64,000 nucleotides of DNA from Bifidobacterium sp. ESL0800 (GTDB lineage Bacteria > Actinomycetota > Actinomycetes > Actinomycetales > Bifidobacteriaceae). Below the pieces are notes generated by a model that saw only the letters and a program-made list of their open reading frames with translations, made no database searches and was not told where the DNA came from. Numbering within the stretch: position 1 is the first letter of the stretch; the number at the start of each line of letters is the position of its first letter. Shown piece after piece: positions 1 through 64,000 of this stretch. Location: the NCBI RefSeq assembly GCF_029395355.1, contig NZ_CP113913.1:620001-684000 (forward strand), given 5' to 3'. The translations under genes were made by a program, and so were the position numbers.

Positions 1-54
1 GGCACACACAGCTGTCTCCTGACTTGAGAACAGATGATGACGGGCTCGCGCCAT
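1..54 (-). CDS. Start of a gene leaving the window, possibly an ABC sugar permease
   Basis: On the minus strand an ATG at 54 opens a frame that stays open to the left edge (begins MARARHHLFSSQETAVCA). It lies 7 bases after the stop codon of the ATP-binding protein gene at 62, the spacing expected inside an operon. By analogy with single-ATPase CUT2 transporters the next gene would be the membrane permease, but only 18 codons are visible and they show no membrane segment. The ribosome site is weak. The function is inference from position only. Confidence 0.4.
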   Translation of the reverse strand, partial: MARARHHLFSSQETAVCA

Positions 55-61
55 GGCCGTT

Positions 62-958
62 TTATGAAGAATGCCGTTCATCGGCCTGTTTGACGCTGTT
101 CAGGTTGTGTTGTTCGAGATTCTGCATCTCTTTGGTTCTGTCTATGAGCCTGTTGTTTTGGACTACGCTTTTATACTGCTTCAATCCGACGTTGGATTCA
201 TGAGCTCCTATTTTGTCATCGACCCCTGCGATTTCGGCGATGATCTCCTCATAGCTCGTTTCATTGGTCTCATGAATGCCTTTGATGCGTCCGTGTCTTA
301 AAACAATGATTCGGTCGCTGACCGCGAAGACATCGGGAAGATCGTGGCCGACCAGTACCACGGAACGGGTTTGGGAGCGCAATCGTTTGATGTAATTGAG
401 CACTTCGGCGGTCTGTATCATCGAAAGCGATGATGTCGGCTCATCCAGAAGAATCAGTTTTGGGTCGTTGAGCATGGTTCTTGCCAGAGCCACGGTCTGC
501 TGTTGCCCGGCAGAGAGGGAGGAAATCGGTTGCCCTACACGGATCGGTGAGTTGAATTCCTGCAGGATTCTGCGGGCCTCGTTGTTCATGGCGGCATCAT
601 CCCTCATGCCCGTCGAATCGCGAAGTTCCCGTCCCAGGAACAGATTTGAGGATACGTCAAGGTTGTCGCAGAACTCCTGGCCTTGGAATACGGAAACAAT
701 GCCAAGGCCATTGGCCTCATGAATGTTGTGGATGGTTATGGGGTCGCCCTGAAACTCGATTTCCCCACTGGTCGGTTGCAACAATCCTGCCAGCAATTTG
801 ATGATTGTCGATTTGCCTGCCCCGTTGTCGCCCACGATGGCGATGATCTCCTTGGGCCTGATATCGAAATTGACGGACTTGAGTGCCTCTACGAAACCAA
901 AGCGCACTGTGACATTGCGCATGGTGATCAACGGCACCTCGTTGCGAACAGACATCAT
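62..958 (-). CDS. Sugar ABC transporter ATP-binding protein, single domain (FrcA-like, CUT2 family)
   Basis: Cytoplasmic ATPase that would power a ribose/fructose-type sugar importer. One nucleotide-binding domain fills residues about 10-245: Walker A GDNGAGKS near residue 43, signature LSAGQQQ (Ala in place of the first Gly of LSGGQ), Walker B LILLDEPTSS, and the switch histidine in VGHDLPD. About 50 extra C-terminal residues are polar and uncharacterised. Most CUT2 ATPases are fused doubles of about 500 residues, like the one at 3615; the single form resembles FrcA. It starts 38 bases after the ROK regulator on the same strand and probably shares its transcript. The substrate cannot be read from the sequence. 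Confidence 0.85.
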   Translation of the reverse strand: MMSVRNEVPLITMRNVTVRFGFVEALKSVNFDIRPKEIIAIVGDNGAGKSTIIKLLAGLLQPTSGEIEFQGDPITIHNIHEANGLGIVSVFQGQEFCDNLDVSSNLFLGRELRDSTGMRDDAAMNNEARRILQEFNSPIRVGQPISSLSAGQQQTVALARTMLNDPKLILLDEPTSSLSMIQTAEVLNYIKRLRSQTRSVVLVGHDLPDVFAVSDRIIVLRHGRIKGIHETNETSYEEIIAEIAGVDDKIGAHESNVGLKQYKSVVQNNRLIDRTKEMQNLEQHNLNSVKQADERHSS

Positions 959-996
959 CGCCTCTTTCGTACAGATACTTTTAATTGTGGTCTATG

Positions 997-2154
997 TTAT
1001 CGACGTTTTTCAGCATTTTCCAACGCCAGAATGGCCGCCCCCAACGAAGCCGCGTTCACCGGATGCTGCGCAGGTATGACTTCGATCGGTTTCAGGACAT
1101 AGGGAAACAGCAGTCTTTGCAGGGACTCGGAGAACGGGTCGATGAAATCTGCGCCAGCCAAGGAAAGCCTGCCTCCCAATACGACCACTTCGGGGTCGAC
1201 GGAAATACAGAGGTCCGCGCAGACGTTGCCGATTCGTACTGCGGCATCCGAAATGACCTTGCGGCACCCCGGGTCTCCTTTGTGCGCCAAAGACACCAGA
1301 TCCGAAAGGGTCATATTGCCGTGGGTCACGCTCAGCAACGAAATCAGACGGTCTTCGCCGACAACGGTATCAAGGCATCCCCGGTTTCCGCAAGTGCAGA
1401 TGCTGCCGAGGGGATCGACCTGGATATGTCCGATTTCGCCGGCCAATCCTGTCACGCCGTGCCATAGCTTTCCGTCGATGATGATGCCGGCGCCGGTACC
1501 TTCGCCGGCCTGGATAAAGACGTAATCCGGTTTTCCCTGCACGCAGCCGATCGAGCCCTCGCACACCGCCGAGGCGTTGGCATCGTTTTCGATGATCACC
1601 GGTACGTGGAAGGTGTTGGACAGGGGAGAGGTGATGTCGACCCCGTCCCATCCCGGGAGGATGCCGGGCAGGGAGATGGTATGCGTCTTGTTATCTACGG
1701 GCGCGGAGACCGCCATGCCGATGCCAAGGATTTCGCTGGCCTCGGCACCGATGTTTTCCAAGGTTTCGTTGATCAGCACGATGGCGCGTTCGAGCGTGGT
1801 GTCGGTTTTATGGTCCTTTGCCAGAGGAAGATCATGTTCCGCGACGATGTCCTTCGAAGCGTCGATGATCGTCAACAGCAAATCGTGACGGCTGATGTGA
1901 AGGCCTATGCCGAGACCGTGTTGTCTCACCAGCGTAACCAGCGTGGCCCGACGTCCGTTTCTCACCGTGTTCTGCGTGGTGAGCTTGTTCTCTTCGACAA
2001 GCTGACGTACCAAAGTGGAAATGGTGGCGGTGGAAAGACCGGTTGATTCGGCGAGTTCGATTTGGGTCATGGCTCCCAGATGCTGGATATGCTCAAGTAT
2101 CGTCTCACGATTCGCTTTGCGAAGGGAAGTCTGAGAACCGAATAATCGTGCCAT
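997..2154 (-). CDS. ROK family transcriptional regulator (NagC/XylR type)
   Basis: Sugar-responsive DNA-binding regulator of 385 residues. The N-terminus holds a winged helix-turn-helix (about residues 15-65, TQIELAESTGLSTATISTLV). The rest is the sugar-kinase-like ROK fold, with the zinc-binding signature CTCGNRGCLD near residue 255 and the preceding GEIGH motif. It is divergent from the sugar-binding lipoprotein gene at 2360 and upstream of the minus-strand ATPase, so it is placed to control both transporters. A dyad in the intergenic region overlaps the -35 box of the plus-strand operon and is a candidate binding site. The sugar effector is not known. Confidence 0.88.
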   Translation of the reverse strand: MARLFGSQTSLRKANRETILEHIQHLGAMTQIELAESTGLSTATISTLVRQLVEENKLTTQNTVRNGRRATLVTLVRQHGLGIGLHISRHDLLLTIIDASKDIVAEHDLPLAKDHKTDTTLERAIVLINETLENIGAEASEILGIGMAVSAPVDNKTHTISLPGILPGWDGVDITSPLSNTFHVPVIIENDANASAVCEGSIGCVQGKPDYVFIQAGEGTGAGIIIDGKLWHGVTGLAGEIGHIQVDPLGSICTCGNRGCLDTVVGEDRLISLLSVTHGNMTLSDLVSLAHKGDPGCRKVISDAAVRIGNVCADLCISVDPEVVVLGGRLSLAGADFIDPFSESLQRLLFPYVLKPIEVIPAQHPVNAASLGAAILALENAEKRR

Positions 2155-2248
2155 AGATTCAGCATAGCCGATGTTATGGCCTTTTGATGTCGTTTATCGG
2201 GGTAAGTTTGGCGGTTTTTCTATATATTAAATTCGAGAATCGAAAATA

Positions 2249-2303
2249 AAATTCAGGAAAAGCTATTTTTGAATTTGACAACTTAACATAAAAGGTGCAA
2301 AAT
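2249..2303 (+). promoter_or_regulatory. Promoter and candidate ROK operator of the sugar ABC operon
   Basis: A perfect -35 hexamer TTGACA lies at 2275-2280, followed after 17 bases by CAAAAT (2298-2303, four of six matches to TATAAT). An inverted repeat AAATTCA (2249-2255) / TGAATTT (2270-2276) overlaps the -35 box. The surrounding bases are strikingly AT-rich. Its position next to the divergent ROK gene makes it a candidate operator; that part is inference. Confidence 0.55.
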
Positions 2304-2359
2304 ATTTTTGGGTTTCAGAATGATCTGATTCCGTTCTTTCGAAGTTGAAGGAGAGAGTA

Positions 2360-3529
2360 ATGAAACTACCAAAGAAGATGCTTGCGCTCGCGTTGGGTGC
2401 GATTATGTGCGTTGGAGTCGGAGCTTGCGGTTCGTCGCGAAGCGGCGGCGCGGCCAGTGAGGAAGGCAAGATCAAGAAGGGCGACACCATCGGTATCTCC
2501 ATGCCGACCAAGTCCGAGGAACGCTGGAACAAGGATGGCAACAATCTGAAGAAGAAGCTCGAGGCAGCCGGCTACAAGGTCCTGCTCTCGTTCGCCGACG
2601 ACAAGCCGCCGCAACAGAACGCGGATATCGAGAACATGGTCAACAACAACGCCAAGATCGTCGTGGTCGCTTCCAAGGATGGCACTGCGGTGGGGCCGGC
2701 CGTTGAGAAGGCCAAGGACGCGGGTGCCAAGGTCATCGCCTACGATCGTCTGATCATGAACACGAAGGCCGTCGACTACTACGCCACCTTCCAGCTGGAG
2801 CAGACCGGCGTGCTCGAAGCCAACTACCTGATCGACAAGCTCGGCCTGAAGAAGGGCGCCAAGGGCCCGTTCAACATCGAACTGTTCTCCGGCTCTCCTG
2901 ACGACAACAATGCGAAGTACTTCTTCAAGGGCGCCTGGCAGCTGCTGCAGCCGTACTTCAAGTCCGGCGTGCTCGTCAGCCCTTCGAACCACGGTGGCGG
3001 TGTCAAGGCGGACTTCAAGATGTCCGACTGGCAGAAGATCTCCGTGCAGTCCTGGAAGGCCGAGCAGGCGCAGAAGGACATGGAATCCATCATCGACTCC
3101 ACCTATGCGCACGGCGAGAAGCTTGACGCGGTCCTCAGCCCGTATGACGGCATTTCCCAGGGCGTGATCAACGCCATCCAGGAGAAGCGCCCCGACATGC
3201 AGCCCGGCACCGATTCATGGCCGTACATCACCGGTCAGGATGCCATGGAGATCGCCGTGGCCAACATCGCCAAGGGCACTCAGGGCCAGACGGTGTTCAA
3301 GAACGTCAACAAGCTGGCCGACGCCGTCTACGATATGATCATCGAGATCGCGGAGAACAAGAAGGTCACCGGCATCAACGGCAAGTTCAACAACAACAAC
3401 ATTGACGTGCCTTCCAAGCTCCTTGATCCTCAGAACATCACGCAAGACAACTTGACCGACCTGGTCAAGGCGAAGTATGTGACGCAGCAGCGTTTCGACG
3501 CGTTGACCAAGGGCACCGATGTCAAGTAG
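2360..3529 (+). CDS. Sugar ABC transporter substrate-binding lipoprotein (XylF/ChvE-like)
   Basis: Extracellular sugar-capturing lipoprotein of a CUT2 importer, 389 residues. The N-terminus MKLPKKM... is a lipoprotein signal with a lipobox V-G-A-C (Cys 23), followed by a Ser/Gly-rich linker. The body is a periplasmic-binding type I fold (GISMPTKSEERW near the start, a long QNADIENMV region, YITGQDAMEIAVANIAKGTQGQTVFK near the end), most like xylose/multiple-sugar binding proteins. The ATG at 2360 is chosen over an in-frame TTG at 2345 because AAGGAGAG lies just before it. The ATPase (3615) and permease (5168) genes follow in one operon. Xylose, fructose or another monosaccharide are all possible. 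Confidence 0.9.
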   Translation: MKLPKKMLALALGAIMCVGVGACGSSRSGGAASEEGKIKKGDTIGISMPTKSEERWNKDGNNLKKKLEAAGYKVLLSFADDKPPQQNADIENMVNNNAKIVVVASKDGTAVGPAVEKAKDAGAKVIAYDRLIMNTKAVDYYATFQLEQTGVLEANYLIDKLGLKKGAKGPFNIELFSGSPDDNNAKYFFKGAWQLLQPYFKSGVLVSPSNHGGGVKADFKMSDWQKISVQSWKAEQAQKDMESIIDSTYAHGEKLDAVLSPYDGISQGVINAIQEKRPDMQPGTDSWPYITGQDAMEIAVANIAKGTQGQTVFKNVNKLADAVYDMIIEIAENKKVTGINGKFNNNNIDVPSKLLDPQNITQDNLTDLVKAKYVTQQRFDALTKGTDVK

Positions 3530-3614
3530 TTTGACATCCATCAGGCATGCGGGGCGCGGATTTGCCCAATGGGCGGTCCGCAACCCCGCTTGCAGCGAGA
3601 AGGAGGTATGAGTC

Positions 3615-5171
3615 ATGCCAGATGACAACGTCATACTGACCATGAAAAACATCACCAAGAAGTTCGGACCCGTCAAGGCGCTGGACAACGTGAACCTCAC
3701 GGTCAAGCGAGGAGAAATCCACGCGATCTGCGGAGAAAACGGCGCAGGCAAATCAACGTTGATGAATGTGCTTTCGGGAGTCTACCCGTTCGGCAGCTAT
3801 AGCGGCACCATCACGTTCGAAGGCAAGGTATGCAAGTACAAGACCATCAATGATTCCGAGGCCGACGGCATCGTCATCATTCATCAGGAGCTTGCACTGA
3901 GCCCATATCTGCCCATCGACGAGAACATCTTCATCGGCAATGAACAGCAGAAAAGCGGCATCGTCAACTGGGACGAGACACGCGCGAAGGCCGTCGCGCT
4001 GATGAAACGTGTGGGGCTTGAGGAGTCTCCTGACACCAAGATCATGGATCTGGGCGTCGGCAAACAGCAGCTCGTCGAAATCGCCAAGGCGCTTTCGAAG
4101 AACGTCAAGCTGCTGATTCTGGACGAGCCCACAGCCGCATTGAACGACGAGGATTCGGCGAATCTGCTCAATCTCGTGCGTGAACTGCGAGACAAGCAGG
4201 GCGTGACCAGTATCATCATCAGCCATAAGCTGAACGAAGTGGCCGATATCGCCGACAACGTCACCATCATCCGTGATGGTTCGACGGTGGGTACGATGCA
4301 TGTCGACGAGGATGAACCGCTCGACCAGAACGAGCTGATCCATCTGATGGTCGGCCGTGAGCTGACCAACCTCTATCCGGAACATCCTTCGAACAAGCCG
4401 GGGCCGGAGTTCCTGCGCGTCAAGGATTGGACCGTGCACCATCCTCAGGATGTCACCCGCGTCATCGTCGACCACGCGAACTTCAACGTTCACGCCGGTG
4501 AGATCGTCGGTTTGGCAGGACTCATGGGTGCCGGTCGTACCGAGATGGCCAGAAGCGTCTTCGGGCATTCCTATGGTTCCCACATTTCGGGAGAAGTGTA
4601 TGTCAAAGGCAAGCAGGTGAATCTGCCCAATGTGCAGTCCGCCATCGATGCCGGCTTGGCCTACGCCACCGAGGATCGTAAGATGTACGGGCTCAACCTG
4701 TTGCAGAATATTCGTGAAAACGCTTCGATGGCAAGCCTGAAACGTATGAGCAAGTTCGGTGTCATGGACGACAACATCGAACGCAAGAGGGTCGGGGAAT
4801 ATCGCGAGCGGTTCAACATCAAATGCACCAGCATCGACGAGCCGGTCAGTTCTCTTTCCGGAGGCAACCAGCAGAAAGTCGTTTTGGCGAAGTGGGTGCT
4901 TTCGAATCCGGATGTGCTCATTTTGGACGAGCCGACCAGAGGCATCGACGTCGGTGCGAAATACGAAATCTATGAGATCATCGACAGGCTCGCCGATGCG
5001 GGCAGAGCGGTCGTCTTCATCTCCTCGGAGCTTCCCGAGCTTATCGGGGTGTGCGACCGTATTTACACGGTCAGCCAAGGCGTGATCACCGATGAAGTGC
5101 ATAGGGACAAATTCAGTCAGGAATACCTGATGAAGGGTATGACAAAAGAAAAGGAAGTGGCAGCACGATGA
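3615..5171 (+). CDS. Sugar ABC transporter ATP-binding protein, two domains (XylG/MglA type)
   Basis: Tandem ATPase of 518 residues that drives import through the permease encoded next. The first domain has Walker A GENGAGKST and Walker B LLILDEPTAAL, with a degenerate signature LGVGKQQ. The second has a degenerate P-loop GLMGAGRTE, a full signature LSGGNQQKV and Walker B VLILDEPTRG. This asymmetry is normal for the CUT2 family. The start is set by AAGGAGGT at 3600-3607. Its stop overlaps the start of the permease gene (ATGA at 5168), so translation is probably coupled. Confidence 0.92.
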   Translation: MPDDNVILTMKNITKKFGPVKALDNVNLTVKRGEIHAICGENGAGKSTLMNVLSGVYPFGSYSGTITFEGKVCKYKTINDSEADGIVIIHQELALSPYLPIDENIFIGNEQQKSGIVNWDETRAKAVALMKRVGLEESPDTKIMDLGVGKQQLVEIAKALSKNVKLLILDEPTAALNDEDSANLLNLVRELRDKQGVTSIIISHKLNEVADIADNVTIIRDGSTVGTMHVDEDEPLDQNELIHLMVGRELTNLYPEHPSNKPGPEFLRVKDWTVHHPQDVTRVIVDHANFNVHAGEIVGLAGLMGAGRTEMARSVFGHSYGSHISGEVYVKGKQVNLPNVQSAIDAGLAYATEDRKMYGLNLLQNIRENASMASLKRMSKFGVMDDNIERKRVGEYRERFNIKCTSIDEPVSSLSGGNQQKVVLAKWVLSNPDVLILDEPTRGIDVGAKYEIYEIIDRLADAGRAVVFISSELPELIGVCDRIYTVSQGVITDEVHRDKFSQEYLMKGMTKEKEVAAR

Positions 5172-6394
5172 GTTCCACAGTCGTATCGCCTACCAAGAAA
5201 ACAGACAAGGAAAGCAAGGGCACGATTGTGTCCGCCATCGCCAACAACGCGCGTCAGTACGGCATCGTCGCGGCTTTGGTGGTCATCATCGTCGTCTTCG
5301 AGATACTCACCAAGGGTGTGTTGCTCAAGCCGAACAGCTTCGTCTCCCTGATCCAGCAGAACGCTTATGTGATCATTCTGGCCATAGGTATGGTGATGGT
5401 CATCATCGCCACCCACATCGATCTGTCGGTTGGCTCGTTGGTCGCGTTCATCGGCGGCATCTGTGCGCTGCTGATGGAACGGCAGGGAATGAACTGGATG
5501 CTGGCCATCGTCGTCTCGCTGATCGTCGGCCTGATCGTCGGCTGCTGGCAGGGCTTCTGGGTCGCAATCGTCGGCATCCCCGGCTTCATCACCACATTGG
5601 CAGGTATGCTGATGTTCCGAGGACTCGCAACGGTGATCGTCGGCGAATCCGTGCCTATCACCTCTGATGCCTTCCGCGGTATCGCCCGTAACTATCTGCC
5701 GAATATCCTAGGATTCTGGGGGCCGTTCGACGGACTCAGCATCGTGGTCGGAGTGATTTGCATCGTGGCTTATGTCTACAGCCAGCTGGCGAAGCGCAAG
5801 CGCACCGAAAAGGTCGGCCTGGTGCCGGAGCCGATGATCATGACCGTCATCAAGTGCGTACTTATCAGCGCGGTCATCGCTTTCGTCACCTACCTCATCG
5901 CCTCTTCCGGCAATGAGAATCAAGGCGGTATCCCCATCATGCTGGTTATCGTCGGCGTGCTGGTGCTGGTATACAACTTCATCCTTACACGCACCGTCTT
6001 CGGACGTCACGTCTATGCGGTCGGCGGCAACCGTAAGGCCGCTATCCTCTCCGGCATCAATACCAAGCGTGTTGATTTCATCCTCTTCGTCCATATGGGC
6101 TTCCTGTCTGCGGTCGCGGCGATCTGCATGCTCTCGCGTCTGGCTTCCGCAACTGCCCAGACCGGTATGGAGTTTGAGATGGACGCCATCGCGGCCTGCT
6201 TCATCGGCGGCACCGCAGTGGCCGGCGGCGTCGGCACCATTCCGGGCGCTGTGGTCGGCGCATTCGTGATGGGCGTCATCAACCAGGGTCTGTCGATCAT
6301 GGGCGTTGACACCGCAGTCGTCAAGACCATCAAGGGCCTGGTGCTTCTGCTCGCAGTCGCGGTGGACATCATGTCCAAGCGCAAGAAGAGCTGA
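5168..6394 (+). CDS. Sugar ABC transporter permease (XylH/GguB type)
   Basis: Integral membrane permease of 408 residues with about ten hydrophobic segments. The family core HIDLSVGSLVAFIGG lies near residue 80, and the C-terminal FIGGTAVAGGVGTIPGAVVG is typical of CUT2 permeases. Extra residues in the middle (about 200-250, KRKRTEKVGL onward with one added hydrophobic stretch) are also seen in the xylose-type branch, which supports XylH over RbsC. Last gene of the operon; a strong hairpin follows at 6413. Confidence 0.9.
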   Translation: MSSTVVSPTKKTDKESKGTIVSAIANNARQYGIVAALVVIIVVFEILTKGVLLKPNSFVSLIQQNAYVIILAIGMVMVIIATHIDLSVGSLVAFIGGICALLMERQGMNWMLAIVVSLIVGLIVGCWQGFWVAIVGIPGFITTLAGMLMFRGLATVIVGESVPITSDAFRGIARNYLPNILGFWGPFDGLSIVVGVICIVAYVYSQLAKRKRTEKVGLVPEPMIMTVIKCVLISAVIAFVTYLIASSGNENQGGIPIMLVIVGVLVLVYNFILTRTVFGRHVYAVGGNRKAAILSGINTKRVDFILFVHMGFLSAVAAICMLSRLASATAQTGMEFEMDAIAACFIGGTAVAGGVGTIPGAVVGAFVMGVINQGLSIMGVDTAVVKTIKGLVLLLAVAVDIMSKRKKS

Positions 6395-6412
6395 TTGATT
6401 GATATAAACGGG

Positions 6413-6459
6413 AAGTGCATGCAGGATTCGTTTGATACGATCTGCATGCACTTTCTTTA
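6413..6459 (+). terminator. Rho-independent terminator after the sugar ABC operon
   Basis: A 12-bp perfect stem (AAGTGCATGCAG at 6413-6424 with CTGCATGCACTT at 6442-6453) starts 19 bases after the permease stop and is followed by the T-rich TCTTTAT. Confidence 0.75.
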
Positions 6460-6531
6460 TGGTCATTATCAACAATGGTATTTATTTTTCAATATGATGA
6501 CTATGGTTGGTCATGGGGTATATGAAAGGTC

Positions 6532-6792
6532 ATGGTGATGAAACTTTCCGAACATAGCAGGGCCATCCTGTATTTGTTGATGTCCGTCGCCTGTCTCATC
6601 TGGCTTGTCCAGTCCGGCAGTGAGGCGGCCAAAGCCGGCACGTTCTTTACCTGGCCGAACCTCGTTTTTGTTCTTTGCCTTCTCATCGTGACCGGATATG
6701 GCATTTTTGCCGGGGTCCAAAGCTGGAGAAACGCTGATGAGGGGAATGGCGATGACGATGAACAATCCAGGGAAGACAGGGATGAACAATAA
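6532..6792 (+). CDS. Small membrane protein of unknown function
   Basis: 86 residues (84 if the second ATG at 6538 is used); AAAGG at 6525-6529 precedes it. Two hydrophobic segments (about residues 9-28 and 41-64) are joined by a short loop. A very acidic, probably cytoplasmic tail (GNGDDDEQSREDRDEQ) ends the protein. It stands alone between the ABC operon terminator and glnE. I do not recognise the family; the clean membrane topology and ribosome site support a real gene. Confidence 0.6.
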   Translation: MVMKLSEHSRAILYLLMSVACLIWLVQSGSEAAKAGTFFTWPNLVFVLCLLIVTGYGIFAGVQSWRNADEGNGDDDEQSREDRDEQ

Positions 6793-6844
6793 TCCTATGG
6801 ATTTTCATTCGTCTAATAGAGTGCCCCGGTTGTAGATTGGAATC

Positions 6845-9800
6845 ATGAAAGCTTCCGACAAATTCGAAATCACCACACACGACCTGATTCATGCGGGAGT
6901 GAAGGATCTCGGTGAAGCGCGCAAGCGATTCGCTTGCTTGGAAAACTCGGGGCTCGACAGTCAAAACCTGCAGGTTGTTCTGACATCCTTGCAGCGTGCG
7001 TGTGATCCTGATATCGCGTTGAAGCATCTTGCGGCAATATTCACGGTTTCCAGAAAATCGACATACGACCTTGTTGCCAATGAAAGCGCTGGCTCCGCCT
7101 CGAAAGTCCCTGAGGGAGAGGCAGTTGCCATACAGGCTGAAACCGACGAGCGGTCTTGCGCTTCCGACTCGCGTCGAAGTGACGTCGACCAACTTCTTCA
7201 CGAACCCGAAGCGCTTTCGCGATTGATTTGGGTGTTGGGTGCTTCCGATTCCATGGGCGCCTTGATGCATGCGCACCCGCAGCTCGTGTCCGCTGCGGCC
7301 TGTGATCCGTGCGGAAGTCTTGCTTTTACACGAGCCGAACGTATCGTCCATATGCGCGAAGCGGTCAAGGCAGTCGCTTCGCAATCCGCGGATGTGCCGA
7401 CAGCCAATGCTATGTCTGCCGCCGTTGAAGCTTTGCGCGAGCATTACTATCTGCAACTTGCCGCCATCATGGCCGAGGACACCGCGGCGGAGGATCCCGT
7501 AGCCATCCAGCCGCAGATCAGCGCCCGGCTTTCCGACCTCGCGGACGCCGCCATCACCGCCGCACTTGATATCGCCAGAACACAGGTCGAAGGCAGCGAA
7601 CGTTGCGGTTTCACGGTTATCGGCATGGGCAAGCTCGGCGCCCAGGAGCTCAATTACGTCTCCGATTGCGACCTGGTCTATGTGGTGGAACCGCTTGCTG
7701 CACAAGGCGAAGAGCCCATCGACGGCGTCGCCCTGACCCGTATCGGCACGAAAATAGCGATGACGCTGCAACGGATCTGCCAATCGGTGATGCCCGGCGT
7801 TGATATGCCACCGCTTTGGAAGATCGACACCGCCTTGCGTCCGGAAGGCAAAGATGGCCCGCTGGTGCGCACGGTCGATTCCTACCGTGTCTACTACGAG
7901 AAGTGGGCCAGCAACTGGGAGTTTCAGGCGTTGCTCAAGGCGCGGATGGTCGCCGGCGATGAAGAGCTCGGCAAGGTCTATCTCGATCTGACGCGTCCGT
8001 TGGTCTGGTCCGCGTCAAAACGCGATAATTTCGTCTATGACTGCCAGAAGATGCGTAAACGCGTCGAAGACAATATTGCTCCCGACCTGCGCGACCGTGA
8101 GATCAAACTCGGCAAAGGCGGGCTGCGCGACGTCGAATTCACTGTGCAGATGCTGCAGCTGGTCCACGGCCGGTCCGACGAATCGTTGCATGGCCGTTCC
8201 ACGCTCGGCGCGTTGCAGGCGCTTGCCGCCGGCGGCTACGTCGCGCGCCCGCAGGCCGCAAGGCTTGACGAGGATTACCGTTTCGAACGGGTGCTTGAGC
8301 ATCGGGCGCAGATGTGGGAACTGAAACGTACGCATCTGTTCCCGGATCTGGGCAAGGCCAACCAAGGCGGCCTCGATATCGTGCGCAACGCCGATTCCAA
8401 GGCAATCGACGGCAACACCGATCTGCGCCGTATGGGCCGGGCCTTCGGTCTGCTGCCCGACCAGCTGGTGGAACGATACGACAAAGTCCGCCGTGAGGTG
8501 CGACGCCTGCACACCGATATCTATTACCGTCCGATGCTGCCCATCGCGGCGCAGCTGGACGACGATCAGGTGACGCTGAGCGACAAGGCGAGCCGCGAAC
8601 GCTTTGAATCCATCGGTTTTGCCGACCCCGATGCCGCCATGCGCCACGTCCGCGCGCTGACCGAAGGCGTCTCCCGTGCGGCCAAGATCAACCGCATCCT
8701 GCTTCCCTCGATTCTGCAATGGCTGGCGCAAGGCCAGAACCCCGATATGGGGCTGCTGCAATGGCGCAAGCTTGAGGAACGCTTCGGCGGCGGCAGCCAG
8801 TATCTCGGTTTCCTGCGTGATTCGCCGCAGGCGCTGATCAGGCTCTGCCATATCCTCTCCAACTCGAGGCTGCTGGGCGACGCGCTCAACCAGTCCATCG
8901 AATCGGTGACTTGGCTCGGCGACGAAGCGATGCTCGTGCCGCGAACCCGCGAAAGCCTTGACGTGCGGGCACAGGCAGCGGTCTCACGTTATGCCGACAA
9001 TATGAACGATTTCGCCACTTCCATCCGCGCGATGCGACGCCATGAAATCGAGCGCATCGGACTGGGCTGGACCTCCGGTGTCGTCGACGACGGGCACGGA
9101 TTGTCGGGTATGACCGACGTCTACGATGCCGCGATCGAAGCGGCCCTGCAATGGTCCATCCGCCATCAGTGCGCAGCAATGAAACTGGAATCCGCGCCGG
9201 TAGCCATCAGCGTCATCGCCATGGGACGTTACGGTGGGCGCGAAGTCAACTTCTGCTCCGACGCCGATATCATCATGATGTATCGGCCGATGTCGGGCGA
9301 AGAGCATGAAAACGGCGACGATCCAAGGAAAACCGCTGCCGATTTCGCCCGTAACGTGGTCAACGACCTGCGTAACATCCTGCAAGGGCCGGCCAGTCTG
9401 GAACCGAAAATCGACCTCGATTTCGGGCTGCGGCCGGAAGGTAAGAACGGCCCGCTGATCCGTTCCTACGAATCATGCCGTGACTACTATACGAAGTGGT
9501 ACAGCACGTGGGAACGGCAGGCGTTGCTGCGGGCACGGTACGCCGCCGGCGATGTCCAGCTCGCCAGGGATTTCCTCACCCAGCTCGCCGACCCCCTGCG
9601 TTATATGGACCGTCCGTTGACTGACGAGGAGATCGGTGAGATCCGCAAACTCAAGGCGCGGATGGAGGCGGAACGGCTGCCGCACGGTGTGAAACGCAAC
9701 CAGCACCTGAAGCTCGGTGCGGGCGGGCTCTCTGACGTCGAGTGGACGGTGCAGTTGCTGCAGCTCGAACATGCGGGTGAGCAGGAAAGCCTGCGGGTCA

Positions 9801-10093
9801 ATTCGACGCTGGCGGCGCTGGACGAACTTGAGCGTCTGGAATATATCGACGCCGCCGACGCCGAGGCGCTGCGCAAAGCGTGGAAGATGCTCACCGCGGC
9901 CCGCAACGGCAACTATCTGTGGGGAGCGAGACTGCAACAGGCCGACGTGCTGCCCTCCGATTTCTACGGGCTCGGGGGAGTCGCGACCTTCCTTGGCTAC
10001 GACGCGAACCGCGGCCAATACTTCGGCAACGACCTGCAGGCCGTCATGCGCCGGTGCCGTGAGGTGATGGAACGGCTGTTCTACGGGCTGTGA
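6845..10093 (+). CDS. glnE: Bifunctional glutamine synthetase adenylyltransferase/deadenylase
   Basis: Controls glutamine synthetase by adding AMP to, and removing it from, a tyrosine in response to nitrogen status. At 1082 residues it has the two-lobed GlnE layout. One nucleotidyltransferase core has GMGKLGAQELNYVSDCDLVY near residue 260. A second has AMGRYGGREVNFCSDADIIM near residue 792. Each is followed by a helical GlnD/PII-uridylyl-type domain (GGLRDVEFTVQMLQL; GGLSDVEWTVQLLQL). The sequence looks intact. It is a single gene followed by about 240 bases before pyrB. Confidence 0.95.
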   Translation: MKASDKFEITTHDLIHAGVKDLGEARKRFACLENSGLDSQNLQVVLTSLQRACDPDIALKHLAAIFTVSRKSTYDLVANESAGSASKVPEGEAVAIQAETDERSCASDSRRSDVDQLLHEPEALSRLIWVLGASDSMGALMHAHPQLVSAAACDPCGSLAFTRAERIVHMREAVKAVASQSADVPTANAMSAAVEALREHYYLQLAAIMAEDTAAEDPVAIQPQISARLSDLADAAITAALDIARTQVEGSERCGFTVIGMGKLGAQELNYVSDCDLVYVVEPLAAQGEEPIDGVALTRIGTKIAMTLQRICQSVMPGVDMPPLWKIDTALRPEGKDGPLVRTVDSYRVYYEKWASNWEFQALLKARMVAGDEELGKVYLDLTRPLVWSASKRDNFVYDCQKMRKRVEDNIAPDLRDREIKLGKGGLRDVEFTVQMLQLVHGRSDESLHGRSTLGALQALAAGGYVARPQAARLDEDYRFERVLEHRAQMWELKRTHLFPDLGKANQGGLDIVRNADSKAIDGNTDLRRMGRAFGLLPDQLVERYDKVRREVRRLHTDIYYRPMLPIAAQLDDDQVTLSDKASRERFESIGFADPDAAMRHVRALTEGVSRAAKINRILLPSILQWLAQGQNPDMGLLQWRKLEERFGGGSQYLGFLRDSPQALIRLCHILSNSRLLGDALNQSIESVTWLGDEAMLVPRTRESLDVRAQAAVSRYADNMNDFATSIRAMRRHEIERIGLGWTSGVVDDGHGLSGMTDVYDAAIEAALQWSIRHQCAAMKLESAPVAISVIAMGRYGGREVNFCSDADIIMMYRPMSGEEHENGDDPRKTAADFARNVVNDLRNILQGPASLEPKIDLDFGLRPEGKNGPLIRSYESCRDYYTKWYSTWERQALLRARYAAGDVQLARDFLTQLADPLRYMDRPLTDEEIGEIRKLKARMEAERLPHGVKRNQHLKLGAGGLSDVEWTVQLLQLEHAGEQESLRVNSTLAALDELERLEYIDAADAEALRKAWKMLTAARNGNYLWGARLQQADVLPSDFYGLGGVATFLGYDANRGQYFGNDLQAVMRRCREVMERLFYGL

Positions 10094-10335
10094 GGATGGA
10101 AATCGGTGGAAATGTCGCGATCGTTCCAAAACGATGCTTTTCTGCCGCAAAATCACAACCCAATGAACAACGGTGAAACCGCCCGAAAAGCCGCCGTTCT
10201 CGCTGTTTGCCGGTTTCGGGTATGGCTGTCTAACACGCTTGGCACTGTGAGATTGCCGACAGGTGTCGCCGCGTGCGAGTATCTTGTCAATGGTCACATG
10301 AAGTGGCCACCTTCTTCCAAGAGAAAGGTGAGCCG

Positions 10336-11358
10336 TTGTCAGATTCGACGGGCGTGAAAGTCTCCTTGAGGAATTCCGGTGATGGAATTCCCAAACATTC
10401 ATTGGTCGGTTCCAGCGTGGTGACGTTGGATGATATACCGATTTCCGAGATTCAGGTATTGCTTGACAAAGCGCAATACATTGATTCCCACAGAAAAGAA
10501 GTGGCGAACACCTGCACAGGCCGGGTGTTGGCCACTTTGTTTTATGAGCCGAGTACGCGCACGCGCCTGAGCTTCGAGACCGCGATGCTCCGGCTCGGCG
10601 GCAAGGTGATCGGCTTCGCCGGCGCCCAGCTCTCCTCGGCCACCAAAGGCGAGACCATCCACGACACGGTGAAGGTCGTCTCGCAGTACGCCGACCTGAT
10701 CGCCATGCGCCACCCCAAGGAAGGCGCCGCTCTCGTGGCCGCGCAATCCTCGGACGTGCCGGTCATCAACGCCGGTGACGGCGGACATATGCACCCTACG
10801 CAGACCCTGGCCGATCTCTCGACCATCCAGGCGAGGTTCGGGCGGGTCACCGACCTGACCGTGGGGCTGTGCGGCGACCTGACCTTCGGACGCACCGTCC
10901 ACTCGCTGATCGAGACGCTCTGCCGCTTCGGCAACGTGCGTTTCGTGCTCATCAGCCCCGACGAGCTGAAAACCCCGCAATATGTGCTCGATCGCATCGA
11001 CCAAAGCCCGACCTGCTCCTACGTCGAGGTCAAGGATCTTTCGGCGGCCATCGGCGACCTTGACGTGCTCTACATGACCCGCGTGCAGCAGGAACGTTTC
11101 TTCAACGAGGACGATTACCTGCGTCTGCGCGACACCTACATCCTGGATGGGGCCAAGATGAAGCTCGCCAAGCCGAAGATGGCCGTGCTGCACCCACTGC
11201 CGCGCGTCAACGAGATCGCCAAGGAAGTCGACGACGACCCGCGCGCCGCCTACTTCGAGCAGGTGCGCCGCGGCATGCTGATGCGCATGGCGCTGGAAAG
11301 CTCGGTTTTGGGCGATAAACTGCCCGGTTACGAGACAAGCAAGGAGGTGTTGGCCTGA
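10336..11358 (+). CDS. pyrB: Aspartate carbamoyltransferase catalytic chain
   Basis: Condenses carbamoyl phosphate and aspartate to carbamoyl aspartate, the committed step of pyrimidine synthesis. The carbamoyl-phosphate loop STRTRLSFE lies at about residue 73, followed by the 80s-loop region with SATKGETIHDT, then HPTQTLADL and HPLPRVNEI. A TTG start at 10336 is preferred because GAGAAAGG lies at 10321-10328; an upstream in-frame GTG/ATG would add about 20 unlikely residues. First gene of the pyr operon; its TGA overlaps the ATG of pyrI. A regulatory chain next door implies an allosteric, E. coli-type holoenzyme. Confidence 0.93.
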   Translation: MSDSTGVKVSLRNSGDGIPKHSLVGSSVVTLDDIPISEIQVLLDKAQYIDSHRKEVANTCTGRVLATLFYEPSTRTRLSFETAMLRLGGKVIGFAGAQLSSATKGETIHDTVKVVSQYADLIAMRHPKEGAALVAAQSSDVPVINAGDGGHMHPTQTLADLSTIQARFGRVTDLTVGLCGDLTFGRTVHSLIETLCRFGNVRFVLISPDELKTPQYVLDRIDQSPTCSYVEVKDLSAAIGDLDVLYMTRVQQERFFNEDDYLRLRDTYILDGAKMKLAKPKMAVLHPLPRVNEIAKEVDDDPRAAYFEQVRRGMLMRMALESSVLGDKLPGYETSKEVLA

Positions 11359-11777
11359 TGGAAGTCACAAGCATCACCAACGGCATCATCATCGACCATG
11401 TGGATGCGGGCACGGCGCTCACCGTCCTGCACTATCTCAAGGTCGACCCGACCACCACCAAGCTCGCGCTCATCATGAACGCCAGCAGCCATGCACTGGG
11501 AGCCAAGGACATCATCAAGCTCGAGGATGTCGAAGACCTCAATCTCGACGCGCTCGGCTTCATCGCCCCGCGTGCCACGGTCAATATCGTGCGCGGCGGC
11601 GAAATCGTCGACAAGGCGAAGCCGGAACTGCCTGAGCATCTGGTCGGCGTTATCTCCTGCAAGAACCCGCGCTGCGTAACCACCACCGAAACGGGATTGG
11701 AACAGCGGTTCCATTTGGCCAACGCCGAACGACGCGAATACCGTTGCGATTACTGCGACGAGGAAGCGGAACGATAG
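11358..11777 (+). CDS. pyrI: Aspartate carbamoyltransferase regulatory chain
   Basis: Binds nucleotide effectors and the PyrB trimers through a zinc domain. 139 residues. The N-terminal allosteric domain begins MEVTSITNGIIIDHVDAG. The C-terminal zinc-binding cysteines are in CKNPRC and YRCDYC. It overlaps the pyrB stop codon by one base and has AAGGAGGT at 11341-11348, so expression is coupled to pyrB. Confidence 0.94.
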   Translation: MEVTSITNGIIIDHVDAGTALTVLHYLKVDPTTTKLALIMNASSHALGAKDIIKLEDVEDLNLDALGFIAPRATVNIVRGGEIVDKAKPELPEHLVGVISCKNPRCVTTTETGLEQRFHLANAERREYRCDYCDEEAER

Positions 11778-11920
11778 CGATGCTGTCTTAAGACCGGGAT
11801 TCGTCGGTTTGGTTGGGTTCCGGGCCTAAAGACAAGAGAAAAGCCTCGTCGATGAATGAACGACACCGATCGGGGTGCAATGCAAACAAATAAGCAGAGT
11901 ACGGATAGAACGGAATGCAT

Positions 11921-13396
11921 ATGCTCACCATTCATGACATCGCGGTGTGGGACACCGGCGAACGTATCGATCTTATCGTGCCGGAAACCGACACCAAGCG
12001 GTTGCTTGCCGAAGCGGACGCCGTCGTATCCGGAGATATCGACGGTTCGTCGCTGATTGTCGCGCCGGGGCTTGCCGACCCGCATGTGCATTTCCGCGAT
12101 CCGGGTCAGCGAGCCAAGGAGACGATGGTCTCCGGCTGTGAGGCTGCAGCGGCCGGCGGCTACACGCGCGTGCTGATCATGCCGAACACGTTGCCCGCGG
12201 CCGACGGACGTGACATCGAGGTTCAGGACGTTGTTGACGGCGGCGAGGAGCTCAAGGAAGTCGGCGTTGACAATACGCTTGACTACCTGCAACGATACGA
12301 GCAATTGCACCATATACAGCTGCCGGTTCGCTACGACCTCTCCGTCTGTGCCTCGCTGGGGCGTGCCGGGAAACGACCGACGAGGCCGGCGGATTATGCC
12401 AGGTTCATGGACCACACCGGGCAATCGTCGGTCGATAATCATGCCATAGCTAAGACGGCCGCGAACGTAGCCGGCGCCGTTTCGCAGCATCCGCTGCGTG
12501 GAATCACCGACGACGGGTCGGCCATCACCGACACGATTCTCGACGAGGTGCTCGCCGATGCGAAAGCGACCGGGTTGCCGGTGCTGGAACATTGCGAACA
12601 TCACGACTCCGGAGCCATCAACGACGGTGCGGTCAGCAGAAAACTTGGCATCGCAGGAATTCCTGCCGAAACCGAACTGACGATCGTCAACCGCGATATC
12701 GCAGCTTCACGACGAACCGGTGCCCATATCCATTTCCAGCATGTCTCTACGGCCGGTGCATTCGACGCCGTTCGCCGAGCCAAAGCCGAAGGGCTGCCGA
12801 TTACCTGCGAGACTGCTCCGCACTATCTGGCGCTTTGTGATGAGGATATCCTCAAGTACGGCGCGATGGCCAAGATGAATCCGCCGTTGAGAAGTGAAGC
12901 GGACCGTCGCGCTACGGTTGCCGCGATTGCGGACGGCACCGTCGATATGATCGCCACCGACCACGCCCCGCACACGGCAGAGGAAAAGGCGTCTGGCCTG
13001 GCGGATGCGCCCAACGGTATCATCGGTTTGGAATGCGCGTACGGAGTCTGTCATAAGGTACTGGTCGAAAGCGGTGCCATCAGCGACGAACGGTTGATCG
13101 AACTCATGGCCTTGGCACCGGAACGGCTGTTGGGCCACACGCCGACGGACGTGGCAATGCTGCTCAACACCTCGTCGAAGTGCGCGACGAAACGGACGTT
13201 GGATTTGAACAAAGTCGAACATCCCGAAACCGTCGATCTGACTTTGATTGACACCCGTCATCAATGGACGGTCGATTCCTCCCGATTCCATTCCAAGGGA
13301 CGCAACACCCCGTTCGACGGATGGAAGCTCACCGGCAGGCCCATGGCGACCATCATCGGCTCAAAGCTGGTGTTCAGCAGGCTGGGAGCGCAGTGA
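11921..13396 (+). CDS. pyrC: Dihydroorotase
   Basis: Zinc amidohydrolase that closes carbamoyl aspartate to dihydroorotate. About 491 residues, slightly longer than the usual 425-450. Metal ligands are visible in DPHVHFRDPG (two His), in a downstream LEHCEHHD, in IHFQHVS and in the catalytic ATDHAPHT. The middle of the barrel (about residues 95-145) is longer and more polar than in standard type I dihydroorotases. The start could also be the ATG at 11915, but the ribosome site spacing favours 11921. Third gene of the pyr operon. Confidence 0.92.
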   Translation: MLTIHDIAVWDTGERIDLIVPETDTKRLLAEADAVVSGDIDGSSLIVAPGLADPHVHFRDPGQRAKETMVSGCEAAAAGGYTRVLIMPNTLPAADGRDIEVQDVVDGGEELKEVGVDNTLDYLQRYEQLHHIQLPVRYDLSVCASLGRAGKRPTRPADYARFMDHTGQSSVDNHAIAKTAANVAGAVSQHPLRGITDDGSAITDTILDEVLADAKATGLPVLEHCEHHDSGAINDGAVSRKLGIAGIPAETELTIVNRDIAASRRTGAHIHFQHVSTAGAFDAVRRAKAEGLPITCETAPHYLALCDEDILKYGAMAKMNPPLRSEADRRATVAAIADGTVDMIATDHAPHTAEEKASGLADAPNGIIGLECAYGVCHKVLVESGAISDERLIELMALAPERLLGHTPTDVAMLLNTSSKCATKRTLDLNKVEHPETVDLTLIDTRHQWTVDSSRFHSKGRNTPFDGWKLTGRPMATIIGSKLVFSRLGAQ

Positions 13397-13523
13397 TATA
13401 GGCAAAGTCAAGCGGCAAGCGGGGAACCAAGCACTGATATATAGACGAGCATAACAGTGAAATCAACTGTTATGTCCAATAACATAACATCTGATACAAC
13501 GCGGAAAGAAAGGAACCAAGGCC

Positions 13524-14519
13524 ATGGACCGACTGATTGAGGCCATCGAGCAGAAAGACAATCCCAGCGTGGTCGGACTCGACCCGACTCCGGCGCTGGT
13601 GCCACCGCAGGTCATCCTCGCACAGGACGGATTCGCAGAACCGAAGGAAGAGCAGAACGGCACGCATGGCATGGATTGGTCGGGCGAGACGCCGGCCGCG
13701 CAGATCGTCACCGGCTTCTACGGTTTCAACCGCGCGATCATCGACGCGGTGAAAGACCTCGTACCGGCTGTCAAGCCCCAGATTGCGATGTACGAGGCCT
13801 ACGGCTCGGTGGGCTTCGACGTCTACTGTCTGACCTGCCAGTACGCGCAATCACAAGGCCTGTATGTCCTCGGTGACATTAAGCGCGGCGACATCGGCTC
13901 CACGGCCGCCGCCTACGCCAAGCACCTGACAGGCGTCAATTCTCTGGACGGCGACATCAACGGCCATCCTTGGCATGAGGACGCCATCACCGTCAACCCG
14001 TACTTCGGCACCGACGGCATGACCCCGTTTCTTGACGCGGCCAAACAGTCGGACGGCGACATCTTCGCGCTGGTGCGCACCTCGAACCCTTCGAGCGCGG
14101 AGATTCAGGAGCTCGAACTTGCCGGCGGCGAGCGGGTGTACGAACACGTAGCCGACCTGGTGGAAGGCTGGGGTGCCGATTCCATCGGCAAGTACGGCTA
14201 CTCGCGGCTCGGCGCGGTGGTCGGTGCCACCCATCCCGAACAGGGACGGGAGCTGCGCGCGCGTATGCCGCATACCTTCTTCCTGGTGCCCGGCTACGGC
14301 GCACAGGGTGGCACAGCGGCGGATGTTGCCGGCATGTTTGATTCCAGCGGACGAGGTGCCATCGTCAACTCGTCGCGCGGCATCATCGGCGCATGGAAGA
14401 GGTCGGGGGAGTACAGCGAAAGCATGACCTCGCAAGAGGCGCTCGATCTGGTCGCTCGAAGCGCCCGGGCTGCTGCGGTTGCGATGCGCGACGACTTGAG
14501 AAAAGCCCTGCAATCTTAA
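13524..14519 (+). CDS. pyrF: Orotidine 5'-phosphate decarboxylase
   Basis: Decarboxylates OMP to UMP, the last step of the pathway. 331 residues; this is the longer, mycobacterial-type subfamily. The catalytic lysine/aspartate motif is DIKRGDIGSTAAAYA, and substrate-binding glycines are in VPGYGAQGG. GAAAGAAAGGA precedes the ATG at 13524. It sits between pyrC and pyrK in the operon, after about 125 non-coding bases. Confidence 0.94.
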   Translation: MDRLIEAIEQKDNPSVVGLDPTPALVPPQVILAQDGFAEPKEEQNGTHGMDWSGETPAAQIVTGFYGFNRAIIDAVKDLVPAVKPQIAMYEAYGSVGFDVYCLTCQYAQSQGLYVLGDIKRGDIGSTAAAYAKHLTGVNSLDGDINGHPWHEDAITVNPYFGTDGMTPFLDAAKQSDGDIFALVRTSNPSSAEIQELELAGGERVYEHVADLVEGWGADSIGKYGYSRLGAVVGATHPEQGRELRARMPHTFFLVPGYGAQGGTAADVAGMFDSSGRGAIVNSSRGIIGAWKRSGEYSESMTSQEALDLVARSARAAAVAMRDDLRKALQS

Positions 14520-14560
14520 TTACCCAATCCGCTTACGAAAAGAATTTCAAAAGGAGAAAC

Positions 14561-15397
14561 ATGAGCGCAACTACTTTCATGCCCACGGTCACCACGCAAA
14601 CCGTCGAGCGGCAGGCGGCCGAAGCCGGAAGAAAGCCCGGCAGACGCACCGACGAGGTGATCGCCGCGTCGATGCTCTCGGAAGGCATCTACGAGCTGGT
14701 CATCCGCGACTCCTACGTCGCCGCAACCGTGCAGCCGGCCCAGTTTGTGAACCTGTATCCCGCCGATGCCACGATGGCGTTGCCCCGTCCATTCGGCGTG
14801 GCCAAGGTCGAGGGCGACGATGTCACGCTGATCTACCAGATTGTAGGCGCTGGAACGCAAGAGTTTTCAGGGCTTACGGCCGGCGACACCGTCGATGTCC
14901 TCGGCCCGCTTGGCAACCCGTTCGATACTGGAAAGACTGCGAACTACGTGCTTGTCGGCGGAGGTCTGGGAGTGCCGCCGTTGCTCTACGCTGCGCAACG
15001 GCTCAGCGAACGTGACGACGGCACACAGGTCACCTCGGTTTTCGGCTATCGAGACGCGCGTTTCGCCGACGGCCTGGTCAGGCCGTATGCCGATGCGACG
15101 CATAGCATCACCAACGCCGATGGCAACGTCGTCGATTTACTGAATGATATCGAAGACGAATTGGGCCACGGCAGCCAAAAACCGATCATCCTTTCCTGCG
15201 GGCCGACACCCATGATGAAGGCTGTCGCGGCTTGGGCCAGCAAGCGCAGCATTCCAGCTCAGTTCAGCCTGGAAGCCCGCATGGGCTGCGGTTATGGCGC
15301 GTGTGTGGCCTGCGTGGTCGATACACCGCAAGGAAGGCTTAAGGTCTGCAAGGACGGGCCCGTCTTTACTACCAAACAATTGGGCTGGGAGGCGTGA
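14561..15397 (+). CDS. pyrK: Dihydroorotate dehydrogenase B, electron transfer subunit
   Basis: Carries electrons from PyrD to NAD through FAD and a 2Fe-2S cluster. 278 residues starting at ATG 14561, directly after AAAAGGAGAA. The FAD-binding motif LPRPFGV is near residue 75, and the NAD-binding loop VGGGLGVPPLLYA near residue 130. Cluster ligands are in MGCGYGACVACVVD and a later VCKDGPVF. Its stop overlaps the GTG start of pyrD, matching the heterotetramer PyrD2K2. Confidence 0.93.
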   Translation: MSATTFMPTVTTQTVERQAAEAGRKPGRRTDEVIAASMLSEGIYELVIRDSYVAATVQPAQFVNLYPADATMALPRPFGVAKVEGDDVTLIYQIVGAGTQEFSGLTAGDTVDVLGPLGNPFDTGKTANYVLVGGGLGVPPLLYAAQRLSERDDGTQVTSVFGYRDARFADGLVRPYADATHSITNADGNVVDLLNDIEDELGHGSQKPIILSCGPTPMMKAVAAWASKRSIPAQFSLEARMGCGYGACVACVVDTPQGRLKVCKDGPVFTTKQLGWEA

Positions 15398-16392
15398 GTG
15401 CAATGACGAATACGATGAATGAAGGAAACGCTGCGATGAACGAGCAAACGCAACAGGCCGAGCAGATGAACGTCTTGGAACCCCACGAATGGCGGCACAA
15501 GACCATCGTCGCGGGCACGGAATGGAAGAACCCGGTCGGCACGGCCTCGGGCACGTTCCAACTCGACGCCTGCGGCGACTACTACGATGTGAGCCAGATG
15601 GGCGCCATCTGCACCAAGGGCGTCTCGCCGGTGCCGTGGGAGGGCAATCCCGGACCGCGTACCGCCGAAGGCCCGTCCAGCATGGTCAACTCGGTCGGCC
15701 TGCAGAATCCCGGTGTTGACCATTATCTGACCGACGAACTGCCACGGCTCAAGAAACTCGGTGCCATGGTCATCACCAATGTCGCCGGACACAGCGATGA
15801 GGACTACGCACAGGTGGTTGCCAAACTCGCCGACTCCCAGGCCGACATGCTCGAAATCAACGTCAGCTGCCCGAACGTGAGCCACGGTGGCATGAGCGTC
15901 GGCACTGATCCGGTTGCGCTGAGCCGCCTTATCAAGCATTTGCGGGCGTTGACCAGCAAGCCGATGATCGTGAAGCTTTCTCCGAACGTCACCGACATCG
16001 TTCAGGTCGCGCACGCCGCGGTGGATGCCGGGGCCGACGCGCTGAGCCTCATCAACACACTGGTCGGCATGCGTATCGGCATCAACACAGGCAAGCCGAT
16101 TCTTGCCAACCGTACCGGCGGTGTCTCCGGCCCCGCCATCTTCCCGATTGCCCTGAGTTTCGTCTGGCGCGTGCGTCAGGCCATCCCCGGCATTCCGATC
16201 ATCGGCATCGGCGGCATCGATTCGGGGGAGAAGGCGTTGGAATACCTCTACGCCGGTGCGAACGCCGTCGAGGTCGGAGCCGCTGCGTTGGTCGACCCGA
16301 CCGCCCCGATGCGCGTGGCTCGTGAGCTCGACGATCTGCTCGACTCCCGTCCGGAACTGGCCGCGAAACTGGCCAAAGGCCAGACTTGGTGA
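15394..16392 (+). CDS. pyrD: Dihydroorotate dehydrogenase B, catalytic subunit
   Basis: FMN enzyme that oxidises dihydroorotate to orotate, working with PyrK. 332 residues. Class 1B features are NPVGTASGTF at the N-terminal barrel, the catalytic cysteine in NVSCPNVSHGG, KLSPNVTDI, NTLVGMRI, and the phosphate site GIGGIDSGEKALEYLYAGA. The first 25 residues are Gln/Asn/Glu-rich and unlike the family. A GTG at 15394 and an ATG at 15403 share the same upstream GGGAGG, and an ATG at 15436 is also possible, so the exact start is unsure. Confidence 0.92.
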   Translation: MSAMTNTMNEGNAAMNEQTQQAEQMNVLEPHEWRHKTIVAGTEWKNPVGTASGTFQLDACGDYYDVSQMGAICTKGVSPVPWEGNPGPRTAEGPSSMVNSVGLQNPGVDHYLTDELPRLKKLGAMVITNVAGHSDEDYAQVVAKLADSQADMLEINVSCPNVSHGGMSVGTDPVALSRLIKHLRALTSKPMIVKLSPNVTDIVQVAHAAVDAGADALSLINTLVGMRIGINTGKPILANRTGGVSGPAIFPIALSFVWRVRQAIPGIPIIGIGGIDSGEKALEYLYAGANAVEVGAAALVDPTAPMRVARELDDLLDSRPELAAKLAKGQTW

Positions 16393-16448
16393 TGTCATCC
16401 AGACAGTAGATATTTTTAAGATTTTTATTGGTATGAAAGGTTAGGAAC

Positions 16449-17192
16449 ATGGCCGACAGCAATAACAAGCAACAAAAACAGAATCCGACAAACCGCGCGA
16501 TGACTCCGATAGACGAACGTTTCACCGAGTTCCTCTTGCAATCGGGAGCGTTGAAATTCGGCGACTTCACGCTGAAATCCGGCAGACAGTCACCGTACTT
16601 CATCAACGCCGGTGCCTTCAACAACGGCCGCAAGATCGCCACGTTGGGTGCGTTCTACGCCGAAAAGATCACCTCGGCCATCGCCGACGGCACCTTGCCG
16701 AGCGATATCGCCACGATTTTCGGCCCAGCCTACAAGGGCATCCCGCTGGCGGTCTCCACATCCATCGCGCTGACCAGCATGCACGGCATGGAGGTCGGCT
16801 ACACCTTCGACCGCAAGGAAAAGAAGGACCACGGCGACGGCGGCATCCTCGTCGGCACGCCGCTTGAGGACGGCATGAAGGTCCTGCTGGTCGACGATGT
16901 GATGACCGCCGGCACCGCGGTTCGCGAGGTCGTTCCGAAACTCAAGTCCGCGGCCGATGTTGACATCGTGGGCTTGGTGCTTTCCGTCGACCGTATGGAA
17001 AAGACCAAGGACTCCGACATGTCCGCCGTCAAGTCGGTCGAGCAGGAGTTCGGCTTCCCGGTCCTCTCCATCGCCAACGTGCGCGAGATCTTCGCCGCCG
17101 CCTCGCGCATGGTCACCACCGACGGCAACCCGCTGCTCGATACCGATATCAAGGAGCGTGCAGATGCATATTTGGCCAAATATGGTGCATGA
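16449..17192 (+). CDS. pyrE: Orotate phosphoribosyltransferase
   Basis: Joins orotate to PRPP to give OMP. 247 residues. The PRPP loop [16 protein letters not shown] is near residue 140, and the substrate lysine region [18 protein letters not shown] lies at the N-terminus. The first 15 residues are a polar tail ([14 protein letters not shown]). Final gene of the pyr operon. An 18-base perfect palindrome lies within its last codons (17167-17184). Confidence 0.94.
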
Positions 17193-17220
17193 CATCAAAC
17201 GTTAACTTATTTGGTCAAAT
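17167..17220. repeat. Pair of ATTTGGyCAAAT palindromes before the acyl-CoA synthetase gene
   Basis: The perfect 18-base palindrome CATATTTGGCCAAATATG lies at 17167-17184 inside the 3' end of pyrE. A second, near-palindromic copy of its centre, ATTTGGTCAAAT, lies at 17209-17220, 38 bases further on. Both are upstream of the gene at 17292. They could be an operator pair for a fatty-acid regulator, but this is inference; one copy is in coding sequence. Confidence 0.4.
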
Positions 17221-17291
17221 GTGGTTCTTGACGCTGATTTCTTGAGCTGGGGGTAAAGTTTTAACTAGTATTACGTCAATAAGGGAGCCGT

Positions 17292-19106
17292 ATGCAGCAG
17301 GAATATACACAGCCGTTGGTCCGTCCGATCGAAAGCGACCGGAACATCTTCACGCTGCTTGACGACCGTGCCAAGCGCACGCCGGATGAGTCACTGGTCG
17401 AGTACGTAGGCGGTGACGGCAAGTGGAAGTCCTTCACGGCGACGCAATTTCGGGATAAGGTCATCGCGCTTGCCAAAGGACTGATCGCGCGCGGCGTCAA
17501 GCCGGGGGATTGTGTGGCTATCATCGCCCACACTTCCTGGCAGTGGACGGCGCTTGACATGGCCATCATGTCCATCGGCGCGCTCACGGTTCCCGTCTAC
17601 GAGACCAATTCGCCCGCCCAGGTGCAGATGATCTTCAACGATTCCAACGTCAGGATGGCCTTCGCCGAAGACGACGGGCAGCGCGACAAGATCGATGCCG
17701 TGCGCGATTCCTGCGCCGACCTCAAAGACGTCTATGTCATCGCCGCCGGTGCCATCGAAACCATCGAGAAGTTCGGTCAGAACGTCACCGACGAAGAGTT
17801 CTGGCAACGTGAACAGGCGGTCAAAGGCGGCGATCTGGCCACTATCGTCTATACGTCCGGCTCCACCGGCACGCCCAAGGGCATCGAACTGACCCATTCG
17901 AATTTCGTGTTCATCACCATCTCCGGCGTGCAGTCCATGGGCGACATCCTGAACAAACCCGGCCGCAGGCTGCTGCTCTTCCTGCCGTTGGCGCACGTCT
18001 TCGCCCGGTTCATGCAGCTGGTCTGCTTTGCAGGAACGGTCACTCTGGGGCTTTCCAGCAATTTCAAGACTATCTTGGCGGATTTCCGCACGTTCAAGCC
18101 GACGTTCATCCTCGCGGTCCCGCGTATCTTCGAAAAGATCTACAACGCCGCCTCGCAGAAGGCCGGCTCCGGTGCCGCCGGCCGCATCTTCTCCCACGCC
18201 ACCGAAACGGCCATCGCCTGGTCGAAGGCCCAGCAGTCCGGACAGCCGATTCCGCGTGCCTTGCGTATACGCCACGCCCTTTACAACAAGCTGGTCTATT
18301 CCACTATCATGCAGATTTTCGGTGGAAGGGTTGAATATGCGGTCTCCGGCGGCGCCCCGCTCAACGCGACCATCGCCCACTTCTTCAACGGCGTCGGCCT
18401 GCCCCTGCTCGAAGGCTACGGCATGACCGAAACCTGTGCGCCGGCGATGGTCAACCCCACCAAAGGCTACAAGATCGGCACCGTGGGCATCCCGCTGCAA
18501 GGCGTCACCGTCGGTGTGAGCGATACGGGGGAGCTGTGCATCAAGAGCCGTGCGGTATGCGTCGGCTACCACAACCATCCTGAGATCACCGCCGAACAGA
18601 TCGTCGACGGATGGCTTCATACCGGCGATCTCGGCTCGCTTGATTCCGATGGATTCGTCACGCTGACCGGCCGTAAGAAAGACATCATCATCACCGCCGG
18701 CGGCAAGAACGTCTCGCCCGCCGAGGTGGAGGCTTCCGTCATGACCTCGCCGGTGGTCAGCCAATGCGTCATGGTCGGCGACCGCAAGCCGTTCATCGCC
18801 GCGATCATCTCGATCGACCTGCAGGACGCGAATGCCTGGCTCGTCTCCGAGGGCGCCGAACCGGTCAAGGACCTGAAGGAAGCCAGTGAGAACCCGATCG
18901 TGCGCGCCGAGGTCGAGCGTGCCGTCAACAAGGCCAACGAGCTGGTCTCGCGCGCCGAATCCATCCGCAAGTTCGAGATCGTCCCCGACGAGTTCACCGA
19001 GGCCAACGGCATGCTCACCCCGAGCCTCAAGGCCAAGCGCCAGGTCATCACCGACCACTACAAGAACCTGATCGACAACGTCATCTACGCGCCAAAGAAG
19101 AGTTGA
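17292..19106 (+). CDS. AMP-forming long-chain fatty acyl-CoA synthetase
   Basis: Activates fatty acids to acyl-AMP and then acyl-CoA at the inner membrane face. 604 residues. Adenylate-forming motifs appear in order: the P-loop YTSGSTGTPKG (about residue 190), GYGMTET (about 375), the hinge TGDLGSLDSDGFV, and the catalytic-lysine tail KAKRQVI. It resembles actinobacterial FadD15-type enzymes. Bifidobacteria lack a complete beta-oxidation route, so recycling of exogenous fatty acids into lipids is a likely use; that is inference. A GGGAGCC site precedes the ATG. Confidence 0.9.
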   Translation: MQQEYTQPLVRPIESDRNIFTLLDDRAKRTPDESLVEYVGGDGKWKSFTATQFRDKVIALAKGLIARGVKPGDCVAIIAHTSWQWTALDMAIMSIGALTVPVYETNSPAQVQMIFNDSNVRMAFAEDDGQRDKIDAVRDSCADLKDVYVIAAGAIETIEKFGQNVTDEEFWQREQAVKGGDLATIVYTSGSTGTPKGIELTHSNFVFITISGVQSMGDILNKPGRRLLLFLPLAHVFARFMQLVCFAGTVTLGLSSNFKTILADFRTFKPTFILAVPRIFEKIYNAASQKAGSGAAGRIFSHATETAIAWSKAQQSGQPIPRALRIRHALYNKLVYSTIMQIFGGRVEYAVSGGAPLNATIAHFFNGVGLPLLEGYGMTETCAPAMVNPTKGYKIGTVGIPLQGVTVGVSDTGELCIKSRAVCVGYHNHPEITAEQIVDGWLHTGDLGSLDSDGFVTLTGRKKDIIITAGGKNVSPAEVEASVMTSPVVSQCVMVGDRKPFIAAIISIDLQDANAWLVSEGAEPVKDLKEASENPIVRAEVERAVNKANELVSRAESIRKFEIVPDEFTEANGMLTPSLKAKRQVITDHYKNLIDNVIYAPKKS

Positions 19107-19155
19107 AAGCCAAACGAACTGACGACAACACAAAGTCGGAGACGAAGGAGTCGTG

Positions 19156-19350
19156 ATGGGGTGGCTGGTTATCGTCGTGCTAGTCGGTGCAGCCGCGTTA
19201 TGCGCGGTGTTCGGGGTGAAGCATAGTCTCGAGCACAAAGTAAACAGCATGACCGGGACCAGTGAAGAAGACAGGCGCAGAGCTGCGGATTTAAGGGAGA
19301 TAGAAGCCAAAATCGATCATGCCAAAAACATGTGGGGTGGTATGCTGTAA
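19156..19350 (+). CDS. Small single-pass membrane protein of unknown function
   Basis: 64 residues. One N-terminal membrane segment (MGWLVIVVLVGAAALCAVFGV) is followed by a charged helical stretch containing EEDRRRAADLREIEAKIDHAKNM, which could form a coiled coil. GAAGGAG at 19144-19150 fixes the start. It lies 50 bases after the acyl-CoA synthetase and may share its transcript. I do not recognise the family. Confidence 0.6.
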   Translation: MGWLVIVVLVGAAALCAVFGVKHSLEHKVNSMTGTSEEDRRRAADLREIEAKIDHAKNMWGGML

Positions 19351-19379
19351 ATCGGCAGATTTGGACGACGGATTTACAG
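19345..19379. terminator. Hairpin between convergent genes
   Basis: Stem CTGTAAATC (19345-19353) / GATTTACAG (19371-19379) spans the stop codon of the small membrane protein and ends 6 bases before the convergent XRE gene. There is no clear T run, so termination is only probable. Confidence 0.4.
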
Positions 19380-19384
19380 TAGTC

Positions 19385-19594
19385 TCATTCTTCGTCGACT
19401 TTTTCGTCCGGATCAAAGATGTCCTCGATGGTGCAGCCGAAGATCGAGGCGAGATGGAACGCCAGTGGCAGAGACGGGTCAAAGCGGCCCTTTTCGATGG
19501 AGATGATGGTCTGACGGCTTACGCTGGCAAGTTCGGCGAGCGCCGCCTGCGACAGACCTTTTTCGGTTCGCAGTTGTGTAAGACGATTTCTCAT
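19385..19594 (-). CDS. Small XRE-family helix-turn-helix regulator
   Basis: 69-residue DNA-binding protein consisting almost only of a Cro/CI-type helix-turn-helix (LSQAALAELASVSRQTIISIE), with the conserved ending FGCTIEDIFDPDE seen in stand-alone XRE regulators. The start at 19594 is chosen because its ATGA overlaps the stop of the upstream membrane protein gene; the longer open frame is not needed. Regulators of this type are often paired with a small membrane protein, as here. The target is unknown. Confidence 0.82.
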   Translation of the reverse strand: MRNRLTQLRTEKGLSQAALAELASVSRQTIISIEKGRFDPSLPLAFHLASIFGCTIEDIFDPDEKVDEE

Positions 19595-20163
19595 CGAGTG
19601 CCCTTGATGTAGAGTACCAGATAGCCGATGCCCCAAGAAAGTATTCCGATCAGCACACATCCGCCGAGGCAGTATTGAGCCACCGTGCTGCCGATTGGTT
19701 TGTCGCGGAAAGTGAGTACCACGCTCAACACGGCATTGGCGAGTAAGATGCCGTCGAATCCGTAAACTGCAGACCGCTGAATCCAGGAGTTCTCGACGCT
19801 TTCTTCCTGGTGCTGGTCGTAGCCTTTCAACGTTCTCTTGTCCACCAGAATAATCCACGTTAGACCAGCGGCTACCAAGAACGAGCAGATTCCTTCAGCG
19901 ATGGCCAGTTCCGTCCGGTCGTGAACCGAGCCGCCGGCCAATAGCTCGATGGCTGCGGCCACAGCGATGCCGATGATGCATCCCATGCCAATGCTCATAC
20001 TCCAAAGCGCAACTTTGCCGCCGCCGAAAATGGTTTTCGCTCCGAAGGCACTGGTTGCGGAAACGTTGGTTTGCTGGGCTCGTTGATCGATCGTTTCCGG
20101 TTCGCCGGCAGTGTCTTCAAATGGACCGCTTACCCGCGGATGTGTCTCGGATTGCCTGTTCAT
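19591..20163 (-). CDS. Four-segment membrane protein paired with the XRE regulator
   Basis: 190 residues starting at ATG 20163, preceded on its strand by GGAGG five bases away. A polar N-terminal tail of about 45 residues precedes four hydrophobic segments (about residues 50-78, 87-107, 131-152 and 160-186). It is translationally coupled to the XRE gene at 19594 and divergent from the ArsR/SdpI pair. No enzyme motif is visible. The pairing suggests that the regulator controls this gene or reads its state; this is inference. Confidence 0.65.
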   Translation of the reverse strand: MNRQSETHPRVSGPFEDTAGEPETIDQRAQQTNVSATSAFGAKTIFGGGKVALWSMSIGMGCIIGIAVAAAIELLAGGSVHDRTELAIAEGICSFLVAAGLTWIILVDKRTLKGYDQHQEESVENSWIQRSAVYGFDGILLANAVLSVVLTFRDKPIGSTVAQYCLGGCVLIGILSWGIGYLVLYIKGTR

Positions 20164-20314
20164 GTGTTCCTCCATTACCGCTTTGATGGATAGATGCATT
20201 ATCAAGAAAAGTAAAGCAAACTTTACTATGTAAAAGAAACTGTACATCAGTGATGAAGGGTTGTCCACTTCTGAGAGCTTGAAGTCCGCGGGGCTGTTCC
20301 GAAATTTACGAATG

Positions 20315-20340
20315 TTTATTTCAATATAATTTGAAATAAA
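20315..20340. promoter_or_regulatory. Palindromic operator 1 of the ArsR/SdpI locus
   Basis: Perfect 10-base arms TTTATTTCAA (20315-20324) and TTGAAATAAA (20331-20340) with a 6-base spacer TATAAT. The right arm contains the candidate -35 box TTGAAA (20331-20336). Its core, ATTTCAA-N6-TTGAAAT, is repeated 50 bases downstream. Confidence 0.7.
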
Positions 20341-20359
20341 TCGAGAAGCGCGGTACGAT
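20331..20359 (+). promoter_or_regulatory. Candidate promoter of the ArsR/SdpI operon
   Basis: TTGAAA (20331-20336), a 17-base spacer, then TACGAT (20354-20359). Operator 1 covers the -35 box and operator 2 would cover the start point near 20366, an arrangement that fits autorepression. Confidence 0.5.
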
Positions 20360-20364
20360 AATCG

Positions 20365-20390
20365 TATATTTCAATATTATTTGAAATATA
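20365..20390. promoter_or_regulatory. Palindromic operator 2 of the ArsR/SdpI locus
   Basis: Perfect 10-base arms TATATTTCAA (20365-20374) and TTGAAATATA (20381-20390) with a 6-base spacer TATTAT. The centre lies exactly 50 bases from that of operator 1, about five DNA turns, so both face the same side of the helix. Confidence 0.7.
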
Positions 20391-20420
20391 ACGATGTTCG
20401 ATGTATAAGAAGGAGGCACC

Positions 20421-20807
20421 ATGGGTGTGCAGACCACGTTGTCGGCGCTCGCGGACCCGGCGCGGCGCGAGATTCTGCAGTTGCTGCGGCGCAGAGTGAT
20501 GAACGCCGGAGAACTCGCGCAGGCCACGGGATTGTCGGCGTCAAGGCTTTCGTACCATCTCAAGAAGCTGCGCGAGGCCGAGCTGGTGACGGACAGCCGC
20601 GAGGGCACGACGATCTGGTACGAGCCAAATCTGACCGTGCTCGACGACACCATCGTCTGGTTGAAGGAGTTGCAACGCAACGAGGCGATTTCCAAAGCTT
20701 CGGATTATAGCGCGAAATTCGCCGAAACGAGGAAGCCATCATCCGCAACCAGTGGGGTAGTGGTCGAAACGGCGGACTGCGGCAAAGAAAAGAAACAAGG
20801 AGAATAA
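20421..20807 (+). CDS. ArsR-family autorepressor (SdpR-like)
   Basis: 128-residue winged-helix protein. LADPARREILQLLRRRVMNA and LSASRLSYHLKKLREAELV (recognition helix) match the SdpR branch of ArsR regulators, and no metal-binding cysteine motif is seen in the helix. AAGGAGG precedes the ATG. The next gene is an SdpI-like membrane protein. In Bacillus subtilis, SdpR represses sdpRI and is sequestered by SdpI at the membrane when toxin is sensed; the same logic is plausible here but unproven. The last 30 residues are polar and not conserved. Confidence 0.82.
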   Translation: MGVQTTLSALADPARREILQLLRRRVMNAGELAQATGLSASRLSYHLKKLREAELVTDSREGTTIWYEPNLTVLDDTIVWLKELQRNEAISKASDYSAKFAETRKPSSATSGVVVETADCGKEKKQGE

Positions 20808-20809
20808 TC

Positions 20810-21652
20810 ATGAGTGGTCATGATGAGGAACGGAAATCGGCAGCAGAATCAGAGCATGGCGATGACCCCGAAATCAAAGGCCGTCGGCCTGTCGCGTCTC
20901 AAGGGTCCGGAAACCGAAACTGGAAATCCGCGATTGCCGGTGCGAAGGGCTGGAACCTGGCGATGGTGCTTTTAGGGCTGCTGCCGCTGATTGTCTACCT
21001 GCTGGCATTGCCGTATATGCCCGATCGCGTGCCCATGCACTACAATGCGCACGGTGAGCTCGACAGCTGGGGCGGCAAGGGCGACTGGCTCTTCTTCCCG
21101 TTGTTCACGTTGCTGGTCTGCTTGGTCTGGCTGGTCTGCGAGATTCCTGTCGAACGTTCCGCTCGCAAGCAGTCGAATGCCGGCATGAGCGCTAAGACGA
21201 CGGTGCGCGTGTGGATTATCGGAGGATGCTGCATGTTCGTGGTACTCAACGTTCTCAATGTGTGGTTCATCGCCGACGCGTTCGGCAAAGGGCGCGGTGG
21301 ATCGGTCATACCTCTGGAGGCGATCCTGAACGTCGTCACCGGTTTGGTGTTCATCGTCGTCGGCAACGTCATGCCGAACACCAGGATGAATCGATGGAGC
21401 GGTGTCCGTGTGCCGGGAGCCTTCAAAAGCCGTGAATCGTGGCGTCGTTGCCAGCGTTTCGGCGGGTTCATGTTCATCCTCGGCGGCGTGATCTTGGTGG
21501 TCTTCGGGCTGGCCCTGCACACCTACGACGTGGTGAACCTCTACGCCATTCTTGCCATCGTGCTGGTCATCCTTGTCGCGGTCTCAATCTACGGCGTTTA
21601 CGCAGGCAGGAAATACGGAAACGTCGGCGGTCCAGTGCGCGATCGGGAATAA
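20810..21652 (+). CDS. SdpI-family membrane protein (DUF1648 domain)
   Basis: 280 residues, two bases after the ArsR gene with AAGGAG before it. A 40-residue polar N-terminus is followed by about six hydrophobic segments. The hallmark DUF1648 loop YMPDRVPMHYNAHGELDSWG occurs after the first segment. The SdpI signature NxxxGxRxPxxxxxxxxW is seen as NRWSGVRVPGAFKSRESW. Family members act as immunity proteins or signal transducers against a secreted killing peptide. No sdpABC-like toxin genes are visible in this window. Confidence 0.82.
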   Translation: MSGHDEERKSAAESEHGDDPEIKGRRPVASQGSGNRNWKSAIAGAKGWNLAMVLLGLLPLIVYLLALPYMPDRVPMHYNAHGELDSWGGKGDWLFFPLFTLLVCLVWLVCEIPVERSARKQSNAGMSAKTTVRVWIIGGCCMFVVLNVLNVWFIADAFGKGRGGSVIPLEAILNVVTGLVFIVVGNVMPNTRMNRWSGVRVPGAFKSRESWRRCQRFGGFMFILGGVILVVFGLALHTYDVVNLYAILAIVLVILVAVSIYGVYAGRKYGNVGGPVRDRE

Positions 21653-21672
21653 TTTCTGCGTTTCCATGGAAG

Positions 21673-21708
21673 GGATATGTGGATAGTCATCGATGCATCC
21701 ACATATCC
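21673..21708. terminator. Perfect hairpin after the SdpI-like gene
   Basis: Twelve-base perfect arms GGATATGTGGAT (21673-21684) and ATCCACATATCC (21697-21708) with a 12-base loop that itself contains CATCGATG. It follows the SdpI stop by 20 bases. No T run follows, so it may be a factor-dependent terminator or an operator. Confidence 0.45.
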
Positions 21709-21770
21709 ACAATTTCAACCGGCAAAGTTGCGCTATGGATGGTGTGCCCCTATCCTTTCACATCAATGAC

Positions 21771-21791
21771 CCATGTCAATCATGGTATGAT
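21771..21791 (+). promoter_or_regulatory. Candidate mazEF promoter/operator
   Basis: A palindrome CCATG-TCAAT-CATGG (21771-21785) directly abuts TATGAT (21786-21791), a good -10 box. No convincing -35 is seen. MazE/MazEF complexes usually bind palindromes over their own promoter, so the placement is suggestive. Confidence 0.4.
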
Positions 21792-21841
21792 ACAGAAAGG
21801 ATATACAGATGTGTACACGTGTTTTGGAAAGAGGTGCTCCT

Positions 21842-22111
21842 ATGCCGAAGGTGACGGTGGCGAAATGGGGCAACAGCGAAGGCATTCGCATCCCCAAGGA
21901 GATCAGGGACGAAGCCAACATAGGGGACGGCACCGAGCTCAATGTGGAATACAAGGATGGTTCCATCATTCTGACGCCAAGTGGCGTGCGGACGGTGAAA
22001 GTCGGTAGATATGACGTGCCTGTGCTCGCGGATCTCTTCCGTGGCTACAACGGCCCATATTGGGGTGAGGAATGGGACACCGGCGCGCCAGTAGGTGCGG
22101 AGGATATCTGA
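21842..22111 (+). CDS. mazE: Antitoxin of MazE/AbrB type
   Basis: 89 residues starting at ATG 21842, with AAAGAGGTG before it. The N-terminal AbrB/MazE swapped-hairpin domain is clear (VTVAKWGNSEGIRIPKEIRD, then ELNVEYKDGSIILTP). The acidic C-terminal part (YNGPYWGEEWDTGAPVGAEDI) would wrap the toxin. Its stop overlaps the mazF start (TGATG), which secures coupled production. Confidence 0.87.
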   Translation: MPKVTVAKWGNSEGIRIPKEIRDEANIGDGTELNVEYKDGSIILTPSGVRTVKVGRYDVPVLADLFRGYNGPYWGEEWDTGAPVGAEDI

Positions 22112-22461
22112 TGAGATTTTTCAAAGGGGATGTCATATGCACCGATTTCGATCCCTCACGTGGCCACGAACAAACCAAACGTAGATACGCTGTTGTAGTG
22201 AGCAACAACCAATACAACACTCGTTGTGCATTGACGATGATTTGCCCTATTACCAGTAACGACAACGGCTATCCATTGCATTTCAGCATGGACGAACTGG
22301 ATGCTCGAACCGTCAACGGTCAGCGCGCGGTATCGGGGTTCGTTGAAGTGGAACAGCTCAAGGCACTCGATTTGAATGCACGCAATACTGCATATATCGG
22401 CAAGATACCGGACCGAAATGTCGATACATTGACGCAGGCTGCCTTGTCCTGCCTGTTGTGA
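22111..22461 (+). CDS. mazF: Endoribonuclease toxin of MazF type
   Basis: 116-residue PemK/MazF-fold RNase that would cut mRNA when free of antitoxin. The N-terminal strand FKGDVICTDFDPSRGHEQTKRRYAVV carries the family arginines, followed by CPITSNDNGYPLHF and the conserved VSGFVEVEQLKALD. The start at 22111 overlaps the mazE stop. Its length and motifs look intact, so the toxin is likely functional. Confidence 0.88.
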   Translation: MRFFKGDVICTDFDPSRGHEQTKRRYAVVVSNNQYNTRCALTMICPITSNDNGYPLHFSMDELDARTVNGQRAVSGFVEVEQLKALDLNARNTAYIGKIPDRNVDTLTQAALSCLL

Positions 22462-22502
22462 GCGAGAACGGACAGGACAAGGCGACCGCACAAAAGATTA
22501 GG

Positions 22503-23426
22503 CTATTCGATGAGCGTGTAGCCGTGGCTGGCGATGACGGACTTGAGTTTGGCGAGGTAGCTTTCGGCGGCTTTGGAGAGGTTGGCGCGCTCGTTGGTGA
22601 TCCAGCCGACCAGCATGGTCTCGTCGGTGTCGAGTGGGACGGTGACGATCTTCTCGTTGTTGAGGTCGCCGTTGTCGATGCCGGTGCAGATGGTGTAGCC
22701 GTTGAGCCCGATGATGAAGTTGAGGATCGTGGCGCGGTCGGTGACGGTGATGAGTTTGGGGGAGTCCTTGGGCCAGACCGCCTCCTCGGCGAAGTAGAAG
22801 CTGCCTTCCTCGCCCTGCTCGTACTGGATGAACGGGTACGGTTTGAGGTCGTCCATCGTCACTTTTTCCTTGGACGCGAGAGGATTGTCGCGTGAGATGA
22901 AGACGTGCAGGCCGGCGCGGAAGAGCGGATGGAACTCGAGGTGCTTGCCGCGCAGCAGCTTGCCGATGACGTCCTTGTTGAAGTCGGAGAGGTAGAGGAT
23001 GCCGATTTCAGAAAGCATGTTGGCGACGGAATCGATGATGTCGCGCGTGCGGGTCTCGCGCAGCGTGAACTCGTATTCGTCGGATTCGATCGAATTGATC
23101 ATCTCTACGAACGCCTCGACGGCGAACATGTAGTGCTGCGTGGAGACCGAGCAGAGCTGCTTGCGCGGCTTGGCGTGCTTGTAGCGTTCCTCCATCAGCT
23201 CGGTCTGGTCGAGCACCTGGCGGGCGTAGGTGAGGAATTCCGCGCCGTCGACGGTCAGGGCGATGCCCTGCGAGGAGCGGGTGAAGATCTCGATGCCCAT
23301 CTCGTGCTCGAGCTCCTTGACCGACGAGCTCAGCGCGGGCTGGGAGACGTAGAGCTCGTGGGAGGCCTCGTTCATCGAGCCGCACTCCACGATCTTGACG
23401 ATATATTTCAGCTGCAGCAGTGTCAT
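22503..23426 (-). CDS. LysR-family transcriptional regulator
   Basis: 307 residues. The N-terminal winged helix (LLQLKYIVKIVECGSMNEASHELYVSQPALSSSVKELE) is followed by the effector-binding domain from about residue 90. It resembles the CysB/CynR branch. A TATAAA box ends only 8 bases before the ATG and no ribosome site is visible, so the message may be leaderless. No divergent target gene is present on the plus strand; the 220 bases upstream contain two TTATAAC copies that could be part of a binding site. The effector is unknown. Confidence 0.87.
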   Translation of the reverse strand: MTLLQLKYIVKIVECGSMNEASHELYVSQPALSSSVKELEHEMGIEIFTRSSQGIALTVDGAEFLTYARQVLDQTELMEERYKHAKPRKQLCSVSTQHYMFAVEAFVEMINSIESDEYEFTLRETRTRDIIDSVANMLSEIGILYLSDFNKDVIGKLLRGKHLEFHPLFRAGLHVFISRDNPLASKEKVTMDDLKPYPFIQYEQGEEGSFYFAEEAVWPKDSPKLITVTDRATILNFIIGLNGYTICTGIDNGDLNNEKIVTVPLDTDETMLVGWITNERANLSKAAESYLAKLKSVIASHGYTLIE

Positions 23427-23650
23427 AGCAGCAGTTTATAACAACGCGTGTATCAGCAGTGTTGGCTTATAACTATCTTCAGTAAAATATTATTGTAAAT
23501 TGATAATAATTTGATCCGCGCAGTCGAACATTTGTCAGTGCGGCGAAGGTTATCAAGTTTTCTGGATGCGGCTATTGGGTTTGCGTCCGTCGGCAGACGA
23601 TTGGGTTTGGACGACCATGTATCTGCGGTTGGCCGATGCTGCGGCTGTCT

Positions 23651-24313
23651 TCAGATGTTCACGCCCAAGCCCCGCAGCGCTTTTCTGGCTTGGATTGCGT
23701 CGCTGAAGTGGATTCCCTTGATGCCGACGGCTTTCGCGCCGTCCACATTGGCCTGAGTATCGTCGAAGAACACGGTCCGTGCGGCGTCGAGGCCGAAACG
23801 GGTCAAGGCAAGGTTGAAGATATCGGCGTTCGGCTTGTGCATCTTTTCGACGCCGGAAACCACCGTGCCCTGCAGCAGGTTTTCAAGTTGCGGGAATTTT
23901 TCGAAGGCGAAATGGAAGGTCTCGGCCGACCAGTTCGTCAGACCCCACACGCCATAACCGGCCCGGCGCAGATCCGACAGCAGGATTTCCATCCCGTCGA
24001 TTGTCTTCGGCAGAGCATCGCCGTAATGCTCGATATAGTAGCGGAACATCGTGGCCGCCTTGTCGCCGTATTCCTTTTCGACGTCCTTGATGACCACCGC
24101 GAAGTCCTCGCCGGCGTCCATACGCGCCTCGGCGGCGAAGAACCCGTAGACGTCCCGGTCCGAGCAGACCTGGTTGATGATGGCTTCAGGGAAATGCCCT
24201 TCGAAACATGGGCGGTAGTTCAGTTCGAGCAGCACTCCGCAGAAATCGAACATGACATCATGGATGGCGGCGTTGCGGTTGTCGGCTTCGTTGTTTTCCG
24301 GCCTGGTCATCAT
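23651..24313 (-). CDS. HAD-superfamily hydrolase (YihX/epoxide-hydrolase-N-like)
   Basis: 220-residue phosphatase-like protein. The nucleophile is in MFDFCGVLLE. The usual second Asp of DxDxT is Cys, as in subfamilies where this place is Gly or Asn (DxGGV/DxGNV). Motif II is GLTNWS, the motif III lysine is in KMHKPNADIF, and motif IV is VFFDDTQANV. The cap domain is helical (about residues 35-110), consistent with subfamily IA. A sugar-phosphate substrate is possible. It is followed by about 220 non-coding bases before the LysR gene on the same strand. Confidence 0.82.
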   Translation of the reverse strand: MMTRPENNEADNRNAAIHDVMFDFCGVLLELNYRPCFEGHFPEAIINQVCSDRDVYGFFAAEARMDAGEDFAVVIKDVEKEYGDKAATMFRYYIEHYGDALPKTIDGMEILLSDLRRAGYGVWGLTNWSAETFHFAFEKFPQLENLLQGTVVSGVEKMHKPNADIFNLALTRFGLDAARTVFFDDTQANVDGAKAVGIKGIHFSDAIQARKALRGLGVNI

Positions 24314-24396
24314 TTTTTCTTTTCTCTCTCTTATGATCTCTCGTTTTGATTATCGCGCCATCAATGTTGAAACCGGCCACGCGAAGCCGTCGATAT

Positions 24397-26382
24397 CTAG
24401 TCCTGCAGCAATTCCTCGAACGCCTGGGGCAGTGCCGCGATGACGTCGGTCGCCACGATCGGGCGCCCCGGTTTGCCATCCGGCGTGATAGTGCCGTCTT
24501 CGTCGAAAATCTCTGGCGGTTCCCAGCCGTGCTGGTCGGAACCCGAGGCGAGGCTTGCAGCGTAACCGTGGATATAGCTGGCACTGGCGGCGGTCATGAC
24601 GTCGAGGCTCGGGTCGTGCTGCAGCTCGCCATCGCCTTGCTGGGCGAGCATTGCGGTCATGACGCCGGCCAGAACGTCACCGGCCCCGGCCGTGGCCAGC
24701 CATGCCGGGCCGCTGCCGGAGATGAACGTTGTGGTCATCTTGCGCGTACCGTCGCCGTTTTCGGATCCCGTTTCGGTGTCGGCCGGTAGCCCGGTCACGT
24801 TGGAGTCGCCGACGACGATGGTCACTGCGCCCTTGAGCAGCACGGTCGCGCCGGTCAGTTCGTGGGCCCGTTTCGCCCAGTGCCAGGGTTGCGCGATGAT
24901 GGATGCGGTGTCCACGTTTTCGCCACGAAGACGCAGCAATGCGGCGAGTTCGGCGGCGTGTGGGGTGATGACGACATGCGGCGGCACGCGCTTCGGCAGC
25001 AGGTCGAGTGCGCCGGCGTCGACGCAGATCGGCGGCATGGTCCACGGTTCGCGTTCGACATCGGCATCCGGATTGGCGTTGTCCCGAACGGTTCCGGTCC
25101 GTTGTGAAACCTGGGACGTTGCCTCTTTGTCCAGATCGTGGACCGGAATTTCGGTCTCTTCCGCGGTTGCACAAGCGTGTTCATCCGGCAATGCGTAATG
25201 CTTGAGCAGCGCGGCGATGGCTTCGCGCTGGCCGTCGGAGGCGGTAATGCCGTGCCTGCCAGAATTGCGGATGGCGGTATTATTCGCGGCTTCGCCTGTC
25301 GGGACGCCTGAGCCGACGGCCCAAGCTTCGACGCGACCTTTGCCGATGACGATTTCCGGCGTATTGCGCAGCACCATATCCGACGCGTTGACCGGTCCCA
25401 GATAACGTACCATGCCGATATTGGAACGGACGGCCGCGCCGGAGCTCAGAACGGCCGCGCCCGGGTATTTCGCCGAACCGGTGATCAGGCCGACCACGCC
25501 GCGCGAATATTTGGAATCGAACGGTTGCGGCAGCCGTATCATCCTGCCGGCTGTGCCGTCGATCGAAGAGACGGCCGGAACGGCGTGTGTGATGTCGAAG
25601 CCGAAATCGACCAACATGACGCGTCCGCAGGCGAAACTTGCAGGAGGCAGCATCGCACAGGGTTTCATCGCGCCGAACATCACCGTGACGTCAGCGGGAA
25701 TATAGCTGCCAGGCAGGGTTCCATCGTCGACGCCGATTCCTGAAGGCGTATCGATGGCGACCACAAGCGGCCTCTGTTCCTGTTCGGTATCAGCGACGAA
25801 CGGCGGTTTCTCCGGATCTGTACCATCCTCGCGGGCGGGATGAAGCATGCTCGCCATCGTTGCGGCAGGCCCGCGCAGAGCGCCGTGCACGCCGATACCG
25901 GTCATGGCGTCAAGCACGACGTCGGCCTGCCGTGCCAGTTCGATTGCCGCTTGCAGCCGTTCTCCGGCCTCGCCTGCGCCAAAACCGGAGGAAACCCCTG
26001 GAATATCCGCTTCCGGATTGATGATCAGCAGCCTTCCGCCGCTGCGGGTGAAGGCCAGCAGTCCTTGCAAATGCAGTGATTTACCGACCGCGATTGCGGT
26101 GACCTGGGCACCTGAGCGAGCCAGCTGCGCAGCCGCGAACAGGCCGTCACCACCGTTATCTCCGGCACCGGCCAGCAGCACGACTTTCGCTTCGTCAATG
26201 TCGATATCATGGTCGTCAAGCAGTTCGGCGGTGACCCTTGCGGCAGCCGAGGCGGCCATACGCATCAGCGGAACGCCTCGATCCAGTAGGGGCTTTTCCA
26301 TGCCTCGTACCGTTTCGACACTGTAGGCCCGCCGTTGCAGCATCGATTTGCGCATCAGTTCCGTCATCGTTACCTCGTCCAT
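24397..26382 (-). CDS. nnr: Bifunctional NAD(P)H-hydrate epimerase/ADP-dependent dehydratase
   Basis: Repairs hydrated NADH/NADPH. About 661 residues with two domains. The N-terminal YjeF epimerase has GAGDNGGDGLFAAAQLARSG near residue 70 and DAMTGIGVHGALRGPA. The C-terminal ribokinase-fold dehydratase (from about 290, SKYSRGVVGLITGSAKYPGAAVL) has the catalytic region GSGPAWLATAGAGDVLAG. A linker of about 60 residues inside the dehydratase domain (about 405-465, ALPDEHACATAEETEIPV onward) is unusual. The start at 26382 is chosen because AGGAGG lies six bases before it; an upstream ATG exists at 26406. Confidence 0.9.
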   Translation of the reverse strand: MDEVTMTELMRKSMLQRRAYSVETVRGMEKPLLDRGVPLMRMAASAAARVTAELLDDHDIDIDEAKVVLLAGAGDNGGDGLFAAAQLARSGAQVTAIAVGKSLHLQGLLAFTRSGGRLLIINPEADIPGVSSGFGAGEAGERLQAAIELARQADVVLDAMTGIGVHGALRGPAATMASMLHPAREDGTDPEKPPFVADTEQEQRPLVVAIDTPSGIGVDDGTLPGSYIPADVTVMFGAMKPCAMLPPASFACGRVMLVDFGFDITHAVPAVSSIDGTAGRMIRLPQPFDSKYSRGVVGLITGSAKYPGAAVLSSGAAVRSNIGMVRYLGPVNASDMVLRNTPEIVIGKGRVEAWAVGSGVPTGEAANNTAIRNSGRHGITASDGQREAIAALLKHYALPDEHACATAEETEIPVHDLDKEATSQVSQRTGTVRDNANPDADVEREPWTMPPICVDAGALDLLPKRVPPHVVITPHAAELAALLRLRGENVDTASIIAQPWHWAKRAHELTGATVLLKGAVTIVVGDSNVTGLPADTETGSENGDGTRKMTTTFISGSGPAWLATAGAGDVLAGVMTAMLAQQGDGELQHDPSLDVMTAASASYIHGYAASLASGSDQHGWEPPEIFDEDGTITPDGKPGRPIVATDVIAALPQAFEELLQD

Positions 26383-26442
26383 CGCCGACCTCCTGTGTCC
26401 GCCCATGTCTGGTTCGATGTTACCCCAGCTTGGCCACGATAC

Positions 26443-28044
26443 CTACTCCTCGGCCACCAGATCCAGATAATCGTCGCTCCACAGGTCCTCGTCGCCGTCG
26501 GGCATCAGCAGCACCCGCTCGGGGTTGAGCGCCTTGACCGCACCCTCGTCGTGGGTCACGAGGATGATGGCGCCCTCGTACTTGGCGATGGCCTTGAGGA
26601 TCTCGTCGCGCGAAACCGGGTCGAGGTTGTTGGTCGGCTCGTCCAAGAGCAGCACATTGGCGCGCGAGGTCACCAACGTGGCCAGGGCAAGTCTGGTCTG
26701 TTCGCCGCCGGAAAGCACCCTGGCCGGCTTGAACGCGTCGTCGCCGGAGAAGAGGAAGCTGCCGAGGATGGAACGGGCGTGGGTGTCGTCAAGGTCGGGG
26801 GCGACGTGCTGCAGGTTCTCGAGCACGGTCGCGTCCATTTCCAGAGTGTCGTGCTCCTGGGCGAAATAGCCGATCTTGCAGCCGTGGCCGTAGACGACCT
26901 CGCCGGTGTCGGGCTTGTCCTCGCCGGCCAGGATACGCAGCGTCGTGGTCTTGCCGGCGCCGTTGTAACCCAGAATGACCACGCGCGAGCCCTTGTCAAT
27001 GGCCAGGTCGATGCCGGTGAAGACAATGTTGGAGCCGAAGGCCTTGGAGATCTCCTTCGCCATGATCGGCGTCTTGCCGCAAGGGGCAGGTTCGGGGAAG
27101 CGGATGTCGGCGACCTTCTCCTGCCGTTCCGCCTCGCTGGTCTCGCTCAAAAGCCGTTCGGCGCGACGCATCATGTTCTGCGCGGCGACGGCCTTGGTGG
27201 CCTTGGCGTGCAAACGGATTCCCTGCTTCATCAGGCGTGCGGCCTTTTTCTCGGCCACCTCGCGCTCGCGGCGGCGACGCTCCTCGTCCACCACACGTTG
27301 CTTCAAATAGGCCTTCCAACTCAGCGAATACATATCGATCTGTGCGGTCTGCGCGTCCAGATGCCAGACTTTGTTCACCACCTCGTCCAGCAGTTCCGTG
27401 GAATGGGAGATGACGAGGAACCCGCCCTCGAAACGCTTGAGATAGCCGCGCAGCCATTCGATGGAATCGGCGTCCAAATGGTTGGTCGGTTCGTCGAGAA
27501 TCAAGGTGTCGGCGTCAGAGAACAGGATACGGGCCAGCTCGATGCGCCGCTTCTGACCGCCGGAAAGCGTGCCGATCGGCTGTTGCATCGTCTCGTTGGG
27601 AAGTCCCAGGCTCGCGGCCATCGAGATCGCCTCGGACTGCGCTGCGTAGCCGCCGGCCTTGTCGAACGCCTGCATGGCCTTGTCGTACTTGTCCATCGCC
27701 TTTTGAATGACCTTCGGGTTCTCGTTGGTCATTTCCTTTTCGGCCTTGCGCATACGTTTGATGATGCTGGCGATGTCGCGCGCGCTCATCATCCGGTCGA
27801 GCGCGCTCTGCTCGGGGTCGTCGGCGTGGGTGTCCTGCGGCAGGTAGCCGAGCTTGCCGGAAACGCGTACCTTGCCGGCCGTGGGCAGCAGGTCGCCGGT
27901 GATGGTGCGCGTGAGGGTGGTCTTGCCGGCGCCGTTACGCCCGACCAAGCCGATCTTGTCGCCTTTGCTCACGTGAAAATCAGTGGGATTGAGCAGCGTC
28001 CGTGCCCCGATCTGAATTTCCAGCCCTTGCGCCTCGATTGCCAT
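26443..28044 (-). CDS. ABC-F family ATPase
   Basis: 533-residue soluble protein with two ABC domains and no membrane part. It would act on the ribosome (translation factor or antibiotic-protection class). Walker A sequences GRNGAGKTT (about residue 37) and GYNGAGKTT (about 348); signatures LSGGQKRR and LSGGEQTR; Walker B ADTLILDEPTNHLD and VLLLDEPTNNLD. The linker between domains (about 240-300) is long and charged (VVDEERRRREREVAEKKAARL), as in factors that probe the P site. An AAGGT site precedes the ATG. Which ABC-F subgroup it belongs to cannot be settled by eye. Confidence 0.9.
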   Translation of the reverse strand: MAIEAQGLEIQIGARTLLNPTDFHVSKGDKIGLVGRNGAGKTTLTRTITGDLLPTAGKVRVSGKLGYLPQDTHADDPEQSALDRMMSARDIASIIKRMRKAEKEMTNENPKVIQKAMDKYDKAMQAFDKAGGYAAQSEAISMAASLGLPNETMQQPIGTLSGGQKRRIELARILFSDADTLILDEPTNHLDADSIEWLRGYLKRFEGGFLVISHSTELLDEVVNKVWHLDAQTAQIDMYSLSWKAYLKQRVVDEERRRREREVAEKKAARLMKQGIRLHAKATKAVAAQNMMRRAERLLSETSEAERQEKVADIRFPEPAPCGKTPIMAKEISKAFGSNIVFTGIDLAIDKGSRVVILGYNGAGKTTTLRILAGEDKPDTGEVVYGHGCKIGYFAQEHDTLEMDATVLENLQHVAPDLDDTHARSILGSFLFSGDDAFKPARVLSGGEQTRLALATLVTSRANVLLLDEPTNNLDPVSRDEILKAIAKYEGAIILVTHDEGAVKALNPERVLLMPDGDEDLWSDDYLDLVAEE

Positions 28045-28264
28045 ACCTTATTACCTGTCCTGTTGCTGTTACCGAATTACGGCGAAATATACCAACATGC
28101 CATCATAGCGACACGTATGCTTTTCATGAAGAGAAAAGGCGATATGGTGTAATCGAGATAACGGCGTAAACGTGGATTGTCGATAACGAGTCATGAAAAT
28201 ACCGCTTTATTGCACCTTCTGGCATCTGAGGATATATCGGGGATCGAACCGACTTCATAGATAG

Positions 28265-28280
28265 TCGAACAATTGTTCGA
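28265..28280. promoter_or_regulatory. LexA (SOS) box before uvrA
   Basis: TCGAACAATTGTTCGA is a perfect 16-base palindrome matching the actinobacterial SOS box (TCGAAC-N4-GTTCGA). It lies 61 bases before the uvrA start, so damage induction of uvrA is expected. Confidence 0.85.
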
Positions 28281-28340
28281 ACCGTCCACTATGATGGGTT
28301 AATCTACAGTGGAGCATTCGGCATCAAGCGGAGGTAAGCA

Positions 28341-31300
28341 TTGGCAACAGCATCAACGGCGCATCAATCAGGGGAAACCGACAATTCGTCGGCAAGTGTG
28401 GTCGCGCGCAAGCTGATGGACAGCGACTCGTTCCTGTCCCAGGAGATCGCGAAAGCACCGCTCAAGAAGACCGGGAATTCGCTCGTGGCGGATATCTCGC
28501 ACATTCCCAGCGATCTGAAGATCACGATCCAGGGCGCTCGCGAGCATAACCTGAAGAACGTCGACCTCGCCATCCCGCGCAGCCGTATGGTGGTGTTCAC
28601 CGGGCTTTCCGGCTCCGGCAAGTCCTCGTTGGCGTTCGATACGTTGTTTGCCGAAGGCCAGCGCCGTTATGTGGAATCGCTCAGCGCCTACGCCCGCCAG
28701 TTCCTGGGGCAGATGGACAAGCCGGACGTCGATTTTATCGAGGGCCTGAGCCCGGCCGTTTCCATCGATCAGAAGACCACGAACCGCAACCCGCGTTCCA
28801 CCGTCGGCACCATCACGGAGATCTACGATTACCTGCGTCTGTTGTTTTCCCGCACCGGCATCCCGCACTGCCCGGTCTGCGGCGAGGTCGTCAGCGCCCA
28901 GACGCCACAGCAGATGGTCGATATTTTGATGAAGAAGCCGGAGCGGACACGTTTCCAGATTCTGGCACCGGTCGTACGCGGCCGCAAGGGCGAATTTGAA
29001 GACCTGCTTGAGCTGTTGCGTGGCGACGGTTACTCGCGTGCGTTGATCGATGGCGAGATGCGTCAGCTTTCCGACGACATCAAGCTGACCAAGCAGAAGA
29101 AGCACACCATCGAAGTCGTGGTCGACCGTCTGGTCATCAAGGACGGCATCCGCCAGCGTCTCACCGATTCCATAGAAACCGCGCTGAGACTGGCCAAAGG
29201 CATCGTGGTCATCGATTACGTCGATCTGGATGAAAAGGATCCGAATCGTCGCGAGCCGTTCAGCGAGAAGCGTTCCTGCCCGAACGGCCATCAGCTTGAG
29301 CTTGACGAGATCGAGCCGCGCACCTTCTCCTTCAACGCCCCGTATGGCGCCTGCCCGGAATGCGACGGCATCGGCTACAAATTGGAGATCGATCCTGAAC
29401 TGGTCATTCCCGATCCGAGCAAATCGCTTAACGAGAACGCCATCGAACCGTGGGGCATGACCAAGGGCACCGGCGAATACTATCGTCACGTCCTCGAAGG
29501 TCTTGCCGAGGAGATGGGCTTCAGCCTCGACACCCCTTGGAAAGACCTGCCCAAGAAGATTCAGCATGCCATCATGTACGGCCATGATTTCAAGGTCAAG
29601 GTCTCCTACCGCAACCGTTGGGGGCGTCTGCGCGAATACAGCACCGGTTTCGAAGGCGTGGTGCGTACGCTCATGCGTCGCCATGACGAAACGGACTCCG
29701 ATCAGATGAAGCTGTATTACGAGTCCTATATGCGTGAGGTGCCGTGCCAGACCTGCCAGGGCAAGCGTCTGCGTCCGGAAGTGCTGTCGGTCACCGTCGA
29801 CGGCAAGTCCATTGCCGACGTCTGCGATATGCCAGTCGAACGCAGCCTCAAATGGGTTCGCTCGCTTCGTCTTGAGGGCTCGGCGGCCGTCATTGCCGGT
29901 GAGGTCTTGAAGGAGATTCGTGCGCGTCTCGGGTTCATGAACGATGTCGGGCTCAACTATCTGACCCTTTCGCGTGCCGCCAAAACGCTTTCCGGCGGAG
30001 AGGCGCAGCGCATCAGGCTCGCCACGCAGATCGGCAGCGGCTTGGTCGGCGTGATGTACGTGCTCGACGAGCCGTCCATCGGCCTGCACCAGCGCGACAA
30101 CGAACGCCTGATCAAGACACTGCATCATCTGCGTGACCTCGGCAATACGCTGATTGTCGTCGAGCATGATCAGGAGACCATCGAAAAGGCTGACTGGCTG
30201 GTGGACATCGGCCCCGGAGCCGGCGAGAAGGGCGGGGAAGTCGTCTATTCAGGGCCTGCGGCTCATGTCGTCGACGCCCCACGCTCCATCACTGGTGACT
30301 ATATCGCCGGCAGACGCGAGATTGAAGTGCCGAAGAAACGTCGCAAAACCGACCGGGATCGGCAGCTCAAGGTTGTCGGCGCACGTGAGAACAACCTCAA
30401 AAACATCAATGTATCCATTCCTCTTGGCGTGATGACCTGCATCACCGGAGTCTCCGGTTCCGGCAAGTCGACGTTGATCAATTCGATCCTGTATCCCTCC
30501 TTGGCCGACAAGCTCAACGGCGCACGCATCGTGCCGGGCAAGCACACGCGCGTCGAAGGCATCGAGCAGTGCGACAAGGTCATCCACGTCGACCAGAACC
30601 CGATCGGCCGCACGCCGCGCAGCAACCCGGCCACCTATACGGGTGTATGGGACAAGATCCGCCAGCTCTTTGCCAAGACGCCCGAAGCCCAGGTCCGCGG
30701 TTATGGCCCCGGCCGGTTCTCGTTCAATGTCAAAGGCGGACGGTGTGAAGCCTGTCACGGCGACGGCACCATCAAGATCGAAATGAACTTCCTGCCCGAC
30801 GTCTATGTGCAATGCGAGGAATGCCACGGCCAGCGTTATAATCGCGAAACCCTCGAAGTGAAATACAACGGCAAATCCGTCGCCGACGTGCTCAACATGC
30901 CCATCTCCGAAGCGGCCGATTTCTTCAAGGCGTATACCGGCATCTCCCGCTATCTCGACACCTTGGTCGATGTCGGCCTGGGCTATATCCGCCTGGGCCA
31001 GCCCGCCACTACGCTTTCCGGCGGTGAATCGCAGCGCGTCAAGCTCGCCACCGAGTTGCAGCGCCGCTCCACCGGCCGTACAGTCTACATCCTGGATGAG
31101 CCGACCACCGGTCTGCATTTCGAGGACGTACGCAAGCTGTTGCAGGTCCTGCAAGGTCTGGTCGACAAGGGCAACACGGTCATCGTCATCGAGCACAACC
31201 TCGACGTGGTCAAATGCGCCGACTGGATCATCGATCTCGGCCCCGAAGGCGGCGACGGCGGCGGCACCATCGTCACCCAGGGCACGCCGGAACATGTGGC

Positions 31301-31355
31301 CAAATGCGAAAAGAGCTGGACCGGCAAGTATCTCGGCCCCATGCTGAGGCACTGA
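28341..31355 (+). CDS. uvrA: UvrABC excision repair, damage-recognition ATPase
   Basis: Finds bulky DNA lesions and loads UvrB. 1004 residues, with an N-terminal extension of about 55 residues compared with E. coli UvrA. Walker A motifs are [13 protein letters not shown] (about residue 92) and [13 protein letters not shown] (about 700). Signatures are [12 protein letters not shown] and [12 protein letters not shown]. Zinc-finger cysteines occur in CPVC, CPECDG, and the CEACHG/CEECHG insertion module. The start is a TTG at 28341, supported by GCGGAGG at 28329-28335. A LexA box lies upstream, and uvrC follows after 61 bases. Confidence 0.95.
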
Positions 31356-31416
31356 CACAGCCTGTCGCCGGATGCGACAGCGGCCAACCATAAGAAAAGG
31401 AAGGGGATGAATCCTT

Positions 31417-33957
31417 ATGGAAGAGCGACGCGACGAGGGCGCTTGGCGCAAGACGGCGCAGGCGGATGCCGGCAAACCGAAGCGTCTGCTGGGCGACACC
31501 CGCGATCTGTTCCGCCCCGCCACCGGTGACATCCCCACCGATCCGGGCGTCTACAAATGGCGTGACGGTGATGGCAGGGTCATCTACGTCGGCAAGGCCA
31601 AGAACCTGCGTAACCGGCTCACCTTCTATTTCCAGCCGCTGAGCGAATTGCACCCGCGCACGCAGAACATGGTGCTCACCGCTCGAAGCCTTGAATGGAC
31701 GGTGGTCGCCACCGAGCTCGAGGCGCTCACGCTCGAATACACATGGATCAAGGAATTCGACCCGCGATTCAACGTCGTCTTCCGCGACGACAAGACCTAC
31801 CCATACCTGGCCGTCTCCCTGGGCGAGAAATATCCGAGAGTGTGGGTGACCCGCAACCGCAAGCGCCGTGACACCCGATATTTCGGCCCATACGTCAAGG
31901 CATGGGATTTGCGCCACAGCCTTGACAAGCTGCTCAAGGCGTTTCCGGTACGGACCTGTACGAAAACCGTCTTCAACCGTGCCAAGCTGACCGACCGACC
32001 GTGTCTGCTGGCATCCATCGGAAAATGTTCGGCGCCGTGCGTTAGCAGGATCAGCGCAAAGGACCATCGCCGTATGTGCGAGCGGCTGGTCGGCGTGCTC
32101 ACCGGCCGCTACGGCACCACGTTCATCGCCGGGTTGACACGTGAGATGAAACAGGCCAGCAATGATATGGAATTCGAGAAGGCGGCGCGCCTGCGCGACC
32201 AGATTTCGATGCTCAAGACTATGTCCGAGCAGAATGCGGTCGTCTTCGATTCGGATGTGGACGCCGACGTGTTCGGCATGGAATCCGATGAACTGGAAGC
32301 CTCTATCCACGCGTTCTTCGTGCGTTCCGGTTCCATTCGCGGCGAACGCAACTGGAGCGTCAAGCGGGTCGAAGACATCGACGATGCCGACCTCATCGCC
32401 GACCTGATCACGCAGGTCTATTCCGACATGATGGAAGAGACGGAGAGCCAGGCCAATGTTCCGTTGAACCTTCCCAGCAACGGCGAGGAATTGCTGGAAC
32501 AAGACAGCGATGTTGCCAAGGATTCCGCAGATCCTGACCATGACGGCCCGGCATCGGTCCCCGTATCTGCGGATAGCGCCATCGACATCGTCGAACGCCG
32601 TGATGCTTTGGGAGCGACCCAAAGCATCACCGCCACCGACAGTCTTTCGCGTGCTCAGGCGACCCGGACCCGCCGGGAACGTCAGATGCAGACCGGACGT
32701 AGCGATTTGCTGGCTCCCATCTCGCCGATTCCGCGTGAGGTGTTGGTTCCGATTGAGCCGTCCCGCCGTGGCGAACTTGAGGAATGGCTGAGCGGTCTGC
32801 GCGGTTCGGCCGTCACCATCCGCGTGCCCAGTCGTGGCGAGAAGAAGGCGCTGATGGACCGTGCCGATGCCAATGCCAAACAGGCGCTACAACGCAGCAA
32901 AATGAGCCGTATCAGCGATATCGGTGCTCGAACGCAGGCGATGAACGACGTGGCCAAGGCGCTGGGGCTTCCCGATTCGCCGTTGCGCATCGAAGGCTAC
33001 GATATCTCCAACACCATCGGTGGCATCTACCAGGTCGCTTCCATGGTCGTCTTCGAGGATGCCATAGCCAAGAAATCCGAATACCGTCGTTTCGCCATAC
33101 GCGGTAAGGACGGCAAGGGTGCGCTTGACGATCTGAGCGCCATGTACGAGACCCTCACCCGCAGGTTCCGCCACGGCAACATTGCCGGCGACACCGGCGA
33201 AAGCATCGACAACGAGAAACGTGTTGAGCAGGCGCGGCAGCAGGCGCAAGCGGTCGCGGCATCATCTGGTCAGCCGTCTCAGACCGGTGAGGGGAGTGAT
33301 GCTCATGCCGTTGCCACAGGTTCCCGGCAGGATGCCAAAGTGTCGGCCAGATCGACTTCGAGAAACCGGTCACAGGAATCACAAATCAGCGGCAACGGTG
33401 ATGACCAAAATGCCATCAAACAAGATGTAAATTCCGAAGCAGCGGGTCTGACCAGTGCGGATGCTGTCGTTCAGCAAGACACTCATCCTCGTCATTTCGC
33501 CTACAAACCCAACCTCATCGTGGTGGATGGCGGCAAGCCCCAGGTGGAGATTGCCGTCAAAGCCCTGAAAGACTGCGGTGTGAATGACGTGGCGGTCTGC
33601 GGTTTGGCCAAGAGACTTGAAGAGGTCTGGATACCCGGGGAGGACTACCCGCTCATCCTCAAACGGCAGTCCGAGGGCATGTACCTGCTGCAGCGCGTGC
33701 GCGACGAATCCCACCGGTTCGCCATCACCTATCACCGCAAGTCCCGCCGCAAAGGTGCCCTACGTTCTGCGCTCGACAACATCCCAGGCATCGGCGAAAG
33801 CTACCAGAAAAAGCTGCTGCGTGCCTTCGGCTCGGTAAAGGGTATCCGTGCCGCAACCGTCGAAGAACTCCAGTCCGTCAATGGTATCGGCGAACGGAAA
33901 GCCGAATCCATCTATAACGCTTTGCACCTGGATGAAAAGAACGATACCGGCAAGTGA
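31417..33957 (+). CDS. uvrC: UvrABC excision nuclease subunit C, unusually long
   Basis: Makes both incisions around a lesion in the UvrB complex. Domains in order: GIY-YIG nuclease (VYKWRDGDGRVIYVGKAKNL), a cysteine-containing region, the UVR motif (MEFEKAARLRDQISMLK, about residue 250), the RNase H-like domain (GYDISNTIGGIYQVASMVVF, about 528; VVDGGKPQV, about 702) and C-terminal helix-hairpin-helix repeats (IPGIGESYQKKLLRAFGS; VNGIGERKAESI). At 846 residues it exceeds the usual 600-700. Two polar low-complexity stretches (about 340-435 and 594-688) account for the excess, the second inside the RNase H-like domain. Catalytic residues appear kept. Confidence 0.93.
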   Translation: MEERRDEGAWRKTAQADAGKPKRLLGDTRDLFRPATGDIPTDPGVYKWRDGDGRVIYVGKAKNLRNRLTFYFQPLSELHPRTQNMVLTARSLEWTVVATELEALTLEYTWIKEFDPRFNVVFRDDKTYPYLAVSLGEKYPRVWVTRNRKRRDTRYFGPYVKAWDLRHSLDKLLKAFPVRTCTKTVFNRAKLTDRPCLLASIGKCSAPCVSRISAKDHRRMCERLVGVLTGRYGTTFIAGLTREMKQASNDMEFEKAARLRDQISMLKTMSEQNAVVFDSDVDADVFGMESDELEASIHAFFVRSGSIRGERNWSVKRVEDIDDADLIADLITQVYSDMMEETESQANVPLNLPSNGEELLEQDSDVAKDSADPDHDGPASVPVSADSAIDIVERRDALGATQSITATDSLSRAQATRTRRERQMQTGRSDLLAPISPIPREVLVPIEPSRRGELEEWLSGLRGSAVTIRVPSRGEKKALMDRADANAKQALQRSKMSRISDIGARTQAMNDVAKALGLPDSPLRIEGYDISNTIGGIYQVASMVVFEDAIAKKSEYRRFAIRGKDGKGALDDLSAMYETLTRRFRHGNIAGDTGESIDNEKRVEQARQQAQAVAASSGQPSQTGEGSDAHAVATGSRQDAKVSARSTSRNRSQESQISGNGDDQNAIKQDVNSEAAGLTSADAVVQQDTHPRHFAYKPNLIVVDGGKPQVEIAVKALKDCGVNDVAVCGLAKRLEEVWIPGEDYPLILKRQSEGMYLLQRVRDESHRFAITYHRKSRRKGALRSALDNIPGIGESYQKKLLRAFGSVKGIRAATVEELQSVNGIGERKAESIYNALHLDEKNDTGK

Positions 33958-34316
33958 CCAGCGAAGTGGTGTGGAGAGGAAATCTACGGTATCTGTATCG
34001 CGGTCGTGTGAGGTGAGTGCATAAGTTTCGTTCCACTGAGGAGCTGGCCAGATTCATTCCTGTTGGTGATTTAAATTCCGTTGTCTCACGTTATTCGGCT
34101 GATGGGCATGTCTTGTCTGTTGCAATCGGGACTCAAACCTATGCGTGTAGAACAGTCTTGGTTTCTGTGAAAAACGTTAGACACTATCTTTATATTGACT
34201 AATAAAGCAATAGCCATGTCATGTGTTTCTGATTTTATATTTGTGGAAGGGAGTGATTCATACAGAGATGATGACTAATAAGAAATAGCTCATATTTGTA
34301 TGAATGAGATCATATT
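33958..34316. other. AT-richer non-coding stretch after uvrC
   Basis: About 360 bases between uvrC and the zinc-ribbon gene. Base composition shifts visibly towards AT from about 34040 onward and stays low until the start of aroE. I see one doubtful short open frame (34017-34202) and no convincing terminator. Confidence 0.5.
34017..34202 (+). CDS. Doubtful short open frame
   Basis: A GTG start opens a 61-codon frame (HKFRSTEELARFIPVGDLNSVV...). GTGAGGTGA just before it is only a poor ribosome site. Composition is intermediate, and no motif or membrane segment is visible. It could be a remnant of a longer gene or chance. Listed only because nothing else explains the interval. Confidence 0.2.
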   Translation: MHKFRSTEELARFIPVGDLNSVVSRYSADGHVLSVAIGTQTYACRTVLVSVKNVRHYLYID

Positions 34317-35222
34317 ATGAAATGTGCACGGTGTGGTTCGAATGTCAATGATGAGAGTGCCTTTTGCCCGAATTGTGGAATGAGATTGTCGTCAGTCGTC
34401 TCGTCGCCATCAGTGTCTGGTCAATCTTCAAATTCCAATCAGGTGCCGCAAATGGCATCTGGTCCTCAGTCGAATGATTATTCTGGGCAACAGCCGATTC
34501 CGCCTGTGCCCTTGCCGAAACAGCAATCGCGGCCGGTTCCCGAAGTTGGCGCAACGGTGAATGATGCTGCGATGTCAACTGTTCGGCAACCTGAAGAGTT
34601 GCCTCATGCCGAAACAAGCACTCAATCCGCAGTGTCTGCCGGCGCTGGAGTATCCAAGAAAGTTGTCGATGTCATCATTGTATTGGTTACAGTGGTCGTC
34701 CTTATTGGAGTATTGATTACTCTCAGTCATAGAAACTCACCGCAGGCACCGAGCAACACTACTTCGGTCTCTGCTGGGGCTGAGGCCGGCAAAGGCAAAT
34801 CGCCAAAGACGGCAAATTCGCCGAAGAAAGCTGGACCTCCAAAGACGGTTGCGGAGTTAACAGCTTATGCGAAGAAAACGGCACTGGGCAAAGGCTATAA
34901 AATAAATGTAAAAACCGGGTATATCGGGCTGAATAAACTTCATGAGGAGAATATTGAGCCTCAGAGTGCAAAGCCCGGAGATACTACTATTGCGGATGAA
35001 GATTCGGTTCTCATGGAAGTAACATGCCATGGTAGCCCGATTGAATTAGAAATGACTTCTGATCGGATATGGATGATACATCCTTTCAAGCACGGTGATA
35101 TTAGTGAAGGTATCACGTACATAAATGACGCCGCTATTTCATCACCAACGTCAAATGCGAAGACTCCTTTGACTTGTGATGCCCTCATGGATTTAATCGA
35201 TCAAAATGGGGTGTTAGAGTGA
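34317..35222 (+). CDS. Zinc-ribbon, single-pass membrane protein of unknown function
   Basis: 301 residues. A two-CxxC zinc ribbon opens the protein (MKCARCG...FCPNCGMRLSS, residues 1-27). A Ser/Pro/Gln-rich linker, one membrane segment (about 118-141, VVDVIIVLVTVVVLIGVLITL), a Lys/Pro/Ser-rich spacer and a C-terminal extracytoplasmic domain (about 180-301, starting TVAELTAYAKKTALGKGYKI) follow. The layout resembles many actinobacterial zinc-ribbon membrane proteins, but the outer domain is not one I can name. The gene is much richer in AT than its neighbours and breaks the uvrC-rapZ synteny, pointing to acquisition. Confidence 0.72.
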   Translation: MKCARCGSNVNDESAFCPNCGMRLSSVVSSPSVSGQSSNSNQVPQMASGPQSNDYSGQQPIPPVPLPKQQSRPVPEVGATVNDAAMSTVRQPEELPHAETSTQSAVSAGAGVSKKVVDVIIVLVTVVVLIGVLITLSHRNSPQAPSNTTSVSAGAEAGKGKSPKTANSPKKAGPPKTVAELTAYAKKTALGKGYKINVKTGYIGLNKLHEENIEPQSAKPGDTTIADEDSVLMEVTCHGSPIELEMTSDRIWMIHPFKHGDISEGITYINDAAISSPTSNAKTPLTCDALMDLIDQNGVLE

Positions 35223-35402
35223 CAAATTTCGCTTGATCACGCTTGTACAGGTTGCAAATTCGATAGAGAATCGGTTCATGGTGTGGTTCCTTAATTCTTT
35301 ATGTTTTCCGGTTTGTCTGCGAAGGCCATGCAGTTGTCATTATTCGTTGGTATTTGCCGGTAATAGCGGGAAAGTAAATGCAGAGAGAGAAAGCGTCAAC
35401 CA

Positions 35403-36428
35403 ATGGCCAATGAAATCAAGCATCGCTGTGCGGTTCTAGGAAAGCCGATCGCACATTCGCTTTCGCCGGTGCTGCACAACGCAGCCTATAAGGCTCTGGG
35501 TCTCGGCGATTGGTACTACGACCGTGTTGAGGTCGGTGAAGAAGACCTTGACGGTTTCCTCAAGAGCCTAGATCCTTCATGGGCCGGTTTGAGCCTGACC
35601 ATGCCGCTGAAACGCACGATTCAACCTTATGGAACTCCGGCAGATACTTGGTCGCGCAGGCTTCATGTGGCCAATACCGCCATCTTTTCATGGAACAAGG
35701 GTACCGATAAACCGGATATCAAACTGTACAACACCGATGTCGAAGGCATCGTAAAAGCACTTTCTCATTGTTGGCAACTGTTCGAGGAAAAGAAGACTGA
35801 ATCTCGGAATCCTAAATTCGATAATTCCCAGTCTGAGACATCAATGACAGCCGTCATTCCTGATACGTCTGATAACAATAGTGTTGGAAAGTCTGAGCAT
35901 CCAGGAGCGAAAGCGGTCATCCTCGGCAATGGCAACACCGCGCTTTCAGCTTTGGCGGCATGTACGGAAATCACGGTGCCCGGGAAAGGTGGCATCGCCA
36001 ATGTGACGGTATGCGCCCGCCACCAGCGTGAAAACGACCCGATGCAACGGCTGGCGAAGTCGCAGGATAATCTGTTCTATCAGCAGGTGCCGCTTTCGCA
36101 GGTGTCGAAGTATCTGGTCCAGGCTGATATCGTCATCAACACCATACCTGCTCATGGGGCGGACGAAAGTGCCAAGGAATTGGCCGATTTCTTAGATGAT
36201 TCTGCCGACATCTTCTCAAGCGGCACCCTCCTGGACGTCGTCTACGATCCCCGCCCCACCAAACTCATGCAGGTCTGGTGCGCCAACGGCGGAACGGCCA
36301 TCGGCGGCGAGGAAATGCTGCTGTATCAGGCTATAGCCCAGGTGAGGTTGATGACGGTAGGGGCGCATATCATAGGAACGGCAGATTTTGAGCAGGCGAT
36401 GAGAAGCGCCTTACAGGAGGCACTGTGA
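35403..36428 (+). CDS. aroE: Shikimate dehydrogenase-like protein
   Basis: NADP-linked reduction of dehydroshikimate in the aromatic pathway is the expected role. 341 residues against about 270-290 for typical AroE. Substrate-binding motif LGKPIAHSLSPVLHNAAYKALG at residues 11-32; catalytic lysine/aspartate region SLTMPLKRTI; nucleotide loop VILGNGNTALSALAA (GxGxxA variant) near 170; C-terminal DVVYDPRPTKL and GGEEMLLYQA. An acidic/polar insert of about 40 residues (about 130-166) separates the two domains. It overlaps the rapZ start by four bases. It may be the true AroE or a paralogue. Confidence 0.82.
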   Translation: MANEIKHRCAVLGKPIAHSLSPVLHNAAYKALGLGDWYYDRVEVGEEDLDGFLKSLDPSWAGLSLTMPLKRTIQPYGTPADTWSRRLHVANTAIFSWNKGTDKPDIKLYNTDVEGIVKALSHCWQLFEEKKTESRNPKFDNSQSETSMTAVIPDTSDNNSVGKSEHPGAKAVILGNGNTALSALAACTEITVPGKGGIANVTVCARHQRENDPMQRLAKSQDNLFYQQVPLSQVSKYLVQADIVINTIPAHGADESAKELADFLDDSADIFSSGTLLDVVYDPRPTKLMQVWCANGGTAIGGEEMLLYQAIAQVRLMTVGAHIIGTADFEQAMRSALQEAL

Positions 36429-37432
36429 TTTCGGAAACGCAAGGACCGGACGACACCGGAAACAAGGCCGAAAAGACGGCCCTTGCAACAAACGTGAACG
36501 ACGTGAACGACACGGGAAAGGCCGTTTCACCAACAACGAAAAACAACGAACCCAAACCCGCCAGTCAATTCGAAGTCATGCTCATCACCGGCATGAGCGG
36601 TGCCGGCCGTTCGCATGCCGCCGACTGTGTAGAGGACATGGGCTGGTACGTGGTCGACAACCTTCCTCCAAAGCTTTTGATCCCTCTGGTCGACATGATG
36701 ACTTCCTCCGGTTCCAAAGTCCATAAGCTTGCGGCGGTTATCGATGTGCGTTCACGGAGCTATTTCGATGATCTTTCCGCTGTTCTGAGCCATTTGGATG
36801 ATCTGGGCGTACGCACGCACATCCTTTTCCTTGATGCCAGCGACAAGGTTCTGGTGCAGCGTTACGAGTCCGTTCGTCGCCCGCATCCGCTTCAGCATGG
36901 CAACCGTCTCATCGACGGCATCCGCGAGGAACGCGAGCTGCTTGAAAATCTCAAGGAACGGGCCGATACCGTCATCGATACTTCAGCGCTCAGCATCCAC
37001 CAGCTTTCGACGAAACTCTACGAAGCTCTGCTTGGCAGCGGCGCAAAAACCGTTTCCGTCCACATCTTCAGTTTCGGTTTCAAATACGGGATTCCGCTCG
37101 ACGCGGATTTCGTCGCCGACGTCAGGTTCCTACCCAATCCCTATTGGGTGCCAAGCTTGCGTGAACTCAACGGCAACGATCAGGCCGTCAGCGATTATGT
37201 TCTTTGTGACGAGCGAGCCAAAGAATTCATTGACGCTTATGAGAAGGCCATCATGGTGGCCATCAAGGGTTACGCTCAGGAAGATAAGCATTATGTCACA
37301 ATTGCTGTCGGCTGCACCGGCGGGCAGCATCGTTCCGTTGCGATCAGCAATGAATTGGCGAAACGATTCAGGGCTCATGGGCTGAGTGTCACGGTATCCG
37401 CACGGGAGTTGCATCGTCATGAGCGACAATAG
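36425..37432 (+). CDS. rapZ: RapZ/YvcJ-type nucleotide-binding protein
   Basis: P-loop NTPase family; in E. coli it is the adaptor that targets small RNAs to RNase E, while the role in Gram-positives is less clear. 335 residues. Walker A GMSGAGRSHAAD (the usual Lys-Ser is Arg-Ser) at about residue 57, then DMGWYVVDNLPP. The conserved C-terminal domain has SFGFKYGIPLDADFVADVRF and AVGCTGGQHRSVA. The first 45 residues are a polar extension. The GTG start at 36425 overlaps the aroE stop. In relatives yvcK usually follows; it is absent here and whiA comes next. Confidence 0.9.
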   Translation: MISETQGPDDTGNKAEKTALATNVNDVNDTGKAVSPTTKNNEPKPASQFEVMLITGMSGAGRSHAADCVEDMGWYVVDNLPPKLLIPLVDMMTSSGSKVHKLAAVIDVRSRSYFDDLSAVLSHLDDLGVRTHILFLDASDKVLVQRYESVRRPHPLQHGNRLIDGIREERELLENLKERADTVIDTSALSIHQLSTKLYEALLGSGAKTVSVHIFSFGFKYGIPLDADFVADVRFLPNPYWVPSLRELNGNDQAVSDYVLCDERAKEFIDAYEKAIMVAIKGYAQEDKHYVTIAVGCTGGQHRSVAISNELAKRFRAHGLSVTVSARELHRHERQ

Positions 37433-37635
37433 CTTAGGTGAGATCGTCAATTATTTTTCAATGAACGATTGATCTGGATATCAAGGTACTGACATAAAAC
37501 AGGCAAAGGGATGTAAAACGGTGGATTCTTGTCCAAGTCATTCGCTATCACAGATAGCCGTGGCATGGCGCGAGATGACTCCGTTTAATGCTCCAATTAC
37601 ACTTATATGAAGAACGGGAAGTAGGAGGTTGGGCT

Positions 37636-38589
37636 TTGGCTCTTCTGAACGAGGTCAAAAGCGAGTTGGCAAGCGTACAAACGGATTTGCCGGCCGCGAA
37701 GATGGCGCAAGCCGCGACGATGATGCGGTTCGGGGGAGGTCTGCGTCCCGTCGGCAACAAGGCTGTCATCCGAGCACAGTTCGATTCGCTTGAGGCGACC
37801 GAATGGTTGCGACAAACGATCGCACATTATTTTCAGCGTGAAGCCAAAGTCACCAAAATCAGCAGGCAGACTCCGAACGGCATTGTGCAACGTTATGATC
37901 TGCTTGTCGAACGCGGGGCGACCGCCTTGGCTTTGCAGACGGGTTTGCTTGATCGGCGTATGCATCTGGTCGAGGGGCTTCCGGCCGAGGTCATCAGCGG
38001 CAATATCGCGCAGGTCAAGGCGGCCTGGCGTGGTGCGTTCCTCGCCCGCGGCATGATTTCTGATCCGGGCAAATCCAGCTATCTTGAAATCATCTGCCCT
38101 TCGCATGAGACGGTGACGGCATTGCAGGGGGCCGCCCGCAGGCTCGGCATTTCAGCCCAAGCGAGGAAGGTCCGTAGTTCCGAACGTATTACACTTCGTG
38201 ACTCAGATTCCATCGAGCGCATGCTGATGCTGATGGGGGCACCTCGTTCAGCCCGTGAATGGACCGGCAAGCGCACGGACGGTGAAGCTCGCGGCAAAGC
38301 CAATCGCCTTGCGAATTTCGATGATGCGAACATGCGTCGTAGCGCGAAAGCCGCGGCGGAAGCCACACAGAAGGTCAAGCAGGCGTTTGCGATTCTCGGA
38401 GACGATATTCCCGAAAACTTGAAGGCTGCCGGTGACTTGAGGCTTCAGCATACGGATGCCAGTCTCGAAGAACTCGGCCGTCTTTCGAACCCACCGATCA
38501 CGAAGGACGCCATCGCCGGGCGTATCCGTCGTCTGCTGCAACTGGCCAATAAGACGAAAAAGGCTAGGGAACAGCAACAGAGCGAGTAG
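37636..38589 (+). CDS. whiA: WhiA sporulation-type transcription factor
   Basis: Actinobacterial/Firmicute regulator; in Streptomyces it acts with WhiB on division genes. 317 residues. The N-terminal homing-endonuclease-like fold (about 20-200, [11 protein letters not shown] onward) lacks a nuclease motif. The C-terminal helix-turn-helix (about 215-300) ends in [24 protein letters not shown], the family signature. The TTG start at 37636 is set by AGGAGG at 37623-37628; a longer frame from 37588 lacks a ribosome site. It is separated from rapZ by about 200 bases with no coding remains. Confidence 0.92.
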
Positions 38590-38691
38590 TGTGGGTTTGT
38601 CGTGTTGGATGGCGTACTTCTTCGTGGGTACCAGCCGCCAAGAGACATTTATGCAATCTGAAATAGCTTGATTCGTCTGGCAAGAAGATGA

Positions 38692-38705
38692 TGTGAGCGC
38701 TCACA
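38692..38705. promoter_or_regulatory. LacI-type palindrome upstream of pgk
   Basis: TGTGAGCGCTCACA is a perfect 14-base palindrome with a central CG, the typical shape of LacI-family operators. It lies about 80 bases before the promoter of pgk. Bifidobacteria use LacI-type global regulators of central carbohydrate metabolism (AraQ has been described), so such a protein is the likely ligand; that assignment is inference. Confidence 0.6.
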
Positions 38706-38772
38706 AATTCTAGGGTATTTTCAGGTCAATCCTTGCCAAAAACTGCTTTCTTGTTGGGCGAGGATTGTACCA

Positions 38773-38801
38773 TTGCAAGTGACATAGGTCACAACTATAT
38801 G
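38773..38801 (+). promoter_or_regulatory. pgk promoter with a CRP/GlxR-type site in its spacer
   Basis: TTGCAA (38773-38778), a 17-base spacer and TATATG (38796-38801) form a good promoter about 57 bases upstream of the pgk ATG. The sequence AGTGACATAGGTCACA (38778-38793) fills the spacer and differs only in its first base from TGTGANNTANNTCACA, the cAMP-receptor-type consensus. Confidence 0.6.
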
Positions 38802-38864
38802 CTTTTGCCTGGCTGGCGGAAACGAGTTTTCGAGCCGGGAACGATTTTCAAGGAAAGGATACCA

Positions 38865-40070
38865 ATGAGGACACTCAAGGATTTAGGGGACCTGAAAGGC
38901 AAGAAGGTTCTTGTTCGTGCTGATTTCAATGTGCCGCTGAAGGGCACCACGATCACCGACGACGGCCGTATTCGCGCCGCGCTGCCGACGATCAAGGAAC
39001 TGCGTGCCGATGGTGCGAAGGTCATCCTGATGGCCCATCTCGGCCGTCCGAAGGGCAAGGTCGTCCCGGAGCTTTCGCTGGCACCGGTCGCCAAGCGCCT
39101 GGGCGAGCTGCTCGGCGTCGACGTGACGCTGGCCAACGATACGTATGGTGAAGATGCTCAGGCCAAGGTCGCCGCCATGAAGGACGGCGACGTCGTGCTG
39201 CTGCAGAACGTGCGTTACAACCCCGAAGAGACCAGCAAGGACGACGCCGAGCGCGCCGCGTATGCCAAGAAGATCGCCGCTTTGGGCGAGGTCTTCGTCT
39301 CCGACGGCTTCGGCGTCGTGCACCGCGCACAGGGCTCCGACTACGATGTGGCCGCCGATCTGCCGAGTGCAGCCGGCAAGCTCATCGAGAAGGAAGTCAA
39401 GGCCCTCTCCCGCGCCACCGAGAACCCGGAGCGTCCGTTCACCGTCGTGCTCGGCGGCTCGAAGGTCTCCGACAAGCTCGGCGTCATCGAAAACCTGCTG
39501 AAGAAGGCCGACCGCCTCCTGATCGGCGGCGGCATGGCCTACACGTTCCTCGCAGCCAAGGGCTACGAAGTCGGCACCTCGCTGCTGGAGAAGGACCAGA
39601 TCGAGACCGTCAAGGGCTATATGGACGAGGCCAAGAAGAACGGCGTGGAGCTCATTCTCCCCGTCGATGTCGTGGTCAACAAGGGCTTCCCGGACGGCAA
39701 TACTCCGGTCAACCCGCAGACCGTCGACGCCGACAAGATTCCGTCCGACATGATGGGCCTCGACATCGGCCCGAAGACCCAGAAGCTCTTCCACGACAAG
39801 ATCGTCGACTCCAAGACGGTCGTGTGGAACGGCCCCGCAGGCGTGTTCGAGGTTGAGCAGTTCCAGGCCGGCACCAAGGCCGTTGCCCAGGGCATGGTCG
39901 ATGCCACGGCCAAGGGCGCCTTCACCATCGTCGGCGGCGGCGACTCCGCCTCTGCGGTGCGCAACCTCGGCTTCCCGGAGGATGGCTTCTCGCACATCTC
40001 CACCGGCGGCGGCGCCTCCCTCGAGTTCCTCGAAGGCAAGACCCTGCCTGGCCTCAAGGTGCTTGAGTAA
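38865..40070 (+). CDS. pgk: Phosphoglycerate kinase
   Basis: Glycolytic enzyme making ATP from 1,3-bisphosphoglycerate in the cytoplasm. 401 residues starting at ATG 38865, with AAGGAAAGG just before. Signature [10 protein letters not shown] near residue 20, GRPKGK in the N-domain, [14 protein letters not shown] in the hinge, and nucleotide motifs WNGPAGVFE and GGGDSASAV. The codons are strongly biased towards GC-ending choices, as expected for high expression. A frame extending upstream overlaps the promoter and is not used. A terminator follows at 40148. Confidence 0.96.
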
Positions 40071-40147
40071 TCGATTCGAAACCGTCAGCGGTGCGGTGTG
40101 TTGAGGCTTGAGTAGCCGAGATGCGCTACACTACTAACAGGAATGTT

Positions 40148-40183
40148 TGCGGACATGCCATTCGGTATGTCCGCATTTGTTTT
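40148..40183 (+). terminator. Rho-independent terminator after pgk
   Basis: A 12-bp stem (TGCGGACATGCC at 40148-40159 with GGTATGTCCGCA at 40164-40175, one G-T pair), a 4-base loop and the tail TTTGTTTT. Confidence 0.85.
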
Positions 40184-40271
40184 GCACTTGCCTGCTGCAA
40201 CCCTCATACGGGGAGTAGCTGCAGCGGCCTGGAGCAGATAAACCGTAATTCCGTGGTTGGGAAGGAAAGCA

Positions 40272-41075
<804 letters not shown>

Positions 41076-41164
41076 ATCAACGAAGCGTCATCGGCGATGA
41101 ATGGAACGTTTTCCGTACTTTGAGGTATACTTATTAACTAGTGTTTCGAACTGGAGGTTCAACT

Positions 41165-41425
41165 GTGTCGACAATGGCAATCGTCAAGCTGGTTCTGCAA
41201 ATTATCCTTGTTGTCTTCAGCGTGCTGCTGACGCTGCTGATTCTCATGCACAAGGGCAAGGGAGGCGGCCTCTCCGATATGTTCGGCGGTGGTCTGACCC
41301 AGAACGCAGGTACTTCCGGTGTCGCAGAAAAGAACCTGAACCGTTGGACGATTATCATTGCCCTGCTCTGGGTAGCGATCATCATCGCTTTGGGTCTGAT
41401 GACCAAGTTCAACCTGATCAAGTGA
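41165..41425 (+). CDS. secG: Preprotein translocase subunit SecG
   Basis: Small auxiliary subunit of the Sec membrane channel. 86 residues with two hydrophobic segments separated by the conserved cytoplasmic loop HKGKGGGLSDMFGGG, and the Asn/Ala stretch ending in GVAEKNLNR before the second segment. The GTG at 41165 has TGGAGG seven bases upstream; an ATG at 41174 is an alternative. A TATACT box at 41126-41131 suggests its own promoter. Confidence 0.93.
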   Translation: MSTMAIVKLVLQIILVVFSVLLTLLILMHKGKGGGLSDMFGGGLTQNAGTSGVAEKNLNRWTIIIALLWVAIIIALGLMTKFNLIK

Positions 41426-41442
41426 TTATCTAGTTTTTAGGT

Positions 41443-41484
41443 AAATGCGTTTCATGGAATCACCGTGGAACGCATTTTTGTTTT
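41443..41484 (+). terminator. Rho-independent terminator after secG
   Basis: An 11-bp stem (AAATGCGTTTC at 41443-41453 with GGAACGCATTT at 41467-41477, one G-T pair) followed by TTGTTTT. Confidence 0.8.
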
Positions 41485-41540
41485 GGTGATGCTCTGTATC
41501 TCAAACTGTTGGACGGAGCTATGAGGAAGCAACGAATACT

Positions 41541-42377
41541 ATGAATATTGACCTTTCGCATGGCGGCAAGCTGCTGGTGGTCGATTTGGACCTGACCGTG
41601 CTGTGCGGTGACGACTACGACGGGCGTTGGCTTTCCGAACGCAGCGAGCGGGCGTTCGACGCGGCACGCAAAGCCGGCAACGTGGTGATGGTGGCGACGG
41701 CCAGACCGCCGTTGACAGCGTTCGATCTCGTCCATCGGATCGGCGCCTCGGCGTGCGCCTATCACAACGGCGGCGTGGTCGACCTCGATTGCGCGCACTC
41801 GAGCGTGCAGGAAGTAGCCGACAACAGCAATGTCGGCAATCCGAACATCCTCCGTTTCGGAGTCTCTGTAGCCCGTTGCGTTGAGATCTGCAAGAGTCTG
41901 CTCGAGCAGATGCCCGATTTGCGGATGGGCATCGAATACGACGATACCCGTTATATGAACTTCGATCTGCATGAAGTCTGGCCGAATCAGCAGTATACAC
42001 GCACTGATTTCAGCGATCTGCGCGAAGGCATGGCCGACAAGATCATGATGTTTCCCACGGATTTGCAGAAAGAGCGGCTGAAGTCCCTGCTACCCAAAGA
42101 TATGTCGCTGCTTATTTCCGAGGATGTGCTCTGGCTGCTGATGAATCCCAAAGCCACGAAACTCAACGCGATGCGTGAAGCCTGTCGCCATTTTGATATT
42201 TCCATGAACGATACTATTGCCTTCGGCGACGACCTGATCGATATAGACATGCTGCAACATGCCGGTTGCGGTGTCGCTGTGGCCAACGCTAAACCCGAGG
42301 TCAAGGCTATCGCCAATGAGCTCTGCCCGTCGAACAACGACGACGGTGTGGCCCAATGGATTGAAGCACATCTATGA
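41541..42377 (+). CDS. HAD-superfamily phosphatase, Cof-like
   Basis: 278-residue class IIB HAD phosphatase. The N-terminal nucleophile motif is VVDLDLTVL. Motif II is VATARPP, motif III the lysine in PKATKLNAMRE, and motif IV FGDDLIDIDMLQHAG, followed by GVAVANAKPEVKAIA typical of Cof proteins. Substrates in the family are sugar phosphates and cofactors; the one here is unknown. It follows the secG terminator and has GAGGAAG upstream. Confidence 0.85.
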   Translation: MNIDLSHGGKLLVVDLDLTVLCGDDYDGRWLSERSERAFDAARKAGNVVMVATARPPLTAFDLVHRIGASACAYHNGGVVDLDCAHSSVQEVADNSNVGNPNILRFGVSVARCVEICKSLLEQMPDLRMGIEYDDTRYMNFDLHEVWPNQQYTRTDFSDLREGMADKIMMFPTDLQKERLKSLLPKDMSLLISEDVLWLLMNPKATKLNAMREACRHFDISMNDTIAFGDDLIDIDMLQHAGCGVAVANAKPEVKAIANELCPSNNDDGVAQWIEAHL

Positions 42378-42494
42378 GTGCTGCGGTTTGGTCTTTTTTG
42401 AATATGGCTTTGTGATTGTGCCTTCGATTTGACCGGTTTGTGAAGGTGTATCGTTGGATCGAAGATTTTAGCAGGTAAAAAGGGGAGTAGTGAT

Positions 42495-43295
42495 ATGGCT
42501 GTGCAGCCTGAAGCGTATACGGTTGTCAAAGGGGAAGGGCTGCCCATCGTCATCGCCCATGGCATGGGTGTCGACCATCGTTCGCTGATGATGCTCGATG
42601 ACGCGTTTGCCGAAGGGACACAACGTATCTATATGGATCTGCCGGGCTATGGCCGGACGTCTGCATTGCCGGGAATTGGCGGATTACCGGAGCTTGCGGA
42701 CTGGTTCTTCGATACCGTCGACGAATTGGTCGGTGATAATAAACGTTTTGCTCTTCTTGGTAATTCCATGGGCGGAGCGCTGGTACGTGACACTCTTTCC
42801 CGAGAGCCCAAACGCGTGGCCGGTATGGCTCTAATCGCTCCCGTAGTCGACCCGGTGATGTCGCATCGTCGTTTGGCCAAGCACGTCGTTGCTGACGCGA
42901 ACCCGCAGCTGACCCAGAGCCTGCCACAAGACAAGGTCATCGATTTCGTCACCATGGGCGTTAACCAGTCTTTCGACGCCTGGCGTCGCTACCAGCGCTA
43001 TATCCTCCCCGGAACCAAACTCTGTGATCGTGATGCCAACGCCAAACTGGGGCAGCGTTATTGGCTCGATGGAGACCCCGAGCAACGTATGGGTACCTAC
43101 CATGGTCCCACGCTCATAGTGACCGGCCAACAGGACCAGATTGTCGGCAACGAAGACCAAAAGGCCCTGCTCCCGCATTATCCGAACGCCGTCTACAAAA
43201 TCATCGATCCCGCCGGTCACAACATCCACGTCGACAACCCCGAAGCCGTAAAGTCACTCCTCGCTGAGTGGTCTAAGAAGCTATTGAAGAGCTAA
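42495..43295 (+). CDS. Alpha/beta-hydrolase fold protein
   Basis: 266 residues. The oxyanion region is IVIAHGMGVDHRS, the nucleophile elbow GNSMGGAL (Ser about residue 93), a late aspartate lies in TGQQDQIVG, and the catalytic histidine in DPAGHNIHVDNPE. This completes a Ser-Asp-His triad. An AGGGGAG ribosome site precedes it. The substrate is unknown; esterase or peptidase are possible. It stands alone between the Cof-like gene and a large palindromic element. Confidence 0.83.
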   Translation: MAVQPEAYTVVKGEGLPIVIAHGMGVDHRSLMMLDDAFAEGTQRIYMDLPGYGRTSALPGIGGLPELADWFFDTVDELVGDNKRFALLGNSMGGALVRDTLSREPKRVAGMALIAPVVDPVMSHRRLAKHVVADANPQLTQSLPQDKVIDFVTMGVNQSFDAWRRYQRYILPGTKLCDRDANAKLGQRYWLDGDPEQRMGTYHGPTLIVTGQQDQIVGNEDQKALLPHYPNAVYKIIDPAGHNIHVDNPEAVKSLLAEWSKKLLKS

Positions 43296-43458
43296 GTCAA
43301 ATTAGGAAACAGTTATTTCCCGACCTTCACTGCGTTGGTTATTTGTTTATGATGCTCTTTAACATGAGCTCAGGCCGACGGATAGGTGATGCGCAGACGC
43401 AAAGCTTGGTTGAATATATTCTTTTATTCGCTGGCAGAAAGAGTCTCCTTTGGCATAA

Positions 43459-43633
43459 GCAGAACCCCGGAGATATGCGTTGTTGTGGCGTAAGACATGG
43501 CCGAGCAAAATCATGGATTTTGCCTTCGTGCTCTTATATCGCACTCACTTCGCCTACTGGAAGTCCGCTGGACTTCCAGTTTAACGGCTCAGCCAAGGAG
43601 CGTCCACAATAACGTATATCTCCGGGGTTCTGC
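43459..43633. repeat. Large palindromic element, copy 1 (with internal multi-hairpin insert)
   Basis: Thirty-base arms (43459-43488 and 43604-43633) pair throughout, two of the pairs being G-T. Inside is a core that reads CGTAAGACATGGCCGAGC on the left (43489-43506) and GCCAAGGAGCGTCC on the right (43592-43605), shared with the copy at 53532. Between the core halves lies an 80-base insert with three more hairpins: AAAATC/GATTTT (43507-43521), GTGC/GCAC (43528-43544) and an 11-bp ACTGGAAGTCC/GGACTTCCAGT (43556-43580). It starts 163 bases after the hydrolase gene and ends 18 bases from the tal stop, so it may also end tal transcription. No flanking target duplication is visible. Confidence 0.75.
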
Positions 43634-43651
43634 GACTACCCTTAAAAGGAA

Positions 43652-44755
43652 TCAGCCGTTGACGCGGTCGATACCGGCCTGCGTGTCGGAAAGCACGGAA
43701 TCCCAGGAGGCGATGAACTTCGAGACGCCGTCGGCTTCGAGCTGGTCGGTGACGTCCTTGATGTTGATGCCGAGTGCGGCGAGCTTGTCCATGATGGCCT
43801 GGCTCTCCTCATAGGTGCCGGCGATGCTGGGCTTGCCATCACCGTGATCGGCGAGGGCGTTCAGCGTCTTTTCAGGCATCGTGTTGACGACGTCAGGAGC
43901 GACGAGTTCGTCGACATACTTGCAGTCGGAATAGGCGGCGTTCTTGGTGCCGGTGGAAGCCCACAGCGGACGCTGCTTCTTGGCGCCCTTGGCCTCGAGT
44001 GCGGGCCAGCGAGGATCGGAAGCGAACTTCTCCTCATAGAGCTTGTAGGCAAGGCGGGCGTTGGCCACAGCGGCCTTGCCTTCCAGAGCCTTCGCTTCGT
44101 CGGAGCCGTTGGCTTCGAGCAGCTTATCCACGGCGGTGTCGACGCGGGAGACGAAGAAGGAGGCGACCGAAGCCATGTGCTTCAGATCGTGGCCGTTCTT
44201 CGCGGCCTGCTCGAGACCGGAGATGTAGGCGTCGATGACCTGCTCATAGCGCTCGAGCGAGAAGATCAGCGTCACGTTGACGGAGATGCCCTTGGCGAGC
44301 GTGGCGGTGATGGCCGGCAGGCCTTCAAGGGTTGCCGGGATCTTGATGAGCGCGTTCGGACGATCAACCATCTTCCAGAGCAGCTCAGCCTGCTTCTCGG
44401 TGTTCTCGGTGTCGTGGGCCAGACGGGGATCGACCTCGATGGACACGCGGCCGTCGACGTAATCGGTCTTCTCGGCGACTTCACGGAAGATATCGGTGGC
44501 GTTGCGCACATCGGTGGTGGTCAGTTCGCGAACGGCGTCCTCGACATTGATGCGGCCGAGTTCCTTGAGCTGTTCGTCGTACGGGCCGACCTGGGCCAGA
44601 GCCTTCTGGAAGATGGACGGGTTGGTGGTCACGCCAACGACGTTCTTGTCCTTGATGAGCTCCTGCAGGTTGCCGGAGGTGATACGCGTACGATCAAGGT
44701 CATCGAGCCAGATCGAGACACCGGAATCGCTGGTGCGCTGCGTTGCTTCTGTCAT
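43652..44755 (-). CDS. tal: Transaldolase
   Basis: Transfers dihydroxyacetone units between sugar phosphates; with transketolase it feeds the bifid shunt. 367 residues, the longer actinobacterial type. The Schiff-base lysine lies in [15 protein letters not shown] (about residue 137), the N-terminal strand is [12 protein letters not shown], and the conserved [13 protein letters not shown] follows in the barrel. AAGGAGATAAG precedes the ATG. It lies downstream of tkt on the same strand, 127 bases apart. Confidence 0.95.
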
Positions 44756-44770
44756 ATTCTTATCTCCTTA

Positions 44771-44790
44771 TTCCAATATCGGTATTGGAA
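44771..44790. promoter_or_regulatory. Inverted repeat in the tal leader
   Basis: TTCCAATA (44771-44778) and TATTGGAA (44783-44790) form a perfect dyad directly before the tal ribosome site. The half TTCCAATAT recurs at 46998-47006, again just before the ribosome site of tkt. Function unknown. Confidence 0.4.
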
Positions 44791-44882
44791 AGTTTTTGTT
44801 TTTCAAAGCGATGCGGCTACTTGCGGCTCTTGCGAAATCTGGCAAACAACCGCATCGCTTATGCATTGTTGAGGTCAGGACC

Positions 44883-46982
44883 TCAGGCGCGAGCCTCTTC
44901 GATGGAGGCTTCGGCGGCTTCGACCACATGCTCGGCGGTGATGCCGAGGTCGATCATGTTCTGCGCACCGTCGCCCTGAAGGCCGAAGCGCTCGATGGAA
45001 ACCGGCTTGCCGCAGCTGCCGAGGTACTTGTACCAAGGCATGGCAATGCCGGCCTCGATGGAGACGCGGGCACGAACGGACTTCGGAAGGATGGCTTCCT
45101 TATAATCCTCATCCTGTTCCTCGAACCATTCCATGCACGGGAAGGAAACCACGCGGGCCTTCACGCCCTTGGCTGCGAGGGTCTTGGCGCCTTCGACGGC
45201 CCACTGGACTTCTGAACCGGTGGCCATGATGATGACATCGGGTTCTCCGTCGGTGTCGACCAGGACGTAAGCGCCCTTGCGAACGCCGTCATGCGCCTTT
45301 TCGGCGGTTTCGGCAAGCGTCGGCACACCCTGACGGGTCAGGATCATCGCGGTCGGCAGGGTGTTCTTCTTCTCGAAGAAGTAGCGGTAGGCCTCGGCGG
45401 TCTCGAACTCGTCGGCAGGGCGGACGACTTCCATGTCAGGCATGGCGCGGAAGGCGGCCAGGTGCTCGATCGGCTGGTGGGTCGGGCCATCTTCGCCGAG
45501 AGCCACGGAATCGTGAGTCCAGATGTAGAGGTTCGGCAGCTTCATCAGCGCGGCGAGACGGACCGCCGGACGCTCATAGTCGGAGAACTGGAAGAACGTG
45601 CCGCCGTAGGGACGGGTGTCGCTGCCCAGTAGGATGCCGTTGGTGATGGCGCCCATGGCGAACTCGCGCACGCCGAAGTGCAGCTGACGGCCGTACTTGT
45701 TGGCCTTGGGCCAGGTGCGGGTCTCGTCGGCTTCGGGGCCGAAGGTCTCAGCGCCGTCGATGTCGGTCTTGTTGGAGCCCGCGAGATCGGCGGAGCCGCC
45801 CCACAGTTCCGGCATGACCTTGGCGATGGCGTTCAAAACCTGGCCGGAGGACTTGCGGGTCGCGGCCTGATCGCCGGCGGCGAAGCTCTTCTCGAGCTCG
45901 TCGATGGCCTCGTCGAAGCCTTCGGGCAGCTTGTGGGCCTTGATGCGGTCATAGAGCTTGGACTGCTCGGGGTTGGCCTTGCGCCAAGCGGCGAGCTTCT
46001 CGTTCCACTCCTTGTGAGCCTCGAGGCCGCGGTCGGCGACCTTACGGGCGTGGGCCAGAGCCTCTTCGTCAACGGGGAAGTCCACTGACGGGTCGAAGCC
46101 GAGAACCTTCTTGAGGCCGGCGACGGCTTCGGCGCCGAGCTTGGAGCCGTGCGCAGATTCGTCGTTGGTCTTGCCGGGGGTCGGCCAGGCCATCAGGGTG
46201 TCGACCTTGATGAACTTCGGGCGATCGGTGACTTTCTCGGCCTTGTCGAGCGCCGCGGCCAGGGCCTCGGTGTCTTCCTTGTAGGAACCGTCGGGCTGGA
46301 CGAAGCTGACTTCGTCGGTGTACCAGCCGTAAGCCTCATAACGCTTGAGGATGTCTTCGGAGAAGGTGAGCTTGGTGTCGCCTTCGATCTGGATGTGGTT
46401 GGCATCGAAGATCACGGTGAGGTTGCCGAGACGTTCGTTTCCGGCGAGGGAAGAGGCTTCCGAAGAAACGCCTTCCTCGACGTCGCCTTCGCCGCAGATG
46501 ACCCAGACCTTGTGGTCGAAGGGCGAGGTGCCGGCGGGGGCGTTCGGATCGAGCAGGCCACGCTCGAAGCGCTGGCCATAGGCGAAGCCGACGGCGGAAG
46601 CGAGACCCTGGCCGAGCGGGCCGGTGGTCATTTCAAGGCCGGGGGTCAGGCCGACTTCAGGATGGCCCGGGGTGCGCGTGTCGGCGCCGCCGCGGAAGTA
46701 CTTGAGGTCGTCAAGCGTCAGACCGTAGCCGGCGAAATAAAGCTGAACATACTGAGTCAGCGAGGCGTGGCCACCGGAGAGAATGAAACGATCGCGGCCG
46801 TCCCAGTGGGGGTCGTTGGGATCGTGCTTGATGTAATGCTGATAAAGTGTGTAGGCAATCGGAGCCAGGGAAATGGGAGAGCCTGGGTGGCCGCTGCCAG
46901 CCCGCTCAACCGCATCCGCGGAGAGCACCTTCGCCATCTTGACGGCGCGCTCGTCCAAATCCGACCAAGTGAAATCGGTCAT
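44883..46982 (-). CDS. tkt: Transketolase
   Basis: Thiamine-diphosphate enzyme moving two-carbon units. 699 residues from the ATG at 46982 (an in-frame ATG at 47003 is less well placed). The TPP/Mg motif begins GEGDVEEGVSSEA (about residue 160) and continues to IFDANHI. Substrate histidines are in GSGHPGSP and GPTHQPIEHL. The C-terminal domain contains VIIMATGSEVQWAVEGA. Together with tal it generates the pentose phosphates and fructose 6-phosphate used by phosphoketolase in this genus. Confidence 0.96.
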   Translation of the reverse strand: MTDFTWSDLDERAVKMAKVLSADAVERAGSGHPGSPISLAPIAYTLYQHYIKHDPNDPHWDGRDRFILSGGHASLTQYVQLYFAGYGLTLDDLKYFRGGADTRTPGHPEVGLTPGLEMTTGPLGQGLASAVGFAYGQRFERGLLDPNAPAGTSPFDHKVWVICGEGDVEEGVSSEASSLAGNERLGNLTVIFDANHIQIEGDTKLTFSEDILKRYEAYGWYTDEVSFVQPDGSYKEDTEALAAALDKAEKVTDRPKFIKVDTLMAWPTPGKTNDESAHGSKLGAEAVAGLKKVLGFDPSVDFPVDEEALAHARKVADRGLEAHKEWNEKLAAWRKANPEQSKLYDRIKAHKLPEGFDEAIDELEKSFAAGDQAATRKSSGQVLNAIAKVMPELWGGSADLAGSNKTDIDGAETFGPEADETRTWPKANKYGRQLHFGVREFAMGAITNGILLGSDTRPYGGTFFQFSDYERPAVRLAALMKLPNLYIWTHDSVALGEDGPTHQPIEHLAAFRAMPDMEVVRPADEFETAEAYRYFFEKKNTLPTAMILTRQGVPTLAETAEKAHDGVRKGAYVLVDTDGEPDVIIMATGSEVQWAVEGAKTLAAKGVKARVVSFPCMEWFEEQDEDYKEAILPKSVRARVSIEAGIAMPWYKYLGSCGKPVSIERFGLQGDGAQNMIDLGITAEHVVEAAEASIEEARA

Positions 46983-47125
46983 AGGTGTATACTTTCCTTC
47001 CAATATTCTGGATGCCGCAAACGCGGCTTATTCCGCGCCGCAGAGCACCCTCACATTGCCCTTTCATGCTAACTTTAAGAGCCGACGAAAAGTGAGGTTT
47101 TGAACACCTTTGGTATGTTTTGTTA

Positions 47126-47139
47126 TGTTAGCGTTCACG
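47126..47139. promoter_or_regulatory. Weak LacI-like site between tkt and hrcA
   Basis: TGTTAGCGTTCACG matches 11 of 14 positions of the palindrome found before pgk (38692) and has the same central CG. It lies upstream of tkt on its strand. The match is imperfect, so this is only a candidate. Confidence 0.3.
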
Positions 47140-47185
47140 TAAACAAAACCTTGCAATATGGCCGAATATCCTGAGAGTGGAACGA

Positions 47186-47212
47186 TTAGCACTCTCCAAC
47201 CAAGAGTGCTAA
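47186..47212. promoter_or_regulatory. CIRCE element before hrcA
   Basis: TTAGCACTC (47186-47194), a 9-base spacer and GAGTGCTAA (47204-47212): a perfect CIRCE, the binding site of HrcA. It lies 68 bases before the hrcA start and implies autorepression of the hrcA-dnaJ operon. Confidence 0.95.
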
Positions 47213-47280
47213 TACTTTGATATACTTATCAATATTTGGATATCGCTTTGAGTGTCGAAACGACCATGGAAGGAGGACCG

Positions 47281-48369
47281 ATGACACAGTCGAGACGCAT
47301 GCTGGTGCTGAGGGCCGTGGTCGAGGATTACATCCGTTCGCAGGAGCCGGTCGGGTCGACGGCTTTGACGCGGGCGCACAACCTGGGGGTAAGCTCTGCG
47401 ACCATACGAAACGACATGTCGGCTTTGGAAGAAGAAGGATATCTGATTCAGCCCCATACCTCGGCCGGACGCATCCCCACCGAACGTGGTTACCGTTATT
47501 TTGTCGATCGGCTCGCTTCGGTTGTCCCGCTCTCGCAAGCGCAACGACGTGGAATCACCACGTTTCTTTCCGGTTCGGTAAGCCTGTCGGACACGTTGCA
47601 GAGAGCTGCACGTCTCCTGGCCAATATCACCGGGCAGGTCGCGGTGGTCTCGTCTCCGGCGCTGTCGAAATCAAAGCTGCGACATATAGAGATCGTCCCG
47701 TTGAACGCCGCCACCATGCTTACCGTCATCATCACGGATTCAGGTTCGGTGGCTCAGCATACCTTTACCTTGAGGCAGTTGCCTGACGCCATCGCGTTGA
47801 ACAGGTTTTCCGGGCTCGTCAATGCGCAATGCATGGATATGCCGCTGGTGCAGGCCGCGCGTCGTATCCGCACTATCATCAAAGCGCCTGAATACGGTTC
47901 AGTACGTCCGCTGGGGGAGAGCCTTGCCAAAACCGTCGAATCCATGGCTCACGACGAAGGCACCGGGCAGATGTATATGGCCGGGACTTCGCAGCTCGCC
48001 CACAAACAATCGCGCGCCGACCTTGCGCCGTTGTTCGACGCGTTGGAAGAACAGGTCGTTCTCATGCATCTGATGAGTGATCTCAGTGAGGAAAGCGAGG
48101 TCGGTGTGGCCATCGGCTCCGAGACCAGGACGCCCGGGCTTATTCACGCCTCTGTGGTTTCTTCCGGCTACGGCCGTAGCGAGACGGACGAGGTGTCGGA
48201 CGCCGATAACGATTCTGACGGGGAAGAAGGTAAGGAATCGGTTTCGCGTCCCGTGGCGTTTGTCGGTTCCATCGGTCCCACGCATATGGATTACGAGACG
48301 ACGATCACGGCGGTGCGGGCCGTGGCCAGATACCTCACGGATCTGATAGCCAGCGATGAGACGGCTTAG
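47281..48369 (+). CDS. hrcA: Heat-inducible transcription repressor HrcA
   Basis: Represses chaperone genes by binding CIRCE. 362 residues from ATG 47281, with GGAAGGAGG upstream. Winged helix at the N-terminus (SRRMLVLRAVVEDYIRSQEP; SSATIRNDMSALEEEGYL), then the HrcA signature PHTSAGRIPTERGYRYFVD. A polar, acidic insert (about residues 300-335, DEVSDADNDSDGEEGKE) near the C-terminus is not seen in most homologues. The C-terminal YETTITAVRAVARYLTDL motif is present. dnaJ follows in the operon. Confidence 0.95.
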   Translation: MTQSRRMLVLRAVVEDYIRSQEPVGSTALTRAHNLGVSSATIRNDMSALEEEGYLIQPHTSAGRIPTERGYRYFVDRLASVVPLSQAQRRGITTFLSGSVSLSDTLQRAARLLANITGQVAVVSSPALSKSKLRHIEIVPLNAATMLTVIITDSGSVAQHTFTLRQLPDAIALNRFSGLVNAQCMDMPLVQAARRIRTIIKAPEYGSVRPLGESLAKTVESMAHDEGTGQMYMAGTSQLAHKQSRADLAPLFDALEEQVVLMHLMSDLSEESEVGVAIGSETRTPGLIHASVVSSGYGRSETDEVSDADNDSDGEEGKESVSRPVAFVGSIGPTHMDYETTITAVRAVARYLTDLIASDETA

Positions 48370-48451
48370 TATTCCAAGGCTTATGAAACAATAACTGGCA
48401 GAACGTACCATAAACATTATTCGGTTAGAATCATACATTCGAGGAATTTCA

Positions 48452-49597
48452 GTGGCAGAAACAGACTATTACGAAGTATTGGGCGTAGAGCGCGGCGCAA
48501 GCGACGAGGAAATCAAGAAGGCTTACCGCAAGATGAGCCGCAAATACCATCCAGATATCGCGGGTCCTCAGTATGAGGACAAATTCAAGGAAGTCAACAA
48601 CGCCTACGATGTGCTGAGCGACCCAGACAAACGTCGCATGTACGATTCCGGTATTGATCCCAACGACCCGAATGCGGGTTCAGGCTTCGCTTCCGCAGGT
48701 TTCGGCGATATGGGCGACATCTTCGGCCAGTTCTTCGGCAACGCCTTCGGTGGCGGCGGGCAAGGTCCGATTCCGCGTACCCAGCCTGGGCGTGACGCGC
48801 TTTCCAGCACTTCCATCGATCTCAAGACAGCGGTGTTCGGCGGAACCGCGCATGTGAAGATCAATACGTTCGGCCTGTGCCAGAAATGCGGCGGCAAAGG
48901 TACGGCAAACGGTGAAAACCCGGTAACCTGCCCGGATTGTCGAGGTCAGGGCGTGCGCCAGCAAGTCCGGCGGACCATGCTTGGCCAGATGATGACGACG
49001 GTGCAATGCGAGCGTTGCGAAGGCCACGGCACCATCATCGAACATCCCTGCCCGACCTGCCAGGGCCATGGCCGTATCCGTACTACGCGTGAGGTCGGTG
49101 TCACCGTTCCGGCCGGGATCGAAGACAATACCCGCCTGCGCCTTGCCAATCAGGGCGAGGTCGGCGAAGGCGGCGGCGCTGCGGGAGACCTCTATATCGA
49201 TATCCGTATCAAGCCGGACAAGCAGTTCACGCGTGAAGGCGACGATCTGCATTGTTGGATACAGATTCCGATGAGTTGGGCCGTGCTCGGTCACGACCTC
49301 GATATCGATACGTTTGACGGCAAGCAGACCATCAGCATTCCGGAGGGCTGCCAGCCAGAGGAAACCGTTTCCATCAGGGGAATCGGCGTGGCGAAGATGC
49401 GCAAGCCCGAAGAACGCGGTGACCTGGTAGCTCATGTGAGCGTCCATATTCCCACCAAGCTCAGTGACGGCGAACGCGACCTCATCGAGCAATTCGCGAA
49501 AAGCCACGACGCAAACGCCGTCAAGGTGAATCAAAGCTCACGGCCGGCGGCAAACAGAAAGGGCTTCTTCGATAAGCTCAAAGACGCCCTTCACTGA
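48452..49597 (+). CDS. dnaJ: Chaperone protein DnaJ
   Basis: Co-chaperone stimulating DnaK. 381 residues. J domain with the HPD tripeptide ([10 protein letters not shown]) at about residue 34, a Gly/Phe-rich region ([20 protein letters not shown]), four zinc repeats [24 protein letters not shown] and CPTCQGHG, and the C-terminal substrate domain. GTG start with GAGGAA five bases upstream. Pairing with hrcA, apart from dnaK-grpE, is the DnaJ2 arrangement of actinobacteria. Confidence 0.94.
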
Positions 49598-49647
49598 AAA
49601 ACACGAATCCATCACTTTTCAGAGTATTGTATTGCAACGGTGATAGT

Positions 49648-49689
49648 GAGAAGCGCTCTCGGATACGGTCTTGGACGAAAGCGCTTCTC
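49648..49689 (+). terminator. Hairpin after dnaJ
   Basis: GAGAAGCGCT (49648-49657) pairs with AGCGCTTCTC (49680-49689) across a 22-base loop, between the convergent dnaJ and kinase-like genes. It lacks a T run and may work for both strands. Confidence 0.5.
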
Positions 49690-49712
49690 GCATAAGGATT
49701 TAGGAATGGTCT

Positions 49713-50504
49713 TCAGGACAGCAGCGAACGGCACATGGCACGGTATTCGCTGACATAGCCGCCACCGAAGAAGACGCAGTGCCCGGCGATCGGGTAGAGC
49801 TGCCAGATGGTGATTCTATCGGGGAACCCTTTTTTGAGGGGATGCGCTGATTCGTAGCCGTCGAGAATTTCGTCCAAATAGGGCATGCCGAAAAGATTGA
49901 GCATCGCGAGATCCTCTTCTCGATGACCGCCGTGCGCGGCCGGATCGATCAGAACGGCTTCGCTCTGCCCGGAATCGTCGGTCCACATCACATTGCCGCT
50001 CCACAGATCGCCATGCACCCGTGCCGGTTTGTCTTGCGCGGCAGGCCCGAGCAGATCGGGCAGCACATCGATGACTTCCTGCGTCATTTCCAGATCGTTG
50101 TCGTTCAGTTCACCGCGTTTGACCCCGAGTCTGACCATGGGCAGCAGACGTCCCTCACCCAAGTAGTCAACGGGGTTCGTCCATTTGCCGGTATCCATCG
50201 GTACCGGATCCTGCAGCGGGCCGAAATAGCATGTTCCGTCATAACCGGCCGGTGCGGAACCGAAATAGTCGGCGCCTGCGTCGTGCATATGTGCAAGAGC
50301 GGCCCCGAAGTCATGGGCCGCCTTGGGGGTGGGAGAGCAGGAGTTCACCCGCTCGATGTCGAGCCATCCGTCTCCCCATCCATAGACGTCGACCACACGC
50401 GGTCCGCCCTGTGATTGGGCCTCGCCCAGCCATTTGAGACCTTTGCCTTCGCACTCGAAGAATCCCTTTGGCGCGAACGCCCTGCTTTTACGGTATTTTG
50501 CCAT
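49713..50504 (-). CDS. Fructosamine kinase-family protein with short N-lobe
   Basis: 263 residues of the fructosamine-3-kinase/aminoglycoside phosphotransferase fold. Catalytic-loop motif VHGDLWSGNVMW (about residue 164), Mg-binding IDPAAHGGHREEDLAM, and the family start FFECEGKGLKWLGEA at residues 16-30. The segment that would normally come before this (glycine-rich strand and ATP-binding lysine) is almost absent: only 15 residues precede it. The protein may use the KYRKSR residues instead, or be altered in activity. A GGTAGC site precedes the ATG. It could deglycate proteins or sugars. Confidence 0.8.
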   Translation of the reverse strand: MAKYRKSRAFAPKGFFECEGKGLKWLGEAQSQGGPRVVDVYGWGDGWLDIERVNSCSPTPKAAHDFGAALAHMHDAGADYFGSAPAGYDGTCYFGPLQDPVPMDTGKWTNPVDYLGEGRLLPMVRLGVKRGELNDNDLEMTQEVIDVLPDLLGPAAQDKPARVHGDLWSGNVMWTDDSGQSEAVLIDPAAHGGHREEDLAMLNLFGMPYLDEILDGYESAHPLKKGFPDRITIWQLYPIAGHCVFFGGGYVSEYRAMCRSLLS

Positions 50505-50780
50505 GATGCTACCTTTCTTTTGCTTTCAGTAGCCATAAAGGAATCCTACCAGCACTTGCAAAGCGGATTTTCTGGTTCGCGGCTTATCGGGCAATGGACT
50601 TTCTTGTGCGGTTCTGTATTCCCATTGCGTATGCGATGTGAGACAATCACAGTCGAGACACACGGAGTTCCGATACATTGGGTAGGCTGAACACGTTAGA
50701 CACGAACCCCGTAGGCTACCCGCCGTATTGACGAATGCGAGTAAGACTCTTCCTGACGGGGACACGCATAAAGAGGGATT

Positions 50781-51695
50781 ATGAATTTCTTCCAAGCCAT
50801 CGTTCTGGGACTGGTCCAGGCGCTCACCGAATACCTTCCGGTGTCCTCCAGCGCACATATCCGCATTGTCGGTGAACTGATGCTCAATTCCGACCCGGGC
50901 GCGGCGTTCACCGCCATCATCCAACTCGGCACAGAGCTTGCGGTCATCTTGTATTTCAGACGTGATATCGTCAGGATTCTTTCGCACTGGTTCTCGTGCC
51001 TGTTCGGCCATCGCGGCACGGATTGGAAATCCCGGCTCGGCAAAGGCGACCGCGACGCGACGTTCGGCTGGTACATCATCATCGGCACCATTCCTATTCT
51101 CATCGCAGGCGTCCTCTTTCAGAAAGCCATCGAAACCACGCTTCGCAACCTTTGGATCACGGTGACAGTGCTTCTGCTGTTCGGTATCCTTTTGTGGGTC
51201 GTCGACGCAAGATTCCCCGAGCGCAAGACCGTTCGCGAGATGAATTGGAAGGACGCCCTGCTTTTCGGCGTCGGCCAGATGCTGGCGCTGATTCCCGGCG
51301 TCTCCCGTTCCGGCGGCACCATTACCTTTGGGCGTGCGATGGGCTATACGCGCGAGGATGCCGTGCGAGTGAGCTTTATCATGGCCATTCCCGCTGTATT
51401 CGGTTCCGGCATTCTGGAAGCCGTCAAGGCTGTCGGGGATTACAAGAGCGAGCCGAATTTCCCGGGCTGGGGTGCGACGTTGGCTGCGATGGTGGTCAGC
51501 TTTATTGTCGGTTATTTCGTCATCATCGCGTTTCTGAAATTCGTTTCGACCTTCTCGTACAGGGCGTTCGCCATCTACCGCATCATCATCGCCGTCGTGG
51601 TCGCGATTCTTTTGATTGCCGGCGTGCTTCAGGCCTCACCCGCGACTGCCGAGGCTGTAACATCAACGATTGCACCGATTGCCGCTCTGATTTGA
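50781..51695 (+). CDS. uppP: Undecaprenyl-diphosphatase
   Basis: Membrane enzyme recycling undecaprenyl diphosphate for peptidoglycan synthesis; also gives bacitracin tolerance. 304 residues with about eight membrane segments. Catalytic motif 1 is LTEYLPVSSSAHIRI (residues 15-29) and motif 2 PGVSRSGGTI (about residue 173). The C-terminal hydrophobic segment ends in a short Ala/Thr tail. GAGGG precedes the ATG. Confidence 0.94.
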   Translation: MNFFQAIVLGLVQALTEYLPVSSSAHIRIVGELMLNSDPGAAFTAIIQLGTELAVILYFRRDIVRILSHWFSCLFGHRGTDWKSRLGKGDRDATFGWYIIIGTIPILIAGVLFQKAIETTLRNLWITVTVLLLFGILLWVVDARFPERKTVREMNWKDALLFGVGQMLALIPGVSRSGGTITFGRAMGYTREDAVRVSFIMAIPAVFGSGILEAVKAVGDYKSEPNFPGWGATLAAMVVSFIVGYFVIIAFLKFVSTFSYRAFAIYRIIIAVVVAILLIAGVLQASPATAEAVTSTIAPIAALI

Positions 51696-51732
51696 GTGTG
51701 TTCGATGCTGTTTGAATAAGCTGCGTCGAGCA

Positions 51733-51778
51733 AACAGAAGGTGCCTGCCGAATAGACGATCGGCAGGCACCTTCTGTT
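51733..51778. terminator. Bidirectional terminator between uppP and the PAC2 gene
   Basis: An 18-bp perfect stem (51733-51750 with 51761-51778; centre GGTGCCTGCCG/CGGCAGGCACC) and a 10-base loop, between convergent genes. T-rich sequence GTTGTTTTG follows on the plus strand. Confidence 0.85.
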
Positions 51779-51837
51779 GTTTTGATCCCGTGAGTTCTTG
51801 TTTTATCAGTGATCGAAGTATCTGTTAGCGCAGACTT

Positions 51838-52716
51838 TCAGTCTTGTATGTGTGAAAGGAACTCCTCGGCTTCCTGAGCTATCTCGTCACCGCGTGAGAC
51901 GATGCCGTTGCCCAGCTTGTCGAGTTGCTGGTCGAGGTCGTATTTGGCCTCGAGATGATGGATGTAGAATTTCAGGTCATCGTTGCAATTGGCGAGGACG
52001 TCGGCCTGCGCCTTCCAGGTCACGGATTGCTGCGGCAGTGTTCCGGTGTTGAGCTGAACGCCCAATATTTGCGAGAGCCTCTGCAATATCTGCAGTGTGC
52101 CTTGCGGGCATTCGTCCCCGGCCAGGTATTGCGGTACGGAGATCCACATCGAATTGGTGCTGAACCCCTCCTGCTCGGCGAACATGTCGAGTACTGTAGG
52201 GATGCCGACCGGCCCGTCGTAAGGGTTGCTGCCTTTGCTGTGCCTCTGCGAATCCTTGACCGCGCCCCCCCGGATGCTTGATTCTCCGCGCCGCAACGCC
52301 GATTCTTCGATGGGCAGTGGACGGGTGTGCGGGCAGTCGGCGAACATCGATCCCAAGGTCACGATTTCGCTGACATCCAGTTCATCGGCGATACGCAGGG
52401 AATGACGGCAATAATCGATCCACCGGTAATTGGGTTCCGGGGCTATCTGGGCGTATATATGGGTTTCCGGGGCAATCGTGATTTCGTAGAAGGTCGTCTG
52501 CGGCCAGACGATGCGTGCCTGACCGGTGATATGGCAGATCATCGGACGTGCGGACTGCAGGTCGTAATAGCTGTCGGTGCGAATATGTCTGATCTCACGT
52601 GACTCGTAGGTGGCCACGAGATGGCGGATTACATTGGTGGCTGCCTGGCTGGCGTCGTTCCATCCTTCGAAGGCGCAGACCATGATCGGCTTCGCTGTTT
52701 TCGCATCTGTTGTCAT
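51838..52716 (-). CDS. PAC2-family protein (proteasome assembly chaperone-like)
   Basis: 292-residue soluble protein. PAC2 motifs: VCAFEGWNDASQAATNVIRHL at the N-terminus, EIVTLGSMFADCPHTRPLPI in the middle, and FSTNSMWISVPQYLAGDECP followed by ALRRG-type linker residues. C-terminal helices (DQQLDKLGNGIVSRGDEIAQEAEEFL) resemble actinobacterial members. The family is linked to proteasome assembly in eukaryotes. The bacterial role is not settled, and bifidobacteria keep the gene outside any protease cluster in this window. Confidence 0.88.
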   Translation of the reverse strand: MTTDAKTAKPIMVCAFEGWNDASQAATNVIRHLVATYESREIRHIRTDSYYDLQSARPMICHITGQARIVWPQTTFYEITIAPETHIYAQIAPEPNYRWIDYCRHSLRIADELDVSEIVTLGSMFADCPHTRPLPIEESALRRGESSIRGGAVKDSQRHSKGSNPYDGPVGIPTVLDMFAEQEGFSTNSMWISVPQYLAGDECPQGTLQILQRLSQILGVQLNTGTLPQQSVTWKAQADVLANCNDDLKFYIHHLEAKYDLDQQLDKLGNGIVSRGDEIAQEAEEFLSHIQD

Positions 52717-52944
52717 AAATTCTAATTTAACTGCTAGAAACCTTGAAATTTGAGGGCTTATGCCATCGGTGAATGAGTTTCATCTACGAGAGTAGAAACA
52801 AACATTGTGGAACGGGGTAAGGAAGTGACCAATTATTCGGCAGAAATATTGATATTTCGGGGCGACACGCAGCCATTTGTCAAATGGCCGAAGACCATAT
52901 ATAGTTATCTCTCGTGCTTCGGTGAAGGAATTCACTGAGACTTT

Positions 52945-53017
52945 GCGGACATAGCTTAGTTGGTAAAGCGCGACCTTGCCAAGGTCGAGAGCGCGGGTCC
53001 GAGTCCCGTTGTCCGCT
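52945..53017 (+). tRNA. tRNA-Gly (GCC)
   Basis: Seven-base acceptor stem GCGGACA/TGTCCGC, anticodon loop CTTGCCAAG with anticodon GCC, TpsiC loop GTCCGAGTC and discriminator T. CCA is not encoded. First of five tRNA genes; nearly identical to the one at 53374. Confidence 0.95.
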
Positions 53018-53046
53018 CTAGGTCCGAAGAGTTGTAACGACCTTAC

Positions 53047-53117
53047 GGTGGGTTAGCCAATCGGTTAGGCAGCGGCCTGCAAAGCCGTATAGACGAGTTC
53101 GACTCTCGTACCCACCT
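53047..53117 (+). tRNA. tRNA-Cys (GCA)
   Basis: Acceptor GGTGGGT/ACCCACC, anticodon arm GGCCTGCAAAGCC with anticodon GCA, TpsiC arm ACGAGTTCGACTCTCGT, discriminator T. Confidence 0.94.
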
Positions 53118-53158
53118 CGGAAGAGGAAAGCGGAAGCTTTTTGATTCCAAGACAACCT

Positions 53159-53231
53159 GGGCGGTTGGCGCAGAGGCTAGCGCACTTCCCTGACACGGAA
53201 GGGGTCACAAGTTCGAATCTTGTATCGCCCA
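53159..53231 (+). tRNA. tRNA-Val (GAC)
   Basis: Acceptor GGGCGGT/ATCGCCC with one G-T pair, anticodon arm CTTCCCTGACACGGAAG with anticodon GAC, TpsiC arm around GTTCGAATC, discriminator A. Confidence 0.95.
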
Positions 53232-53236
53232 CAAGG

Positions 53237-53258
53237 ACCGGAGGAGACTCCGGTTTTT
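53237..53258 (+). terminator. Rho-independent terminator inside the tRNA cluster
   Basis: Stem ACCGGAG (53237-53243) / CTCCGGT (53248-53254), a GAGA loop and a run of five T. It separates the first three tRNA genes from the last two. Confidence 0.88.
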
Positions 53259-53279
53259 GTTTCATAAATGAATACAATC

Positions 53280-53352
53280 GGGTGATTAGCGCAGCGGTTA
53301 GCGCACTTCCCTCACACGGAAGGGGTCGCTGGTTCGATTCCAGCATCACCCA
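53280..53352 (+). tRNA. tRNA-Val (CAC)
   Basis: Acceptor GGGTGAT/ATCACCC, anticodon arm CTTCCCTCACACGGAAG with anticodon CAC, TpsiC arm CTGGTTCGATTCCAG, discriminator A. Its D and anticodon arms resemble tRNA-Val(GAC), suggesting duplication and divergence. Confidence 0.95.
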
Positions 53353-53373
53353 CGATTAGTATCTAATCTTTTT

Positions 53374-53446
53374 GCGGACATAGCTTAGTTGGTAAAGCGC
53401 GACCTTGCCAAGGTCGAGACCGCGGGTCCGAGTCCCGTTGTCCGCT
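53374..53446 (+). tRNA. tRNA-Gly (GCC), second copy
   Basis: Differs from the copy at 52945 by a single base (C for G) in the variable region. Same acceptor stem, anticodon GCC and discriminator T. A short T run (TCTTTTAT) follows. Confidence 0.95.
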
Positions 53447-53531
53447 CTTTTATTCGCTTATAATTCTCTAACAGTGTCAAGGGCTATATGTTTTTCTTTC
53501 TGGATGCTGAATATTTTTATCATTCTTGATT

Positions 53532-53616
53532 GGGGTTTGGGGATATGCCTTGTTCGGGCGTAAGACACGGCCGAGCGGCCAAGGAGCGTCCCGAACAAGG
53601 CATATCCCCAAACCCC
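53532..53616. repeat. Large palindromic element, copy 2 (compact form)
   Basis: Perfect 27-base arms (53532-53558 and 53590-53616) enclose the core CGTAAGACACGGCCGAGC (53559-53576) and GCCAAGGAGCGTCC (53578-53591), in which GGCC/GGCC makes a small inner stem. The core matches copy 1 at 17 of 18 and 14 of 14 bases, whereas the arms differ by paired changes. It sits between the last tRNA gene and thrS, about 130 bases before the thrS start, so it could end tRNA transcription or shape the thrS leader. Confidence 0.78.
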
Positions 53617-53749
53617 GCACAGTAAGTGGCCTTGTGGATGCATCGCTTTCGCAGCCATGTCGGCCTGCTCTCATATTGTTGGCACTGTTGAATTACCGTC
53701 CAGGTCTGCCCCTAGTAACGCGGACCCTGAAAGCAAAGGACACCATACC

Positions 53750-55783
53750 ATGGCTGAACAAACCATCTCCATCACACTCAACGGAAGCGCAAAGGAGGTG
53801 GAAGCCACACAGACCGGCACCGATCTCTTTGCCGAAGACAAGAACATCATCGCCGTGCGTCTCAACGGCAAGCCTCGTGACCTTTACACCCCGCTTCATG
53901 ACGGCGACACCGTCGAACCCATTGCCTTGGACAGCGAGGACGGTTTGGCGATTATGCGCCACTCCGCCACCCATGTGATGGCGCAGGCCGTTCAGGAGAT
54001 TCGACCGGATGCCAAGCTCGGCATCGGCCCGGCCATCGAAAACGGCTTCTACTATGATTTCGACGTTGACAAGCCCTTCACCCCCGAAGACCTGAAGGAA
54101 ATCGACAAGCGCATGAAGCGCATCATCAAGTCCTCACAGTCGTTCCGCCGTCGTGTGGTCACCGAGGACGAGGCCAAGGCCGAAGAGGCCGACCAGCCTT
54201 ACAAGCTTGAGCTCATCGGCAAGAAGAAGGAAGACATCGACGAAACCGTCGGCACCGAGGTGCCGAATCAGGGCGAGATCACGATGTACGACAACCTCGA
54301 CCGTGACGGCAACATCGTCTGGAAGGACCTCTGCCAAGGGCCACACCTGCCCAATACTCGCTATATCAAGGCTTTCAAGCTGGAACGTACCGCGGCCGCC
54401 TACTGGCTCGGTGACGAGCACAACCCGTCGATGCAGCGTATCTATGGCACGGCCTGGGCTTCCAAGGAAGACCTGAAGGCCTATCAGACCCGTATGGAGG
54501 AGGCCGCCAAGCGCGACCACCGCAAGCTTGGAGCCGAAATGGACCTCTTCTCCTTCCCGGAGGAGATCGGACCCGGCCTGCCCGTCTTCCACCCGAAGGG
54601 CGGTGCGATCATCAACGCCATGGAGGACTACTCCCGTGAGATGCATCGCAAGGCCGGATACAGCTTCGTGCAGACCCCTCACATCACCAAGGGCGGCCTC
54701 TACGAGACCAGCGGCCACCTGCAGTGGTACAAGGACGGCATGTTCCCACCGATGCACCTCGACGAGGAGAGCGACGAGAACGGCAACGTCACCAAGCAGG
54801 GCTTCGACTACTACCTGAAGCCGATGAACTGCCCGATGCACAACCTCATCTTCAAGTCCCGCCAGCGCTCCTACAAGGAGCTGCCGCTGCGTCTCTTCGA
54901 GTTCGGCACCGTCTACCGCTACGAGAAGAGCGGCGAGGTCCACGGTCTGACCCGCGTGCGCGGCTTGACGCAGGATGATTCGCACATCTACTGCACCCGT
55001 GAGCAGATGAAGGGCGAGTTGAAGTCCATCCTCAACTTCGTGCTGAAGGTCCTCAAGGACTTCGGCCTGAACGACTTCTACCTTGAGCTCTCCACCAAGG
55101 ACGAGAAGAAGTTTGTGGGAAGCGACGAGATCTGGACCGAGGCCACCGAGACGCTGCGCGAGGTCGCCGAGGAATCCAAGCTCGAGCTCGTCGCCGATCC
55201 GGGCGGGGCCGCCTTCTACGGACCGAAGATCTCCGTGCAGGCCCGTGACGCCATCGGCCGAACCTGGCAGGTCTCGACCATCCAGCTCGATTTCAACCTG
55301 CCTGAGCGCTTCAAGCTCGAGTACATCGCGAAGGACGGCACCCACCAGCGTCCGGTGATGATCCACCGTGCCCTGTTCGGTTCCATCGAGCGCTTCTTCG
55401 CCATCCTGCTTGAGCACTATGCAGGCGCCTTCCCGGTCTGGCTGGCCCCGGTTCAGGTCACGGGCATCCCTGTGGCCGACGAGTTCGCGCCTCATCTGCG
55501 CAAGTTCATCGATTCCCTGACGCAGGAGACCGTGCGCTGCGAGATGGACACTTCCGACGACCGCTTCGGCAAGAAGATCCGCAATGCCTCGAAGTCGAAG
55601 GTTCCCTTCACTCTGATCGTCGGCGAGGATGACGTCAACAAGAACGCGGTGAGCTTCCGCTTCCGCGACGGCAGCCAGCTCAACGGCGTGCCGGTCGAGA
55701 CGGCGAAGGCCGACATCCTGAAGGTCATCAAGTCCCGTGCCCAGGTCAACAACGCCGACGATTTCGCCGAAGCGACGAAGTAA
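53750..55783 (+). CDS. thrS: Threonyl-tRNA synthetase
   Basis: Charges tRNA-Thr. 677 residues from ATG 53750 (AAAGGA upstream). TGS domain at residues 1-65. Editing domain with [12 protein letters not shown] and CQGPHLPNT. Class II core (about 270-560) with [20 protein letters not shown], zinc-site [12 protein letters not shown], motif 2 [19 protein letters not shown] and motif 3 [22 protein letters not shown]-terminal anticodon-binding domain. In-frame codons upstream of 53750 run into the leader and are not used. Confidence 0.96.
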
Positions 55784-55812
55784 GAAACCAAGCCCCAAGG
55801 AAAAGCTGAAGC

Positions 55813-56469
55813 ATGCTTGAGAAACTACGACCGCCGTTCAAACGCCTCATCGCCCCGATAGCGAAACTGTTGGTGGCGATGGGTCTGACGGCAAACGCAG
55901 TGACCGTTATCGGGGCAGTCGGTACGATTCTCGTGGCCATTGCCACGGGAATCACCGGCTGGCTCATCCCAGGTTCCATACTGCTGGCCATTCTTGCGGC
56001 GTTCGATTCATTGGACGGATCGGTGGCGGCGTTGACCACGGGAGGCACCAAATTCGGAGCTTTCCTGGATTCGACGCTCGACCGCATTGCCGATTGGGCG
56101 GTTTTGGTCGCGGTCATCATCTTCTTCTGCCTGCATCGTGACTGGTGGTACAATCCGGCGACAACGAGTGCACCCGATATCGTCAGTTACCTCGGAGTCG
56201 GTGCGGCATTGTATGCGATCATGACCTCGTTCGTGACCTCGTATGCCCGTGCCCGTGCCGAATCGGTGGGATATGAGGCCAAGAACGGCATTGCCACCAG
56301 AAGCGACCGTTTGGTGATCATTCTGATCGGCATGCTGCTGACCGGCATCTTCGGCAGCCCTTTGTGGCTTTTGGCGTTTATCCTCATCCTCGCGGTTCTG
56401 GGAACCATCACGGTTTTCCAGCGCATCTTTGAAGTACGCCGGCAGATGAAAGCCGACGGCGCAATCTGA
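55813..56469 (+). CDS. pgsA: CDP-alcohol phosphatidyltransferase (phosphatidylinositol phosphate synthase-like)
   Basis: Membrane enzyme joining CDP-diacylglycerol and inositol phosphate (or glycerol phosphate). 218 residues with about six membrane segments. The active-site motif DxxDGxxAR...GxxxDxxxD appears as D65-S-L-D68-G69-S-V-A72-A73...G82-x3-D86-x3-D90: the four aspartates are kept, but the conserved Arg after Ala 72 is Ala. The context (patA, pimA next) supports the PI-phosphate branch of actinobacteria. AAGGAAAAGC precedes the ATG. Confidence 0.87.
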   Translation: MLEKLRPPFKRLIAPIAKLLVAMGLTANAVTVIGAVGTILVAIATGITGWLIPGSILLAILAAFDSLDGSVAALTTGGTKFGAFLDSTLDRIADWAVLVAVIIFFCLHRDWWYNPATTSAPDIVSYLGVGAALYAIMTSFVTSYARARAESVGYEAKNGIATRSDRLVIILIGMLLTGIFGSPLWLLAFILILAVLGTITVFQRIFEVRRQMKADGAI

Positions 56470-56479
56470 AACCACGTGC

Positions 56480-56524
56480 AAAGCCTGTCTTGCGATACCT
56501 CGTTTGGTTGCCGGACAGGCTTTT
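56480..56524 (+). terminator. Possible terminator after pgsA
   Basis: AAAGCCTGTC (56480-56489) pairs with GACAGGCTTT (56514-56523), ending in four T. The 24-base loop is long, so confidence is moderate. Confidence 0.5.
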
Positions 56525-56643
56525 GCGTACCGTCTTGACGCGGCGTTACGTTACGAACACAACATGGTATGTGATTCGTTTGCAGAGACGGCGGCAGGGC
56601 AATATGGCCGCATCTCCATCAAGCCTGAAGGACAATAACCGCA

Positions 56644-57663
56644 ATGTTCGATAATTTTCTCGTATTTCTTGCCAAACACCCAAGGATCATCCCCGAGCCA
56701 CTGCTTCGTGGCCTTTTCCTCTGTGCTGCCGATATCTGCTGGCTGTTGCATATCGGGGGAGTGCAGCAGCTTGAGCGCAACCTGCGTCATGTCCTTGAAT
56801 CACGTGACGGAAGCGTATCGCAAACAATGCTGCGCAAGACGAGCCACAAGGGCATGCGCTCCTATTTCACGTATTTCGCAGAGGCGATGACGGTGGGCGG
56901 GCAGAGCGATGAACGGCTGCTGGCCCGGGCCAGGCCGATCGGACCGGGACTGCCCATCTGCAAAGAACTGGTGCACGACAATCCCGGCAGTGCGCCCATG
57001 GCCATCAGCCATCAAGGTAACTGGGATTACGAAGGGTTTCTCGCGGCGGATGTTATCGCGCCGGTAACTGTGACCGCGGAACGGCTCAAAAACCAGAAAC
57101 TGCTTGACGTCTTCATCGAAATCCGCAAGCGTATGGACATCACGGTACTGCTGACCGGCCAGCCCCACTTGATCGAGAAACTGGAGGGGGCACTGGCCAA
57201 GCCTCACGTACTGGTGCCTCTGCTTGCCGACCGTGATTTGAGCCGGTACGGTGAATTTGTGCATGCCTTCGGCTCCACCATCAGGGTGGCGCGGGGGCCG
57301 GCGACGCTGGCTCTCGATACCGGCAAGCCGCTGTTCGTGGTCAATATGTTCCGTGAAAGGCTTCATGGCGAGGCACGACGCAAAGCGGGCATCGGCTACG
57401 GTTACGTCGTCGATCTCAGCGCTCCGATCGATATCGCTCAGTTCCGCGGTCTGCCTCGTGAAGAGGCCATTCACGCCATCAGTCAGGCATGGGTGGACGT
57501 GTGGAGCCGTGATATTGCTGCGCATCCCGAGGATTGGCACATGCTGCAGCCGATTTTCATCGAGGATCTCGATATTTCGCGTCTTAAGGATGTTCCCGAT
57601 GAGGTGATGGCCGAGCTCAGACAAATCCAGAACAGCGATCACGCAGGTAAAAATGGAATGTGA
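56644..57663 (+). CDS. patA: Phosphatidylinositol mannoside acyltransferase-like protein
   Basis: Membrane-associated acyltransferase that would add a fatty acid to mannosylated phosphatidylinositol. 339 residues of the lysophospholipid acyltransferase (LpxL/HtrB-like) family. Catalytic HxxxxD is HQGNWD (about residue 121), followed by the substrate region LLADRDLSRYGEFV and RGPATLALDTGKPLFVV. Lies between pgsA and pimA exactly as in mycobacteria. The N-terminal 40 residues form a hydrophobic anchor. Confidence 0.86.
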   Translation: MFDNFLVFLAKHPRIIPEPLLRGLFLCAADICWLLHIGGVQQLERNLRHVLESRDGSVSQTMLRKTSHKGMRSYFTYFAEAMTVGGQSDERLLARARPIGPGLPICKELVHDNPGSAPMAISHQGNWDYEGFLAADVIAPVTVTAERLKNQKLLDVFIEIRKRMDITVLLTGQPHLIEKLEGALAKPHVLVPLLADRDLSRYGEFVHAFGSTIRVARGPATLALDTGKPLFVVNMFRERLHGEARRKAGIGYGYVVDLSAPIDIAQFRGLPREEAIHAISQAWVDVWSRDIAAHPEDWHMLQPIFIEDLDISRLKDVPDEVMAELRQIQNSDHAGKNGM

Positions 57664-57733
57664 TTATTGTCTCAATGATGATAAGACGAGAATCAAACTC
57701 CGAAATACCGAATCTATGGCAGAATAAAGAATC

Positions 57734-58924
57734 ATGTCCTATGTAGAAAACGAAGGCACTGCCGAGCGTCCGGACCCGCTTCATGGCAGAAAACTGAATG
57801 TCGGCATCATCTCCCCGTATTCGTTTGAGACGCCTGGCGGCGTTCAGTTCCACATCCGTGATTTCGCGGAGGAACTGATGAAACGCGGGCATACCGTGGA
57901 GGTGCTTGCGCCCGGAAGACGCACCAGGGACATGCCGCTATGGGTGACGACAAACGATTCCTCGTTTTCGATTCCCTACAACGGTTCGGTGGCGCGTCTC
58001 AGTTATTTCGGCTTCGTCGGCCCACGCACCCGTCGTTGGGTCAAACAGGGCCATTTCGATATCGTCCATCTGCACGAGCCGGAGACCCCGTCGTTGAGCC
58101 ACAAGCCGCTGACGATGATTCACCATCCGCCGTTCGTCGGCACCTTCCATGCTGCGTTCGACCCCTATCCGTTGGCATTGCGCGTTTTCCAAGGATATCT
58201 AAGGCAATATCTGTCTTCGCTTTCCGCAGGCATCTGCGTCTCGGATGCAGCCAAGGATGTGGTGAAGCATTATGGGCCTCGCAAGATTCGATATGACGTC
58301 ATTCCCAACGGCATCAATCGTGGGTTTTTCGCCAATGCGAAGCCCAGACAATCTTGGCAGGGGACAAAGGTTGCACCGACAATCGGTTTTCTGGGACGCA
58401 TGGGTGAAAGCCGAAAAGGGTTCTCGGTCTTCGCATGTGCCGCGTATGACATCGTAAAGCGTTATCCTTCGGCACGTTTTCTTTGTGCTGGTACCGGCCA
58501 GCGCGATGCTTTGAAAATACTGGCCAAGATCGACCCAAGCGGATCGTTGGTCGGTCACTTCGAATTCCTCGGAAGGATCAGCGACCAGGACAAGGCTCGG
58601 TTCTACAAATCGCTCGATGTCTACGTGGCTCCGCAGACAGGAGGAGAGAGTTTCGGCATCGTTCTGGTTGAAGCCATGGCCGCATCGTGCGCTGTGGTCT
58701 CCAGCGACCTTGAGGCCTTTGCGGCCGTTGCGCAAGACGGCAAGGATGCGGCTTTGTTCGCCAATGGCGACGGGCACGATTGCGCGCGTCAGATAATTTC
58801 GCTGCTGGACAATCCGCAACGTCGGCAACATCTGCGCCGAACGGGCTTTGAACACTCGAAACGGTATGACTGGCCGGAAGTGGCCGACCGCGTTTTGGAG
58901 GTCTATGCACGTGTATTGTCGTGA
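57734..58924 (+). CDS. pimA: Phosphatidylinositol alpha-mannosyltransferase
   Basis: GT4 glycosyltransferase that puts the first mannose on phosphatidylinositol at the membrane surface. 396 residues. N-terminal Rossmann loop VGIISPYSFETPGGVQFHI, then HLHEPETPSLSH, and the donor site with IGFLGRMGESRKGFSV and the late E-x7-E motif (GESFGIVLVEAMA). Third gene of the PI/PIM block; yebC follows after 53 bases. Confidence 0.88.
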   Translation: MSYVENEGTAERPDPLHGRKLNVGIISPYSFETPGGVQFHIRDFAEELMKRGHTVEVLAPGRRTRDMPLWVTTNDSSFSIPYNGSVARLSYFGFVGPRTRRWVKQGHFDIVHLHEPETPSLSHKPLTMIHHPPFVGTFHAAFDPYPLALRVFQGYLRQYLSSLSAGICVSDAAKDVVKHYGPRKIRYDVIPNGINRGFFANAKPRQSWQGTKVAPTIGFLGRMGESRKGFSVFACAAYDIVKRYPSARFLCAGTGQRDALKILAKIDPSGSLVGHFEFLGRISDQDKARFYKSLDVYVAPQTGGESFGIVLVEAMAASCAVVSSDLEAFAAVAQDGKDAALFANGDGHDCARQIISLLDNPQRRQHLRRTGFEHSKRYDWPEVADRVLEVYARVLS

Positions 58925-58977
58925 AACCGCTTTAAAATTGTTACGTTTAACGTATTCGTATACCTGCTAGGAGCAAT

Positions 58978-59736
58978 ATGTCAGGGCATTCCAAGTGGGC
59001 GACCACTAAAAACAAGAAGGCCGCCATCGACGCGAAGCGCGGCAAGCTGTTCGCGAAACTGATCAAGAACATCGAGATCGCGGCCCGTCTGGGCGGCGGC
59101 GATCCGGACGGCAATCCGACCCTTTACGACGCCATCGTCAAGGCCAAGAAGGCCTCTATGCCGGCGGACAACATCAAGCGTGCCGTCAAGCGTGGTTCCG
59201 GTGCCGAGGCCGGTGCCGCCAACTACGAGTCCATCAACTATGAAGGCTATGCGCCAGCCGGCGTCGGCCTGATCATCGAGTGCCTCACCGACAACCGCAA
59301 CCGCGCGGCCGCCGAAGTGCGCTCCACTCTGACCAAGGGCAATGGTTCTCTGGCCACCTCCGGCTCCGTGAGCTTCAACTTCGAGCGCAAGGGCCAGATC
59401 GTGGTGCCTTCCGAAGGGCTCGATTACGACAAGCTTTTCGAAATCGCTGCCGAAGCCGGTGCCGATGACGTCAAGGACGAGGGTGATGTCTACACGGTCA
59501 TCACCGGTCCGGAAGACATGGTCGCGGTGCGCGAGGCCTTGCAAAAGGCCGACATCGACTATGATTCGGCGGATCTGGTCATGCTTCCCAAGACCGAGGT
59601 GGACCTGGGCCTTGAGGATGCTCAGAAGGTCTCCAAACTTATCGACAACCTCGATGACCTCGACGATGTGCAGAACATCTACAGCAATTGGACCGCCTCC
59701 GACGAGGTCATGGAACAGTTGGATACAGAGGAGTAA
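58978..59736 (+). CDS. yebC: YebC/PmpR family regulatory protein
   Basis: 252 residues with the invariant start [23 protein letters not shown]. Family members act as DNA-binding regulators or as translation factors that relieve stalling at proline stretches. It sits before ruvC in most actinobacteria, as here. AGGAGCA precedes the ATG; only six bases separate its stop from ruvC. Confidence 0.93.
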
Positions 59737-59742
59737 TTCGCT

Positions 59743-60324
59743 GTGATCATCCTTGGCGTCGACCCCGGGCTCACCCGCTGCGGGGTCGGTGTGATCGAAG
59801 CCGACGCATCGCGCCGGCTTTCTTTTGTTCATGTAGACGTCGTACGCAGCGACCCGCATATCTCGCAGGATCTGCGGCTTCTGGCCATATACAACGGTCT
59901 TGCCGCCAAGATCGAGCGTTTCTCACCCGACACCGTGTCCATCGAGCGCGTCTTCGCACAGGAGAACCGTAATACGGTTCTTGGAACAGCTCAAGCGGCG
60001 GGACTTGCGATGCTGGCTGCGGCGCAGCGTGGCATCCCCGTGGCCCTACACACGCCGACCGAAGCCAAGATGGCCGTGACCGGCAACGGGCGTGCCGAAA
60101 AGATCCAGGTGGAACGTATGGTCGCGCGTATCCTGAACCTCAACAGGATTCCGGAACCCGCCGATGCCGCCGATGCTTTGGCGCAGGCGATATGCCATGC
60201 GCTGCGTCCCTCGGGTGCGCTTCAAGGCGGGGAGCGCGAACAGCATCTCACTCTGGCCCAGCGCCAATGGGCGCAGGCCCAGCAGCATGCCAAGAAACGC
60301 CATAGCGTCGATAGGGGCATGTAA
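59743..60324 (+). CDS. ruvC: Holliday junction resolvase RuvC
   Basis: Cuts four-way junctions. 193 residues. The acidic active site is visible as [10 protein letters not shown] (Asp 7), the glutamate in [11 protein letters not shown] (about 68), and the C-terminal pair in [15 protein letters not shown]. The 25-residue tail is basic and glutamine-rich. It is separated from ruvAB by 140 bases that hold a LexA box. Confidence 0.94.
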
Positions 60325-60328
60325 GCTA

Positions 60329-60344
60329 TCGAACAGATGTTCGA
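60329..60344. promoter_or_regulatory. LexA (SOS) box before ruvA
   Basis: TCGAACAGATGTTCGA has perfect six-base arms and lies 121 bases before ruvA and just after ruvC. So ruvAB likely has its own damage-inducible promoter apart from yebC-ruvC. Confidence 0.83.
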
Positions 60345-60464
60345 ATAATTGAGATGTCGGGTTATCTGTTGTAATCGGAAACTTTGCCAACCTCGATTTC
60401 GCTTCGTCTGCAATTGTAAATTTTGTTTAGTCGGATCAGAACTTCTCGGCAGTGGGAGTGACAG

Positions 60465-61082
60465 ATGATTGGAATGCTCAACGGCAGGGTGGAAAGCGTC
60501 GGAGGCGACGCCGCCCTGATCGATGTCAACGGCGTCGGTTTCGAAGTGCGTATGCCTGCCGCGGAGCTTTCGGCCCTGCATTCCGGCCAGGATGCCAAGG
60601 TGTTCACCTCGCTCAATGTCTCGCAGGACGCTGTTGCACTCTATGGATTCCTTTCGCAATCCTCGAAACGCATGTTCCTGCAGTTGCAGAAGGTCAGCGG
60701 CATCGGGCCGCGTGTGGCTCTTTCACTGCTTTCGACGCTCCCGCCGGAAAAACTTGCCAGAACCGTCATGGATGGGGATGCGGCGGCTCTGGCCAAGGCC
60801 CCGGGGCTTGGCAAAAAAGGCGCTCAGAAGATCATTCTCGAGCTGCGCGGATCCATCAATCTCGATGAGATCGAAAGCGGCCGTGCCTCGTCCGAGCCTC
60901 AATACGACAGCGGCACCACGGAAGTCATCGAAGGCCTGGTCTCCTTGGGCTGGCGGGAAAACGATGCAGCTCGCGCGGTCACCAAGGTTTGCAAAGACAA
61001 CGACATCAAGACGCCGCTGGACAATACGGATATTCCCAAAGTCCTGAAACTGGCATTGACATCCTTGGATCGGGGGCGCTAA
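60465..61082 (+). CDS. ruvA: Holliday junction-binding protein RuvA
   Basis: Binds the junction and loads RuvB. 205 residues: N-terminal OB fold (MIGMLNGRVESVGGDAALIDVNGVGFEV), two helix-hairpin-helix units (VSGIGPRVALSLLS; APGLGKKGAQKIILEL) and the C-terminal RuvB-binding domain. GGGAGTGAC precedes the ATG. Confidence 0.94.
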   Translation: MIGMLNGRVESVGGDAALIDVNGVGFEVRMPAAELSALHSGQDAKVFTSLNVSQDAVALYGFLSQSSKRMFLQLQKVSGIGPRVALSLLSTLPPEKLARTVMDGDAAALAKAPGLGKKGAQKIILELRGSINLDEIESGRASSEPQYDSGTTEVIEGLVSLGWRENDAARAVTKVCKDNDIKTPLDNTDIPKVLKLALTSLDRGR

Positions 61083-61088
61083 ATCATC

Positions 61089-62150
61089 ATGGAAGAGAAC
61101 AACGGATCACAATCCAATATAGGGGCTGACGAACAATCGTTGCGCATGATTTCCTCCGAGCCGATCGGCAACGAGCCCGTCAGCGATGAGGAACTTCGCC
61201 CAAAGGCGCTTGACGGTTTCATCGGCCAGCCTCTGTTGAAAGCCCAATTGCAGCTCTTTCTCGATGCTGCCAGAAAACGTGACGTACCGCCGGACCACAT
61301 TCTGCTCGCCGGCCCTCCGGGACTCGGCAAGACCACGCTGGCGATGATTGTGGCCAACGAACTGCAGGTGCCGATTCGAGTGACATCAGGGCCAGCCATT
61401 CAGCATGCGGGCGATTTGGCCTCGATTCTGAGCTCCCTTGATGAAGGCGAGGTCCTCTTCATCGATGAGATTCACCGTCTGCCTCGGCCTGCGGAAGAGC
61501 TGCTCTACATTGCCATGGAGGATTTCCGTGTCGATGTGATGGTGGGCAAAGGGCCTGGAGCTTCCTCCATTCCGCTGACCCTGCCTCGCTTCACCGTTAT
61601 CGGTGCCACCACGCGTGAAGGTATGCTGCCCTCGCCGCTGCGTGCTCGTTTCGGCTTTACCGCCCATTTGGATTTCTATCCTCATGAGGAGCTGGAGCGG
61701 CTGATCGAACGCAGTGCGGGGGTGCTCGGTATCAACCTCGCCGCGGGCAGTGCGCGACAGCTTTCCCTGCGTAGCCGAGGCACACCCCGCATCGCCAACC
61801 GTCTGCTTCGTCGTGTCCGTGACTGGGCGATCGTCCACGATCTCGATGAGATAGGGCCCGATGACGTCCAAGCCGCGCTCAAGCTCTACCAGATCGATTC
61901 CGAAGGCCTCGATAGGCTTGACTTGGCCGTGCTCAATGCCATCGTCAAGAATTTCGACGGCGGGCCCGTCGGTCTCAACAATCTTTCGGCGATGGTCGGA
62001 GAGGAATCGGAAACGGTGGAAACGGTCTGCGAGCCGTATCTGGTGCGTGAAGGATTCATGGTCCGTACTCCGAAGGGAAGGGTCGCGACCGAAAAAGCCT
62101 GGCAACATCTGGGTCTCGTCCCCAAAGATGATGTCAACAAGTTATTCTAA
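61089..62150 (+). CDS. ruvB: Holliday junction helicase RuvB
   Basis: AAA+ motor for branch migration. 353 residues. Walker [13 protein letters not shown] (about residue 77), Walker [10 protein letters not shown], sensor [18 protein letters not shown], and a C-terminal winged helix ([20 protein letters not shown]). Six bases after ruvA, so co-transcribed. Confidence 0.95.
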
Positions 62151-62237
62151 AATCCGGTACGGTAGGTATGTAGATATCAGAGAGTTTGGCATCTTCAGCA
62201 AGTCCGTTATTAACGTTTCGTCCGATTGGAGTTACCT

Positions 62238-62759
62238 GTGACTGGTGGCAATACAATTTTTATTTTCGTCCTTCTTATCGCAATGGTCGCTTTGATGTGG
62301 TGGCAATCGCGCAAGTCCAAGCAACAGCAGCAGAAGGTCCAGGATTTCCGCAGCTCGTTACAGCCTGGCGAATTGGTACAGACCATTGGCGGCATCATCG
62401 GCGAGGTCGTTTCCGTCGATACCAAGTATGAAGAGATCGTCATCGATTCCGAAGGTTCGAAACTTCGTTTTACCTTCCGTGCCATCAGCAAGAAGTACGA
62501 ACGTCCAGCTTTCATTGACGATGATGAAGTGGACGAGGACGGCAACCCGATTGTGTCCGATGATGCGGATTCTGCAAATGATGCAGAGGACGTCGACAAC
62601 ACCGCAAGCGAGTCGACGAAAGTCGATGGTCAGGCGCAGGAGCCTTTTGACAGTGACGATAACACCAACGAAGCGGAACAGAATTCGGATGATGAACATG
62701 CCGGTGACGCTTCCGAGGATGATGCCACGACACAAGAGGACAGTCCAAAAGACAAGTAA
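62238..62759 (+). CDS. yajC: YajC family preprotein translocase subunit with acidic tail
   Basis: Small accessory protein of the Sec channel. 173 residues from a GTG at 62238 (GGAG six bases before). One N-terminal membrane segment (NTIFIFVLLIAMVALMWWQ) is followed by the family core FRSSLQPGELVQTIGGIIGEVVSVD. Residues about 85-173 form an unusually long, extremely acidic tail (Asp/Glu/Ser/Asn-rich). secD and secF, which follow yajC in many actinobacteria, are absent; apt comes next. Confidence 0.88.
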   Translation: MTGGNTIFIFVLLIAMVALMWWQSRKSKQQQQKVQDFRSSLQPGELVQTIGGIIGEVVSVDTKYEEIVIDSEGSKLRFTFRAISKKYERPAFIDDDEVDEDGNPIVSDDADSANDAEDVDNTASESTKVDGQAQEPFDSDDNTNEAEQNSDDEHAGDASEDDATTQEDSPKDK

Positions 62760-62844
62760 TTCCATATTCATAATTGCGGGTTGATGCCTTTAACATCGAC
62801 TCAACATCCAGTAATCAATGGCCAATAGGCAGTAAGGCTTGCTC

Positions 62845-63426
62845 ATGACACAATCGGATATCACCATCACAGAGCTCGGCAAGGTCGGCGCAGAGGATGC
62901 GCAATACATGGCCTCGCTCATCCGGACGATTCCAGGTTTTCCGAAAAAGGGTGTGCTGTTCCGTGATTTCATTCCGGTTCTCGCGGATTCCCGTGGATTC
63001 TCCATCCTGATGAAGGCACTGGAATTGGCACTGCCAGTTCCCGCCGATTCCTTTGACTATGTCGCCGGTTTGGAGGCCCGTGGTTTTCTGATCGGACCTC
63101 CTCTTGCGGCGCTGCTGGGCAAGCGTTTTCTCGCCGTGCGCAAGGCCGGCAAACTGCCTCCCGAGACCATCGGAGAAAGCTACTCTTTGGAATACGGCGA
63201 GGCCAAGGTCGAAATCGAAAAAGATGCGGTAAAACCTGGCGACAAAGTGCTGATTGTCGACGATTTGATTGCTACAGGTGGTACGGCCAAGGCAGCTGCA
63301 GACCTTATTTCCAAGGCCGGTGGTCAAGTTGTCGGTTTCAGCTTCGTCATGGAACTCATCGGTCTTACGGGACGAAACGATCTGGGCGATGTGCCAATCA
63401 GCTCCTTGGTGACCATGCCTGCCTGA
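62845..63426 (+). CDS. apt: Adenine phosphoribosyltransferase
   Basis: Salvages adenine to AMP with PRPP. 193 residues from ATG 62845 (AAGG seven bases upstream; a TTG at 62839 is also in frame). PRPP motif VLIVDDLIATGGTAKAA (about residue 132) and substrate motifs IPGFPKKGVLFRDFIP and VAGLEARGFLIGPPLA. Placed after yajC as part of the conserved actinobacterial string. Confidence 0.94.
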   Translation: MTQSDITITELGKVGAEDAQYMASLIRTIPGFPKKGVLFRDFIPVLADSRGFSILMKALELALPVPADSFDYVAGLEARGFLIGPPLAALLGKRFLAVRKAGKLPPETIGESYSLEYGEAKVEIEKDAVKPGDKVLIVDDLIATGGTAKAAADLISKAGGQVVGFSFVMELIGLTGRNDLGDVPISSLVTMPA

Positions 63427-63485
63427 CAGAGAGCGCCGAACGCGAAGGCACGGGCTGAATCAGCATCAATCGATAAGAGGGTTTT

Positions 63486-64000
63486 ATGGATCTTTATGAA
63501 TATCAGGCAAGGCAGTTGCTTGCGCAACAGGGCATCGACATACCAAAAGGCGTATTCGCGCAGAATTCCCATGAAGTGGCCGTTGCCGCCGATGAAATCG
63601 GTTATCCGTGTGTCGTCAAAGCGCAGGTCCGTGCCGGACATCGTGGACAGGCAGGCGGGGTGAAACTCGCGAAGACGCAGGATGAGGCTATCCTCTCCTC
63701 GGAACAGATTCTGCCGATGACCATCAGCGGACACAAGGTGAACGGCGTTTTGGTTGCTGAAGCCAAGAATGTGCTCCATGAATACTATGTCTCCATTTCC
63801 CTCGATCGTTCCTCCCGAGATTTCGATGTGTTGGCAACAGCCAATGGCGGCACCGAGGTTGAGGAAATCGCAAGGGAGCACCCGGAATCGGTCAAACGCC
63901 TGCACATCAGTGCTCTGGAGGATTTTGACATCGACGCTGCCCGTAAAATGGCGGAATCGATCGGTTTCTATCATGCCGACGTCGATCAGGCCGCTGACGT
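63486..64000 (+). CDS. sucC: Succinyl-CoA synthetase beta subunit, 5' part
   Basis: Opens at ATG 63486 and stays open to the right edge (171 complete codons, so it is cut by the window). Begins MDLYEYQARQLLAQQGI, then ATP-grasp residues in CVVKAQVRAGHRGQAGGVKLA, and EYYVSISLDRSSRDFDVLAT, all typical of SucC. The visible copy carries V-R-A-G-H-R-G where most have V-x-A-G-G-R-G: a His replaces Gly in the nucleotide loop. Makes or uses ATP with succinyl-CoA; sucD presumably follows. Confidence 0.92.
   Translation, partial: MDLYEYQARQLLAQQGIDIPKGVFAQNSHEVAVAADEIGYPCVVKAQVRAGHRGQAGGVKLAKTQDEAILSSEQILPMTISGHKVNGVLVAEAKNVLHEYYVSISLDRSSRDFDVLATANGGTEVEEIAREHPESVKRLHISALEDFDIDAARKMAESIGFYHADVDQAAD

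Follow-up and report, generated by a model that had tools for sequence, protein, structure and literature searches.

Dispersed hairpin elements with covarying arms beside gene 3′ ends in Bifidobacterium

Described repeats and the two copies in the window

In REPIN/RAYT systems, palindromes are arranged as inverted pairs, and the RAYT-type protein is a Y1 tyrosine transposase. REPs of the GTAG and CGTC super-families are outlined in the main text of Di Nocera et al. (2013, PMC3733652), in which the word Actinobacteria is absent, as sequences of 20–40 bp with stems of 5–13 bp, tagged at the end with an unpaired GTAG or CGTC. According to that text they are dispersed and extragenic, lie mostly at gene 3′ ends between co-directional or convergent genes, form head-to-head dimers, and contain G-T pairs and complementary stem changes; CGTC REPs are given there as having no dedicated transposase. 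The pneumococcal families outlined by Croucher et al. (2011, PMC3049150), discovered with sequence-profile models, include BOX, a repeat built of modules of which an inner one is optional, and SPRITE, with long terminator-like hairpins near 3′ ends. For B. animalis, a spaced inverted motif, GGGACAG-N15-TGTCCC, is given in PMC5217627.

The window is a stretch of 64,000 nucleotides from Bifidobacterium sp. ESL0800 (contig NZ_CP113913.1, positions 620,001 to 684,000). Two hairpins had been predicted in it, 10 kb apart; both were present (Table 1) and ranked top among its ten inverted repeats at the search settings used. On both strands, folding was far more stable than that of dinucleotide shuffles (z of -11.3 and -10.5 for copy 1, -10.0 and -10.6 for copy 2). 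The predicted paired changes that were checked by position, at A43471-T43621 and G43479-C43613, hold. Copy 1 lies between an alpha/beta hydrolase gene (plus strand, end 43295) and a transaldolase gene (minus strand, 3′ end 43652), and copy 2 is flanked by a tRNA cluster (last tRNA ends at 53446) and thrS. The arms are 115 nt apart in copy 1 vs 31 nt in copy 2; the apex of copy 1 is an additional structured domain of about 84 nt, which the original prediction had not set apart.

Table 1. Features of the two copies (positions in the window)
Feature	Position	Strand	Description
Copy 1, whole element	43459..43633	+	long form, type A core
Copy 1, left arm	43459..43488	+	93% complementary to right arm
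Copy 1, right arm	43604..43633	+	partner of left arm
Copy 1, conserved internal loop, 5′ strand	43491..43498	+	TAAGACAT
Copy 1, conserved internal loop, 3′ strand	43595..43600	+	AAGGAG
Copy 1, apical long-form domain	43499..43594	+	three hairpins
Copy 1, apical hairpins	43505-43512/43516-43523; 43528-43531/43541-43544; 43557-43566/43570-43579	+	
Copy 2, whole element	53532..53616	+	short form, type A core
Copy 2, left arm	53532..53558	+	100% complementary to right arm
Copy 2, right arm	53590..53616	+	partner of left arm
Copy 2, internal loop, 5′ strand	53561..53568	+	TAAGACAC
Copy 2, apical GGCC-GAGC-GGCC stem-loop	53569..53580	+	
Copy 2, internal loop, 3′ strand	53581..53586	+	AAGGAG

Like REPs, the element is multi-copy, is found at gene 3′ ends and in inverted dimers, and is extragenic (9 of 138 placements overlap an ORF in crude gene calls). 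Unlike REPs, it has a stem mostly of 26–32 bp that carries a conserved internal loop close to the tip and whose outer arms are specific to the site, and it comes in two size classes, a short form and a long form with an extra three-hairpin apical domain. It also differs in the terminal tag, since the sequence next after the stem is CGTC in some bee-clade copies and CGAC, CGGTC or GCACAG in others. The use of inverted palindrome pairs as a unit is shared with REPIN/RAYT systems as outlined; a RAYT-type (Y1) gene was found neither in this genome nor in most genomes of the genus. By published description, the modular build with an optional apical domain recalls BOX and the long hairpin near gene 3′ ends recalls SPRITE, while the outer stem, unlike either as described, is free in sequence. 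Terminator-like hairpins fill the same sites in some related species; unlike intrinsic terminators, the element has no T-run and has a conserved core. A reading of the internal loop as a UAA/GAN motif or kink-turn was abandoned because the loop variants TATGACTT, TAGGCTT and TAAAGCTT occur.

Family, arm covariation and strand bias

The genus was searched with a covariance model, and further copies were found whose arms differ and are still paired. Neither outcome named in the original proposal as refuting, a lack of copies in related genomes or copies with identical arms, was thus observed. This genome carries at least 18 copies at 12 sites, copies 1 and 2 among them, and matches were obtained in 70 of 112 Bifidobacterium genomes (42 without). 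With an earlier covariance model and stricter filters, the family was found in 0 of 295 non-Bifidobacterium genomes sampled from the class. No Rfam family reached threshold for either hairpin, only tRNAs being matched in the window, and at a lax threshold the elements at four loci were overlapped only by matches far under gathering scores. Copy 2 had no phage or plasmid match at blastn sensitivity, in a search from which records very near the source may have been omitted. Exact core matches in named genomes came to 10 stretches; one, in an archaeal MAG, was rejected as a family member, having no matching arms and looking like chance. All 174 distinct short-form core matches lay within a hairpin, in loci that had been gathered via core patterns or covariance-model matches and so are not a whole-genome census. 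The family is a large, genus-specific set of dispersed hairpins beside gene ends in bifidobacteria. It is apparently undescribed: none of the matches listed from the open-access literature, a body that most subscription papers fall outside, describes such a family.

There is strong support for the original proposal that the arms drift in sequence with their fold preserved, and it extends to changes made in place at orthologous sites. In 45 core-selected bee-clade copies, 94.1% of pair cells were paired, vs 33–44% with partners slid by 1–3 columns. Double changes were seen at 27 of 36 pairs in these copies, with a covariation score of 0.517 vs 0.141 in shuffles. Among 77 genus-wide copies pre-selected for a stem, 28 of 33 pairs covaried. 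The long forms (n = 22) had 90.7% of cells paired and double changes at 14 of 33 pairs of the apical domain. Five orthologous sites were tallied, with intact copies preferred, 22 of 127 species pairs unalignable and the species pairs non-independent, yielding 636 changed pair cells: 385 altered on both sides with pairing kept, 149 changed to or from G-T, 50 with A-C and 52 other. Left out of this tally were G096 at the copy 1 site (missed by the pattern search); G097, G106 and all minus-strand mates at L086; G106 at L004R; G000 (this genome), G104 and G106 at L004L; and G097, G102, G096 and G104 at thrS. The tally leans to intact copies because the omitted carriers include chimeras whose arms pair badly (G097 at L086, G102 at thrS). 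The double changes include transversions for which a G-T intermediate is impossible (A-T to C-G, G-C to T-A).

The inner 15 bp of the stem contained 194 G-T vs 8 A-C pairs, which indicates one folding strand (short-form cores found by pattern, register chosen by Watson-Crick pairs only). No clear strand preference was found in the outer arms (G-T 23 vs A-C 16, p = 0.34), nor any bias in the long-form apical domain (11 vs 12). Covariation together with strand-specific G-U pairs, as expected of a structured RNA, was thus found for the inner stem only. The same inner bias was seen in 41 single copies antisense to both neighbours (48 to 4, a count that leans to G-T, as the stem finder accepts G-T). 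The strand preference therefore does not follow the transcript of the neighbouring gene.

Gene neighbours and orthologous sites

Genes were called with a home-made codon score, and 16 of 154 elements were dropped as having no neighbour. The remaining 138, some counted more than once where loci overlap, were placed between co-directional genes in 122 cases, between convergent genes in 15 and between divergent genes in one. This single case is copy 2, whose adjoining tRNA cluster is absent from the gene calls; of the 26 window gaps that measure 100 bp or more, 5 are divergent. The elements adjoin gene 3′ ends in either orientation, and 65 of the 138 are antisense to both neighbours. The idea of a sense-strand 3′-UTR terminator of the neighbouring gene was dropped because of these antisense copies and of the equal bias in antisense singles. 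Head-to-head pairs were in -/+ order in 51 of 53 records (identical stems removed, each pair counted from each member) and at all 6 paired sites of this genome. The few neighbours identified (hydrolase, transaldolase, tRNA/thrS) have no common function.

The core, originally described as fixed, is so within a type; in our own grouping at least five types were distinguished, several of which take each other's place at a given genome site. Long and short forms also interchange at a single site. Presence of the element varies among related species. At the copy 1 site, 4 of 12 relatives have a terminator-like hairpin instead of the core, as do 2 of 12 at the L004 site. At the copy 2 site, in the 420 bp upstream of thrS, 5 of 12 have neither the element nor a clear replacement hairpin. 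An intrinsic terminator scan reported nothing at copy 1 or copy 2. It did not score the replacement hairpin of G102 at the copy 1 site, nor that of G098 at the L004 site, though the latter ends in six T.

Explanations weighed

The reading that we hold with moderate confidence is that of genus-specific, dispersed, non-autonomous, REP-like palindromes, probably mobilised and kept as 3′-end hairpins. The inner part (a stem of about 15 bp, the asymmetric internal loop and the GGCC-GAGC-GGCC tip, sometimes with the three-hairpin apical domain), conserved and with a preferred folding strand, would be the probable recognition target of a protein or enzyme. The outer part (about 8–14 bp, site-specific, paired without clear strand preference) would form a strong hairpin by the stop codon, its probable role being to impede or terminate transcription or to shield 3′ ends; elements paired head to head would act on both transcription directions. 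Selection would keep a hairpin at each site, so that arms would evolve by paired changes, alongside the observed exchange of core types between copies. Transcription of the elements, a partner protein and mobility, past or present, with its enzyme would be parts of the same reading. Against it count the missing T-run, the blank terminator scan, the relatives empty at the copy 2 site, the unbiased long domain and outer arms, the ORF overlaps, the badly paired chimeras, the independence of the bias from the neighbour's transcript, the lack of a mobilising enzyme among those sought and the absence of identical arms in any two copies of this genome. The Y1 transposase proposed originally as partner was rejected, since PF01797 yields no candidate here and is present in only 7 of the 112 genomes of the genus. 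A reverse transcriptase (PF00078) was likewise rejected, with none here and matches in 8 of the 112. If the REP-like reading is right, a class without a Y1 transposase is added to an important gut genus, at places where transcription ends. The orthologous sites form a natural, well-sampled series in which a palindrome at a constant place in the genome takes on new sequence without losing its fold. Such a series allows template-switch correction, mobility aimed at hairpins and selection for the fold to be distinguished.

A more tentative and less likely view takes the conserved inner module for a mobile cassette, homing into the tips of terminator hairpins and displacing its relatives there; the outer arms would then be part of the host site, and only the core would be the element's. 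If so, a class of selfish cassettes would be specialised for hairpin loops, with exchange at only about 10 bp of flanking similarity by a mechanism not known so far from Bifidobacterium. Of the three options in the original proposal, two fit, namely a dispersed, REP-like palindrome and a structure specific to one strand; from a cruciform, no strand bias in the inner stem would be predicted. A host-serving structured RNA family appears rather unlikely: each copy would yield a transcript of the element strand, and its core would bind a Bifidobacterium protein (e.g. an RNase, RNA-binding protein or termination factor) in a regulon of 3′-end or antisense RNAs. The inner-stem bias, kept in antisense copies, the short-form core never seen without arms in the loci collected and the double changes of the multi-helix long form argue for it, as does one promoter-like site about 105 bp upstream of copy 1 on the element strand (43326-43353, 9 of 12 matches, 0.4 expected by chance). 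Folding of single-stranded DNA would yield an equal bias, however, no promoter-like site was found near copy 2, and both the variable presence at one site and the unrelated functions of the few neighbours identified speak against such a regulon.

An actively moving miniature transposon, mobilised as single-stranded hairpin DNA by a transposase other than Y1, is improbable. It would account for the high copy number, head-to-head pairs, strand bias and variable presence at orthologous sites, and three pairs of copies at different sites in this genome, with left arms alike at 20–21 of 22 positions, are in line with dispersal. No two of the 18 copies here have identical arms, however, arms go on evolving as pairs in place, and 105 of the 112 genomes, this one included, gave no Y1 transposase match. 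A DNA cruciform that serves as the binding site of a protein of the nucleoid, of replication or of DNA topology would suit long, nearly perfect palindromes and the lack of a clear strand preference in the outer arms, and is very improbable given the inner-stem bias and the placement at gene 3′ ends. Self-templated upkeep, in which intrastrand template switching at replication copies a mutation from one arm to the other (quasipalindrome correction) and pairing needs no selection on the fold, is unlikely, as it predicts neither the strand bias, nor an asymmetric internal loop that stays unpaired, nor the 3′-end placement. Several changes are nevertheless of the kind it would produce. The double transversions noted above occur also between similar arms, where 9 of 28 changes were double and paired (12 chosen pairs, not all). 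At the copy 1 site, this genome and G101 differ by a one-base shortening of both arms. At L155 the left flank comes close to being the reverse complement of the right flank usual in the family, which lengthens the stem to 49 positions.

Structure and distribution of the element

Both hairpins were recovered at the coordinates claimed in the original prediction and top the window's inverted-repeat list, with arms of 30 nt (93% complementary) in copy 1 and 27 nt (100%) in copy 2. Their fold energy was far below that of shuffled sequences on either strand (z -10.0 to -11.3). The co-varying arm pairs proposed earlier were correct where checked by position, but an extra tip domain of ~84 nt in copy 1 had been missed; copies 1 and 2 are thus a long and a short form, respectively.

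Outer arms specific to each site form the foot of the element; above them lie the inner stem, around GATATGCGATG, then an asymmetric internal loop and finally a tip, which in short forms is GGCC-GAGC-GGCC or a variant. Internal loops were sorted into core types A-E, a grouping made in this analysis. In long forms a three-hairpin domain takes the place of the tip; 22 such domains had 90.7% of cells paired, against 27.5-46.0% when slid, and double changes at 14 of 33 pairs.

Internal loops of the core types
Type	5' side	3' side
A	TAAGACAY	AAGGAG
B	GTAAGCTT or GTAGGCTT	TTGAG
C	GTAAAGCTT	TGGAG
D	GTAAAGACTT	CGGAG
E	GTAAGACTT or GTATGACTT	CGGAG

Alignment A1 (45 short copies selected by core) had 94.1% of cells paired, double changes at 27 of 36 pairs and a covariation score of 0.517, against 0.141 shuffled and at most 0.120 slid. 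Alignment A3, a set pre-chosen by a stem finder, had double changes at 28 of 33 pairs and a score of 0.702. Within the loci gathered, all 174 distinct sequences that were selected by the short-form core only had at least 18 of 24 Watson-Crick arm pairs.

The covariance-model search of Bifidobacterium genomes suggested with the original prediction gave matches in 69 of 112 genomes with model R1 (from A1; E at most 0.01) and in 70 of 112 with the broader R2 (from A3; E 1e-5). At E 1e-6, R1 matched none of 295 genomes sampled elsewhere in the class, a control against a model that catches any long hairpin. R2 gave up to 39 matches per genome, a count that overstates copies because palindromes can match both strands; a recount in ESL0800 yielded 18 copies at 12 sites, with 7 long forms and 6 head-to-head pairs. 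The core pattern has 6 exact matches in ESL0800 and 2-11 per genome in 12 relatives (G095-G106); none of the other genomes among the 189 of the family has more than two, and the loci inspected there lacked arms. The relatives with names are Bifidobacterium sp. ESL0682, ESL0763 and ESL0784 and one Bifidobacterium MAG; this is a bee-gut lineage. No Rfam family matched the element at threshold, and a lax search of four loci gave only overlaps scoring far under the gathering cut-offs.

Placement and folding strand

Both neighbours were called for 138 elements. Of these, 57 were co-directional sense, 65 co-directional antisense, 15 convergent and 1 divergent; 9 of the 138 overlapped a called ORF. 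The divergent case is copy 2; upstream, its true neighbour is the same-strand tRNA cluster. For comparison, divergent genes flank 5 of the 26 window gaps that measure 100 bp or more. Elements at most 350 bp apart point away from each other in 51 of 53 records (gaps 42-280 bp).

In the 174 short-form sequences the inner 15 stem positions held 194 G-T and 8 A-C, a bias to which a few positions with common ancestry contribute; the outer 9 held 23 and 16 (p 0.34). At inner positions 10 and 12, G-C, G-T and A-T were all present and A-C was absent (153 stems). The inner-stem excess is characteristic of a sequence that folds as one strand, be it RNA or single-stranded DNA. Single copies antisense to both neighbours (n = 41; G-T 48, A-C 4) and sense to both (n = 32; 40 and 2) had the same bias, which is therefore a property of the element and not of the host gene's transcript. 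No strand bias was seen in the long apical domain (11 and 12).

Orthologous sites

At the copy-1 site (hydrolase/transaldolase), where ESL0800 has a long type A form, 8 of 12 relatives carry an element, of type A (G096, G100, G101), B (G098, G099, G106) or C (G095, G097). The other four (G102-G105) have a simple terminator-like hairpin instead, and the outer stem AGAACCC is common to two of these (G102, G104). The copy-2 site (tRNA/thrS) has a clear orthologue in 6 of 12 relatives and a type C element elsewhere within the gap in G106; no element was found in the 420 bp examined in the other 5. A third site, L004, has elements in 10 of 12; G098 and G102 have in their stead a long hairpin whose 3' end carries six T. 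At the paired site L086 all 12 have at least one element, with exchange among types A, C and D and the long forms.

Arms at the same site are alike in many species and alter together. Among the 636 changed pair cells at orthologous sites, 385 were changed on both sides and still paired, 149 went to or from G-T, 50 involved A-C, 25 were other one-sided mismatches and 27 double unpaired, a count that omits some carriers, among them badly paired chimeras, and so leans to intact copies. In twelve chosen similar pairs, 9 changes were double and still paired, 13 were single with G-T, 5 were single and broken, and 1 was double and broken. In two long elements, L303 (G097) and L276 (G102), the left arm does not match the right, suggesting chimeras between two alleles or between the members of a pair.

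Relation to REPs

According to PMC3733652, known REPs have the same placement and form inverted dimers, and the CGTC class also lacks a transposase; with these features in common, to say that the element 'works like a REP' is fair. Identity with GTAG or CGTC REPs was ruled out by tag and stem length. The partner transposase of the REP-associated Y1 type envisaged earlier was not found in ESL0800, nor was a reverse transcriptase. No two of its 18 copies have identical arms; in three pairs from different sites the left arms are alike at 20-21 of 22 positions, which suits dispersal.

We consider a REP-like element most likely: a putative partner would recognise its inner module on one strand, and selection would hold its outer arms as a hairpin at the gene 3' end. 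From known REP behaviour we could not explain the exchange of core types inside conserved site-specific arms. Homologous exchange at the same site between species can spread alleles, but would not by itself be a source of different cores in the same arms. Template-switch correction may help to keep arms matched, and the boldest reading, less probable, would be a hairpin-targeted cassette.

Positions of the hairpins and of minor features
Feature	Sequence	Position	Strand	Remark
Copy 1	window	43459-43633		hydrolase/transaldolase gap
Copy 2	window	53532-53616		tRNA cluster/thrS gap
Promoter-like match	window	43326-43353	+	~105 bp upstream of copy 1; 0.4 expected by chance
Conserved leader	window	53700-53755		5' of thrS; GTCCAGGYCTGCCCCTAGTAACGCGG...CCTGAAAGCAAAGGACA
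TPP riboswitch match	L086	394-503	-	under gathering score (48.1 vs 54.3 bits)
Short tandem repeat, ~15 bp	L297	~1319-1403		TTTGTGGTTGATCAC; G098 gap missing the element
Extended stem	L155	~1485-1612		49 positions, at least one mismatch

The thrS leader is recognisable in the orthologues inspected, element-free ones included, and could form a regulatory hairpin across the ribosome-binding site. As judged by eye, several non-bee copies (among L186-L192, L198 and others) have a near-palindromic box similar to AACGTNACGTT on one side of the hairpin or on both, ~20-40 nt beyond it. The L155 stem is extended because its left flank is close to the reverse complement of the usual family right flank, CGGTCACCGCTGGAACG; it is possibly the footprint of template switching or of a collapsed pair.
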